NCBI GenBank assembly: GCA_010093705.1
Contig: MU006108.1
Coordinates: 230,516-294,515 of the forward strand
DNA length: 64,000 nt
Direction of reading: 5' to 3'
Origin: Patellaria atrata CBS 101060
Taxonomy: Eukaryota > Ascomycota > Dothideomycetes > Patellariales > Patellariaceae
Positions within the stretch are counted from its first letter, which is position 1; each line of letters starts with the position of its first letter. Shown here piece by piece: positions 1 to 64,000 of the stretch. A program made the position numbers and the translations under genes. The notes under the pieces were generated by a model, which had not been told where the DNA came from, made no database searches, and was given only the letters and a program-made list of their open reading frames with translations.

Positions 1-1632
1 CGTTCAGGTTGAGTATCTTGGTGAAACGAAGATCTTTTCGCCTCAGGAGATCTCTGCCATGGTTCTCGGCAAAGTGCGTATCATATCGAATCCTTTTTTT
101 GAGCTTACTAACGCATACACAGATGAAGGAGGTTGCGGAAGTCAAGCTCGGCAAGAAAGTCGAGAAAGCAGTCATCACTGTGCCTGCTTACTTCAATGAC
201 AACCAGAGACAGGCGACGAAAGATGCCGGTGCTATTTCTGGATTGAACGTTCTCCGTATCATCAACGAACCAACAGCCGCTGCCATTGCTTACGGTCTTG
301 GTTCAGGAAAGTCAGAGAAAGAGAGGAATGTTCTGATCTACGATCTAGGCGGTGGGACTTTCGATGTTTCTCTTCTACACATTCAGGGTGGAGTTTTCAC
401 TGTGAAGGCCACAGCCGGTGACACACATTTGGGTGGTCAAGATTTTGATACCAACTTATTGGAACATTTCAAGAAGGAGTTTCAACGTAAGACGAAGAAG
501 GATATCTCTAACGATCCCCGTGCTTTACGACGTCTGCGAACGGCCTGTGAACGCGCCAAGCGTACCCTTTCTACCGGAACTCAGACCACCGTAGAAATTG
601 ATTCTCTTTTCGACGGTGAGGACTTCAACTCTAATATCACCCGAGCTCGTTTCGAAGACCTAAACCAGAAGGCGTTCGGCGGTACTATTCAGCCCGTAGA
701 ACAAGTTCTGCAAGATGCTGGGTTGGACAAGAGCAAGGTCGACGAGATCGTTCTTGTTGGTGGATCTACTCGTATCCCTAAGATCCAGAAGCTCCTCAGT
801 GATTTCTTCGGTGGAAAGAAATTGGAGAAGAGCATCAACCCAGATGAAGCTGTAGCTTACGGTGCTGCTGTTCAGGCCGGTATTCTGTCTGGCAAGGCGA
901 CCTCTGCCGATACTGCGGACTTGCTTCTTCTTGACGTTGTCCCTCTGTCATTGGGTGTCGCTATGGAAGGAAACATTTTCGCATCTGTTGTTCCCCGTGG
1001 TCAAACTGTCCCTACTATCAAGAAGCGAACGTTCACCACCGTTGCAGACAACCAGCAGACCGTCCAATTCCCCGTTTACCAAGGTGAGCGTGTCAACTGT
1101 GAGGACAACACATCTCTTGGTGAATTCACTCTTGCTCCTATTCCACCAATGAAGGCTGGCGAGGCCGTTCTCGAGGTCGTGTTTGAGGTCGATGTCAACG
1201 GTATCCTGAAGGTCACCGCAACAGAAAAGACTTCCGGTCGCAGTGCAAACATTACTATTTCCAACTCAGTTGGTAAGCTCTCATCGACTGAGATTGAGAA
1301 CATGATCAACGGTATGTCCGTCCCTTGGTTACAGAAATGATTGTACTAACAGATTCACGACAGATGCGGAAAAGTTCAAAACTAGCGATGAGGCGTTCAG
1401 CAAGAAGCACGAATCAAGACAACAACTCGAATCGTACATCTCTCGCGTCGAGGAGATGATCTCAGACCCAGGCATGTCGATGAAGCTTAAGCGTGGCCAA
1501 AAGGAGAAGATCGAGTCGGCCCTGAGTGATGCTATGGCTCAGCTTGAAATCGAGGATACTGCTGCTGATGACTTGAGAAAGAAGGAGCTCGCATTGAAGC
1601 GGGTTGTCACCAAGGCTTTCTCTACCCGTTAA
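1..1632 (+). CDS. SSB1: Ribosome-associated Hsp70 chaperone, SSB type (5' partial)
   Basis: Cytosolic Hsp70 that binds nascent chains at the ribosome together with a J-protein partner. The gene enters from the left edge; visible exons are 2-73, 123-1311 and 1364-1632, separated by introns of 49 and 52 nt (74-122, 1312-1363), both with a ctaac branch site, and all three join in phase. The sequence shows the Hsp70 nucleotide-binding core: [17 protein letters not shown], the phosphate loop [10 protein letters not shown], and the adenosine motif VGGSTRIPK, then the substrate-binding domain and a helical lid. The protein ends [12 protein letters not shown] without an EEVD tail, which separates the Ssb class from cytosolic Ssa Hsp70s; Ssb proteins lack EEVD. 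The N-terminal part lies outside the window. Orthology to SSB is recognised from the C-terminus and is my judgement, but the Hsp70 identity is certain. Confidence 0.93.
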
Positions 1633-2541
1633 GCAACAAAGTGCAAGTGGTAACAAAAACCGATGTACTGGTGGAGCAAGGGAATGTGGGGCGGAAACTT
1701 CCAAAATCCTTCTGAGTTTGTCTACATCTAGATCGGTGCATTTGGGCCCCAAAAGTGCGTATGAGGGATTCTCTTTGGAGTCCTTTTGATTTCTTAGGTT
1801 GATGTTCAGCGTATTGTAAGGGAATTTGTCTCTGGCAACACTCAGAGAAAGCTCCTTGTATGAAGTTATAGGTTACCATGAATATGAACACGAACATATG
1901 ATTGAAATTCTCCTTGAACTTATTAATAGAAGTGGGCATTATTGTTACGAGCGCTGATAAGAGTTTAATACACACCGTCGTGGCTGTTTACACAGTTTCG
2001 AAAATTAGGTGGTACACAGTGCAAAAGCTACTTTCACGTGCGCCTTGGCTGTCAAGTCGAAACGAGAGCGACGGGAATGACGGAAACAAAATATGTAGAA
2101 ACACCGGAAGTACGTGGATGCCATTGTAGAGGGACGTGGACAGCAGCTACTCAAAACATGCCATTCGTCACCCTCGCTGTCATTCCAAGCTTCCAAGTAC
2201 AACTCATATTGATGGATGGAAATTGGGATCAAATTCTAACAACGAATATCGCCAAAACCCACGCCCATTAACAACCCCGGTCAAACGCGACCCCCTTTCG
2301 TTCTCAACTACAGCGCGGTATCTGACCATTGCGGTACAATACTTTGGACATTCGGAAAACTCGTGAACCCACACAAAACCGCCTTTCCCCATGGCTTTAT
2401 AGTGTCAATTAATCTGCTACCATTTATACTTTTTCTTTGGCTCCAACCTTGCATACCGCATTACCGCTAAGAATTCGGCTGGCGTCAATCGGTGAAGCGA
2501 AAGAAAAAAAATATAATTAACTTAAACCACAGTCGCCCACC
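1633..2541. other. Intergenic region between SSB and EPT1 genes
   Basis: About 0.9 kb holding the SSB 3' untranslated region and the presumptive promoter and leader of the next gene. The open frames here are short and lack coding character. An A-rich stretch with ATAATTAAC lies just before the EPT1 start. I see no RNA gene or repeat. Confidence 0.5.
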
Positions 2542-4249
2542 ATGACAACCAGCAGCAGTAAGTCTCTGGATTTAGAGGCTCAAGTTGTTGTTATGCCGAT
2601 AAGTCAATGTACCCAACCTCGTTTCGTTCCTCCATCCCCATTTACGCGTCTTGTGTGAGCTTACATGCTAATTCTTCACTCTCTCTGGTAGATACTGCTG
2701 CCCATGAGTGCGTCTCGGAAGAGGCGCTAGCGCATCTCAAAACATACAAATACTCCAGTGTTGATAAGTCGTTAATATCACGCTATATACTTAAACATTA
2801 TGTACGCACATCCTCCATGAATACCATTACCACTCCTAGTACCCCAGTCTAACATACTACATCAGTGGAATACGTTTGTGGAAGTTCTACCGCTATGGGT
2901 GGCGCCGAATATGGTAACGCTGCTGGGGTTCTTCTTCATAATTGGGAATGTGGGCATATTAGAGCTGTATATCCCCGATTTCGTGGGACCGGTACGAACA
3001 CCAAAATGGCTACTTCAGATTGAGATATAGGACAAAGCATGCTGATATTAGGTATAGGCTCCATCATGGGTATACTACAGTTTTGCTTTCGGTCTTTGGA
3101 TGTGAGTATGATGTTTACAATTTGGCGTATTTAAGAGTCTCATAGCGGACATCTAGGTACTCGACAATGGACAATGTCGATGGCAAACAGGCACGAAGAA
3201 CAGGCACATCGAGCGGACTAGGAGAACTCTTTGAGTGCGTATATTACAATCCGATTGGACCAACAACTTCCTCGTATTGACATGGACCAGTCACGGCATC
3301 GACTCTCTGAATTGTACATTGGCTAGCATGCTAGAAGTTGCGGCCATGGGCTACGGCTCAACGAAAACCGGTGCCTTCACCTGCTTGATACCTTGTTTAC
3401 CGATGTTTTTCTCTACGTGGGAAACGTATCACACGCATACGTTGTACCTTGGTTATTTCAATGGCCCAACAGGTACGTTAGCACAAGATTACACAACAAA
3501 GAAAATCTGTCTGACAATTTGCAGAGGGCCTTATCCTTGCCTGCACGTTCATGGTTCTCTCCGGTTACTATGGTCCCTCTATATGGTCCACTCCCATCGT
3601 GGAACATATTCCTTCCTTATCAGCGTATCTGGATTTCGATCTCTCCTTCCGTGATCTATGGGTACCCATCCTGTTTGGAGCCTTTCTAATTGCCCATCTC
3701 CCTGCCTGCGTTCTCAATGTCGCCCGTGCCCGACGCGCACAGAATCTTCCGGTCCTTCCTCTATTGCTCGAATGGACTCCTGTGATCATTTTCTCACTCT
3801 GTTGCACCGCCTGGCTCGGAAGCCCGTATTCAACAATTCTGAGCTCTAATCATCTTGTCCTGTTTTGTTGTACCATGAGCCTTGTCTTTGGCCGCATGAC
3901 AACCAAGATTATCCTCGCCCACTTGACCCGACAACCGTTTCCATACTGGACTGTTATGCTGACTCCACTCATCGGCGGTGCGGTGCTCGTAAATTTACCC
4001 TATATTGGACTGGGCATCCCGAGTGTGGTTGAGAATGTTGAGACATGGTATCTGCGCGGATACTTTGTTTTTGCGGCAATCGTCTACGTCCGATGGGCTA
4101 CTCTGGTTATCAACAGCATCTGCGCCTATCTGGGGATAAATTGTTTGACAATTCCTGCAAAGAAGCAAGCGGAGATACGCGAAAAAGAGAAAGTCGAGTG
4201 GGCGAATGGTTCTAGTACCAATGGAGCTGCTGGTACGAAAAAAGATTAG
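2542..4249 (+). CDS. EPT1: CDP-alcohol phosphotransferase (ethanolamine/cholinephosphotransferase)
   Basis: Final enzyme of the Kennedy pathway: transfers phosphoethanolamine or phosphocholine from the CDP-alcohol to diacylglycerol in ER/Golgi membranes. Seven exons join in phase: 2542-2557, 2692-2801, 2866-2991, 3058-3101, 3157-3234, 3291-3472 and 3525-4249, giving 426 residues, the usual length of the family. The first intron splits the sixth codon, so the protein begins MTTSSN. The catalytic CDP-alcohol phosphotransferase signature DG-x2-AR-x8-G-x3-D-x3-D is complete, spelled DGKQAR...GELFDHGID across the exon 5/6 junction. Several hydrophobic segments follow, and the hydrophilic C-terminus is lysine/glutamate rich. 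The acceptor at 3056-3057 was chosen because the earlier AG gives an immediate stop. Whether the enzyme prefers ethanolamine or choline cannot be read from sequence. Confidence 0.93.
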
Positions 4250-5040
4250 AGTACAGTGATACTAGACTATACCAGTAGTCTAGTGGAAGTTAAGATCGTA
4301 TCTCATAGACCTTAGAGGGGCTGTTCATTATACCGTTCCTGATTGAGCCATGGTCGCCAGCAGCAGTTTGGATATGGCCCTCACATCAGGGAGTTCTGGG
4401 CATTTGGGTGGAGCGAATTTCTTTATCAGCATTAGCGATGCTTCTTCCCCAGGTGTTGTGGCACTGGAAGGAAAAGGGCCTTGGAGGCTGGGTCTCCACT
4501 ATCATATCATCAGGCCTGCCGTGCGCTTTTTGTGCATTCAAAGAGCTGCCTACATTCAACAGCATTAGAGCGATTTTAATGATTACTCTATTTTTAATAA
4601 GAGAAATTCATGGGTGGAGAGAGAATAGCGACTCTCAAGGTAGGCTTGTACTAGATTTGTAATTAGAAAGTCGAAGAGGCAAATGAATATGGTGTCATCA
4701 AGCATATTGTTTATAGCTGACGTATTTGCTAAATGATACTGAAAGCTAGATACTAAATCAGTCGTACCCTCTTGATTTGGAATTGTATCATCTCCGCGAT
4801 ATCATAGTACCTAGTAAATATGGGTCGGATGATGGGAAACTTTAAACGTTAATTGATCGGCATGTGGCTAAGAACACCTTTTTGTTGGATCGCCTTGTCA
4901 GCACTCTAGAACTACTCTTCAAGATGTTATGCGAACGTCAGGCTTCATGAGCATTTTCCTCAACGAAAAGCTGACGTTCTCGAGAGATATATCGATAATG
5001 ATGGGTGCTTGAAACAAAAACACGTTCTACTATCTGCAGA
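4250..5040. other. Intergenic region upstream of the phosphodiesterase gene
   Basis: About 0.8 kb with no supportable gene. It contains ATGGTGTCAT at 4689-4698, which fits the Neurospora CYS3 bZIP consensus ATGRYRYCAT, and CACGTT at 5021-5026, a low-affinity Pho4/NUC-1-like core, 15 bases before the chosen start. Both are single short matches and may be chance. Confidence 0.4.
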
Positions 5041-7429
5041 ATGGCTCCCACCGATCAAGAAAAGGCGACACTCCTGTCCCCTCCAACGAACGACGACCTT
5101 GATGGCTCAGATTTTACTGCATCTGAAAACGAGCTTATGAGCGATGCCGAAGATGAACACCATGATGGAAGGACATCGCTGGAGATTGCGCAGGACGGAG
5201 TCGAACTACTAAATGAAGAGGAAGAGCGGGAGAAACTGTTAACAGAGGGTGATCCTACTCAACGTGTGCTTAGAGGATTGTTCGGCGGAAGGAACGCAGG
5301 GCCATGCCATGATAATGAGGATATAAGGATAGCCAAACGGGAGAGGAGGAAAGCAGAAAGAGCTGGGAGAGGAACTCGAAGGCGAAAGAAGGGGGAACTT
5401 ATGTATGATATGGAGGGAGGCCCACGCAGGTCTGACTCTGAGCTATCGAGGGACTCGTCTGAGTCTGACCAGCAGAGACTAGGTATTATCAGAGGACAGA
5501 AAACTGTATGTTGGAGCCTGTCTACACCTATAAAGGGTCGTTCAATACTGATATACACAGTCACGGCGTTCACGCTTCCTTCGGTTCACCCTTATACATG
5601 TTCTCATCATCCTAGCATTCCTAATATTACTCTTTGGTGCTTATAAGGCTTCCCGCGGATCCTCATCGCAGGCAAAAATAGGCCCTTTCTTTAACGGTAC
5701 CGCACATTTCGCACATACAACGATATTGATATCCCTGGACGGGTTTCGAGCCGACTTCCTCAACCGTGGACTTACGCCGACGCTGAACGGTTTCATCCAA
5801 GAGGGAATCTCACCTAAATATATGCTCCCAAGTTTCCCAAGTGTAACCTTCCCCAATCATTACACCATAGTCACAGGACTGTACCCGGAGAGTCACGGAA
5901 TCGTTGGCAACACATTTTGGGATCCCAAATTTAATGAGGAGTTCTACTATACAAATCCATCAGGGATGCAACCAAAATGGTGGGGTGGAGAGCCGTTATG
6001 GGTAACTGCTGAGAAACAGGGTATTCGAACCGCCATACACATGTGGCCAGGCTCTGAAGCACATATACTCAATGTGACACCTACCTACCTCGATAAATAC
6101 AATGGATCCGAGATGCTATCTGCCAAGGTCGATCGTATAATGGAACTCCTGGACCGACCGGGTCCTGACAATCTCTTACCCGGGGAAGGTCCTCCGCGGC
6201 CCCAATTGCTCGCTGCTTATGTTCCAAACGTGGACTCAGATGGCCATACGTATGGACCCAATAGCACTGAAATCCGTCAAACCATTCGCAACGTTGACAC
6301 TATGCTCAATGATATTCTCCTCGGCCTCAAGGACCGCAACCTAACGGACATTGTGAATGTTGTCGTAGTGTCCGATCATGGTATGGCGACAACTGATGTT
6401 AGCCGTCTCATTCAGTTCGAGGACCTCATCAACCCTGACGAGATCGAACATATTGACGGTTGGCCTCTGTATGGGCTCAGACCGAAGAATATCAGCAACC
6501 TGCTTCCTATTTACCAGAAACTGAGAGCCAGAATCAAAGCCAACCCCAATATCGATGTCTACCTTCGTGACGAAAACATGCCACCTCACTACCACTTCTC
6601 TAACAATGAGCGTATCGCGCCTCTTTGGATCATTCCCAAAACTGGCTGGGCCGTTGTCACGAAAAAGGAATTCAACGTCGAAGAAGGCCTACGGAACGGC
6701 GATGTCTACCACCCCCGCGGCCTGCACGGCTACGACTTCGAGAATCCCCTCATGCGCGCCATCTTCGTCGCCAGGGGTCCAGCATTCCCACATACCCCAG
6801 GTAGCAGGATGGACAATTTCCGTAAGTTACACTGAACCCCCCGAAATCCAAACCAAGTCCCAACTCCTCCAGTTGAGATTCACGGGCTAACCTCCAGCAC
6901 AGAAAACATCGAACTCTACAACATCATCTGCGACTCTCTCGGCATCGAACCACGTCCGAATAACGGGACATTACGCCTCCCGCTCAAGCCCGTAGGTTTA
7001 CATTCCGATCCCCACGACCCGACTCTCGAGGCGCCGGAGGATCCCCAACCTTCTACCTCTTCTTCGGTAGTCCCGAACCAGACCGCCACGCGTGCATCTC
7101 CCAGACCCTCGCTCCAAGCCTCGACGTACAAGCTCGAGGACCACTTACTCCCAGCCCCAAGCTCCGAAGCCTCGTCTCAGTTACAGGTGTCTGCAGCTTC
7201 GAGTGCCGTCTCCACGAGCGCTGCGTTGACGTCGACAGAGGCGGACATGCCTACACGTCCTGTCGTCGTTGCTCCCTCTTCAAAGACGGGCGTTGAAGAT
7301 CAGGAGCCCCCGGCTGGCGATTGGGATGCGTGGTGGAAGTGGTTCTTGGGGAAAGTGGATGCGGCGAAGGAGTGGGCAAGTGCGGCTTTTCAAGGGGCCG
7401 GGAATGAGGGTGAGAGAGAGGGCGGTTGA
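5041..7429 (+). CDS. NPP1: Type II membrane nucleotide pyrophosphatase/phosphodiesterase
   Basis: Ectonucleotide pyrophosphatase/phosphodiesterase of the alkaline-phosphatase superfamily; hydrolyses nucleotide and sugar-nucleotide phosphodiesters outside the cytosol. Exons 5041-5505, 5561-6821 and 6903-7429 give 750 residues. The cytosolic N-terminus (about 1-155) is very acidic and then basic; a single hydrophobic span at about 163-181 (LIHVLIILAFLILLFGAY) acts as signal anchor. The catalytic domain follows: metal ligand Asp in ISLDGFRADF, nucleophile Thr in FPNHYT, VDSDGHTYG, and SDHGM, all the expected two-zinc ligands, then a histidine in RGLHGYD. The last 150 residues are a Ser/Thr/Ala/Pro-rich tail with a tryptophan cluster (WDAWWKWF). 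The start at 5041 is preferred over an in-frame ATG-less extension from 5005. In yeast the paralogues are induced by phosphate starvation; regulation here is not shown. Confidence 0.92.
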
Positions 7430-8043
7430 GGGTTGAGGACAGCTTTTTTTTGGGGTTTTGGGCGATTCGGGGGGAGTTGGGGTTGGGGATATATTTATGT
7501 GGTTCTTTCTGTTTTGGTGTTGGTGTGATACCCGTATGGTTGGTTCCAGGTTCTAAAAGTAGGGGTTGTATATTATATGTAGTTTATTCATTAGAGAGGT
7601 CAGTTAGCTGTTCCGACGGTTGATTTCAGTTCAGAGTACATGCCCTACACATGCACCCTGAAACCATCTTTCTAAACAACGCGAAGCTTTCCACCAGCGA
7701 TATTTGAATAGTCTTGGTTCAGAATATAGTATTGAAAGGGCATCGTTACATAAGTCGCTTGCCGTCCTTGAATGATGTAACATCAAGACAAATCTAAGGT
7801 ATATATGTACAATATTTGATATAATATCTACAAACCATGCTCATGCTATGGACATGTCATTTAGTGTCGAGCTCTGGAACGCAGACCACTCGGATGCGCG
7901 ACATGCCTCTTTCTGCTGTTGGCCATCAGAGTTGCATCGTACACCGTCCCTATGCCAGAGGAGGTATTGGCTGGTTCAGCTATTTTCTAATCGGGCTCTA
8001 CAGAGTAGGTTCTGGTTAGCCAGACGTGTGGTATGGAAGGTGA
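7430..8043. other. Convergent intergenic region
   Basis: About 0.6 kb between two convergent genes, made of their 3' untranslated regions. It is T- and G-rich directly after the phosphodiesterase stop. No gene, repeat array or RNA gene seen. Confidence 0.5.
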
Positions 8044-9469
8044 TCAATCGTTTTGATTTTCATCTTCTCCACCACTCTCCTTATCGCCGATCTTGCTGCT
8101 TCCATCGACGAGCCTGGCGAACTCCGCCACAAGCCTAGCGGTAGCCTCGACGTTCTCCCTCGCAGAATCGAGCAATTGTTCGCGCATGTGGTCAGGTACC
8201 CGAGGGTCCCTTGATGCTTTCATTTCTTCCAATTCGCTTTCTTTCTCCTGCAGATGTCTCTGGAGGGTCTGGTACGTCCTCAAGGGCTTGTACTGCCCGG
8301 ATTCGATGTGTTTCGGTACCTGAGGCATCCATCCCCACTTCTTGCCCTCCTTCGCGGGCTGCAACTGAAGCATGTTTTTTCTCGAATCCGCGATCATCCA
8401 ATCGAGAAGAGAGATTTCCGCCCACAGGTTGAAGTGCATGCTCCCTAGCAGTTCGAGTTCCTTGCGCTGCCCTCGCCTTATCGATTCGTCCTTCTCTCTG
8501 TAGAATATCTGTTCCCGTCTCGCGAGCTCTATCCAGAGGTATTCTGTCTCCTCTACGAGTTGCTTTCGAAGGTCTGTTAGCTCTACTATATGCCCTTGTA
8601 GTTCCTGGAGACCTTCCTGTGGGCTTCGTGGTTCCCAGTGATAATCAGTGGTGGGGACCCATTTCCTTTTCTCATTTTCGTCTATGATATATACGTGGGG
8701 TGCTGCACCCGGTTGCGACTGTTGTCCGTATTCTTGAAGCTCTTCGAATACAGCCACGGTTCCATGGGAGGGTACACCTGGCTGAGAGGTGTCTTTGTCT
8801 GAACCTTTGAGCATTGAGAACAGTTGCTCAAGCGGGGTTGGAGATCCAGCCGCTGCCTTCCTTTCCTGCGCTTCGGCAAAATATTTTTTACGCAACTTGA
8901 CTTTGAACTGCGTCGCTTGTCCCTGCGTCTCCATGAACGTGCGCCAAGCGCTACCTGCAGTATCTGACATTCTATAGAATCCAACATGAAATGCAAAGAA
9001 GCCGCCCATAGCAGCAGCCCCAAGATATCGGGTGAAGTTCATAGGGCGATGTTTTCTCCTGAGGAATGCCATGGCCATACCCCCACATGCTCCCACCACT
9101 ATGTAATCGTCAAGCTCGACCTGATCGTTCAGTTCAATCCAACTTCGACGCCTAGGTTTAATTTTGAGCGCGTCGAGCATCGGTTGCTCCACCCATCGCT
9201 GGCCAGTATTGAGCCCTACTTGTGTAATGGTTGCCCAGAGGGTGCATGTTCCGGCCGTCGTTAGCGAGGGACCGACCTGTCTTGAGACCAAAAGTCGAAA
9301 CAAACCACCAACTGTGCCAATTAAAGGAATGAGAATATTGTCAAGGCGAGCAGGAAGTGGACTGGGGACTGGTGGATAGGCGGCATGTTGACCTTCCACT
9401 ATGGATGGTTAGTCTAAGTAGAGTATGGGTCGACTATAGCTTACGAGGACTTGGAAATATTCGCGTCAT
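8044..9469 (-). CDS. Conserved hypothetical membrane-associated protein with C-terminal coiled coil
   Basis: I do not recognise a named family. A tiny first exon (9469-9445, nine codons beginning MTRIFPSP) is joined over a 46-nt intron (9444-9399) to 9398-8044, giving 459 residues; this supplies an ATG, which the long exon lacks at its 5' end. Residues about 20-80 contain two moderately hydrophobic stretches (NILIPLIGTVGGLF and SLTTAGTCTLWATIT), and about 100-140 two glycine-rich hydrophobic stretches (VVGACGGMAMAF, YLGAAAMGGFFAFHVGF), so it is probably a membrane protein, perhaps of mitochondria or peroxisomes. The second half is long, charged and helical with heptad character, tryptophan-rich, ending in an acidic tail. 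Its promoter region of 417 bp is shared divergently with REX1. Function is unknown. Confidence 0.8.
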
Positions 9470-9886
9470 GTTTGAGCAAGAAAGTCAATTCAGTATAATA
9501 TCGAGAATAGCCTACAACTGGTAGACAGAAGGGAAGAGGGCACTTGGGGAGTAAGATCATAGTAGGGCCAAGCAGGAAAGATTCAATCAATCCATTAACA
9601 GCAGTTGCATGCGATTTATCAAAAGAGAGAGTGGTTTAAGACACGAGGGATGCATTGAGACCTATCTGAAGCATGTGGGATTACAGAAATTGGCCACAAA
9701 TGGTTTTGAGGGAAGCTTAACGCGAGGAAGGTCGTCAGTCTTGGCGCGTTTATGAAGTACCTTACAGCGGCTTACCTAAAACGGTAAAACTAGTAGTTCT
9801 ACCAACCTCAAATATCATTTCTTAGATCCTGCCAAATAACAAACCACAACACATCACCTCTTTACCAAGGGGTATGTGCGACAGGA
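9470..9886. promoter_or_regulatory. Divergent promoter region
   Basis: 417 bp between divergent starts, so it must hold promoters for both the hypothetical membrane protein (minus strand) and REX1 (plus strand). No specific operator was recognised. Confidence 0.4.
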
Positions 9887-12144
9887 ATGGGTCATAAAAG
9901 AAGGCATGACGAGTACAACGATAATAGCTCTGCCACAAAAGCGTTCGGTATGGGACAGACACTCTCATGGTTGAGAGAACCAGAATCAACCTTGCAAACA
10001 GAGGAAAATCTTGAGAAGGACTTAGTGCACAAGGATGGAGATGGCGATTGGCAGTATGTTGAAGGGCAATCCAGGAAGAAGCAGAAGCAAAAGCAGAAGA
10101 AACAAGAGAACAACTATCCGGCCATCACTCATTCGCCAAGTGCTCGTTTTCAAAGCCACATCAAAATCAACGACTTTCAGAGCTTAATACTGTACCTTCT
10201 CGCAGATGCTGGAGGTCCCCAGTGGGTATCTGTCCGACATCATCATCATATCGGGAAAGTTGTTGTTCTCATGGTACCAGGTCTGGAGGCTTCAATGTTC
10301 AATGGCAACATCCAACTAGAAGCACCACAACCAGATCAAAACACAGATCATCCCGAACCTGAAATCACCCATGCTAACGTGGCTGGAACGCATATATCTG
10401 TAGGTGTTTCCTCATCTGATAAACTACCACAGCAGTCTGCTAGATACGACAATAGGAGGCTTCTGAATCCAGATGACTATTATCCTAGCAAATTAGTCGC
10501 GGAGAACTTACCAGATGTTCTTAGACCTCTTGCGGCTATTTTTCCGCACGTTTGGCCAGTAAAGACGCCGGGTGACGATAGGTACTCGAAACTACATTCA
10601 CCACTTCATGCAATACTTACCAGTCCGTTGCCAAAATCGAGAGAAGAGAAGAAAGCGAAAGGCCCTCAACCACCTCGCGAGGGTAAATCATGGTCCAACC
10701 AGAGGACTAGAGTCTCAGAATTCCTTGCCACGAGGGAAGAGTTGCAAGAGGACGAATACGTTATTCATCCTGCGTATTTTGAATCGCTCGAAGAGAAAGC
10801 AGCTGCTCTCCAGCAACGTGAGGCTGCGAAGCAGTCCATCGCAGATGGATGGGTTGATTCAAATGTAACCGATATTGCTGCAGGCGATGTTCCAGAAAAG
10901 GAAATTCCAGCGGGAAGCGTCACGGCTGGCAGAGATATCATTGCCATGGATTGCGAAATGTGTAAAACAGAAGGTGGACAATTCGAACTCACCCGAATCA
11001 GCCTGGTCGGTTGGGATGGTTCCGTCATTTTGGACGAGCTTGTTAAACCTACAAGACCTATCGTTGATTACCTGACTCGGTAAGAACACCTCGTCCCGGT
11101 ACTTATAGTTTGTACGCTAATACTACTTCTAGGTATTCTGGGATCACCGCAAAGATGTTGGAAAATGTAACAACAACACTACCTGACATTCAAAAAGGTT
11201 TACTTGAACTTCTTACTCCTCGTACTATTCTGATTGGACATTCTCTCAACTCAGACCTCGCGGCTTTGAAACTCACGCATCCTTTCATTATTGATACCAG
11301 TATATTGTATCCACACCCTGGAGGACCCCCAAGGAAGTCTGCTCTCAAATGGTTGGCCCAAAAGTATTTGTCTCGTGAGATTCAAAAAGGTCATGGTACT
11401 GCAGGTCACGACAGTATCGAGGATGCTAGGGCTTGCCTTGACCTAGTCAAGGAAAAGTGTGAGAGAGGTCCAGCTTGGGGAACAAGCGATGCAAGCTCAG
11501 AGTCAATATTCAAACGAATAAGTCGTGTACAGAAACATAAGAGCCAAAGCACGAATGGAAGCTCACAGGAATTCAGAACCGGAGCAGTGGTTGACTGGGG
11601 CGATCCACGTAGGGGTCACGGTCGTCATGCACAGGTCTGTATAGGTTGCGAAGATGACGAAGACGTTGTACGAGGTGTCAAAGTGGCAGTGAACGGTGAT
11701 CCAGAGAATGAATCAATACCTCCGACCGGTGTAGATTTTGTTTGGGCTAGACTCAGAGAGTTGGAAGCATTACGAGGCTGGTGGAATAGAACAAAGTCAG
11801 CGGAAAACGCCGAAAGACGTTCGAACGCTCTGGCAGCTTCAGCAACGGCTGATGGCGAGGAGCCTGACACGAGAACTCTTTCAGCTGCAGTGCAGAAGGC
11901 GGTGACCCACATTTCAGAAATTTTCGAATCTCTACCTCAGTGTACGGCGTTCATGGTCTATAGCGGGAGTGGTGATCCACGCGAAGTCACCCGAATGCAT
12001 GCATTGCACCAGCAGTTCAAGCAGGAATTCAGGACCAAGAAGTGGGACGAACTCAGTGTCAAATGGACGGACAGTGAGGAACAAAAACTGAAGAAAGCAT
12101 GCAGAAAAGCTAGAGATGGCATTGGATTCGTCGTGGTCAAATGA
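9887..12144 (+). CDS. REX1: RNA exonuclease Rex1 (DEDDh 3'-5' exonuclease)
   Basis: Nuclear 3'-5' exonuclease that trims 5S rRNA, 5.8S rRNA and tRNA precursors in yeast. Exons 9887-11079 and 11133-12144, one 53-nt intron, 734 residues. The N-terminus begins with a basic patch (MGHKRRHDEY) and has a lysine/glutamine tract (KKQKQKQKKQ) suited to nuclear import. The exonuclease domain spans about 350-510 and all DEDDh residues are visible: Asp and Glu in AMDCEMCKT, Asp in IGHSLNSDLAAL, and His/Asp in HDSIEDARAC. The intron interrupts the domain between DYLTR and YSGIT. The C-terminal 200 residues have no recognised domain but are charged. REX1 rather than REX3 or REX4 is inferred from the length and the long N-terminal region; confidence in the exonuclease itself is very high. 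Confidence 0.92.
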
Positions 12145-14675
12145 AAGATGAACGATTTGGGGTTGCATAGGCAGGGTTTGATCTTATACCCTTCTATATT
12201 GCCGTTATCGAAAGTTAAAGCTGGACCCCGGGCTGAAGGTCTATAGCATAGGACTCGGTTGCGGTTGTTTGCTCAACTACTTACTACTGAACCTCCGGCC
12301 CGTATGCGCGCGTTTCTGACTGTGCTACAGGCTAATTCAAAGATTAATACTTTGTATGATGGGACTTCTTTTCGGCTGTACTATTTTACTGTACTATGTA
12401 CAATCCAGCCCCTCAAAGATGCCGATTGGAATTTTTGCAATTGTTTCCTTGTGCTCTGTGCAAAAGTTGAAATTTCTTTTCTGGTCTGGAAGGTTTCCAA
12501 TGGTGTTCTTTCACTTTCAGCTCGTGATCGTGTCATGGGAGGTAAGGATTTTGGTCGTGGCTGTCTCATCAAATGAGAAGGATCGAAGTTGTAAAGACAC
12601 AACTTTTCTCCGATTGCTCGCAAAAGTGGGATGTGGTGAGCTGAAATGGGGCAGTGATAGGCATCATCAAGCTTTCTCATACATATGCAGTCCACATGGA
12701 ATACACAAGTCTCGCGCGCTAGATATCGAAGGATATCACCAGATCCTACTCTTTAGCCAACACTAACTCTACATGTCTACGCAGTTGCTGCGTTGGCTCT
12801 TAAGGATTCGACGGAGAAACTAGTTTACTAGTGAAAAAAAAAAAAAAGTGATAAAGGTTGATAAATCATAAAATCGAGTAGGGCATTCCGAAAGACCAAC
12901 CATATTCTGCTATAGTTTCCATTACCTATCGGGCGTAACGTAAGCGTACAGTTAACGTCGATTGTAGTATTACCACGAGTCAAGGTACGTACAGGACAAG
13001 TACAACTGTGGTCAGATAGCTCTTCTAATTTAAACGATTACACGACTGTCTAATAAAAGCTATGCGGACCAACTTCAACACTCTCTGCCCGAACTTTGAT
13101 GAGTGGTCAGGTCTCTGCGTCCAGTTATTTAATCACCGGACATCGTTAGATTGGTTGAGTCGTTAGCATTTTCTACGGCCTCCGTTTCTATTCTTCCAAG
13201 TTTCCAACAGAACACAACCCCAACAGACGCTACTTGTCCTTCCCAGACTCTATTTGCGATGCACGGAGAATGTTCGATTGCATAAGAGCGTTCCAAGAAT
13301 ATATTCAGGGGTCATGATTGCCTGATGGTGCACGATTGATGCTGTATGCACTACGTGGCGACGGTCACAGAGCGAGGTCGAGCGTGGTCGAGCGTTACAA
13401 TATGGGCGATATTGCGAGGCTTTGGCTATTACTGCCGTAGTACATGATTCCTGTTGACTTTGCGTGAAATAGGCATGATTAAGGGACAGGCATAGAACAG
13501 GATAGCAAGGGTGGATCAAGCAAACGAGCGATAGTTGTAACAAGGATAAGTGATTATTGAACGGTGATGCACGTAAAACATCATCATCAAGACCTTGTCG
13601 TGTCTTTTTGTCCGCTCTGGCAGTTACTGTAAAGTTGTTAACTTGTGCTGTGCAGTACAGTCTGGTGCAGTACGAGTACGAGTGGTACTTGAAGTAATTT
13701 GTAGCATACTGCCAGTCCGGGTGTTACGATCTGTAATAAAAGGATGATAGTTCGGACTTATATCTGTCCTTTCATGACCAAAACTTCGGGCCATATACCG
13801 CCATAAGGCTTTTTCTAGTTTTCTTTGGTCCTTTACCATCTTCCTTGTTCCCGATCTGGATTCACAGCCATGTCAATCCTCCGGTATGGAGCCTAGAATT
13901 GCCCCTGCACTTTCAGCTTCTTGCGTCTTTGCGAACCCATCCAGCACTTTTAAACGCCCTTTTTTCCTTAGCGATCTGCGTCTAAGTGGCGCTATCAAAC
14001 AATCAATGCGTTTTTTGCATGTTTGATTTCGCTTGAGTACCCTTTATGATTCTAAAGGCTGGTCAAAGTGGTCATGCTTCGAATTCCCGTTACATCTAAT
14101 TCTGCGTCAATTCTCGTAAAGGGGAAATGAGGAGGAAGTACGCATTCACTACTCCGTAACTGCAATTTATACTTTGCCCGTAGTTTCCGTATACTTTACA
14201 CTGTAGAGCATAATTCCCTTTTACGGGTATAGTAGGCTGTCAATCAGGTCAATTATCCTGCGAGTGTCTATGCACTTTTCTTGACTACCTTAGATCCGTG
14301 CCACGTTAAGTGCAATCACCTTTAGCTTTTCCCTTTCTTCACTACTTACCTTAAAAATCCCAACCGCCTTGTCCGTCCCTTGTCATCCGCATACGTTACC
14401 TATTATACAACACAAGATCTATAGACCTTTCGTGACCTTTTTCTCTCTAGCGGGAGAAAAGAGAGAAACGGAAGAAGTCGTTTACCCTTCCCCCAAGCTT
14501 CCAAACGGCCGTTGGACTATTTTGCGGCAATTAAAATCGTTCCACTACCCTTAACCTGAACTTTTTAGCCAGCCAGCATTGCGGTACTACTATAGCACTG
14601 GGTGCCGGGGTTCGAAAAGATACTGACGACTCCCCATTATTCCATTTTCCTGCCGTCTCTGCTATTACGAATAAC
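12145..14675. other. Long gene-free region
   Basis: About 2.5 kb with no supportable gene. Open frames are short, often overlap on both strands and lack protein-like composition. A run of 13 A lies at about 12834-12846. A tRNA-like TTCGAA box near 14601 has no matching D-arm and was not accepted. The right end is the leader of the Mis18-like gene. Confidence 0.5.
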
Positions 14676-17600
14676 ATGCGTACCAAATACACGAATACCA
14701 ATCGATCGCTCAGGACCCGTCTGAGCTCATCATCGGTCAAGCGTGGTCAGCTCGGCCGAGAGAGGTCGAAAGAGCCTCAAGTGATCTCTCTGTCAGATGA
14801 TTCGAAGGAATCTGCACGCAATTCGGTTGTGCCAGACTCTGCAGGAGACGAGGATGTCGATGATGATAGCGACGATGATGATGATGATAATGATGATGAT
14901 GATGATGATGGTGATAATGATGATAATGATGATGATGTTGAGGAGGATAAGGATTTCGAAGTAGACGAAAAGGATGAAGAGGATGACGCTTCCCAGTCCC
15001 GTTCGACAGTGGCCTTTTGCAGAAAATGCGGCGCTCGACTGGGTGACTTCTTTAATAGCTTCGCTAAGGTCACCAATACTTACTACCTCCCAACTCTGAG
15101 TGGCTCGTATACGCTTGGTGGCATTCGTGGGCCGCATGGACGTAAGAAATCCGCTCTCGTAGGTGACAATTCACCTCTATTCGGTTGGTAAGTCTTATCT
15201 TCAAAACCCTTTTTTTTGTTTGTGTGATGTAAGGTACTATCATGTGTTATCGGCCCTGTAACTTGTACAGTACGGGAAAGTACGGGAAAGTACAGTTACA
15301 ATTCAGCATTTTCCCTCTTTGTGGTTATGCTTACCCTTTACCTTATTACTGTACTCCCCTTACCTTAAACCCTTACTATACCTCACACAATTTATCCATC
15401 CCATACCCACGCACGCACGCATCAACCCTTTGTTCATCAGACATGAGAGATTGATTGTAGCCTCGTGGAGTCCTAGTTCGAATGCCCATGTCCCCCGTTG
15501 TCCCCATTGTTCCAGAAATACAGTAGTACCTGATTCTTCAATATTAATGTCGACTAAAATTCTTCTAATCATCATTCTTTATTTTTTTTTCTTTCTTTTC
15601 TAAATTTCATTAATGGCCTGCACCCCTCCTCTTCCCTCTTTTTCCGGAACATTCCTTAGAATAAATTCTTTCAGTTTGAGACGGTTGAGAGCCGCTAAAA
15701 TGGCTCGCTGACAAGTCAATGATAACTTTAATATCTATTCGAGATTAACATTTGCACTAACCCTAATTGCACACTCTCATCGCCGAGAGCTACATTGCCT
15801 GCATAATTAAAATCCACAAAGGCCCCGATCTGCAAATAAACGAGGTACTTTTTGGAACCTGAACTCGACCTGATGTGACTGACAAAACCTACCTTTCTTC
15901 TTTCAATAGTCATTTCCAACGTTATTTCTGCGCAAACGATACTTGCAAAGAACATCTCGCTCTCTTCTGCAAGAGTGCTCCCTCGGAAAAGTCTGCTTTT
16001 AGGTGAGTGCACAATTCCAATAGTTGTTGGTGTTGCAAGTGCCCCGGTTTATTTCTGGTGTGGTTGTACAAAGACCATTACCATTTCGCTATCACTTGTG
16101 CATATTGCTTGCATAGCGATGCGAGATGAAAAAAGGACGCACCCCAAGCATCATTTGGCTAATCCCTATATTGCGAGCGCAGTGGCCGAGACTTTTTCAA
16201 ACTTCCTCTTATCGAATTGAGGTCCGAGGTGACAAACAAAGAAGTGGCTCCCATTGTCGAGGAAACTCACGTGGAGCATTGCCAATCCGGTGCGCAACCA
16301 CAACGAGAAGATACGACGACAGGCGCAGAGGATGAGATGGAAATGGAGGTGTCGGCGCCCCAGAGACAATCGGATCTCGATCACCAAGTCCATCATACCA
16401 GGCAGCGCTCGCGTTCCAGCCAGATACAGTTGCAGCAGCAGCATCAACACACTCCCCTTCAAAACCACCCGTCACCCATAGCTCCACCGCAGAAAGCTGT
16501 CGCAAATACTCGAGAGTCGCCTGCCGTGCCGTCGACGCAGTATTCACCTAGCACACCGAATATCAGCACTACCCAGCTCGCGAATCCGGCATCCGTGCCA
16601 AGGCATCGCGATAATGTCGTCCCAGTACATGCAGCTGTCAGAGAACATGCGCACGATAATAACATTGCTCAACCGAGTGCCCACGAAGTCAGCTTGGATG
16701 CGATCACGCGTTTGCAAACCCAGATATCGTACGACACCGCCGTGCTCCACAATCAGACTAGAGATATAGCGAGGTTGGACAGTGTCGTTGGTCGAATTCA
16801 GCAAGATATGAGACATGTACTCGACGCTCTTGACATAATGAGGGACCAGATTAGCACAAGACCATCGGGACCACAGACCGCACCAACTGGGCAAGATCGG
16901 ATGGATGACGCAGCTCTCGAGATACTGTCAAACAATGTCACGAGCATTGCAGGAAAAGTGCATGAAATCGATAACTTGAAATTACAGATGGAATTAATGA
17001 AACGTCGTATTAAGACATTAGAAGAAGGCGGAATTACTGCACCTGCTCCGGCCAGCTTTACTTCACCTCGACCCTCCTCTGATCATCAACATCCACCCCC
17101 TCCTCAACAAGCTCCTATCCATCATAATGCGCCTTCTTATAATACACCTGCAGCCGCGCCATCGACGACTCCGGCATCAACAACTCGAATAACGACTCCT
17201 CTGCGGGTAGAAAGTCATCATCCACCAGGATCGTACCATCCCTCTGCTACAGCATCCTCGCATACCTACGATCATGAACCAGCGTCCAGCGGATGGGTTA
17301 CAGTCAATCAAGGTTCTTCTTCGATCACACATGGATCGAAACGGGGTCTTCCGGATGCTATCGACACCCGGGTAAATGGCAGCGGCAGCGTTATCGGCTC
17401 GCCGAAGCGCCCCAAACTTGCACCAATCGAACCTAGACAAATTCACTATGAGACGCCGCACTCCACGGTACCGCCCATCTCATACGAGCGAATGGATACT
17501 GACGACAGTATGCCGCGGAAACATTCGATAGAATCCTATGGTGGGTCCTCCGCAGCACAATCTCCGGCATTCATACATTATCCTTCCACCAATGACATGC

Positions 17601-18445
17601 CGGAAGACGACAGTTGGCGCCCCGAATCGCAGCGGCATGGGGGACCTGTGCATACACCTTACGGTACTGCTAAACGTGGACGTCCTGGCAGTGGTGGTGG
17701 TAGAGGCCGTCCGCGAAAGAGTGATCCGGCCCTAGAGCTCGGAACGCCAGAGTGGGAAAAGCCGGACTGGACAGGCTCACAAATAGGTCCCGACGGATAT
17801 TATCAGTATCAAACGACACCGGGAGGTACGAAACGCGGAGCTATCATCCGTCGTGGTTCAGGTGGTGGTGGAAATGCGTCAGCGCGTGCGCACGATCCCA
17901 GTCGCCCCACTCCCATGCCAATGGATCCATACGCCCATACAAAGAAGACACGTACCAAACCGACGAGAAATGCAGATGGAGTTCTGATCCGTAAAGACGG
18001 ACGTCCAGATATGCGGTCCCAAAGCAGCGCCGCAAACCTACGCAAGGTCCATGCGCGTAAGGAGCAGGAGAAGACGAGCGACCGACAGCATACTCCAGCA
18101 TCCGGATTAGCGACTGCGCCTGTCCTTTCGGGATCTGGGAGTCCAGACGAAGACGATGAACATTTACACGACCGTCATCATGCAGTGATGAATAAGATGT
18201 TTCCTCGCGGAATGGAGGAACAAAAAGCAAGAATGAGCTACAGGGAACAATTCTATCCAGCGAGCTCGCCTATAGAAACAAAATTACATATGCAAAACGA
18301 AAAGTTGATAGAGGAGGCACAGCACACGGCTAAAGAAACGGTAGCTGGAGCGGAGGGGAATGGCATCGGTAGAGACGACAGGATGGAAATAACTCAGACG
18401 ACGGACAGAGAATACCAGCCATCCGCTTCGGAAACACCGGCGTGA
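14676..18445 (+). CDS. Mis18/Yippee-like zinc-domain protein with coiled coils and AT-hooks
   Basis: Three exons, 14676-15187, 15910-16002 and 16222-18445, join in phase to 942 residues; introns are unusually long (722 and 219 nt). Residues 34-42 carry QVISLSDDS, a SUMO-interaction-like motif, followed by a poly-aspartate tract (about 59-104). Residues 111-202 resemble the Mis18/Yippee zinc fold: CRKCGARLGD (Cys115, Cys118), then, across the first intron, Cys171, CANDTC (178/183), CKSAP and KSAFR, the same order as GC..C..C..LG..C..P in Mis18 proteins. The second zinc pair is C-x4-C instead of C-x2-C. A Gln/Pro-rich linker leads to two coiled coils (about 360-415 and 433-471), then AT-hook-like KRGRPG and GRGRPRK (about 688-700) and a conserved block to about 815. 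By family, Mis18 proteins prime centromeres for CENP-A loading; that role here is inference. If the first join is wrong, the two long exons would be separate genes. Confidence 0.7.
14866..14936 (+). repeat. GAT/GAC trinucleotide tract coding poly-aspartate
   Basis: An imperfect (GAT)n run with AAT and GGT interruptions inside the first exon of the Mis18-like gene, encoding an almost pure Asp/Asn stretch. Such tracts are prone to length change between strains. Confidence 0.85.
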
Positions 18446-18565
18446 CGAAGACTCTTGAAAGATTTCTTATAGACTAGCTTTGGGGCGGTATTTGTGCTTT
18501 TCTTCGGTTCTGAAATGATACCTTATCTTGAACGCATGTATATCTTTTAATCAAACGGGAATATA

Positions 18566-18588
18566 TCGCTGCATGAGCGATGCAGCGA
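18566..18588. repeat. Perfect 9-bp inverted repeat (hairpin)
   Basis: Arms TCGCTGCAT and ATGCAGCGA flank a 5-base loop GAGCG, about 120 bp after the stop of the Mis18-like gene, so it may lie in its 3' untranslated region or act near transcript end. It is close to the assembly gap. Confidence 0.6.
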
Positions 18589-18648
18589 GACGTAGTTAGT
18601 TATAGCGAGAGAGAATCGGGGGCCATAGTATATAATGGAAACAGAGCG

Positions 18649-18748
18649 NNNNNNNNNNNNNNNNNNNNNNNNNNNNNNNNNNNNNNNNNNNNNNNNNNNN
18701 NNNNNNNNNNNNNNNNNNNNNNNNNNNNNNNNNNNNNNNNNNNNNNNN
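18649..18748. other. Assembly gap of 100 N
   Basis: Exactly 100 undetermined bases, the conventional placeholder for a scaffold join of unknown length. The flanking sequence (18446-18648 and 18749-19014) has no gene; the right part is the JAC1 leader. Confidence 0.99.
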
Positions 18749-19014
18749 AAATAGAGTAAAAAAGTTGTGGGTGTGGTGGAGGTGAAGGTGAAGTGAATTA
18801 TGAGACTTTTATCGTCGGAGCTTAGAAAAGCTCGCGACGAAATCGGCGCTCGCCCTGACGTCCTTGATCGGCCTTCTACACCTTAACACCGGGCGAACAG
18901 AACGTTTTACAACACGAACCACCCGGATCTTCTTTTCCCTATTTCTCCTACTTGCTTTACAAAGAACAAATAAAACTAGACAATTTGTCCAACTGACTGT
19001 ATCAGCACATTAAC

Positions 19015-19839
19015 ATGCCTCCAACCACCCCAGTAACAGGCTTGCTTAAGTCCATTGTAGTGGCAGATATTTCCCCAGCTTTCCGTCACGGAGCACCATG
19101 GCGATCGCAAAGAATATGCTTCGCGGATAGCACGGGTACCAGGCGTACATCCCAGTTTCAATGCGCTTCAAAGTCTTACAATAGGCGGAGCTTCGCCACT
19201 TCCTTACGACCAAGACAAGAGTCCGCGGAATCAAAAAGCAAGGAGAGCGCAAAAGATCATAGAGCAAAGGGTACACATAATCCCTCGACGCATCGAGCAG
19301 AAGAGCACACTCACTACACATTCTTCCCCAAATCGATACCCAAAGGAGCGCCACCGGGTGGCCCGTTTGCAATCGATCTCAACGCACTCAAAAGGGAATT
19401 CCTACAGTTACAGGCCCAGGCGCATCCAGACATGCATGGCCATATAAACAAAAAGAAAGCAGAAGCACTATCCGCGCGGATAAATGAAGCATACAAGACA
19501 CTACAAGATCCATTGAAGAGAGCGCAATACCTACTTTCTCTCCGCGGTATCGATGTAGCGGAGGACGAGAGGTTAAAAGTGGAGGACCCGGAATTGCTGA
19601 TGACGGTTCTGGAGACTAGAGAGGAGATTGAGGCGGCGCAGACGGAGGATGAAATTGACGCTATGAGGGAAATCAACGAGCAAAGGGTGGAGGAGAGTGT
19701 GGGGATATTGACGAACGCGTTTGAGGAGGGGGATATTGAGGGTGCGAAGAATGAGGCCGTCAAGTTGAGGTATTGGATTAATATCAGGGAGAGTCTTCAT
19801 GCATGGGAGAAGGGAAAACCTGTTGTACTGATACATTAG
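19015..19839 (+). CDS. JAC1: Mitochondrial J-type co-chaperone Jac1 (HscB)
   Basis: J-domain protein of the mitochondrial matrix that delivers the Isu scaffold to its Hsp70 partner during iron-sulfur cluster transfer. Single exon, 274 residues. The first 90 or so residues are Arg/Ser-rich and nearly free of hydrophobic clusters, fitting a mitochondrial presequence plus spacer. The J domain begins at about 100 (HYTFFPKSIP), contains the invariant HPD in AHPDMH at about 136, and continues into the C-terminal HscB oligomerisation/Isu-binding helical domain (from KRAQYLLSLRG to the end). It is followed after 242 bp by YOS9 on the same strand. Length and domain order match HscB/Jac1, so the call is firm. 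Confidence 0.94.
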   Translation: MPPTTPVTGLLKSIVVADISPAFRHGAPWRSQRICFADSTGTRRTSQFQCASKSYNRRSFATSLRPRQESAESKSKESAKDHRAKGTHNPSTHRAEEHTHYTFFPKSIPKGAPPGGPFAIDLNALKREFLQLQAQAHPDMHGHINKKKAEALSARINEAYKTLQDPLKRAQYLLSLRGIDVAEDERLKVEDPELLMTVLETREEIEAAQTEDEIDAMREINEQRVEESVGILTNAFEEGDIEGAKNEAVKLRYWINIRESLHAWEKGKPVVLIH

Positions 19840-20081
19840 ACCTAATCGTCCGAATATGTAGGATACCGTACAATAGTCACTCATGAGCATATGACATATA
19901 CTGTACAGTACAGTACAGTGATTTCATGATGGCTTGGCATCTGCCGTCAAGCTCCAACTTCCGCATCGGCGGGACATGGAAGCTGCCATCTGTCAAGAAA
20001 TCAACAATACAATTTCTCCCCAAGCACAAACCCTCAACCCAATTTGACTTCTTCAACAACTTTCTAACGAATAATGCGATC

Positions 20082-21928
20082 ATGAAGAACTTCTGGGCTT
20101 TACCCACCTTCCTCCGCCTCGCACTTGCGAGCGCGCATTCTTTCAGCGTCACTGACGACCTATTAGCTTTCCCACAGGTTCGCAAGCTTCAGTGATCATA
20201 CTATTCCGAGTACATACGACTAATCAGGGTGCAACAGTATGAAGTAATCTATTCAGACGCTTATGTATCAGAAGAACACGCCGCGGAAATCCTATCATCG
20301 CAAGACCACCTCGCCAATGGTGAGCCACAACAATCACCCATATCCGCCTCTATATCCCATTCCAACCCTCACGGTTCCGGCCGTCAAAGCGCCTCTCACG
20401 ATGGAGACGAAATCGAGCATTCCTACCAGATGATGATCCGGGACTCCCAACGCTTCCTCTGCGATGTCCCGCACCCTCCTCCACCACCGCCCTTCAACCA
20501 ATCCAACACCCAGCCCACCGACACAGAGAAGGAGGAGGAAGCTAAAGAACTCATGCGCGCTACGGAACGCGGATGGGAATTGCTGCAGGATATGCAGGGC
20601 CAGTGTATCTACTTCCTGTCCGGGTGGTGGAGCTACAGCTTCTGCTACAACGAGGGTGTGAAGCAATTTCATAGCTTGCCGCCGAGTAAGAACGTCCCGG
20701 TTTACCCACCCGTGGAGGATCCGCAGGTGCAGAGTTATGTGTTGGGTCTGTTTCCGGAGGCGAGGGCGGCGAAGGAGAAGGCTCAGAAGGAGGTCGATGA
20801 TGATGTTAGCAGGTCCGGGGAGCAAGAGACAGGATATGGGGGAAAAGTGAAAGGGACCGATGTAGCGAGATTGGAAACGAAGGGGGAGAGTAGGTATCTA
20901 GTACAAAGATTAGGTGGAGGCACGTTGTGCGATTTGACGAACAAGGAGAGGAGGATTGAAGTCCAAGTAAGCTCCCTCAACCCAAACCACACCTCCCTCT
21001 CCCGTTTTGACCGTTAACGACATTTACTTAGTTCCACTGCTACCCCCAATCCAACGACCACATCGGCCTCATCAAAGAAGTCTCAACCTGCACCTACCTC
21101 ATGGTAATAAACACACCCCGCCTCTGCAACGATGTAGCCTTCTTCCCGCCGCAAAAGCACAAACCCCACCCTATCTCCTGCCGCGCCGTCCTCGCGCCCG
21201 CCGACATCCCGACCTGGACCGCAGAACACGCGCCCCACCTCCTCGATGCTCAGGCAATGGAAGACCTCATCCGCAACGTCGCCGCCAACGTCAAAGTCAA
21301 AATCGATCTCCCGCGCCCTCTTAACGCCCAGGCAGAGAAAGACCCACACCCCCTCATCGGCGACATCGCCCTCGGCGCCCGCCTCTTCGTGCCCCCCTCC
21401 AAGACGCTGACGCCCTCCGTCGTCGGCGGCGGGCCTAATGCGGCGCTCCGCGATACCCGCGCCCGGGAGACTTTACTGGGTATCATCGAGTCCTCGGACC
21501 CAGAGCGGAAGACGCTGACGGAGAAGGATTTGAAGAGGCTGGACGTCGTGAAGCCGAAGGAGCTCGAGAGGTTGAGGAGGGAGTTGGTGGAGTTGGCGGG
21601 CGAGAGGGCGTGGAGGCTTGAGCTTGTGGATACGGAGGATGGGAGGGAGTTTAGGGGGATTGTCGGGAAGGAGGGGGAGGAGGATCCGGTGGATGGGGAT
21701 GGGGGTAGGGGTGGGAAGGGTGAGGGTAAGGGTGAGGGGAGGGTTAGAAAATGGGGGGACGGGAAGAAGAAAGGGAAGACGAGGGTCGAGAGGGAGGAGG
21801 GGTGGAGGAGGGAGGTTGAGGAGAGGAGGGGACGGGTGAGGGATGAGGAGGGCGAGGAGTATGGGGATGATGAGGAGGGTGCGGGTGGGAGCGGGAGTGA
21901 GGAGACTTATGAGAGGGATGAGTTGTAG
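20082..21928 (+). CDS. YOS9: ER quality-control lectin Yos9 (OS-9 homologue, MRH domain)
   Basis: Lumenal ER lectin that reads trimmed N-glycans on misfolded glycoproteins for the Hrd1 degradation complex. Exons 20082-20177, 20238-20966 and 21032-21928 give 573 residues. The start at 20082 was chosen because it opens a signal peptide (MKNFWALPTFLRLALASAHS). The MRH lectin domain lies at about 145-320: GQCIYFLSGWWSYSFCY, the substrate-binding region FHCYPQSNDHIG after the second intron, KEVSTCTYLMVI and RLCND, with paired cysteines kept. The C-terminal 150 residues are Gly/Glu/Arg-rich and of low complexity, and the protein ends ERDEL, close to the HDEL/KDEL retrieval signal, which fits an ER-lumen resident. 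Convergent to the sulfate permease gene. Confidence 0.93.
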
Positions 21929-22776
21929 AGGGGTGTTTAGGATGAGGAAGTAGAATATTGGGCGGTGGGGAAGGTACAGTAAATAGGAGTCATACAATTG
22001 TATAAATCTGGCAATAATCATTCATCGCTTCTTTATGCTCTAGGCCCGTGAGGGAGTCCTGCACTGCCCAACCTAGTACCCAATACCCAATACCCAAACA
22101 AACAAACCCAACCCAATCAACCCGTAGCCTCTGTCTCCCCCTTTATCGGAGGAGAACAGCGACGTTCATACAGCAGAACAAGCTAAGGTAGACGTCAAAA
22201 TAGACATTCCCCCCTCTCCCCGGGCCTTCGTAAGCCAAATAGATCAACCAGAACCAGAGTAAAAAGAACGAGAACAAGCGCGAGCGCGAGCGCAAAATTC
22301 AAAGCGTGGCTTCACTTCCGATGCGTCCCTTCTGCTTTGGGGGATGGACTTCAGAGAATCGTTTACGCGTCTTCTACTCTACTCCACTCCACTCCACTCT
22401 ACTCTACTCCACTCTACTCTACTCTACTCTACTCCACTCCACTCTACCGTACCGTACCGTACCGTACCGTACTGTATTGTTGAGCCATGGTACTTTGACG
22501 GCTTAACCGGGGAGAGGCTGGAAGTGCTTGCTTCCTAGGACGTTCGGGGCGGGATGGGTACTGGGTTGTTGGTATTAAAGGGCATACGGGACGGTGAGTG
22601 AGTATGTTCACGAGCTCGATGGATGCTCGAGTTTAGTCACAAAGGGCTATTTTCACGAGGTAAGATCATCTAGATATATATACGACTTCATACGGGTATC
22701 ATTCCCTCCTTCGACAACACCAACCTACCCACCACAAACCCGACATCTCCTTCCATCCTCCCTTCCACCTCCACCA
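21929..22776. other. Convergent intergenic region with pentanucleotide repeats
   Basis: About 0.85 kb between the YOS9 and sulfate permease stops. It contains the microsatellite listed separately and a short GCGCGAGCGCGAGCGC stretch near 22278-22293. The long plus-strand frame that begins here (22594 onward) is the antisense shadow of the permease STAS exon. Confidence 0.6.
22373..22475. repeat. Compound pentanucleotide microsatellite (ACTCY)n-(ACCGT)n
   Basis: About fourteen tandem units of ACTCC or ACTCT are followed directly by five units of ACCGT and a decayed ACTGT. The switch of motif within one array suggests slippage from two founder units. It is intergenic. Confidence 0.9.
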
Positions 22777-25414
22777 TCACTTCTTCCTCGCAACTCTCTC
22801 CTCCGTATTCGTAATGGCGCTCTGCAACGCACTCGTCAGATCGATATGAAAAAGCGGTCTATTAATCCCCTGCACGACCGCGATCTTATCCGTCCTATGC
22901 CTCGACAGCGTCTTATCCAAATCCCGCACCTCATCCACCACTCCATCCTCCACATCCCCCACCACGCGTCCTCCCTTCCTCTGTCTCCTCTCGCTCTCCG
23001 CCGCCGCACTCGTACTCCCCCCAATAGCCGCAACGCTGAAAATCGGCTTCCAGCGCTGCGGCGCCTCGCCCGGGTCGAGGGGTGGGGTGGGGTATCCGAA
23101 ACCGGCGTTGACGAGCGCGCGCTTGGTCCAGCGGTTGTTGATGTTTGCGAAATGCCAGTCGACCGGGTCCGGGGCGGCGTGGCGGTCGAGCTGGTTGCGG
23201 ATGTCGATGAGGTGCTGGATGGAGGTGACGTCTGTGTTATTGACGGAGGAGAAGTCGAGGATGATGGCTTTAAGGGTTGGACGGTGGTCGTCTGGGGCGA
23301 CTTCTTTGCCGCGGCGGGGGCCGGGGTCGTTCCAGGGACGATCCTGTGGGGAGGGTTAGTTGGGTGTTTATTGTGTTGGTTGAAGGGAGGGGAGACATAC
23401 GCCTGGTCTGCCGTAGCTGCGGGGGTTGGTTCGACGAGTCTCTTTTAGCACGGTGTCGACTAGGTAGTCGAGGTAATGGTTGGCGTTGGGGTAGTTATAT
23501 CCTTCCGAGAATCTGTAGATGAAGATGCCAGGGTATGGTGCCTTGACGTGGATCTCTGGGTTGGAGCCATCGGTATGGTCTATCGGTAAGAAAATATTAC
23601 GAAGGGTAGTATCCGGATCCGAATCTTTGGGGATCTGGTTGCTGTTCGGCGTCTTGGTTTTAGGCTCGTCTCCTTCAATAAGATGATCTCCTATGACAGA
23701 GTGAACTTGAACCTTGCCGAGGAATCTACCTCGCGCCTTGAAGGCCCTCCATAGGAAGAGGGCGGCGGAAGCTGCGACTGTAGTGTAGATACCGTTCTCG
23801 ATCGTCGTGAAAATTGTAACAAAGACGCCAGCAAAGAAGATCACAGCTTCAAGCGGAGAGACCTTCCAGAACTGATACACTGTGTTTGGCGGCGTGATCA
23901 AGTCTCCAACAGCGTGAATGATGACAGCTGCTAAAGAAGAGTTTGGAATATAGTAGAAAACAGCTGTTAGTGCATAGATTGCAAGCAAAACGACGATTGC
24001 GGTGATGACACCGGCAAATGGAGTCCTAACACCAGCCTTCGATTTGATAGCTGTACGAGAGAAAGATCCAGTTGCGGGATATGCTCCTAAGAATGGGCCA
24101 AGGAGATTAGTTACACCAATGGCAATCAGCTCCTGAGAAGGATTGATGGTGTAGTTATTGATGCGGCCGAATGATTTCGAAATGGATATGTGCTCGATTA
24201 AAAGCACAATCACTGTGACTGGAATTTCGCCAGCAAATGCGCTAACCATATCACTCTTAATCTTAGGAACAGCGGCATGTTGGAAACCTGAAAAGGTGAG
24301 GTCAGTTTGATATTCCCCGTTATTGGGATTCGTTACTAACCTCTTGGTACTTTCAATAGAATTCTGAACGCAGGGTCATCTCTTCGATTTCTGTTAACAA
24401 GCCAGCTAATCATCGTATAAAGAAGGATGACGAAAGCCGTTCTAAGCGTAGACAGAAAGAAGTATGTCTTTCTACGTTCTGGATACCGATTACCTAACGT
24501 CGTGCAAGTAATACGAATGATGTACAGTAGCGTAAGCGCTGAAAGTCCCATAGCGGCATCTAACTTTGTCTTTCCGAGGTTTTGCAACGTATGTATTATG
24601 ACCAAGTAGGTTGGATCGCGTGTTGAGAAGCCCGTGATTCCCATCATGGCGGGAACTTGACCTGCAGCAATACTAATGGCAGAACCAGTCATAAACGCAG
24701 TAATCGCTGGGAGTGTGATGAATTCCACTAGCCATCCTAATCGTGCTAGACCCAAGAAGCATACGATGCCTCCTGTGACTATAGCTAAGGCGGATGCAAT
24801 TTCATAAGATTCGTACTGAGGAATCTTATCCGCTGCGTCGAGAACGACATTACCGACAAGAGTAGAGAGCACTGCGACTGGCTAGAGAGAATTTAGACAT
24901 TGAGCTTTGATGCGCAGGATGAATCAACTTACACCTATGGTGATATCTTTTGAGGTAGCAAAGAACCAGTAGATCAAAACCCCCATGAAGGACGAGTAAA
25001 GTCCGAATTCAACCGGAACCTGAGCCAGTTTTGCATATGCCATACTCTGGGGGACGACGACGGCTCCAACAGTGATGCCTGTATATGGAATCAGCCATAT
25101 TTAGCCTGGTATAAGGGTTTTTAAAACGCACCAGCCACGAGGTCTCCGATGAGCCATTGCACATTATACCTGCCTATCCAATGGACAAATGGGAAAAGAT
25201 TATAGAGATATGTGAGGACATCTCTCCTGGATGGAGCGATGCTGGCGAGCCATTCTGCTGCAGTCGGTTCCTCCTCGACGTATGTATCAGCACTGCTGAC
25301 CGAGAACACGGATTCGCCTCGAGAAAGACTAGTTGCAGTCTCGTCCCAATAATGAAGCTTGATTCCCAAAACCCTGGCGAGGCCGTGCCCAGTCTTAGTA
25401 GTTGTGCTTGCCAT
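22777..25414 (-). CDS. SUL1: Sulfate permease (SulP family with C-terminal STAS domain)
   Basis: High-affinity plasma-membrane sulfate transporter, first step of sulfur assimilation. Five exons on the minus strand, 25414-25132, 25078-24933, 24881-24341, 24287-23401 and 23343-22777, join in phase to 807 residues, usual for fungal sulfate permeases. N-terminal motif RGESVFSVSSADTYVEEEP and the SulP signature GAVVVPQSMAYAKLAQ are present, followed by about ten to twelve membrane spans (for example YSSFMGVLIYWFFATS, VIAVLLAIYAL-like segments). The C-terminus (about 520-760) is a STAS domain, including IYRFSEG, ILDFSSVNNTDVTSIQHL and a nucleotide-binding-like loop. Introns are 46-57 nt. In filamentous ascomycetes such genes respond to sulfur limitation through a CYS3-type bZIP factor; I found no clear site in the 2.2 kb upstream. 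Confidence 0.93.
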
Positions 25415-27591
25415 ACCTTACTAAGACCAAGTAAAATGATTGAGTGCCAATATCAGCAAAGAAACACCAAGGCCTGTCAGACAAAATCCAAGAGCCAGGT
25501 CACAACATGAGATCTTTGTCCGAATTGGAAAGGGACCAGTGCTCTTCAAGTAGGGCAATATAAGCTGCGGCTGAGATGTGCGTGACGAGAATCAAATTTG
25601 TCGTCTACTACGAGATATTCGGTCCTGAAAAGGAATATTATCAAGTACCTTTGCTTATTCTCGATATATTGTAAAGGCTAAGGTAGACCACCTGTGAGAC
25701 CCAAGTGAATTGTTCGAAGGTTGATCGTCCGTGCGAAGATATGCTATGACAACCGAAGTAAAAGGATCTATCTTAAAATTTCGGTGACGAATGGAAAACC
25801 CTGAAAGGCTACTCTGTGAGATCCTGAATCGTGATGATGCTGTATGCGCAATAAGGACGAGTCTTGAGGGTCCAAACGAGGTCGTCGCACGAAGGGGGTA
25901 TAGGATTGCGTGATGGTACTTATACAAGCCACAGGATAAACAAGGCTCCTTGTTTACTCCACAACCATTCTTTGGGCTGAACTTGGAAGAGGGATGATCA
26001 AATAAGGTTGTGAGATATGCGAGCAAACAAGAGCGTATGATGTTGAACTTTTAGGTCAATATGCTGTGAGACGGGTGGCGTACAACCTTGCGAAAGAGAC
26101 AGGCATTTTAGAAGAGATAAAAGTGTTCCCTTGGTCAAAGGTCATGGCTTGAGCCATGTGTATATTCTCTTATAGGATTAGTAACTGAAGTTGTGGGTTC
26201 TGACGACTCCGGCAGATTCTTTGTACCGCAAATATGGTATGGGATGCTTGGCTGAGCACGACATGATGACCATTCTGCAATCATCACTGATGGAGTGGAG
26301 CAGTTTGACCGAGCAAAAGAACTCGTTTATGAAATGTGTTTGTCAGCGTGGGAGAGTCAAATTCGGGGAAGTATTTTGATGTGCAGAAGGAGAGACTACA
26401 TGGGTGAATTCTTCTACACTGACGTTACCTTCATACCGGAGTAGTAACCTTAGGACCAATCGGAGAGGCTTATTCTGACGTGCTTTGTCCTAAGGTTGAC
26501 ACCTTCCCTGGATTTCACTATCAAACTCTTGCCGGAGGGCTCAGGACTCTTGTAGCGTCTAAACAAGCGTCTTCACCCTCCGCTCATGCGTGCAACTCGT
26601 CTCCATCAAGTTTAGTTGTCCCGTAAAGGTAATCACAGAGCGTTGGAAATCGGCACGGTTAGAAGTCGGTTAAAGTGCCTCTTTTCCGAAGTAGGCTTGT
26701 TGAGACTGCTAGGTGGATACCCGCCATTCACTACATTATTAGTCTGTACTAAATGTGATAAAATGACCTATTTGTTGATGGTATATAACCCACGCTCTTC
26801 TGTTATAGTAGAAGATCTTTTGAGGGAACCGGTCGATGGTCTAAAGATGACACCCGATTGCTGCAGATTCGCCAAGAACCACGTGTTTGCTATATTACAT
26901 TCCCTGATCCAGTATAACACAGGAGAATTTAGTAATGTAAAGATAGTCAGTAATATAGTCTATCACTTGACATATTTCTAGAAAGGATAGTATCGGTCCG
27001 ATCTGTGAGAAGCATAATTGCAAAAAGCCTTTTCTTTTTGATCGCGCGGTGCAGTCCTGATGAAAGACATACGTTCACCCAGACTGCTATCACTGTATCT
27101 GCAGCTGGGTCTATAACCTATAAAATACTGGGATTTGTACTGAGGAAGATGATGCAAGGAAGTTACCTTCATCACAAGAAGAGATTTTGACCTTGATCTG
27201 TCTTTGTTCATGTGCTTGGCGACAAGAAATTGTAGAAAGAAAGTGACTCGAAATATCCAATTCCTTTTAGTCTCATATCATTGACCTATTACTAGATCGA
27301 GAAATAGGAGTTATAGGTCGCTCTCATTCTCGAGGTAATATCCTCCAGGAATAAATATAATTTCAGCAAAGTATAGGTAGACCACACTCAAAAATGGGTA
27401 AAGAGCCGATGGGGAAATAAGAATGAATCCATTGCTGTGAGCATTATCTACCAAGTAGCTATCCGAAAGACCGTAACCTTAGACTCTGTTGGGGTATAAG
27501 AATGATCGTGAGTACGCCAGGGAATCCCTTGAGAAGGAGAGTACAAAACCTCCAGATATGCCAATCTCCCCAACGCCTAGTGATAAATACA
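25415..27591. other. Long intergenic region upstream of the sulfate permease
   Basis: About 2.2 kb between permease start and RAD17 stop. It has no supportable gene; the 121-codon frame at 26616 lacks an ATG at its start and resembles no protein. A 7-bp inverted repeat CATGGCT-TG-AGCCATG lies at about 26144-26159, roughly 730 bp upstream of the permease start. Confidence 0.45.
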
Positions 27592-30279
27592 TCAAAAATC
27601 TTCAATATCGTCATCTTCCAGGACTAAAGCAGCAATCTCTTCTTCACCGACACTAGGTATGTCTCCTGTGTTTGTTTTTGGCTTGATGCCGCCTGACGTG
27701 GGTTTTCGTCTCGCTGACTTGGCATTGCCGCGATCAACTGGTGTGTCAGTGCTCCATTGCTCTACACTCGGTTCAATTTCGCTGTCATCATCGTCAGGGG
27801 TTTCTTCTGTGTTAATTCCTATCCCTCTAAAAGTTGTGATTTGCTCAATTTTTTTCAAAGAAGTGGACTGGATTGCGCGTCCAACTGTCTTACGTTTCAG
27901 AATCGCCGCGTAAGGTAGTCTTTCAAGAAGCATCTCAAGCTTTGCAGATGTTCCACTTGCAAAAATCGGCGGACAGTCTGTGGTAGAGCCGTCATTCTGT
28001 CCGGTATTATTACCCAAGACCGAACTGAACGTATTTCTGCCTTGCCATGCCTCGACCCCTTGTTCGCTTGTTTTGGCTGTAGCCCTTTCTGCTCCTTGGA
28101 AAGGGTCATATTCCCCTTTCTGTGCAGCTGTAACGAATAGATCTAGCAATCCTTCAATTTCCTCCTGCTGGCGCCAGAGCTTTGCAGATGTTGGGTAAAA
28201 AATCTTGAACGAATTCGCCTTGGAATAACTCTTTTCCCCTGTCAATACTGAAGGGGGAGATAACCTCTTCACCTGAGAAGGTAAGTTGAAAAGTAGACCT
28301 CGAGCGCTCGCCTGATAACTGAAGTCGTCCTGACGAAGATTATCTATGCCTGACCCCTGGAATGAACGTTTCGCGGATTTTGATAAGCTAAACCGATCGG
28401 GTGACAGTATATCGGAATCAGAGATAGATGCAATGCAACCCCAGGCGGATTCCATCGAGTCCTCCTCTGTCAGGCCGTTGCAGGAGAGCACATAGTTTTC
28501 ATGTAAAGCAGCAATAAAAGTTTGCGTGTCGGTTCCTATTTCGTTATGCAACGAGTCGACATCAACCTCAGGCGGCTTATTTCTTGCGAAATTCGGAAAA
28601 TAGGTTGGTGGCTGTGGAATCGGCTGAGAGGTAGGTTGAATTTCCTGGCGCTTATTGTACACAATCTTACCAACAGCATGAAAAATTGTAAGAATGCTTT
28701 CTCGCCGTGTAATCAGCTGCAAAGACTCTTCTTCCATTTTTGTTAGTAAAGGTTCCGCATGCTTTTTCTTGGGCTTTGAGAATGCAACTTTAGCTCCCCA
28801 TCCATTATCCCCATCCCCACGCACACAGAGAAACTCGAGAGTTGAGATCGCACTTCGTAAATCACCTATCCGACTTAGGTAATCAATGACCATAGGCCCT
28901 GGAGTTTGTCTACGACCGCTTCTTCGGGCTTCCTTAATGACGACAAGCTCTAGTGCCTTTTTCAAAAGAGTGGAGGCAACGGGATTAAACTCGAGGACAT
29001 AGAGCCCTGGGTCATGTAAGAGTTCTGGTCCAAGAAGTCGGAAAGCTGTAAAGCTATCCTGAGAAGGAGTATTGGTCGACAGCAATGTTTCAGTAATGAT
29101 CATAATAATGGGTGTAATGGATCGTTTCAGTTGTAGTAATGGGACGTTAACTGCAAGGTACCTCTGGATTGTCGAACGAAAGGACCTAAGCGTTGACGAG
29201 GTCGTAGAGTATGTATTTGGAAACTCTTCAATAAGAATGGTATGCTTCCTGGAGCCCTGCACCGAATCGCCTCTGGTCCCACAGTCGGGGAAACTAACAT
29301 CCATGTCGAGTCGTCCATAATGCCCGGCTCTTCCAATGAAATCCTCGAATCGAGTTGACGTGGTAGAGGAACCCTCATCCAAGATATTTCCACCATCGGG
29401 ATTCCTCCATTCATGTAGCTCAATCCCTAGCTCTTGCGATAGTAGGCGAACGGTTGTTGTCTTCCCTGAGCCTGCCCCGCCTTTTAGAATCAAAATTGGC
29501 TGCCGACCTATTCCCTTGGTAGTATTTTCAAACCACGAGCGAACCTTGCTGACTTTGTCTCTGTGTACAACGAGCTCGTGGAGAGCGTTCGGCCCGTATT
29601 GTTCAGTCCATGGTCTTTGATCGCTAAAATCTCGTTCCTGTTGTATTGGCGTATCTTGTCCTTGTTTTGAGCCGTTTGACCGTTTCAAGAACTTTTGGCT
29701 ACCACTGGGTAAACCTTCTTTCTGCCCACCACCGATATCTTCTGCTTCCCTACCCCGTTTCCGCATTGCAAGCGCAGTGACGGATAATGAAGTAGGCTTC
29801 GCCTCTGAAAGGTTTATAAGGGCTTCATCCAAGGAGTCGTCCTCTATCAGATCTTCAGGATCAAAAGGTTGGGATAATTGGGCTTTCTTGTGGCTCGTAG
29901 CATTGTGAGATTGTGTGCTCGCCGGGTTGGCGGCAAAGAACGAATATAATGAATTTTCCTTAGACTTCGAACCTCGTTTGGTGGACGTCTGCGATTGACG
30001 TGGGTTGGACTTTGTGCTCGTTTGAGGGTTTGATTTGTACCTTGCGAGGACCGGCTGGGACGATGGTTCGATAGGTGGGCTTAGAAGTGAGTTCTGCTGG
30101 GAGTTATCCTTACCCAATACGTCTGAGGGTACAGACGGTTTGTTCCCATGATGAACGAGAATGGGCCGTTTCGACTGCTTCTTTGAGCGAGATACGGATT
30201 TTGTAGGCGCAGGGACATCGCTTGCTTCATCGCTTGATATCACCACCACCTTCTTCCGCGCAGCCCGAGGCTGCCCCAT
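27592..30279 (-). CDS. rad17: Checkpoint clamp loader Rad17 (Rad24 in budding yeast)
   Basis: RFC-like AAA+ subunit that, with Rfc2-5, loads the 9-1-1 clamp at damaged DNA and starts checkpoint signalling in the nucleus. One uninterrupted exon of 895 codons. The N-terminal 200 residues are disordered and basic, opening with KKVVVISSDEASD, which looks like a SUMO-interaction motif. The conserved RFC entry motif RPWTEQYGPNALHELVVH is followed by Walker A GGAGSGKTTT at about 266-275 and a Walker B-like ILIEEFPN near 345. The Rad17 lid and C-terminal region follow, and the tail is acidic (EEEIAALVLEDDDIEDF), a feature known in Rad17 proteins that helps clamp binding. The gene is divergent from the GT61 gene. 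Confidence 0.93.
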   Translation of the reverse strand: MGQPRAARKKVVVISSDEASDVPAPTKSVSRSKKQSKRPILVHHGNKPSVPSDVLGKDNSQQNSLLSPPIEPSSQPVLARYKSNPQTSTKSNPRQSQTSTKRGSKSKENSLYSFFAANPASTQSHNATSHKKAQLSQPFDPEDLIEDDSLDEALINLSEAKPTSLSVTALAMRKRGREAEDIGGGQKEGLPSGSQKFLKRSNGSKQGQDTPIQQERDFSDQRPWTEQYGPNALHELVVHRDKVSKVRSWFENTTKGIGRQPILILKGGAGSGKTTTVRLLSQELGIELHEWRNPDGGNILDEGSSTTSTRFEDFIGRAGHYGRLDMDVSFPDCGTRGDSVQGSRKHTILIEEFPNTYSTTSSTLRSFRSTIQRYLAVNVPLLQLKRSITPIIMIITETLLSTNTPSQDSFTAFRLLGPELLHDPGLYVLEFNPVASTLLKKALELVVIKEARRSGRRQTPGPMVIDYLSRIGDLRSAISTLEFLCVRGDGDNGWGAKVAFSKPKKKHAEPLLTKMEEESLQLITRRESILTIFHAVGKIVYNKRQEIQPTSQPIPQPPTYFPNFARNKPPEVDVDSLHNEIGTDTQTFIAALHENYVLSCNGLTEEDSMESAWGCIASISDSDILSPDRFSLSKSAKRSFQGSGIDNLRQDDFSYQASARGLLFNLPSQVKRLSPPSVLTGEKSYSKANSFKIFYPTSAKLWRQQEEIEGLLDLFVTAAQKGEYDPFQGAERATAKTSEQGVEAWQGRNTFSSVLGNNTGQNDGSTTDCPPIFASGTSAKLEMLLERLPYAAILKRKTVGRAIQSTSLKKIEQITTFRGIGINTEETPDDDDSEIEPSVEQWSTDTPVDRGNAKSARRKPTSGGIKPKTNTGDIPSVGEEEIAALVLEDDDIEDF

Positions 30280-31936
30280 GCTTCACAGGCCGTTCTCTTA
30301 CTGTATGATCAGTCATCTGGTTGAGACTGAGGAGTAGGTAGAGAAGTTGGAGGTTTGTTCTCCTTTATGAAAAATGTCGGGTAGTTTGAGCATTACTGTT
30401 CGATGAGGTCGAGGGTTGTTAAGTTTTACCTTAGTGCTGGCGAAGAAAGCTTGTCGTACGTCGGTCACTAGTTCTACAGGGATTCTCGAATCGCGTCCTA
30501 CCGTGTAAATGAACCCACATAGAATTCATGAGTCCACGAGATCACGAGATCACGAGATCACGAAATATTCATCATATAGATTTTGATCAAATAATTCCAA
30601 TATCATTATCATATCAGCAGTTTTACACCTCCATCCAAACAGAACCGCTGCTGGACTTCATGCAAACGGGACTCCCGTCTGAGAGACATCTGACGGCATT
30701 TTAATTACCCGTAACCCGATTATGATAAGGTACTATCCGACGGTACAAAACTTAATGAAAACCTTTTTGCGAACGAGCTATTCCGCCTTCATCAATTTAT
30801 TGAACCGACTACATCTCTACGTATGAGCTGTACGGAATCCTCGATTCGACCCAGTATCACCCGCAATGGTATCCATTTTGGGGTATATCGGTCGTTTTAT
30901 ATATTATTTGCTCTTTACCCCTGCTTTATCGGAATCTGGTGCGCCTGCTTCAGATGTCATCCTTCAGCTAGGGATCGTCCGTTGAAAGTGTTGGAACTTG
31001 AAAATAAGTGAGAAAAAGTGTGAATGTTCTAGGCCCCCGTTTAGTGGCGTAGATCAATTGCGGAAAAGATCACGTTCAGCCCCGAAGAACTTATCTCCTT
31101 GTGGCATGGGTGGGTATGGACCAACGACCTCCCATCTTCCCGAATGGGTCTCACGATGCAACTGAATGGCTACTTTCCCATTATCTCTTCCGCCAAGGAA
31201 CCCCAAGTTCAACTTAACTCCCCTTGATAGGAGAAAGGAAGGTCTGAGACAAGCCTTAAATGTCACCGATTAGCATCACTAGCGTCAAACAAGACTTGTT
31301 CTCCCGGTACTTGTTATGCAGGCTCACATAGTCTTACGCATCCCTCCTTGGTTCTTGAGAGACAGCCTGACGGGACCTTTATGATTTCCACTGAATTGAA
31401 AAAATGAAGGTTATGATGATACTGTAAGTTCTGTATGATCTCTTTGTGTTTGTATCTTCAGGGTTTAAGTCTGCGTTATCAGTACGGTATTCTTAAGAAG
31501 ATTTTAAGACAATATTAGAACTACTGTACCGATCTTACCTATTCCAGTACGGTAATCTTGACTCCAGAACGCTCTCTCGCCTAGGCAGATTTCCAATGGG
31601 TCCGTGGTAGATCAAAGGCGCTGCTGACGACTGTGCTTCAACTGCCCCATGCATTCCTAGCGATCCCATAGACGCCAGTAGTGATACTGCAATCCCCCTT
31701 TCTAGAAAAGTTTCCTATATCTCGCTCTTTCCAACCCCAAGCGCAAAATGTCTACGGAAATTTTCTCTCCATTTCAATTGTTCACACTCCTTTAAACTTT
31801 TTTTCTGAAGTATTCGCGGTGGGCGTAAGCCGTTCTCTCAAACGACGGTGAATAGGAAATATCGTCACTATAGTATTCCTTCGATATCCTACGCGACAGC
31901 CCACTTCATCTTGTTTTACCCTTGGATTTGTACATC
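30280..31936. promoter_or_regulatory. Divergent intergenic region RAD17/GT61
   Basis: About 1.65 kb that must contain both promoters. No gene is supportable. A short direct repeat (ATCACGAG, three and a half copies) is listed separately; pyrimidine-rich tracts precede the GT61 start. Confidence 0.4.
30535..30564. repeat. Short tandem repeat (ATCACGAG)n
   Basis: Three complete and one partial copy of an 8-bp unit ATCACGAG in the RAD17 upstream region. No function assigned. Confidence 0.75.
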
Positions 31937-33454
31937 ATGGAACACCGACAGTCGTTTACCTTAGGTGCCATGGGGAGTCGTCGATTTAAGATTTTCCTCG
32001 GCGTTTCCATTTTCTCTATCATTATCTATTGCAACAAATCTGTACTCCCGGACCGACCAAAGATACCCTTTCCAAAAGTCTCCTATGGAAGTAAAAATTC
32101 AAATTCGACTGATCCTCTCAACGCATTAGCGCTCCCCCACGACTATGATGAAAAGCCTGTTGGTGATGAGTATTGTGAGGAAAGATACGGGCTGAGCTTT
32201 ATGGAGCCCTTTCGGGATTCTCTCAACGCTTATTGCGATCCCGTTACATCCGCATCTACAATGGAATGCCTGCACACGCGTGTGAATCCGAACCATCATG
32301 ACCCATTCTGCATACTCAATAACGTCATGTTAGACCGCCAAGGTGGTAATCATTCGTTCACCTTGGATTGTAACTTGCGGAACTTCACGGCCGATCCGGG
32401 CAAGAATGAACCTAAAGACCTTTATTCCTTCCATAAATACATGTTTGGAGAGGGTCCCAGAGCTGCTTTTGTGAACCATTTTATTCACACCAACACCACG
32501 AACCCTATGCCTGATAAGACTCTTAAAGCTTTGTCTACCTGCAAGTCAGGCTCTAAATCAAAAAATTGGAAGATTGTAATTAACCGTGACGCCCATGGCG
32601 GCCGACACCCTTGGCATTCTCTCATGGAAATCTTTTCGATGTATATCACTCTAGACATCATGCGAAGTACAGCAAGGCCATTGGATGGAAAGCCATTCTT
32701 CTCACCAGAGGACATCCCAGATACGCAAGTGATTATCACCGACTCACATCCCGATCATAATCTTTATGAGCTTTGGAATCTCCTAGGCTTTAAATCGGTC
32801 ATGAGACTTCCTGATTATCTTGCGTCAGAGAACGCTACCTGTTTGGACAATGTTTTGTTCCCCCTCGCTGGAGGCAGCAACACCATGTGGCACGGAGACT
32901 GGAGACTGAAAGATTGTAGGAACTCACGGTTCCTCGACATATTCATAGACCGAATTATGGGACACTATGGGATTGATCATACTCGCAAAAGTGACGGACC
33001 CATCGTAGTCACTTTCATCGATCGTCGTGGCAGACGCAAGTTTAGGGACCAGGCTAAACATGTAAAGCGATTCCAGGAGAACTTCCCCAACGTCAAAGTG
33101 AATGTCGTTGATTTTGCCGATATCCCGTATTCAGAGCAAATTAGGATCGTAGCTAAGAGTGATATTCTTGCTGGAATCCACGGGGCCGCGCTTACCCATG
33201 CAATGTATTTACCTCCACAGTCAAGCGTTGTCGAGATTCAACCCTATAAACTGAAGCATCGCGGTTTCCGCAACTTGGCCAAGTTGTTGGGTCACCGCTA
33301 CTTCAATACTCACTGTTTCGAAGATCCAACGGCGGATCCCAATTGGCACAAGGTTACCGACATTGCTATCGAGGATGAAAAGTTCGACGACGTTATGAAA
33401 GCGGCGGTCTGGAGTGTGTATAACAGCAGGACGCTAGGTATCGACATTTCCTGA
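31937..33454 (+). CDS. GT61-family glycosyltransferase (DUF563/EOGT-like), type II membrane
   Basis: Golgi or ER glycosyltransferase of family 61, related to EGF-domain O-GlcNAc transferase and plant xylosyltransferases; the sugar and acceptor are unknown. Single exon, 505 residues, start at the ATG 31937 (a second in-frame ATG lies at 31970). A signal anchor sits at about 15-35 (FKIFLGVSIFSIIIYC), the stem is Ser/Asn-rich and the lumenal domain has several NxS/T sites and scattered cysteines. Family signature: NRDAHGGRHPWHSLMEIFSM in the middle and GIHGAALTHAMYLPPQSSVV with EIQP near about 413-435. No frame damage. It sits alone, with about 0.9 kb free DNA after it, so context gives no hint about its substrate. 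Confidence 0.88.
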   Translation: MEHRQSFTLGAMGSRRFKIFLGVSIFSIIIYCNKSVLPDRPKIPFPKVSYGSKNSNSTDPLNALALPHDYDEKPVGDEYCEERYGLSFMEPFRDSLNAYCDPVTSASTMECLHTRVNPNHHDPFCILNNVMLDRQGGNHSFTLDCNLRNFTADPGKNEPKDLYSFHKYMFGEGPRAAFVNHFIHTNTTNPMPDKTLKALSTCKSGSKSKNWKIVINRDAHGGRHPWHSLMEIFSMYITLDIMRSTARPLDGKPFFSPEDIPDTQVIITDSHPDHNLYELWNLLGFKSVMRLPDYLASENATCLDNVLFPLAGGSNTMWHGDWRLKDCRNSRFLDIFIDRIMGHYGIDHTRKSDGPIVVTFIDRRGRRKFRDQAKHVKRFQENFPNVKVNVVDFADIPYSEQIRIVAKSDILAGIHGAALTHAMYLPPQSSVVEIQPYKLKHRGFRNLAKLLGHRYFNTHCFEDPTADPNWHKVTDIAIEDEKFDDVMKAAVWSVYNSRTLGIDIS

Positions 33455-34363
33455 AGCCCTACAAAGAAAATTCAATAGTTATCTAGAGACCCAAATCTGG
33501 TGGAGTGCCATGGCTGCTTCATTATATGTGTGGGTAGGCAACTCCAACGCAATGGTGCCGATATCACTCTTCGGAGATTGGGTTTCTATACTTGCTGTCC
33601 TACTTAGCGATACACCGGCTGGGGTTTACTCGCTCCCACCTGGAGCATTATTGGGATAGATGCCGCATCTCCTGTCCAGCTCAGCCATGACGTCCTAGCC
33701 TGTTAGTACTAAGAGACTGTAGAAGTGGTCATCCAGGGTCGTATTATCAGGAAACTGAATTTAGCTGGGAATGAGTGTGCTCGATAGGAACATAAGTCCT
33801 TCTAAAAGGACTAGGGCTTTCGGTTATGGAAATACAATGCAGTATTTAAAAAAATCCATGGTCTATTATTACAAAACTTTAGCATTATTTGAGTTCTTAT
33901 TATATGCGGACTAGTACCGTATGATCAATTACTGTTATGATTCAGCTAGGTTCCATGTCCGATTACTCAACACGCATGTCCACCTTGACACTATCTGCAT
34001 CGCAGCGGAAATGTGGAGTGTACTTTTTCCGTTAAGAGTGCTTCGTTGCTTACAGCATTTCTAACTCCTTATTAAATTAAAATCTCACATGGGTGTTCGT
34101 CCATGTAGTCTTTAGCTTTAACTGAACTAAACCTCAGAGGGAGACAAGGACGGGGGATCTGACATATGCAAGATGAGAATACATATGGATCGCTTCCGGA
34201 TTCTGGGGATTTCTAACTGGATATAAAAGCGGTTGAAACCAGGAAATGTCATGTTAATCGAGCCTAAGAAAACGGCTTTCAGAACTTTCTTGACACTAAA
34301 CATTCATACCACCGCAGTCTCTCGACTCAAATTACTATCATCCACTAAATCAAGATCTTTACA
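33455..34363. other. Intergenic region upstream of the alcohol dehydrogenase
   Basis: About 0.9 kb without a supportable gene: GT61 3' flank followed by the dehydrogenase promoter. ATATAAAAGC at about 34222-34231 resembles a TATA box roughly 135 bp upstream of the next start. Confidence 0.45.
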
Positions 34364-35470
34364 ATGGCTGTAAAGCCATCGGTCACCGTCTTCAAGAGCT
34401 CCGCTGACGGAAACCTCGTGAAAGATACAACTGAAAGAAAGACCACCCTAAACTCTCATGAAGTTGGTATTAGAATCACGCATTCTGGCGTCTGCGGCAC
34501 TGACCTTCACTCTCTTGGGATGGATATAGTACTTGGACATGAAGGTTCGGGGATAGTAGAAGAGATCGGCGAAAAAGTGCAGAATTTCAAAGCGTAAGTA
34601 CTAGCTCATTGACTCAAGATCAACTCAGCTAAATGTGCATAGAGGCGACCACGTAGGGTTTGGCTATGTAAAAGATGGATGCGGCCACTGCGATTACTGT
34701 CAAGCAGGCTCGTTCTGGCACTGCAAAGACTCCCGGCACTACCAGAAAACAGACTTCGACCAAGGATCCTTCTCAACCTATGCCGTATGGCCTGAGACGC
34801 TACTAGTCCACATCCCCGAAGGTATGAACGGTGAACATGCTGCACCTTTCATGTGCGGAGGACAGACTGTATGGGTACCATTGACAAGGTATGGTATCAA
34901 GCCGTCTGACCGAGTGGGTATTATTGGAATCGGAGGGTTAGGACACTTGGCTATTCAGTTTGCTCATAAGATGGGCTTAGAAGTTGTTGTATTTTCTAGT
35001 ACGGAGTCGAAGAGGGAGGAAGCTATTGCGTTAGGAGCATCTGAGTTTTATGCGGGTGATAGTGTGCCAGAGAAGGGGATCGATTACCTTCTCGTTACAA
35101 CGAGTGGGCATCCAGACTGGGCAAAGTAAGTACATTAATAGGTTCTTCGTACTCGTTCGGTACACGCTAACACTAAACCCTTAGATATATGTCCCTCATG
35201 AGCCCCTTCGGCCACATCTTCCCCCTCTTAGTTACAAACGAGCCGATGAATTTCCCGTTCATGCCTTTTCTAGGGAAAGAGCTTAGCTTTCACGGCTCTT
35301 GTAGCTCGACGCCGCAGGAGGATGCTAGGATGATGCGGTTTGCTGCGCTACACGGGATAAAGCCTGTTATTGAGGAGTTTCCTATGACCCTTGAAGGTGC
35401 GAAGCAGGCACTAGAGAAGCTGAAGAAGGGGAAGGTGAGGTATCGGGCGGTTCTTACTGTAGAGGCTTAG
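34364..35470 (+). CDS. Zinc-dependent alcohol dehydrogenase (MDR superfamily, CAD-like)
   Basis: NAD(P)-dependent oxidoreductase of the cinnamyl/aryl alcohol dehydrogenase type. Exons 34364-34593, 34643-35125 and 35185-35470 join in phase to 332 residues, slightly shorter than the common 350. Catalytic zinc ligands are visible as Cys44 in SGVCGTDLH and His59-Glu60 in LGHEGSG. The structural zinc loop has its four cysteines ([15 protein letters not shown]). The nucleotide-binding fold has [17 protein letters not shown], then [14 protein letters not shown]; the residue after the second strand is serine rather than acidic, which favours NADP(H), an inference. The C-terminus [12 protein letters not shown] and GKVRYRAVL is typical. 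A TATA-like motif lies upstream. It is the last clear metabolic gene before the gene-poor island. Confidence 0.9.
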
Positions 35471-37381
35471 AGCGCAGCTTTAGTGCACACGTAGAATTGC
35501 ATGAGACTCGTAATCTTAAGTTACTAGTTAAACAAGAAAGGCATCCAAGGCTTGTTCTCTCATTGTACCCCTTATAGTGGTCTTGGATTAATATACGGAC
35601 GATCTAAAAGACCTTGGAGTCCGCCAGAGCTACAGTATAAAGTATAGTAATTAACCAGTGTATACCAACCAAAGAGTATCCAACGTGATAGAAGGATAAG
35701 GTACGGGAACACATGGACCGCCCTATAGGGCGAGGTTGATTCTGGGGCCCCGTATAAATGCCCAGGTACGATAATGAGCATAGGGGTTCAGGAACGCACC
35801 CTCTCCATTATTACTGGACGCGACACCGCCTGCATCTTGCACAAGGTACAAGTAGTAGTCGCTCGAGGTCTTCAGTCCCCAGGTACGCGCGCCACTCACA
35901 GAATAAGTTACCATAAGTAGAGTTTGTTCATTTCTAAAAGTCATGTGGATCGTAGACATATGAAGTTTCACTGCATGACGTAACAACCCGTCTCCATCTT
36001 CTTCTTCAGCTACTATTCCGCGAGTTTCTCAAACTCCACAAACTCTCCACATTGCTATTCTTTAGGTTATTCCATCCCTGTATCATCCTGAACGGCACCT
36101 CTTGGGTCATAACAATCCTTGGAACACACTTACTATCCTATAGCTATGTGGTTGTTCTACCTCTCGCCTCACTTTCCTGGATGTACGCCTCACCTTGCAT
36201 GCATGGCCACAACCTAAGGGCTAGACATCCCGGTGAATACCCTTCTCATTCGTACTTGGAGTCTGAATTTACTGACAAACACTAGTTGTTAACCTTCCTA
36301 TGGAGCTCGCTAACTCTCTGTTTTATGGACGTCTCATGTCGTATGCGGACTCTCACTCAGAGGTCAATTCAATCGATCTACCGCCGTGATTCACAACCAT
36401 GTTTAGCATATTGTGGCATCCTACTTGTGGGCTTTGACCAGTCCTCTGTCCTTAACCCAGTACCCCCGGTTTATTACCCTGGCGACATGGAGCAGCATTA
36501 TGGCGCTCTCCCAGAACAAAGGCAAAAGGAATCCCTAGGTCCCTAGGGTTTTAGCCTGTAATAGTATTATGTTGTACTGTAATCTGATCGATCTTGGATT
36601 CGATCAAGATTGGATCTCACATCGAACACAGATACCCTGAGATGATGTGATATTTAGAATCTGTGGGTGTATCTGATGGCTGTTTTCAAAGCAAGAACCT
36701 GAATTGGCCAATACCCCCTCTAAAGTCGGAGGGCCACCATGTTTCCAGTAGTTGATATTAGATCACAGGGTAGTGTACAGAACGGTTTGGCGAGTACCAC
36801 TGCGGACAATGCATAAGGCCCCTGGTTTATTCGCAACACAGTTGCGGGATTAAAGTCGGTTTCCTTCCGTTTCTATACCTCCTCGTCATGGTATTTTATA
36901 AAGTTGAATTAGCCTACGCGCCCCGGCATCCGAATAAATTCTACCCTTATGGACCAATGATTTCGGTCTATACAAGACAAATGGACACCACCGCATACTC
37001 CCTATGCTCCCTAGGGCAGCTTAGACATCCTCAGAAATCAGCTTTGTATCTTGATGCTTGAACGGGTTTCTTTCGCTTATTTTCTCTTTGTAACGTCCGT
37101 TAGACCACTTATCGCTCACGTACCTTGCTTCCTCCAGTGACTTTGATGGTCTTCTGTCGCCTCAGATATTGTTTGGTTGCGGCTTCTTCACTTTCCAGTC
37201 TCCTCTATTCCCATAGTCGGCTATGCTCATCCTCTCATTTATTTATGACACCCTTTACCGTGTAGAATATGCTTTTAGCATACTCTGTCCACGAACAGCG
37301 ATCATATCTCTCACGCCTCCATTCATGTCTTTCTAAGTCTTCCATATTAGGGCTCTTGTCGAATCTTAATACTCTCTCATC
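35471..37381. other. Left part of gene-poor island
   Basis: About 1.9 kb with no recognisable gene. It includes one weak minus-strand ORFan (35723-35959, listed separately). Two adjoining plus-strand frames at 36052-36546 are in register but broken by a stop and lack an ATG at the second part. A minus-strand frame at 37235-37438 has protein-like composition but overlaps the first exon of the orphan gene. Confidence 0.4.
35723..35959 (-). CDS. Possible orphan small protein (78 aa)
   Basis: Minus-strand frame starting MSTIHMTFRN with a protein-like, tyrosine- and glycine-rich second half (TSSDYYLYLVQDAGGV, NNGEGAFLNPYAHY). No domain, signal peptide or relative is recognised. It may be a relict, part of a spliced gene, or chance. 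Confidence 0.2.
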   Translation of the reverse strand: MSTIHMTFRNEQTLLMVTYSVSGARTWGLKTSSDYYLYLVQDAGGVASSNNGEGAFLNPYAHYRTWAFIRGPRINLAL

Positions 37382-38128
37382 ATGCGCGAACAGTTCCCAA
37401 ACCAATTTGAAGGCAGTTCTTCCAACGTTAATACTCATAAATCGATTCAGACTGACACATCGAGTGTCGAGGGGAACCCTCCGCTACTATCTATCGGTAA
37501 GTGTCCTAAGGACCATCGCTGACTTTCATAAGGGCCCGAAGCTGATCACTCGGGAAGAGATTTCAAACAGAGTGGCCCTCGAGGTGCCTGCTATAGAGGC
37601 ATTAGCAGCGCTACCAGACCCATACTCACTCGTGGACGAGTTTAGACCGCAGGTACCTGCAGTGTATCTTAGTCTATCGCCAGCAACCGCGTCTGATGCA
37701 TTGCGCGCTGAAGGCGGTCCAGATGATCCTAGAACCAGCATAACACCATCAACGCGTTCAGGATATCGGCTTCAGCTCGACAATGCTGTCGACGTTCGAC
37801 ATGAACAAAAGCATTTGCGTCAACAACACCTGCATGGCCCGTATCACAAAGAGGTATGTAATTCTTTCCATCAGTACGAAAATCCATTAGAAGAAGTTAG
37901 CCAAACCTATCATCGTTAGGATGAGTTACTAAAATACTATAGATGATAGCCAGGATCGATCAAGGGTTGATTGCTCTACGCATTGACGGACTAGTCAGAG
38001 ACCTCGTCCTTAGGAACTATTCTTGTATTGGACTCCACCCTAACGTACGGTATCTCCAGGAACTATCCACGACAGGCACGAGCAGATTGGTCACCCCCAA
38101 ATCAGCGGAACCATGTCGGCGTACCTAA
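37382..38128 (+). CDS. Orphan three-exon gene, hydrophilic protein
   Basis: I do not recognise the protein. Exons 37382-37496, 37558-37853 and 37943-38128 join in phase to 198 residues. The introns are 61 and 89 nt with good donors (gtaagt, gtatgt) and branch sites (gctgac; ttactaa just before ctatag). The predicted product begins MREQFPNQFEGSSSNVN, is hydrophilic and continuous in character across both junctions (for instance EISNRVALEVPAIEALAALP and, across intron 2, GPYHKE-MIARIDQGL), and ends in a basic tail. There is no signal peptide or membrane span. An alternative reading without intron 1 extends the frame upstream to 37269 but gives a leucine/serine-rich, less protein-like N-terminus. 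Probably a lineage-specific gene. Confidence 0.42.
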
Positions 38129-38725
38129 AGATAGGTTTCCGATGTTACAGTCCTGGTCTCCCATGGGAGAAATGCAATTCCTGGAATAATCAGAGCTAAC
38201 TTTGCAGCTTTACCGGTTTGTAACGTTCGCATTTCTTGATGTGCCAATTATTCCATTACGCGTCCGGGCGTGATCTGTGCCAACTCCCTGGCCGAACGAT
38301 TTGTTTGGGCAGTTGGGCATCAAATCGGTCAGCCGGTCAAGCCGGTCAGCCCGAATCGCTAGAGGCATGTCTCAGCAAGCATTTAATGACTCGTTAATAT
38401 CGTTTTTGGATATGTATAATTTTTGGATTGATGCCAATATCATCTATACTTTTGACACAGCAAATTTAGAAACATATCCAAAAGTTTGGTATAACAGTCC
38501 ATAAAATTAACAATGTAGCCCTTCGCCGAAATCTCCCATCTGGTCGACAGTAGCATCCACATTCGTTGATCGACCAGCGCATACATAATCTCTGATAACC
38601 ACACTTTTCTTTGCTACTCCGTACCAATCTCGCAACAGCATTGGACAATTTTTGAGTCAGGAAGCTCCGCTTCAAAGGGATCAGTGATTTGACTACACTA
38701 GTAGTACTTGTGTGTATCTCACCCT
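38129..38725. other. Intergenic region in the gene-poor island
   Basis: About 0.6 kb. It contains a short direct repeat of (A/C)GCCGGTCA at about 38326-38350 inside a 75-codon frame that is not convincing as a gene. Confidence 0.4.
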
Positions 38726-39028
38726 TTAGTCATTGACAGGTACGCCACATTCAGGACAACACTTCCCCGGAATGACCCATACGGTTTGACCTTTCGCCAG
38801 ACAATTGGGGCACTTCCTCCCTGGGACCTAAAGGCTCCATGTTAGCATTTCCATGGACTACTAATTGGGAGTAGATCAACGACTGACCGTCATCATCTGA
38901 GTCATTGGGGCAGGTTGTTGGAGCTGCTCCCAAGTATTCTCATCATCTGGGTCGGCTGCTATGAGGACTGGTAGTTGCTCGATACCGAGTCTGGCCATGA
39001 TTTCGTTACGTTGATGGCTGGATGACAT
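38726..39028 (-). CDS. Small zinc-ribbon-like (double CxxC) protein, 80 aa
   Basis: Two exons on the minus strand, 39028-38888 and 38827-38726, separated by a 60-nt intron, join in phase. The protein begins MSSSHQRNEIMARLGIEQLP, has an acidic middle (ADPDDENTWEQL) and ends in a small metal-binding module: CPNC, then about 14 residues, then CCPECG, finishing VPVND. This resembles the zinc ribbons of small fungal proteins and could bind a single zinc. No enzyme domain fits in 80 residues; a protein-protein or nucleic-acid adaptor is possible but not shown. The donor GTCAGT is less common than GTAAGT, which is the weakest point of the model. The regular CxxC spacing only appears after splicing, which supports it. 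Confidence 0.55.
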
Positions 39029-39261
39029 GATAGATCGTTGAGGTAAGTTCAATTGTTGAATGCGGTCAATTAATGAACGCTGAATGATGTTCAAGTTACC
39101 TTCACAGCAGCAGGTCAACCTTGTATTTATACTTTATGTTCTTCATACCACCCCTTTAGTGAGTGTCTCGAAAGTGATGTTCCCTATTGCACAAAGGTGT
39201 GTCAAGAAATTTTGTGCCCCTGGTGTCCTTGACTTTGACATATTCCTTCCGACATCATAGC

Positions 39262-39711
39262 ATGGCACAGAATCCGGACGTAGTACGCTCAACGCCAGCT
39301 CTACTCGTCGTACCATCGGTCTACGAAGCACTCAGTGCTCAATATTACTTCACAACACCACCTACCGAACACACGAACCTTTTACTCGGGGTTGATCTGG
39401 GTCCGCAGATAGACTAAATCAGCTTTTTATGTTTGATCAAGCGCTGGAATGCAATTGCTATCCTACGATGATTTCGAGGAAACTAACGTTTTCTAGGGTC
39501 AGTTGTGATGCGTAACTTGCACTGGAAAAGTGTATGGCTACCCGCATATCCAACAGAACAGTTCGAAAGTGCGGTGGAGCCAGATCAAATTCGTTATAGG
39601 TTCAAATTTAAGCGGATCTTACACGCCAGAACTCTGGGTCTTATTGATTATGGTTCTGCTGAAAACCTAGTATTACAGTACCTAGTTCCGATACGCCAGA
39701 TCTACCTATGA
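39262..39711 (+). CDS. Possible two-exon orphan gene
   Basis: ATG at 39262 opens a 46-codon frame (MAQNPDVVRSTPALLVVP...). Splicing from 39400 to 39497 would continue it in phase (VDLG-SVVMRNLHWKSVWLP) to a stop at 39711, 117 residues. The acceptor side is very good (actaacgttttctag), but the donor GTCCGC is poor. No domain or relative is recognised. Confidence 0.25.
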
Positions 39712-39889
39712 TTACCCGTACCGTGGTACTGGGAGTCTCATTATCGTAAAGTCGAGAGACTTTTTCCTTTCAAAATGTGATATATCACATCTTCTCCTCG
39801 CCTTTCACCATAGAGGACAAAAGTGTTACGAATATCAATTCTATAAGACGGACTGATCAAGTCACGAATACTTTAGCACATATCTATCT

Positions 39890-40270
39890 ATGGACGAATC
39901 AACCACTAATGAAAAGCATTTCGGGATTCCATCATCTGGAGGCATCTTGCTCGTAAATACCACAATTAACATGGGTCCAAGGGGTCGATCCCCCTTGTAC
40001 GGCGAATACTTACATATGGGCCTTGGATACTCTCAAACTTTTATTAATCTCACAGACCCGTCGATGGATTCTAGACTAAAAGACAGATCGTCCCCAACAG
40101 AGATGCGCCTCCGAAGAAAAGTCGGTAACATACAGGACGTCGAAAATATGTACTCGTCCATTGATTGTTTTTGGTCGTACATGATGTTGAAAGGTCTCAA
40201 CGTACTAGTCCTCCCCCCTTTGTGGCCGATGAAACTCTCAACGGTACGCCTTAGAGTCCCTTTATCCTAG
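39890..40270 (+). CDS. Possible orphan ORF, 126 aa
   Basis: ATG-initiated frame (MDESTTNEKHFGIPSSGG...) with mixed, protein-like composition and no recognised domain. A potential GTACGC donor lies near its 3' end, so it may be the first exon of something longer. It has no homologue that I recognise and may be chance. Confidence 0.2.
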   Translation: MDESTTNEKHFGIPSSGGILLVNTTINMGPRGRSPLYGEYLHMGLGYSQTFINLTDPSMDSRLKDRSSPTEMRLRRKVGNIQDVENMYSSIDCFWSYMMLKGLNVLVLPPLWPMKLSTVRLRVPLS

Positions 40271-41904
40271 TCAATGGCAAAATGGGCATCTTTCTTGTTA
40301 CCTCCAATGCGGTCTAAACTATTCATTTTTGCTTTCCTATGGACAGACTTCCTAGAATGGTGCTGCGTTCAACGCTAAGGTATCATAAATCTATGAGGTT
40401 AGGAAGTCATCACTTAGACAACCTGTCCATGCACAACATCGTTGCCTTGTGTTCAATTGGTTGTACTGTGATACGACTTTACTTTTGTAGCTTATCTAAG
40501 CTCACAGGTTCCTCCTGGACCCCCTTGGTGTCCCCGCTATCGGACGGTTCTTGTACTGTTGTCCGTCTCACTAAAGCCTAGCATCTCACTATCTTTCGCT
40601 AACACCAATAAGGTAGCAAAAATGTACGCGTCACACTTCTATCTGAGCTAGAGCTACTAGCAACGCTCCAACTATTCGCAAATACCCTGAATAACGGTTA
40701 CATTAGCATCTGATCATCCGAGTAGCTTCCGCGAGGGAGAAACTCGAATCACCTCGCCAAAAACATCCCCTTGCTTATAATGACGAACGTCTTCTCGAGT
40801 CTACCGTCTACGATAAACGCCTCCTAGAATCCTTTTAGATGACCTGAGTAACTACCTCCCGGAACTGCCTCCGACGGGGTGTTATAGGACTAAAAGTTAG
40901 TTATCTATAAAAGCTATTATTGCTTCCCTTTAGTCGCAGCAAAGATGTGCAATATGGGGCTTACAGGCCCATCTAAAAGTTCTCGCACCGGCGCCGTCTG
41001 GTGTGTGTGTCGTATACATTCCACTTCTCAGGCGATTTCGAATACCACGCGGAGACGCGGGCAAAGTTCAACAACAACAATGTAGCGCTACCGATACACA
41101 CACTCCGCACTGGATACCAAGTATGAGAATCAGATCCTAAATGTGCTCCCTCAGTGGACACCTGCTCCCCGACGTGATCTCAACAAACCTTAGGCCCGGC
41201 TGTACCGTACTGTGTGCACATCAAAAAGAACCGATCTCAATATCAAAGCGTGGTTTAATTTCCGCGTTCGAGATGTCGAACTCCATTGCTGCTACGGTTT
41301 CATCCGATTGCTCAACAAATAGTCACGGGGTCACCTACATGTAGTAATCTGTAGCTGCCCGTTGGGGCCCTGCGAACAAAACGGACCGGTGTCGGTGATG
41401 CATCACATTTGGAATGACGTCTGCTGGGGGTATCGAGCCCACCTGTCCATGAATCTCTAGAACACTGCTGCAAAGCTTTGATAGTGCCGATTACTGTGGG
41501 AGCTATTGGTACCGTTCTACTGCTTGGTATGGAAACTCAAATTTCGCGCAATGGTTATCATAGCACGACTTACACCAAACAACAAGGCCTCTCAAACGTT
41601 CGGACATGATTTATTAGTCCACGAGAGCACTTATGGCATAGATCTAGCGTCCACTATACGCCTCACTTTCCGCTGCGTAGATGTCGACTCGACCCGAACT
41701 TAGCACTGGTTCCTGATATTCATGGGAACTCTCATTCAAATGTGATACTGTATGGCTGTAATACAAAAGTGGGTATAATGTGGTCTTCTGACAAAAGTTG
41801 CTAACCAGTCCCAAAAACATAGGGTGAGTCGTGGAATACAAATGCCCGCTAAAAGAAAGAACCGTCTCGAGGACTCTATGGATGAACACGGGACGATCAG
41901 ACAA

Positions 41905-44394
41905 TCATGCTGGCGCCGAACCCTCGATAAAGTGTTTTGTAATTCTCACAAGCAGCGCTCCGCGCGTTGCAACGCCGTGCGCATCGTACAGGTGAATCCA
42001 CCTGTAGCCCTGCTCGAGGAGGTCTAGACGGAAACACGCCCAAGCGGCAAGATCGTCTCGAAGTCTATCGTCATCCATGACTTTCAACCTACAATTCAAA
42101 ATCATATCAGCAGAATCCTATTGTTTTGGCATGTCGGGTAGATGCGTATCCAATCTCCGATATTCTTTTCCGTTGTGGGTGCCGAGAAATTTTCATCAGC
42201 CACCACAACTGGGGTGTATGTATTCGCCTCGAATTGGCTTATTTTCCCGGTTCCACGCTAGATTGACGGAGCCGCTTGATTTTGATGTTGTGCATCTTCC
42301 AGGATATGCGACAGCGAGACGAGAGTCTGTGTGAAACCGCGTACAGAGAAGCCGCGAGGGAAAAAGGTGGCGCCACACACAAAAGACGTCCAGAAGAAAA
42401 ATCAGACAAGAGAAAATCATTTACTAACCTCAGAAAGCTCAATTCCGGCACAACACCTCTGACTCCAGTGAAATGTATCACTTCGCGACCAAAATCTGGA
42501 TCTTGCCCTCGTCGAGTCGTCGTCTTACGCTTGTACTCCTTCTCGTTCGCTTTTACGGAACCCGACTTTTCCTCACCTGGTATGCGCTCGTGATTCTCAG
42601 TATGCAGTTCCCACTTCACGTACGGCTTGAACGTGTGAGCTTTCTCCTCGTCGGGCGGCAGTGGAATGTCCTGACCGGCGAAAACTTCGATCTTCAAGTC
42701 CAGTATGCCGTGCTTCGCCGCGTTTTGTTGATGATCGGCCGTGGAACCGCTGCGATAACCTTCAGGCTTCAAAACCCAACCGGCGGAGCCCATGAACATG
42801 CCTTCGTTTAGCATCATGCCTGCGTCCCACTTTTGCCAGTTGAGAGCGACTATCTGGACACCTTTGCGCCAGAACGGAGATGGGTCAAGGTTGGATGAGG
42901 AGAATCGGATACCTTTTGGGTATGCCCTCATGAGAAAGCTTTTGTTGTGTTTGAAGAGGTCGGTGGGTGTGTTTTCGTGGACCTCCATAAGTGCTCGTTC
43001 GGACAGCGAGAAGATGTGGGTCGGTATCTGAGCCTCTGGTGATTTGAAGTCTTTGAAGTGATAGCTCCTCGTGTACACTCCCAGACGACTTAGAGCTTCT
43101 ATCATCTTAGCCTTTTTGACTCGTTCACCGCTTGGAGACAATTCTTCGTCTGAAGAGGAGGAAGAAGACGATACAACAGCCTCTTGCTTCGGCACCAGTG
43201 TAGGCTTAGGTTCTTCACCTGGTGGTTTAGGCGGTGTATATTTGACTTTGATAAGGATTTTCTTATACAGGGCTTTAAGGGGAGGCAATTGAAGGTTCAT
43301 GGGATCAGCGTCAAGATTATCTCTTTGCAGGTCTACTAGCATCCCCCTCCAGGTCTCCTGCATGATTTCCACCATAATAGCTTGTTGTTCATGGCTGGTA
43401 TGGACTTCAAGGCTGATAATCACAGGTAGGTCCCTGGAATTCAATTAGCGACATGAAATCGATCCACCTTGAAAATAGTATACATACGATGTCACGAAGC
43501 CGTAGTCGCGGATAGTCTCGCACACAGCCCTAAAGGGGATCTCTTTTGTAGCAGTGTACCCATGCAGAACACGCGGTTCAGCTCTGAAAGACTGGGATCT
43601 CCAAGGCGTAATTCTCTCGTCCCCTGATCTTCCTGCCGGGGATGCCTTCTTCTTGCCTTCTGATTTTGATGGAGAAGTTCGTTTGTCCTTGGATGACTTC
43701 CGCTTGAGGAATCCGAGTTTGAGTCTATCACGAAGGCCGCGATTTAATTCCTCGTCTTCTCCTTCATCTTCCGAGGAAGAAGGATCATCGCCGTCCCAGA
43801 CGTCTATTTCTACGCATCTGCACCCTCTGAGCAGGACCTATGATATATAAGCATCCCGCAAGTAAGAGGATACAGAATAGTAACGTCATTGCGTGATAGG
43901 GAGAAATGACAGAATGATGGTAAGAATCACAACAAAAGACCTACATTTTTATACGCATCAACACTCGAATCGCTCGATAGCTGATTACCTGTCAAATACG
44001 TATTATGGCTCGAGGAGATGAAGTAATTAGAAATCGGGTAGCTCAGATCCTGCTTCGAGTTGGCGAACGACATCGCGTTCCCGTGCTCACTCTTCAGCAG
44101 GTCAACAAATCCTTCGAATGACAATTCTCCTACGTCCTTCATTGACTGCAACCCATCTGCGCTGCGGATCTGCTCTTTCTCCAGCCATTCTCTCACCCCG
44201 AGCCCGCTCCGCAGATCGTGCTGAGCGCTGACTTCATCGTAGATCTGTCGGATGTAGTTGGATACGGTTGGTGAGAAGGACTGGATCTGGGAGGTTCTGG
44301 AGGTGGTTTGGGCGGGCGCTCCACCGCCGGCTTGGGCACCGGACACGACGTTTGTGTCTTGGACTTTGGTGGTTTCGAGGGGTTTGGAGGACAT
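41905..44394 (-). CDS. PLC1: Phosphoinositide-specific phospholipase C
   Basis: Hydrolyses PIP2 to inositol trisphosphate and diacylglycerol. Minus-strand exons 44394-43945, 43837-43488, 43433-42429 and 42088-41905 join in phase to 662 residues. The last join crosses a 340-nt intron and restores the conserved C2 end ([20 protein letters not shown], then [10 protein letters not shown]). A short EF-hand-like region precedes the X domain, which has catalytic His130 in [15 protein letters not shown] (Glu160, Asp162) and the second His278 in SLEVHTS. A charged Ser/Lys/Glu insert (about 169-230) and an acidic serine run ([10 protein letters not shown]) separate the catalytic pieces; the Y domain has [17 protein letters not shown], GAxxVALNWQ-like [16 protein letters not shown] and [12 protein letters not shown]. 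If the long intron is retained the frame continues to a stop at 42239 with an unrelated basic tail. Confidence 0.92.
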
Positions 44395-45256
44395 AGTTAG
44401 GTAGATGATGATTCCTCAGTTCCCTGCCTGTGGAATCGAAAAGGGATAAAGAGATAGAGGTGGCCTATGACTAGGTGTGTGAAGTGTGTAGAATTCAAGG
44501 AAACCTCGCGGTGTTGAGTCAATGCTCTGACGTGGACGGTAATTAAGGGTCTGTTTTTTTTTTTTACTTTGGGAAGGTTCAGCTGAGGTGGGCAAGACTA
44601 GGCATACACGGCATGAGGTGAGGTAAGGTAAGGTAAGGGTAAGGTGTGATGTGGTCAGCCTTTCGTGAGAGCGCGACAGGTGCCTGCTGGCATTGGAGTC
44701 TCTAAGGTGGGTAGAAATTTTGTCTACGGTAGAGGTGATAATAATATTATTGTAATTTCTGGTATTAAAGAAGGCGCAGAGGAATCCCTTTGTAGAGAAC
44801 AAAGGGAGTGTAACAGGTAACAGAGAGGGGAAGTTCTTTCAAGCTTTCAGGTTGGATCTTTAAGCTTGCTTTTCTGGGTGGTGGTGAGATGCTAGCTGCA
44901 GGGATTAGGGCTTTAGGCTTTGTGTCTGGGCTGAGGAGCATCAGATACTGCAGTCGTGAGGTGATGCATCAATCGCTTTGACCGCTTTGGGAAACTCCTC
45001 GTTTTGTGTCTGAAGCTCGGATTTCTATGTCTTAGAAGTTACCTTATCCTCAGATTCTGAGTACGGTGTAAACATACTACCGTAAGGGGCCTTGACGAGG
45101 GAACTTTGGTTAGGGGTCCAGGGTCCAGGACTGGCTACGTCACTGGCAATATTTTAACATTTCACGTACGGAGTAATTCTTCGACGCATATAGCATCAGA
45201 CAACGATTACTCATACGGAAGCAAATTAAAGCAAAGCCTTACATAGAATTTGAATA
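44395..45256. promoter_or_regulatory. Divergent intergenic region PLC1/cupin
   Basis: About 0.86 kb with promoters of both neighbours. A run of T at 44551-44561 and a short AGGTA-type repeat at 44616-44645 lie near the PLC1 start. No gene seen. Confidence 0.45.
44616..44645. repeat. Short pentanucleotide repeat (GAGGT/AAGGT)n
   Basis: About six tandem units of GAGGT, AAGGT or AAGGGT upstream of PLC1. Confidence 0.7.
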
Positions 45257-45702
45257 ATGGTCCCGAAATCCCGCAAAGAGGCCGAAACGGAAGTCCGCTC
45301 CTGGGGTTTCGGGCACGTCTTCACATGGACGGACGGACCGTACGTTCCCCCTTTTCATACCGATTTCTCCGACTGTCCGAAGTGATATGTAGAGAAGTAC
45401 TGCTACTTGAACTCAAATTTCTCATTTCCGTTCTATCATTCTATCATTCTACCTTGCTCACTTTTCCTATTACTGTGTAATAGCTAATCCTGAGTACTAG
45501 GAACTCATACTACCCTCCACATTCACATGCCGGTCTGACTACCCATTTGATCTTGTCGGGGGAGTTGACTATCTGGTATCCGGATGATGAGAAGCCGGCG
45601 AAGGAGACGTTTGGGCCGGGAGATAGGGTTGATGTGGACGCGGGGAAGAAACATGAGGTTTGGATGGGGAATGGGGGGTGTACATATGTTATTGGAGAGT
45701 GA
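45257..45702 (+). CDS. Small single-domain cupin protein (94 aa)
   Basis: Exons 45257-45339 and 45501-45702 join in phase over a 161-nt intron to 94 residues. The product is a single conserved-barrel cupin: motif 1 with metal-ligand histidines in YYPPHSHAGLTTHLILSGEL (HxH, then a later Gly), and motif 2 GPGDRVDVDAGKKHEVW carrying the last histidine. The N-terminus (MVPKSRKEAETEVRSWGF) has no targeting signal, so a cytosolic protein is expected. Cupins of this size bind a divalent metal and act as dioxygenases, isomerases or ligand sensors; the substrate cannot be inferred. The intron splits the protein just before the first cupin motif, so the complete motif appears only after splicing, which supports the model. 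Confidence 0.8.
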
Positions 45703-46262
45703 GAGGATAAGGGGAATCCATTCTTTTCCACGGGTAGTATTTCTAGGTTGCTGTACGCTTATTATACTCTTCTCGACCGACGCCTAACTACGGTTTCGAC
45801 AGTTGTTCTGTGATATACAGTGCAAGCGTGTTCTATCCTACTGCATCTTGTACGGTCTGTTCCAGTGCATATAGCGGAGTCCAAGGCCAGCTTTAAAGCA
45901 AATGTACAGTAATCTAGGAGTACCCCGATAGGGGAGGGGGTAGAAGAAAGTTACAATTGGCGAAATTTAGGTGTTGTAGACCAAATTCAAGAGCAAGTTA
46001 TGAGCAGAAAACTTTGCAAACGACCTCAGAAAAAACATGACTGTAGATACTACTAGGGTAATTGAGAGAATAATGAGTAAATTTCCAAAACGTGACTTTG
46101 CAGTCACAAGCCAACTGACTGAATAACTTATAAACGTGGATACCTCCGACTTTCTTCTTCCGACAACCATTGCTAGAGGTTGCTAACCTCCTTCTCAATT
46201 CTAACCTCTCGTACTTATCACAAGTGCCGAAAACCCAAATTCCCATCAAGGGAACTGACAGG
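45703..46262. other. Intergenic region
   Basis: 560 bp between the cupin gene and the She3-like gene on the same strand. Nothing recognisable besides a GA/T-rich leader before 46263. Confidence 0.45.
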
Positions 46263-47661
46263 ATGGGACGCAGAGAAAATGCGTCTGGCACCACTGGTGC
46301 CTCATGGCAAAGGTTCCGGACGAGAGTCCGCGAAACCTTTCGCCCCAGTAATTCGGCTGCTCCAGGTATGTTTGGAAATTTTTTTTCGATTATTTCATTC
46401 CATGAGTTTCCTTAAGCACTTCTTTGATTTCTCTAATCCAAGCTCTTTCCAATTGATTGGCTTGCAACGATTCGGTGAATGAAGAGCTCAGTGTCCTTTG
46501 ACGAGACATCTATTCCACGGCGCTCTTAAGGCCGTATCAGACTATGTGTTCTACAACCTCAGTTGACTGTACTGATGTTCGTTGGATCAAGTGATGGAAG
46601 CGGTGACTTCGCATGACGAAGCACCGCTGAGTGGTACAGGATCTGCCACAGAAGAGTATCTGCCTCCAGTAGAGCCGCTAGTACCGCTTGATCTTAGCGC
46701 GTACACGGCTGCAGCACCGGAGCACATCCCTGAAGGTTCGTCTGCTCACTAACATACGTAAATAAACACAAACAGAATCTATTCATACTAACACTTAACA
46801 GAGAGGAATATCTTTTTTCACCTCAACAACATAACCAAACCAGATGTCGCAATGAACGGCCTTCGAGACCAGGCCAATGGCCTCGTTTCCTCACCTCCCC
46901 TTTCCTCGTCACTCTTTCTCAGGCAGACTGAGAACCTCGCCGGTTCGCCCCCAACCGGCAAATCCTCAAAAGTAATCGAGCGGATTACGAACGAGAATGA
47001 GCGTTTGAAGCGGGAGCTCACCGCAGAGCGTTTGGCGAAAGAAGAACTTCAAAGGCAATTACGCCTTGAGAAGGAGAAGGTTGAACGGTTGGAGCAGCAG
47101 AATGATACCCTATCCGGCATTCATGGTGCCAATGACAAGATGGTGGAAAGAAGGGATCGCAAAATCACAGAACTGAAGGCTGCTATGGATTATGAAGCGG
47201 AGCGCCGAACACAAGCAGAGAACCGAGCACGGGAGATTGCAGACCTCCTAGACGAGCGAACCTCAACAGCAAATCGCGAAGTCGCTAGAGCCAAAGAAAT
47301 GGAGAAAAAGGCCCAAGTCCACGCAGACATACTCGAGACTCGACATAATACCTACCAGCGCCAGCTCGATAGCATGAAAACCGCACTGGCTGATCTCCTG
47401 AAGGAACGAGAACAGGATCACAACAACGTCTTGCAGCTAGAAGCCATCGTTGAGCAGTACAAGCATGGCCTTGAGGCAGTGTATGAAGCACACGCCAACC
47501 TAGCGAAAGCTGAACAGAAGCGTGGAGAAGATGCTGGTCAGTTACGGGAAGAAATCGACATGAAAATGGCTAAGATGGACGCCCTTGGACAAGACATGAC
47601 TGAAGCCCTACAGAAGATGCGGTGGGTTGTTGGTGTTGCCAACAGCAGGAACTCGAAATGA
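46263..47661 (+). CDS. Coiled-coil protein resembling fungal She3-like family
   Basis: Exons 46263-46365, 46592-46735 and 46802-47661 join in phase to 368 residues. Intron 1 is 226 nt, intron 2 is 66 nt. The first 130 residues are polar and proline/serine rich; from VIERITNENERLKREL onward about 230 residues form a long, almost uninterrupted coiled coil with regular Leu/Ile heptads and many Glu/Lys/Arg/Gln. The sequence IERITNENERLKREL followed by repeated ERLEQQ and RKITELKA resembles filamentous-fungal proteins labelled SWI5-dependent HO expression protein 3 (She3), which in budding yeast tethers mRNA to the Myo4 motor. Coiled coils match each other easily, so the family name is tentative. 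No membrane span. Confidence 0.75.
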
Positions 47662-48615
47662 TACCCTTAATATGTACGACTGCTACGATCTTCACGAAAT
47701 ATGACCATCTTTTGAGTAGAGGGTTACGTTACCGGACATAGATGGCTTAGGGCGTTAATAGGGATCAAAATCTTTTCATGGTAGCGTATGGGGCGTTTTC
47801 GAAAATGGCATCTTTCAGCATCCGAATACCATTGCCTGGACTGGTCTCACAATTACGTTTCGTCTGTCCCATTTTTCCGGTTGATGGTAGATGCAAAGGA
47901 CAACCCTATCCTCGTTCACGGGCTCACGAGTGCGCTGCTAGGGATATACTTCATATAATTTGCTTTTCAGTCTGTCTGCTATCTTCGAGGGATAGATACT
48001 TCCAATATCATGATTGAACTTTGTCGGTCAGGAGGCAGGTCAAGATCTCGATTCCGCTCTACCATGTGTAGTTATAGTAATGCAATTGATCGCACACAAT
48101 GCGCCATACCATGTGGATACAATGGGAAATACGTGCTAGTTCGTATTCCTCTGATATTCAGATATTTAATCATGTATCATTTGATCGTGCATTCAACGTG
48201 AGTCTAATGCCAAGAGTATTCGGCAGAGATGCGGGTAGCGGTCATCCCAAGCTTGGTCTCAGGTCCAGCATCCAGACGGTACTAGACGACATCAGTAAAC
48301 TCTCCTATCCTGTTACATTACAGTAAGCGCGATTGATATAGCCGGACAGGCCAGCTTATTGCTACACTCTGCTGATATCCTCCTCAGTTTACAGCCTCTG
48401 ATATAGTGTCTCCGTTTCCGCCCTGCTCCGTGAGCCACGATTTGAGCGCCTTCCTGACCCAGCACTTACTTGGTTACTTAAAGACTGGACTCCACATTGA
48501 CACTTTGTACACTCTAGCACAGACCGAATAAACAGCAATCTCCATTGCTTCACATTCACCTATATCCTCCGATCGAGGCAGCCTCGAGGCGGTTCAGCCG
48601 TCCCCCGCGCTTACA
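47662..48615. other. Intergenic region upstream of SLA1
   Basis: About 0.95 kb; short frames only. The pyrimidine-rich stretch before 48616 is probably the SLA1 leader. No RNA gene or repeat seen. Confidence 0.45.
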
Positions 48616-51600
48616 ATGGTCTTTCTGGGAGTCTACCGAGCCCTTTACGATTACGCCCCCCAGGGGGACAATGAGTTGGCGATCAGTGAAGGTGACCTTC
48701 TATTCGTCCTAGAAAAGAGTACGGACGAGCCAGACTGGTGGAAGGCAAAGAAAAAAGCGCAGAGTGAGGATGAGGAAGAGCCCGAAGGCTTGATTCCTAA
48801 CAATTATGTCGAGGAGGTAGGTTACTCTTGGTAGTTCAAGATCTCAGCATTCACTTCGTTGGGCACTTGAAAGACATCCAGAAGATACAAGTTGAACCCG
48901 CCGACATATAGACTTGCGCAAGTTGCCCTGCAGATCTTCATATACTGACTGAGACTCGTAGGCTATCCCGATACACACCTCTAAAGCCCTGTACGATTAT
49001 ACACGACAGACTGACGAGGAACTTTCATTTTCAGAAGATGCACGTCTTGACGTATACGATACAACAGATCCTGATTGGACACTGGTTGGTTTTAAAGGAG
49101 AATATGGCTTCGCGCCTAGTAATTATATTGAAAAGGTAGGAGAGGCTGCGCCGGCAATGCCAGCACGGCCAAGGATACAGGGACCCGAGCCCGAACCTGA
49201 ATCTGATATACGAGAACCTCCCACGCCGAGTACCTCAAGCAGTCCGGTCCAGAGCCCTGCTGCTGCGCTCGCAGGTATCATACAGCAGAAGACGGGTTCT
49301 AGTAGAGCGATGGCATCACCTCCACCCTCTGTCACCCTTCCTCCACGGCAACCACAATATACTCCCGAAGAGTCGGACGAAGACCAGGCGCCTCCACCTA
49401 GCCTTCCCCAACGGCCGCAATCAATGTCGCCTCAAATTCCTCAACAGGCCCGATTTGCAGAATCCCCAGAACCACCTGGTGTGATGGCCTCACCACCATT
49501 ACGCGGACCTGAATATGACGACTATAGGGGGCCAATATCTCCAGGTGGTAGTTATCATCTCTACAATATCCATGAGATGGTGTCTCACTTAGGCAAAAAT
49601 AAAAAGATGCCAATGACTTTGGGGATAAATGTACCAAAAGGCCTTATTATGATATCTCCTGAGAAATCCCGAGATCAGAAAGAATGGACTGCCGACAAAC
49701 TTTCACATTATTCTATCGAAGGAAAACATGTATTCATGGAACTTGTGAGACCAAGTAAAAGCGTTGACTTCCACGCTGGAGCAAAGGATACTGCTCAAGA
49801 GATTGTTGCGGCCCTGGGAGAACTTGCAGGTGCCGCTCGAGCTGAAGGCCTTCGAGAAGTATTAGCTGCGAGCTCGGGGAGCTCAAATGTCCAAAAGAAA
49901 GCTACAATACTTTACGATTTCATGGCTCAAGGTGACGACGAAGTAACTGTCGCGGTTGGTGATGAAGTCACCGTATTGGATGATACCAAAAGTGAAGAGT
50001 GGTGGATGGTGCGGCGGCACAAAAATGGTAAAGAAGGTGTCGTCCCAAGTAGTTACGTGGATGTCACTGGAGTCGTATCAGCAGCACCACCGTCTAGCAT
50101 GACTGGTACCAATGCTGGTAAATCCACCGTCGAACAGAACAGACTCGAGGAAGAAAGATTAGCGAGAGAAGCTTCGAGGTCATACAGGAAACGGGGAGGA
50201 AGTGATTCAAAGCCTGCAGAGGTAGGCCCTGGCCTTGCGTTACCTGAGCGTAATAGTAGTTTGATGCACGGTGATAATGACACGAAGCGCTCATCACAGA
50301 GAAGCAAGCGCGAGTCCAGAGACCCGTTGACATCCGCAAAAGGAAAGCAGAGTGAGTATTTCCTGGAGGTCTTCAGCGCATTAAACTCATATCATTACGC
50401 AGAGCCTGATCCCAACAAGACACGCACATGGACCGATCGATCAGGATCATTTCGAGTCGAGGCCGAGTTCTTAGGACTCAAAGACAACAAGATCCATCTT
50501 CACAAGCAGAATGGTGTCAAGATTGCCGTACCGGTTCCCAAGATGTCAATCGAGGATCTCGAATATGTAGAGAAGGTCACGGGGGTTTCTCTAGATGACG
50601 ACAAACCTTTATCTGATATCAAAAGAAGAAGTACGCTGCGTGCGAAAGAGAATAAAGAAGGCGAGGGCAAAGCAGGTATTTCAATTGAACACCCGAAGAG
50701 ACCGGAATACGATTGGTTCGATTTTTTCCTTCAATGTGGAGTCAATCCCCAAATTTGCGAACGATATGCTGGTGCTTTTTCACGGGACGAAATGGGTGAG
50801 GAGATCCTTCCTGACGTTAATGAACCACTGCTCCGAACTCTTGGCTTAAAAGAAGGCGATATCCTCCGCGTGATGAAGTTCCTGGATAGCAAATTCAACC
50901 GAGATGGGTCTAAAGACAAACGTGCCGTAAGCTTTGGTGGAGCGTCTGTTATTGGAGATGGTGAGGGAGCTGGCGGTTTGTTTTCTGGCCCTGGTGGAAC
51001 ACTACGCAACAATACTCGTAAAGGTCGACCTGCGCCTCCTATTCAAACTAATGATGTTGTCGATCCCAAAGCGTTCGAACAGAAAACGGATGATACAGTT
51101 AAGAAGCAACTCCCCCCAGATGCAACGCCGACTCCAATAGTCTCGGCCCCATCCACTGAAAAGAAATCTGTTGGCGGATTTGACGACGATGCTTGGGATG
51201 TAAAACCTTCGAAGCAGACAACATCTCCACCACCTACCGCTCGGTCACCTCCTCCAATACAACAAACTCACACCGTTGCTCCAAATCCTCCGCCTCCTAC
51301 TTTGACCGGGTCTATGGCAGAACTGAGTCTTCTTTCCCCTCCTTTACAACCAACTCCCGCCCCTCAGCCACAGCCACAAGCTCAAGCTCAAGCTCAAGCT
51401 CAACAACCTCCACCTCAAGCGTCACAACAACCTCAGCCTACTGGAGCAACACCTGGGTTGTTTGAGCAGCTTGCGAATCAACCACCGGGAAAACTTCCTC
51501 AATCAGCCACAGGTTTCAATCAGCAACAGCTCGCTGCACCAAGGCAGCGTCCTCAAGCTTCGCAACAGGCCCAAACTGGAGGCATGATCGCTCCACCACC

Positions 51601-52463
51601 GATGAGAGCAGCATCAGCCCCTCAAAACCCTCAACAGCAAAGTGCATTTGGTCCTCCTCCTTTGCAACCACAACTAACTGGATTTCAACCACCTCGTATG
51701 CAGACTCAAATTTCTCCTCCGGGTCAAAGCTTGCAGGATCAGTTGAATCAACAACAATTGCAGCAACAGCAGCAAGCGTTTCTGCAGCAACAACAACAGT
51801 TACGAGCCCAACAAACTGGATTTGGGATCCAAGCGCCTAATTTCAATCAATTTCCTAACGGGATTATGACTCAACCGACGGGGTTCAACCAATTTAACCC
51901 ATCACTACAGTCCCAACCAACGGGTTTTCCACAGTTTCAGGTTTCACAGTCTACGGGATTTCAACCTAACATGCAACGAGGCTTCCTTAATGGAAACGTA
52001 AGTGATTCTCCCTTTGCTGATTCGAATCGCATGAATATCCAACCAATGATGAACCAGCAGACTGAATTTCCGCAGCAGTTCTCTCCAGGTCCACTGCAAC
52101 CACAAGCTACGGGAATCAATGCAATGCTTCCGCCAGCTCTACAACCTCAAGCAACTGGTATTGCTGCTAATCGTTTTGGAAGCACCAACGCCATTGGTGG
52201 ATTTGGACAACCTCCTCCTCCAGTCCCTCCTATGCCTCCTATTCCACAGCAGCAAAGTAGTCTACAGCCTCTTGTACCGCAGAAAACCGGCCCTGCTCCG
52301 CCGGTTAGATTTGGTGTACAAAATTCGGCAAAGAAACTGACGCCGCAACCGACGGGGCGGAGGGCCAATTTATCTCAAGCTAGTAAGCTATTGATGCAAG
52401 CGTGTGTTTTGATACCATTCGTACTGACTATTTCTAGCTCCTGACAATCCCTTCGGTTTTTGA
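48616..52463 (+). CDS. SLA1: Endocytic adaptor / actin regulator Sla1
   Basis: Scaffold of cortical actin patches that couples cargo, clathrin and Las17/WASP. Exons 48616-48816, 48962-52382 and 52438-52463, 1215 residues. Domains in order: SH3-1 (ALYDYAPQGDNELAISEGD, 1-67), SH3-2 (ALYDYTRQTDEELSFSED, about 71-130), SH3-3 (ILYDFMAQGDDEVTVAVGD, about 376-440), SHD1 homology domain (RTWTDRSGSFRVEAEFLG, about 552-610, binder of NPFxD cargo), the SAM-like SHD2 (WFDFFLQCGVNPQICERYAG, about 650-715), then a 500-residue Pro/Gln tail. The tail carries at least eight [LI]xxQxTG motifs (listed as a finding) and ends ATPDNPFGF, an NPF-type end supplied by the 26-nt last exon. Without splicing the frame runs on to a different short tail, so the small exon decides the C-terminus. 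Confidence 0.95.
51377..51402 (+). repeat. CAAGCT hexanucleotide tract in SLA1
   Basis: Four to five tandem copies of CAAGCT inside the SLA1 coding sequence, encoding alternating Gln-Ala. Length-variable repeat of a low-complexity tail. Confidence 0.75.
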
Positions 52464-53125
52464 TTTACCAGCTTCAACTGTCGAGGTTTTTGCAACGAGC
52501 ATGCTTCGGACGCCAATATTTTTGAATTGATTTTGAATTTCAGAAGCATAGCGTCTATACCTTGTTGGCTTCGATGCATGAATTATTTTCTTTCACATCA
52601 TAGTCGTAGTTACCAGGGCGATGATAACCCCGTCTGTTTTCTATCTTGGTCTCTAGTTTCTAGTCGAATTTACGTTTTTAATCTATCAGCCATGCTTACC
52701 TTTGCAAGCTTAAGGCTTTACTTGTCAATTTCTGTAAAATAGTTCATCCCTTGAATGCAGTAAATAACGTCTTTAACGGGTATCTCCATACCAATTAGAG
52801 CATTAGGTTTATTTACCCCACGTTCCATCATCTTACTAAGGTGGGGTCAACTAATCGTTTACAAGCACGCCCTGAGTCAACAGCTCGTATCTTCACATCT
52901 GGGTAATAAGTTAAATAAATAAGCTGCAACGGGCCTACCTTAATGTTTAAAATTATCCCTAAAGGGCAAGATCTTTGATAGCGTTGACTATAGTAAGGTA
53001 GGGTTACACTACGCTATGTTATACGTGGGTCAGAAAACACACCCAAATTGAGTATAGCTGATTTGTGGTTGTCAACCTGTTAGGCTACTATCAAGACAAT
53101 AAAGCTTCCTCTTCCACAAATTGAC
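52464..53125. other. Intergenic region
   Basis: About 0.66 kb between SLA1 and GLY1 on the same strand; AT-rich with no gene seen. Confidence 0.45.
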
Positions 53126-54624
53126 ATGGTGTCCTATTATTTCCACTATTCGAAATATATCTCTCGTAAGTTTCCTCTCATATCTAAACAAAACTACCCT
53201 CACCTTTCTATAGCCCTTGTTAAGAGTTTTCCAAGACTGAAGCCCCTCCATCATTGGACCTCAAGAGCTCCATATCAGTATCAGAAGTCTAAAACTCGAC
53301 TAAACTATACTCCTCAATACGTTCGAACAATGGCTACTAACGGATCTTCGAATAATGGCCCACCTTCCCCGCCCGTCGTAGACAAAGAGGATGTGGAAAA
53401 GAAGGCGAACACCCTCACACCGGCCGGCACGAAGACCAATAATTGGAGTAAACCGGGCCCTGCGGCATTTGATTTTAGATGTATGTGATATCCCGCTATC
53501 GAGAGTTCATGACTGCCTCCACCTCTTCAGTACCTCTTTTTTTTCCTTCCCCACTAACCGATTTCTTCTTTTAACATACGTATGGAAGCACGACTTATTT
53601 ACCACCAGCCGACGTCGTAACCACCCCAACCCCCTCCATGCTCTCCGCAATAGCATCCACAACCCTCCTCGACGATGTCTTCGCCGAAGACCCCACGACC
53701 ACCGCGCTCGAAACCCGCATTGCGACCCTAACTGGCCACCCCGCCGCCCTCCTTGTCCTCTCCGGCACAATGGGCAACCAAGTCGCGCTGCGCACGCACC
53801 TGCTCGCCCCGCCCCACGCCGTCCTCTGCGACCACAGATCCCACATCGTCAAGCACGAAGCCGGCGGGCCCGCCAGCCTATCCGGCGCTTTCGTCGAGGC
53901 CGTGAGACCGCGCAATCGGCATCATCTCACGCTCGAGGATGTGAGGAAATATGCGGTGCTGGATGAAGATGTGCATAGTTGTCCCACGCGCGTCATCAGT
54001 CTCGAAAACACGCTCAACGGCACCGTAATCCCGCTGTCCGAGTGTCGGCGCATTGCGCACTGGGCCGGGGAAAAAGGGATCCGGATGCATCTCGATGGCG
54101 CGAGACTGTGGGAAGCTGTTGCGTCGGGCGCGGGGGAGTTGGAGGAGTTTTGTAAGTGCTTCGATAGCGTGAGTTTGTGCTTTAGCAAGGGCCTTGGGGC
54201 GCCGATTGGGAGTGTGGTCGTCGGAGACGAGGCGTTTATCAGGCGTGCGCGGTGGGTGAGGAAGATGCTGGGGGGTGGGATGAGGCAGGCTGGTGTCGTT
54301 GCCGCGGCGGCGAGGGTGGGGGTTGAAGAAACGTTTCTTGGGGGCAGGTTGAGGGAGTCGCATGAGAGTGCCAGGAGGGTGGCGGGGATGTGGCAGGGGT
54401 TGGGGGGACGGTTGAGGTATCCGGTTGAGACGAATATGGTGTGGTTGGATCTGGAGGGGGTGGGGGTAAAGGAGGAGGAGTTTATGAGACTGGCGGGGGA
54501 GAGGGGCGTGAGGGTTTTGGGGGGACGGTTGGTAGTGCATTATCAGATTTCTGATGCGGCTATTGAGAGGTTGGGCGGGGTGATGGAGATGGTTTTGAAG
54601 GGGAATGGGGGAGGGAGAGGTTGA
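53126..54624 (+). CDS. GLY1: L-threonine aldolase (PLP enzyme), possible dual start
   Basis: Low-specificity threonine aldolase: cleaves threonine to glycine and acetaldehyde with pyridoxal phosphate, the main glycine source in some fungi. Exons 53126-53480 and 53609-54624 give 456 residues; the in-frame ATG at 53330 (MATNGSSNN) gives 388, the ordinary length of the family. The extra 68 residues contain no Asp or Glu and many Lys, Arg, Ser and aromatic residues, so they look like a mitochondrial presequence rather than leader RNA translated by chance. Catalytic residues: fold-type-I signature LSGTMGNQVALRTHL, His stacking on the cofactor in DHRSHIVKHEAGG, RMHLDGARLWEA, and PLP lysine in SLCFSKGLGAPIGS (Lys312 long form, 244 short form). 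The 3' half is strongly G-rich. Convergent with the ELMO gene. Confidence 0.93.
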
Positions 54625-55157
54625 ACCTGAGAGGATGAAGAGGGGTTTGGTGTGAATGTAAGATGCTGATGCTGTTTTCGAAACCCGGACCGAGAGTTTG
54701 GTTTACTTATGTTTAGGACGGCTTCATACTGCATGAGCAGGGATGAGATGGTAATCAAATCTACCTCCGGAGCTCCAATCACCTGTTGCGCCGCTCTTCT
54801 AAATTACTGACTCTCAATCTCGTATACTCCGTACATATAGAGGGCAGATAAAGCAACGTCGATATTGAGCTATTTTCTCCAGAGCAAGGCAGACTCCGTC
54901 CTTATCCACCTATATTCCAACATATTCGGTCCTCAAAGCCCAGTTAACGTACAGGAAGTGTCATCGCAACATGGTGAAGATATCCCCTTGATATAACAAC
55001 CCAAGACAAACTCAAGGCTCGACCTTCATTTCTAAATTCGTACCCTACCCCGCCCGAGCCCAATATTGACAAAGATAAGCCACACAAATCCGACCAGACA
55101 ATATCTCGACCTCCATTCCACCCAACGAGATCGACAAAATGCTCCACGACCGCCATC
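54625..55157. other. Convergent intergenic region
   Basis: 533 bp between the GLY1 and ELMO stops, made of 3' flanks. The minus-strand frame 54944-55261 overlaps the ELMO end and is not considered a gene. Confidence 0.45.
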
Positions 55158-57478
55158 CTACCCCCCCTCCATCCCCCCAATATCATACCAAAACTCCCCA
55201 TCCACCCCTTCTCTCCCGGGAAGCACCGGTTCCTCCCCCACCCCATCCTCAAACCTGACATTCAGTAGTCGAATCTTAATCCCATACCCCCCAATCAGTC
55301 CGACAAGCTTATTCGTATCCGCCGTGATGGGCTGCTGATTCAGGAGCATCAAGAGTCCGTCCAACCACTCGGCGGCGAGGGTGTGGGATTGCGGGTGCAG
55401 GGTCAGGAGGACGGATTCCTTGGGTCCGTGCGAGGAGGTGGATTTGGTACGGTGGTGGGGGGACGTGTGGGAGGGGGTTTTGGAAGAGGGGGGATGGGGC
55501 AGGTAGCCGTGGATAGTGATTTTGGTGGTGCTGGAGGCGGGGAGGGATTTCAGGGTCGAGGAGGAGGAGGTTGTGGTGGGCGTTGTGGCTGAGACGTTTG
55601 AGACGACGGAGGAGACGATGGATAAATCGACTTTGTTCGGCGGGGAATATTGTTAGTGATGTCTTTTTGCGTAGGGTGATGATGTAGGAAAAGGGGTTGA
55701 GAGTTAGGGCACATACTCTTTTCACGTAGACTGTCCAGGCCGGGATCTTGTGGGGTTTTGGACTCGAAGTCCGAGTAGTGGAGATAGCGTCTGTTGTGCG
55801 ACAGTCGGACGTAACGCCACGAGGACGTAATCGCGCGGCTGAGGCTTTGCTTCGTGACGGGGCCTGAATCCGTGCCGTAGTTGAGTGTGTGGGGGAACCA
55901 TGCGCCGGATAGGAGACAGCGTATGCGTTGTTCCTTGACAAACTGGAGAGCTTCGTGGTTGAGTTCATCGCGTACTTGGCTGGGTATGGTAATTAGCATT
56001 TGTAGCGTTGGTAGGTGTTATCGGGTATTTACCGTAAATGGTGTCCCCATGCATCTTCATAGGTAAGTTCTAACAGTTCCATTTGTAGCTCACGCAATCT
56101 TTGATAGCCGAATTCTGCAAGCTCTTCTTCCACCTCTGCGATATCTTTAATTCGGGGCGCATTACCGACTACTTGTTCGATCAATATCCTAACCAGTTCT
56201 TCCACTTTATGGAAGTCCTCTACTTCTGCCCCTGTCGCTTTCCATAGTCGCAGTAAGGCGTTCAATCCTGCAGTGTGAAGTCTCGCCCATTGTAATAATA
56301 AAGGTCGGAACAGTTTGTCGAAATTGGACCTGGATTCTGTTGATATGTATCTGTGTCCATCGTCTAAGTCCGATTTATCAACTTCGAAATGTTCGAATAG
56401 TATTGAAGTAACAGCTAAGCTCGCTCTCGCGATAGGACATCTCCTCTCAGAGGGTTGGTTGGATTGTTCCAAAAGGAGTTTTTGGAAACCATCCTCATTC
56501 TTTCGCACGTAATCGGTAACGTCCATCATCCCTAGAAAACCGGTACGATCAAACTCCCAAGCGGGGGATTCCGTCTCAAACCCAATTCGCCGCCATTTTT
56601 CAGGATGAGATCTTTTGCTACCTTTCACGGCATCTTTCTCCTCCGAGTATCTGTCTGGATTACCAACAGAGCCGAGTGACCGTAGTGCTCTTCTATGATC
56701 CGATTTCTCTAAGTCAACTTTCACCTCCTGCCATCTACGTAGCAATACCTTACTCAAAGACTGAAACTCTAGAATGGGATGTGCAAGATCTTGTAACGCA
56801 GTGCTTTGCATGAGGACATATACCGCCTTAATGACCCCTAGATTTTGAAGCTTTGCTATGAACTTGGGCCATTCCGAGTCGGAATCGTTTGTGATTGCAT
56901 CCCGCATCAATGAATTGATCAATTGAAGTGAATTGGCGCATAGTGCGTGATCTGCCGAGGAGAGTCTGCTAACGAGCATTTCGAGAAATTGGGGATATAC
57001 GGCGACAGCAGGTTTAAGCGCACGGAATCCAAATTGTCCTGGGACCGAGCTGCGATTTTGAGGGTGGGATACGATTGCTACGAGTATGGACATTGCGCCA
57101 CGGAGGATATTTACAAGGGGGTGAGTAACTACAAGTTCGACGACCTATACAAATAAGATAGTTAGAAGCCTGCTTGCACTGAAGCCATAAAGATGTCTGA
57201 ACTATGCTTACGCGCTCTATGAGTTCCTGAGAAACCTGGTCCCATCCTTTATCTAGCTCTAGCAGTCTCGAAAATGCCGTCAAGCTATAAGCCAAAGTAT
57301 TTCCTGTCGCATGCAGTGCCAGGAACCTTAACCTAGGAAGTCCACCCTCATATATGAAAACGTCGGCGAAAGAAGGATCCCCAATAACAGATTGTAGCTT
57401 AAACACGGCCATCTTGCGAACTGAGTCCTCTTCTGCTCCAAGCCTACCAACGAGCTCTGGAATGTTGATGTTGTCCAT
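55158..57478 (-). CDS. LMO1: ELMO/CED-12 family protein
   Basis: Relative of animal ELMO, which with DOCK180 activates Rac; the yeast homologue Lmo1 works with Dck1. Four exons on the minus strand, 57478-57212, 57144-56033, 55979-55717 and 55630-55158, join in phase to 704 residues. N-terminal armadillo-like helices (about 1-290: LVGRLGAEEDSVRKMAVFKL, ALHATGNTLAYSLTAFSRLL). The ELMO core lies near 300-450, with CPIARASLAVTSILFEHFEV and YEDAWGHHLR. The C-terminal third (about 480-700) is an ELMO-type PH domain: FPHTLNY, WRYVRLSHNRRYLHY, LLLNQQP-like LMLLNQQPITADT and KIRLLNVRFED, with a Ser/Pro/His-rich insert. In fungi the complex takes part in autophagy/mitophagy, wall integrity and Rac signalling. 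The insert is GC-rich with biased codon use compared with the N-terminal part. Confidence 0.9.
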
Positions 57479-58264
57479 TGTGAAAAGAGGCGCATATACG
57501 TTTTTTCCCGTCAGGTATTAGAACGACCGAAAGGGTCGTTATCTCATTTACCCAGTAATTCGTATCTAGGTCGTATGTAGAGGTGTGAATCGCAAGAGCT
57601 TTCTATTCAATTTACAGTCTACATATCATAATGGAAGGTAAAGTTAGATCGACGCGTTCGCGAAGGGCTCCACCGACCGGGATCTATGACTCGCGTCCGA
57701 GCTCTCCTCTAATTCACCTTTTAGTGCTTTGGACGACGACGTACCTTACTCCAAACAAGGTTTAGATTTTTATAAGACTGAATTAATACTATACAACACT
57801 ATGTATAGAGAGCTATTAACACCCCCTCATTACTACATTTTAATAGTCCCCTATGGATACAGAGCTGTGAGCGGGTCTTATCGTAAAATGTTAGGTGTTC
57901 AAAGCATACAGTACAATACAAATAAACTTTGATAACTTCCATGAGCAGCAGAGGAGACTTCAACATTTCAATATGGTTCCATTATTATATGCTGTCTCGT
58001 ACGCAGCCTTGTGCGTTGTATAAACACCTCAGCTGTAGTGAAACCGCTCCTTGCGGCTAGAGACCGAATGCCCAACTGTGGACCCATAATATCATGCAGG
58101 ATGACGCCGAAACCTATGCAGAACGCTCCGCAGATGACTTACACCACCGCCGCTAATATCACAACCTCTACCTTCAAATATGACAGATCCTGCCCCAAAT
58201 CCAAATCTTGATGACCTGATAACTGTAGTTAAATGATCAAGGAAACGGAATGAACTGCGATATA
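57479..58264. other. Intergenic region between ELMO and REG1 genes
   Basis: About 0.79 kb in the tandem minus-strand pair: REG1 3' flank and ELMO promoter. A few AT-rich stretches (about 57770-57960), no gene. Confidence 0.45.
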
Positions 58265-60055
58265 TCAGTGTCGCCAACCCACGTTCCAGATTACGTGTGC
58301 AATATCTCTTGCCGTGTTTACGGTATCAACAACTTTGCCGAGCAGACCACTAGAGACAGCTTCGTCTTCGTCTTCCTCATATGGCATGAACATTCCGGAC
58401 GCCGTTCTACGAAGAGCACCAGATCCTTCGTGACTCTTTGAATCAAGCGAGCCATCTAGTTGCCCGTCAAGACCAACCGCTGCGCTATCTTTCCTCCCAA
58501 CAAAGGCGCCAGACGGTTCCCAACCCATCTCAGCGTCATCATCTTCCTCTCCGAGAAGAAAGTTCGAAGATGGGTGAGACGGTCTTAAGGTCTCTTGAGA
58601 TGGTGATGGTGACAACCTACTAGACCTCCAAAATCCGGTGGAATGACTTTGAGCATGATCTGGAATATCCGGAGAATCAGTTCGATATTTCAAAGTCGTA
58701 TCTGGCAGTTTTGCAATTGTTTTACTCTCTGAATTGAAACTGCTACGAGAGATGTTTCGTTTTAGAGGTGTCTTCTTTTTCTTAGACCGTTTCATCATAA
58801 CGACTCCATCATCCGATGAGTCATCATCATCGTTATTGTGCATACCCCAACCATTTTCGAGCTCGTCATCATCGTCACCTTTGACATCCACAGCTATGCA
58901 CTGTTCCACTTTATTGTCAAATCGTATGTGCTTCCGTTCGCCTTGATCATTAGGAGTCTGGATTCCCGAGGTTGTTCGAGAAGAAAATGTCTCGGTAGGG
59001 TCTCGACTTATTGTTCGGGAAGGCATTGCCGAGGAGCCAAAATCTGACTGGGCTCGTGCAAAGCCTGGTCGATTAGGGGGACGATCGGGGTTTCTATATT
59101 GCTGAGCTTGTACTGATGCAGCCGCCTGTTTGACCAGAGATGAAGTTGATATTGAACGTTGAAGCATAAGTTCAGACATGCTCCTCTTCTTGAGAATCGG
59201 TTTCTTGTTCAGGAAAGAGTTGCTCTTGGAAATATTACTCGCCGGTTCAGATGCTTGTTGCGAAAAGGAACTGGTATTAGCAGTCTGAAGTGGTCCGTAT
59301 AACCACGTCAAGTCATAATCTTTCAACCTAAACTTAGTTAACCTCAGGAATAGATTCAGAAGAATGGGATAGATCTACCAATTCAAGGTTTCAGGAGATA
59401 CGGTTTTCAGCTGATATTTCGATTTAGCCCAGGATCTCCAAGATGCATTTTCGAGTCTTGATCGTTCTCCATATATCTTTCGCTTCGACACAATATGTTT
59501 CCAGGAGGACCATAGATCTTCTTCCCTCCAATTGTGAGAAAGATAGTCTACATGTCTCGAAGGCTCTCGCTTGATTGCCGTGTCATCTTCAGCTGTAGGA
59601 TGTAAGTCAGGTGTAGAGGTAGCTGTTGTAGTTGTATTCTCGTCGCTCGATGATGGTAAAGTGGAAGAGTTGTCGGTTTTGGGACTCGGAGGTGGATCAT
59701 CAGGCATTTCATGGTGGGTATTGAATTCGTCGTCTTCGTAAGTGGGGAAATTGATCTCGTCTTCATCGCTGCTCGCTGAAAAGCAAACTTCAGTTGAAGA
59801 TGCGGATCGGAAAGAATCGGGTGGACCTAGGTCGAAAAATGGTTGTCGAGGAGAAGAAGGCGCTGAGGAAGATTGGGGTAAGGTTATTCGATCCGTATAC
59901 TCTTGTTCCAGGTATATTGATTTTGTCTTTGATTTGAATGATGAATTAGGTGAACCGATGAGGAATGATGAAGTCGAAGGGGACTTTCGTCGTAGTCCTC
60001 CCGAATTGTAAAAAGACTGATTCTCTCGTATCCGTACTGGTAGAACATCCGCCAT
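58265..60055 (-). CDS. REG1: Reg1/Reg2-type protein phosphatase 1 regulatory subunit
   Basis: Targets PP1 (Glc7) to substrates such as the Snf1 kinase for glucose repression. Exons 60055-59379 and 59327-58265 give 579 residues, with a 51-nt intron. The conserved N-terminal block is about 170-240 (LSHNWREEDLWSSWKHIV, SKYQLKTVSPETLNW, then across the intron LKDYDLTWLYGPL). A basic spacer follows and then the PP1-binding RVxF motif as KHIRFDNKVEQC, about residue 360. The distal half contains acidic clusters (DDDDELENGWGMHNN), a short basic stretch RSKKKKTPLKRN and a conserved C-terminal segment DTVNTARDIAHVIWNVGW. No folded domain apart from the conserved blocks, typical of the family. Phosphosite-rich Ser/Thr runs are abundant. 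Tandem with the ELMO gene, not operonic. Confidence 0.92.
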
Positions 60056-60871
60056 GGTCGTAATTGGGGAGAGATGACGATTTCAATAGAGGCCCACTGT
60101 CCGATATAATTGAGAAGTACCTTGCCAGCCAGGCAATTTCCTCCCTTCTCCCTCACACCTCCTCTTGAATTGACCTCATATACCGCAAAGCAATAAGAGG
60201 CAACAATGCTCTATGTAAAGGAATTCGATAGAATTGGAGCAAGCTGCAGAGTTTGGGTCATCAATGATGTCGTTCCTATGCAGGATTGCAATATCAAAGC
60301 CACAATTGCTTTAGGTCAAAAATTGTCGCAAGCAGACAGCGGGGTAGCTAAAAGAAGGGTTCCCTTTAGTAGACAAGCGAAGGACGGATAAGCCAGTTTG
60401 ATTTCCACGGTAGAGTTGAAATGGTTTTGAGTTGACAGTTTTGAGAGTCGAAGTGTGGTTCCTGTTGTGGAGAGGCGAAGGCCCAAGATGCAGCGATTGG
60501 CGATTGAGGAAATATGTGGACACGAATGGCAGTCGAGGTGGGCGTGAGTACCTTAAGTTCTAGCCCCAGTGCCGTGACGTGCGGAGGCGAGTGAGAACCT
60601 GAAAAAAAAAGGTGGGATGCGGTCAATCAAAGGCTCAATTGACCAACAACAAAGGCTCTTTTACTTTGCTGTTCGCACTTCGATGCAGAGGGAATGAGGT
60701 GTTTTCTTGTCAACAGTATCTATTTGACAGAGTGAACAGAGAAAAGAGCATTGGTTCTAAAGGTTAGCAGGGCGATGGGGGGTTGCTGGTTGTTCTGGTG
60801 GATCTGCTAAAGTAAAACTAGGTATCCATGAAGTTCCCTTACCCTTGGATCTTTCAACTTGAAGCGAAAAA

Positions 60872-60932
60872 CCAGTAGTACTCCAGTAGTACTCCAGTAG
60901 TATCTGACTATCTGACTATCTGACTATCTGAA
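60872..60932. repeat. Adjacent short tandem repeats
   Basis: About two and a half copies of CCAGTAGTACT followed directly by four copies of TATCTGAC, roughly 0.8 kb upstream of REG1. Two unrelated unit types sit side by side. Confidence 0.85.
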
Positions 60933-62139
60933 TACTTGGAAGTTGGAAACTACTATAAAACTACCTGAAGGGCCTCGATTTTCCAATTCTCTAGGGCGCC
61001 ATCATCTCAGATCACGAACAAGCCCTCATGTGGCCTTTTAAGCCGCCAAGTTCTTGCTCGTGACCTTCCTCCAAATGATGCTCAGCCGGAATACGTAGGA
61101 ATACTTTTCTTAGGAATACAGTGTATCCGAGAAATACAATTAATCAGGAGTACTCTCGTGACCTTTTCACTGCATTTACAATCTGCCGAAGCTTTAACCT
61201 TCTCATCGTCTTAATAATAATCGCTTTAGGTTGAGTTGAATGGTGAATGAAGCGGGTTCGCAGAGTAAAGCTCTAGAATTTCCATTAGGTATCAGTTATC
61301 TACGATAATAATTATCCGTTATGCGCAACCTAATCAAAGATCTGGATCGAACCAGCAAGAGATTCAAGGGGCACGATTGGATTACTGGCTGAATTCTTCT
61401 TCCTGTTGGATCGGAAGCATTCCCACGTTCCCAATAGTCTTTATGTACCTTGACGGTATCACGGTAAACGTCCTCCATCCACATCACCTCTATTAGCAGC
61501 AGATATCAAGTCGATGGGTGGACGATAAGGCTCGCAATGCCCATGTCCTGCACGCTGCAGTAGTCGAAAGCGCTCGGCATGACGAACCGTGCTAATCCAA
61601 GTAATTTCACTTACCATGGTCTTCATCACCTGCTTCCATGCCGGTATACCGTTTGTCCTTTGTCCTTGGTTCGGAAAGAAGCCCTATATCGTCCTCCCCC
61701 GTCCTTGAGATCAAAAAACATCGAGAAATAATAAACTTTTGCTGAGGGAAAACCTCTCAAACTGGAATGTCACCATCTTAACACCACGCAGCTAGAACTA
61801 CTACAGTAGCTTTCCTGTCTTATGGGATTTTTTCCGTGGCCCACCTTCCTCGATCCCGCAACCGCGTATTTCTCCAATCCCCACTCTATCACGACCCACA
61901 CTGCGCTTTTAGAATTTTCTCTAACGGTGGAGATTTTGTGGGTAGGATTGCTATTCTTGAAATGTCGATGCAGATCATCGTTCGCCCCATAGTCGCACCA
62001 ACGTCCAAAGAAACGCTACCGTTATACATCCTGCGTCCCGAAAATCATAACCAACGGTTCAACACCGATTGTCGAGCTGGCTTTACGACGGAAATAGTGG
62101 CTTCGACCTCAAGGGTCCCCTTCACATCCCACATCGGAG

Positions 62140-62161
62140 GGGATTGATGTATATCAATCCC
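62140..62161. repeat. Perfect 9-bp inverted repeat
   Basis: Arms GGGATTGAT and ATCAATCCC separated by GTAT. It could form a hairpin or a palindromic protein site; no gene lies close by. Confidence 0.65.
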
Positions 62162-64000
62162 TTCAATGCATGAAAGCGATAAGGCATGTTTGGTTTGTCA
62201 CTTTGACGACTCATTATTATTTGCTCTCTAACGGAGAAGTCTCCTGTGGGGACATTTATCCCCATCGACCATCACAGTGCTGTAACTACCTTAAGGAACT
62301 TGAACCATTCATCGCTTTCAGGCTCTAAAAGCTAGATAAAAGCCCCTAGCGGCTCGCAGCCTCATTACATTATCGAAAGAATGTGTGTCGCGGTTATAGT
62401 CTCTCATTCGACGGAGATCACCATGTAGATGATGCCGTAAGTGCTTGCATATTGCAAAGTTATTTTTACAAAAAATCTACTCGGCTGTCAGTCACATCCA
62501 TCTACCCTCGGACCACGGCTAGTCTACGGGATGAATTGAAAGGCGATTTCTTGGAAGCATAGAATTAGACATCCATCCCGATGAGACCTCACATTGTAAG
62601 ACGGTTACTAACGGCAACTATCAACCTTGTAGTATAGAACACTGTTCGTGTAGGGGAGTTATCCAATTGAGCTAGGAGAGGTATACAGAGGAATCTCGTT
62701 AGAAGAAACCTAATGATACAAGCTGGAGTGAGAAGATAGCCCCGCCCGCCAAACGAACTTCCCCCCACCACCTCATTCACTTCAACTGTAAGCCACTCGA
62801 AAACTAGCAGTGGCTGCTTACCTGGTCCTTACTCTCTTATGGCCAATATTCAGTTGTGAAAGAGAGAGAAAGACAACGCAAATTCAAATGATAGGTTAAA
62901 AATCCCGCGACACCAGCCACAGGGAACGGCAGAAGATGAGATATTGCTCAGAAACATCTACCATCCTGTAGGAAGTTCCATCAGGACTTCCAAGTATCTG
63001 TTTACCTAGGATCCTTTTCAAGATGTTTTATGTCATTTGAGGATGTTGGTATTGCAGTTCTACTGTACGGCGTACGACTGCAATCACACCATAGATGGCT
63101 TACCGAAGGCGAGAACCAAGGGAACATCTCAACAAACCTCTACAGTTACCATAGCATTGTCCGGAAACGGCCGCTTGGGAGTGAACTATCCGAATTTGGT
63201 AATCGGACTGAAAATGTTAGCATAGAGTAGTAACCGCTGTCAAAATACGGATCCATCGACCCTCTCAACATTAAATAGACGAACATTTTAGACAGGGAAG
63301 CTTACCTTAGGGAATAACTTTAGGTACTAGATAGAGTTTTCGGCCCTTGTGAGCTGCATATAAGTAGCCGAAAGTCCACTTTTTTTTTCTCCTTCAACCA
63401 TTGTCAACGCTCATCGCTCTCTTTCAGTACTCACATGAAAGTCACTCGACATCTATCTAGCTACCATAGGTGATGTGCAGTACGGGGATTGTCTATTTGT
63501 CTAGCAGCTTGATTGAAGCTTTTAGCTACTCCCTTTCCGTACTTCCGTTGCATCTGAAGAGGATCCACTCTTTGCCACGCGTTTGTATCATCATCGGCAT
63601 CCTTTTAAATCCATATTCGATGAGCCGTTTCTTTCCTTGACATGCCCAGGTATTCGCTGATACTCAATCCGACATTTCCTTTCATGGCGGTTATGTGCCT
63701 GATTACAGCTGAATAACCTCAAAGTAAAAGCTCAGATCCCACTTTTAGTCTCCAATTCAACTTTTCTATATGCAAAACAGATCCCCTCGATGTCAAGATC
63801 GATATGTACCAGCTTGTCTCCATAATTCGTAGTCTTTAGTCTCTTCAAAGGACGCGTATATCACTGATTCCGGCGCTGCACCCACCTGTCTAAATGGATT
63901 TACGTATTCCCCTGTGGGTCATTCTGGCAATGGTGCATCTCAGCCCCGTATTCATCAAACACAACGGGAGTCTCCCCCCATCCCCTCCAACCTCCCTTTT

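Follow-up and report, generated by a model that had tools for sequence, protein, structure and literature searches.

The 64-kb stretch of the Patellaria atrata genome analysed here (G000:C20:230516-294515, hereafter the window) contains a predicted three-exon gene at positions 14676 to 18445 that probably encodes the Mis18 orthologue of this fungus, in a divergent and long form. The predicted product carries a Mis18-like zinc domain, which can be aligned over its whole length with the human protein Mis18-alpha and with Mis18 of S. pombe, and behind it a coiled-coil helix and a long, mostly unstructured tail with AT-hook-like cores. All features of the gene lie on the plus strand.

Gene model and intron boundaries

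Exon 1 (14676..15187) starts with ATG and encodes residues 1-170 plus two further bases. It comprises a SIM-like motif, an acidic tract and, at 15009..15187, the opening half of the zinc domain, with the signature CRKC-x3-LGD (Cys115 and Cys118). Intron 1 (15188..15909, GTAAGT...CAATAG) separates it from exon 2 (15910..16002), which encodes GC(171)HFQRYFC(178)ANDTC(183) and thus the second knuckle. The initial annotation had joined 14676-15187, 15910-16002 and 16222-18445, and this splice indeed leaves 942 codons uninterrupted, both introns being of the GT-AG type. Its first intron is retained here, but the acceptor that it placed before 16222 for intron 2 is probably wrong. From the donor at 15188, the only in-phase acceptors that stay open across exon 2 are 15910 and 15976, and use of the latter would remove CANDTC. 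For intron 2, every AG in 16041-16340 (n=20) was tried as acceptor, and two of the 20 leave the frame open to 18445, namely the CAG before 16183 and the GAG before 16222. Judged by the sequence of the intron and of the encoded segment, the CAG at 16180-16182 is the probable acceptor, because the intron then ends in CAG, because a branch-like CTAAT at 16159, the single match to the scanned branch pattern within 16003-16221, begins 23 bases upstream of the intron end, and because random 13-mers rarely match the Mis18 scores of the 13 residues that are gained, SGRDFFKLPLIEL. When random 13-mers replaced this segment, both Mis18 scores were reached in 7 of 2000 trials, the human score alone in 27/2000 and the S. 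pombe score alone in 124/2000. The revised intron 2 thus spans 16003..16182 (GTGAGT...GCGCAG) and exon 3 16183..18445, up to a TGA stop. The added segment (16183..16221) is inserted in phase, gives a protein of 955 aa and aligns with the stretch that closes the Mis18 domain at its C-terminus. The corrected acceptor matters, since without these residues the domain loses its last conserved stretch and fits Mis18 less well.

The model could also be a false join of two genes, a short acidic protein ending with exon 1 and a separate coiled-coil/AT-hook-like protein read from the 760-codon frame 16163-18445. Two features favour this reading: intron 1 measures 722 bases, which is long for a filamentous ascomycete, and the codon bias of exon 2 is silent, with -0.06 in frame against -0.06 and -0.19 in the other frames. 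Both junctions, however, have in-phase splice sites, and the joined product resembles Mis18 over all three exons, the segment gained by the new acceptor included, so that we consider two genes very improbable. In that segment, codon bias favours coding in frame, with 0.21 bits per codon (13 codons) against -0.08 and -0.12 in the other frames; in the zinc half of exon 1 it is neutral (0.01). Other identities of intron 1 were rejected: a DNA search of the genome (28.3 Mb in 46 contigs) returned its own copy only, which speaks against a repeat or mobile insertion, and, as regards an RNA gene, no Rfam family reached its gathering score within the window. A genome search with the three exon pieces yielded no further matches at E <=0.01 (four candidates scored), a search that diverged or intron-split paralogues could escape.

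Beyond the stop codon, at a distance of some 200 bases, lies a run of 100 N (18649-18748), probably an assembly gap, so that the 3' untranslated region is probably incomplete. In a Pfam scan, four of six scanned frames of the window matched a family. These neighbours are an HscB/Jac1-type J-protein downstream on the same strand (18997-19836; HSCB_C and DnaJ), on the minus strand a checkpoint clamp loader of the Rad17/Rad24 type (27595-30282), an endocytic adaptor that resembles SLA1 and has SH3 and SHD1 domains (48962-52441) and a Beta-eliminating lyase family protein (53575-54621).

Relation of the zinc domain to Mis18 and Yippee

With the acceptor corrected, none of 1000 full shuffles matched the score of the domain against human Mis18-alpha (PDB 7sfz), and none of 1000 did so against S. 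pombe Mis18 (PDB 5hj0, 5j6p). With the cysteines held in place, the corresponding numbers were 3/1000 and 2/1000, and none of 3106 decoys scored as well as the domain. By these sequence comparisons the resemblance to Mis18 exceeds chance, at a distant level. Neither the Yippee protein encoded in the same genome (C26:286424) nor human YPEL5 (PDB 8qbn) gave a significant alignment with the domain. In two alignment runs with different gap settings the raw scores differ, and Mis18 ranks above YPEL5 in both. The domain shares with S. pombe Mis18 the pattern CxxC-x3-[VL]GD, a cysteine before the second knuckle, TP/AP and RD[MF][YF], and with human Mis18-alpha the same positions; GD, TP/AP and RD are conserved between the domain and Mis18.

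Profile methods draw a fainter picture. The best match to Pfam PF03226 reaches 18.2 bits against a cut-off of 26.6, in a shifted register, and a PDB sequence search returned no Mis18. The probability given by hhalign was 4.7%. Of the two-part Mis18/Yippee zinc domain proposed in the initial annotation, the affinity holds by alignment, where the domain is nearer Mis18 than Yippee; the PF03226 match stays below its cut-off. That profile itself mixes Yippee and Mis18, which belong to the same superfamily of folds, according to PMC4287342.

The cysteines were compared position by position. CRKCGARLGD, Cys171 and CANDTC, around which the domain had been proposed, are all present in the joined product. 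Cys115, Cys118, Cys178 and Cys183, the candidate zinc ligands, align with the zinc-ligand cysteines of both Mis18 proteins, with a two-residue insertion. The second knuckle, CANDTC, is C-x4-C and was rightly called unusual, as the exact Mis18 spacing of two C-x2-C pairs is found in the first pair (CRKC) only. Cys171 is probably not a zinc ligand, because the matching cysteine in both solved Mis18 domains lies outside the CxxC pairs. The surfaces known from S. pombe Mis18 mostly differ. At the positions of its cradle pocket (Y74, Y90, T105, S107) the alignment places F173, C191, K208 and P210, none of the four identical and only the exchange of Y74 for F conservative. One of the four residues of its dimer interface (V22, I31, Y114, L116) is identical (V112 for V22), while I31 corresponds to R121, L116 to V218, and Y114 stands opposite a gap. 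If the protein is a Mis18, its partner-binding surfaces have changed. Because CxxC spacing, pocket and dimer surfaces were all tested and differ here, we do not file the protein as a confirmed Mis18. It is classed as Mis18-like and, on the strength of the alignments, as a probable orthologue.

The same differences are consistent with a chromatin protein whose beta-tent or other zinc domain belongs to another family and resembles Mis18 only near the knuckles; it could be a further, diverged protein of the Yippee type or a factor specific to the lineage. In Pfam, the domain matches a profile built for Yippee and Mis18 together, and does so below threshold. On a two-sequence Mis18 HMM the Yippee protein of this genome scores 7.4 bits and the domain 5.6 bits, and with cysteines kept that Yippee nearly equals the domain against S. 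pombe Mis18. GCH-x5-C in exon 2 is close to the Yippee GxH-x6-C, and two Cys pairs are common to Yippee/YPEL proteins and the domain. According to PMC6160453, filamentous ascomycetes have two YPEL-related proteins, and only one PF03226 match was found in this genome. On the other side stand the ranking of Mis18 above YPEL5 and the departures from the YPEL consensus C-x2-C ... GxH-x6-C-x2-C-x4-GWxY (PMC6160453): the domain has no GW-x-Y, and its second pair is spaced C-x4-C. We regard membership in another family as unlikely, if far from negligible, and prefer a divergent Mis18.

Coiled coil, basic tail and short motifs

When the exon 3 frame was folded alone as a single sequence, mean pLDDT was 45.7, with 570 of 753 residues below 50. 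The model contains helices at residues 373-426, 439-483 and 898-925 and otherwise only short, scattered strands. The first helix (16694..16855) has a strong heptad pattern, indicative of a coiled coil: its period is 3.5, and among the 15 a/d positions 13 hold L, I, V or M, equalled by 1 of 5000 shuffles. The pattern of the second (16892..17026) is not significant (428/5000), and the third has none (4382/5000 shuffles as good). Two RGRP cores, KRGRPGSGGGRGRPRK, lie at residues 699-714 (17672..17719) and are AT-hook-like; two such cores occurred in 3 of 5000 shuffles and at least one in 145. A full-length Pfam scan of the earlier 942-codon model gave no AT_hook match. The architecture first proposed, a Mis18-like domain, coiled coils and AT-hooks in one chain, is supported with one coiled-coil helix and with AT-hook-like motifs. 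Residues 751-850 carry a net charge of +13, and a basic stretch at approximately 17941-18072, TKPTRNADGVLIRKDGRPDMRSQSSAANLRKVHARKE, is a possible conserved motif. VISLSDD (residues 36-42, 14781..14801) is a SIM-like motif, and PKRPKL (residues 609-614, 17402..17419) is NLS-like; the protein has 21 SP/TP sites.

Human Mis18-alpha is a short protein recruited by Mis18BP1 and is not known to have an RGRP tail. S. pombe Mis18 has 194 aa against 955 aa here. Like the P. atrata protein it has a helical region after the domain, and it too has a basic tail at its end. It differs in its second knuckle, in most pocket and dimer residues and in lacking the long tail with RGRP cores; a linker of 150 residues precedes the helix here, whereas in both known proteins the oligomerising helix follows the domain without one. 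In human Mis18-alpha the C-terminal helices oligomerise (PMC11315898).

Searches with the exon 3 protein produced 19 pattern matches in a prokaryote genome collection and five in a virus collection, none confirmed, which says nothing about fungi. A match of exon 3 to LolE (NCBIfam), at 10.3 bits against a cut-off of 540, was discarded as chance.

A probable role in the CENP-A pathway

The usual CENP-A chaperone and centromere platform appear to exist in this genome. Profile searches found matches above cut-off to Scm3 (C20:158566-158712, 66.5 bits) and CENP-C (C13:694522, 74.2 bits; 4 of 14 prokaryote controls also matched, below cut-off). The initial annotation had suggested a self-contained CENP-A priming factor. 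With Scm3 and CENP-C genes in the same genome this idea is not upheld, and the Mis18-like protein would act within the usual pathway, not alone. The SANTA profile matched neither the genome nor any of the 14 controls, from which absence of Mis18BP1 does not follow. A search of the genome with S. pombe Mis18 gave no match and missed the present locus too; hence it is uninformative. The Scm3 match and the Mis18-like gene share a contig, approximately 86 kb apart, which is probably coincidence.

A mechanism can be sketched on this basis. The domain would fold as a beta-tent around one zinc held by Cys115, Cys118, Cys178 and Cys183, and the chains would oligomerise via this domain together with the coiled coil. 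Most likely the oligomer would, as Mis18 does, take its place at centromeres and recruit Scm3 with CENP-A to them, and the basic, RGRP-containing tail may help to retain it on AT-rich DNA. Such a DNA tether would be plausible. Fission yeast Mis18 reportedly contacts DNA directly (Zhang et al. 2020), so that DNA contact by a Mis18 would not be new in itself. A broader proposal is that filamentous ascomycetes possess a long Mis18 whose RGRP/AT-hook tail anchors the oligomer to AT-rich centromeric DNA, replacing the recruitment by Mis18BP1 known from animals; it is speculative and quite improbable as it stands. Among the literature matches listed, drawn from openly accessible papers, none treats Mis18 of filamentous ascomycetes, which may well have been published elsewhere.

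Altogether the gene product appears to be a known protein in an interesting variant form, and not a system of a new kind. How Mis18 is targeted to centromeres in species that lack Mis18BP1 is called unresolved in PMC7618776, which goes on to offer a spindle-pole route via Sad1 for fission yeast. If a fungal Mis18 carried a DNA-binding-like tail of its own, this would add one more simple candidate answer.
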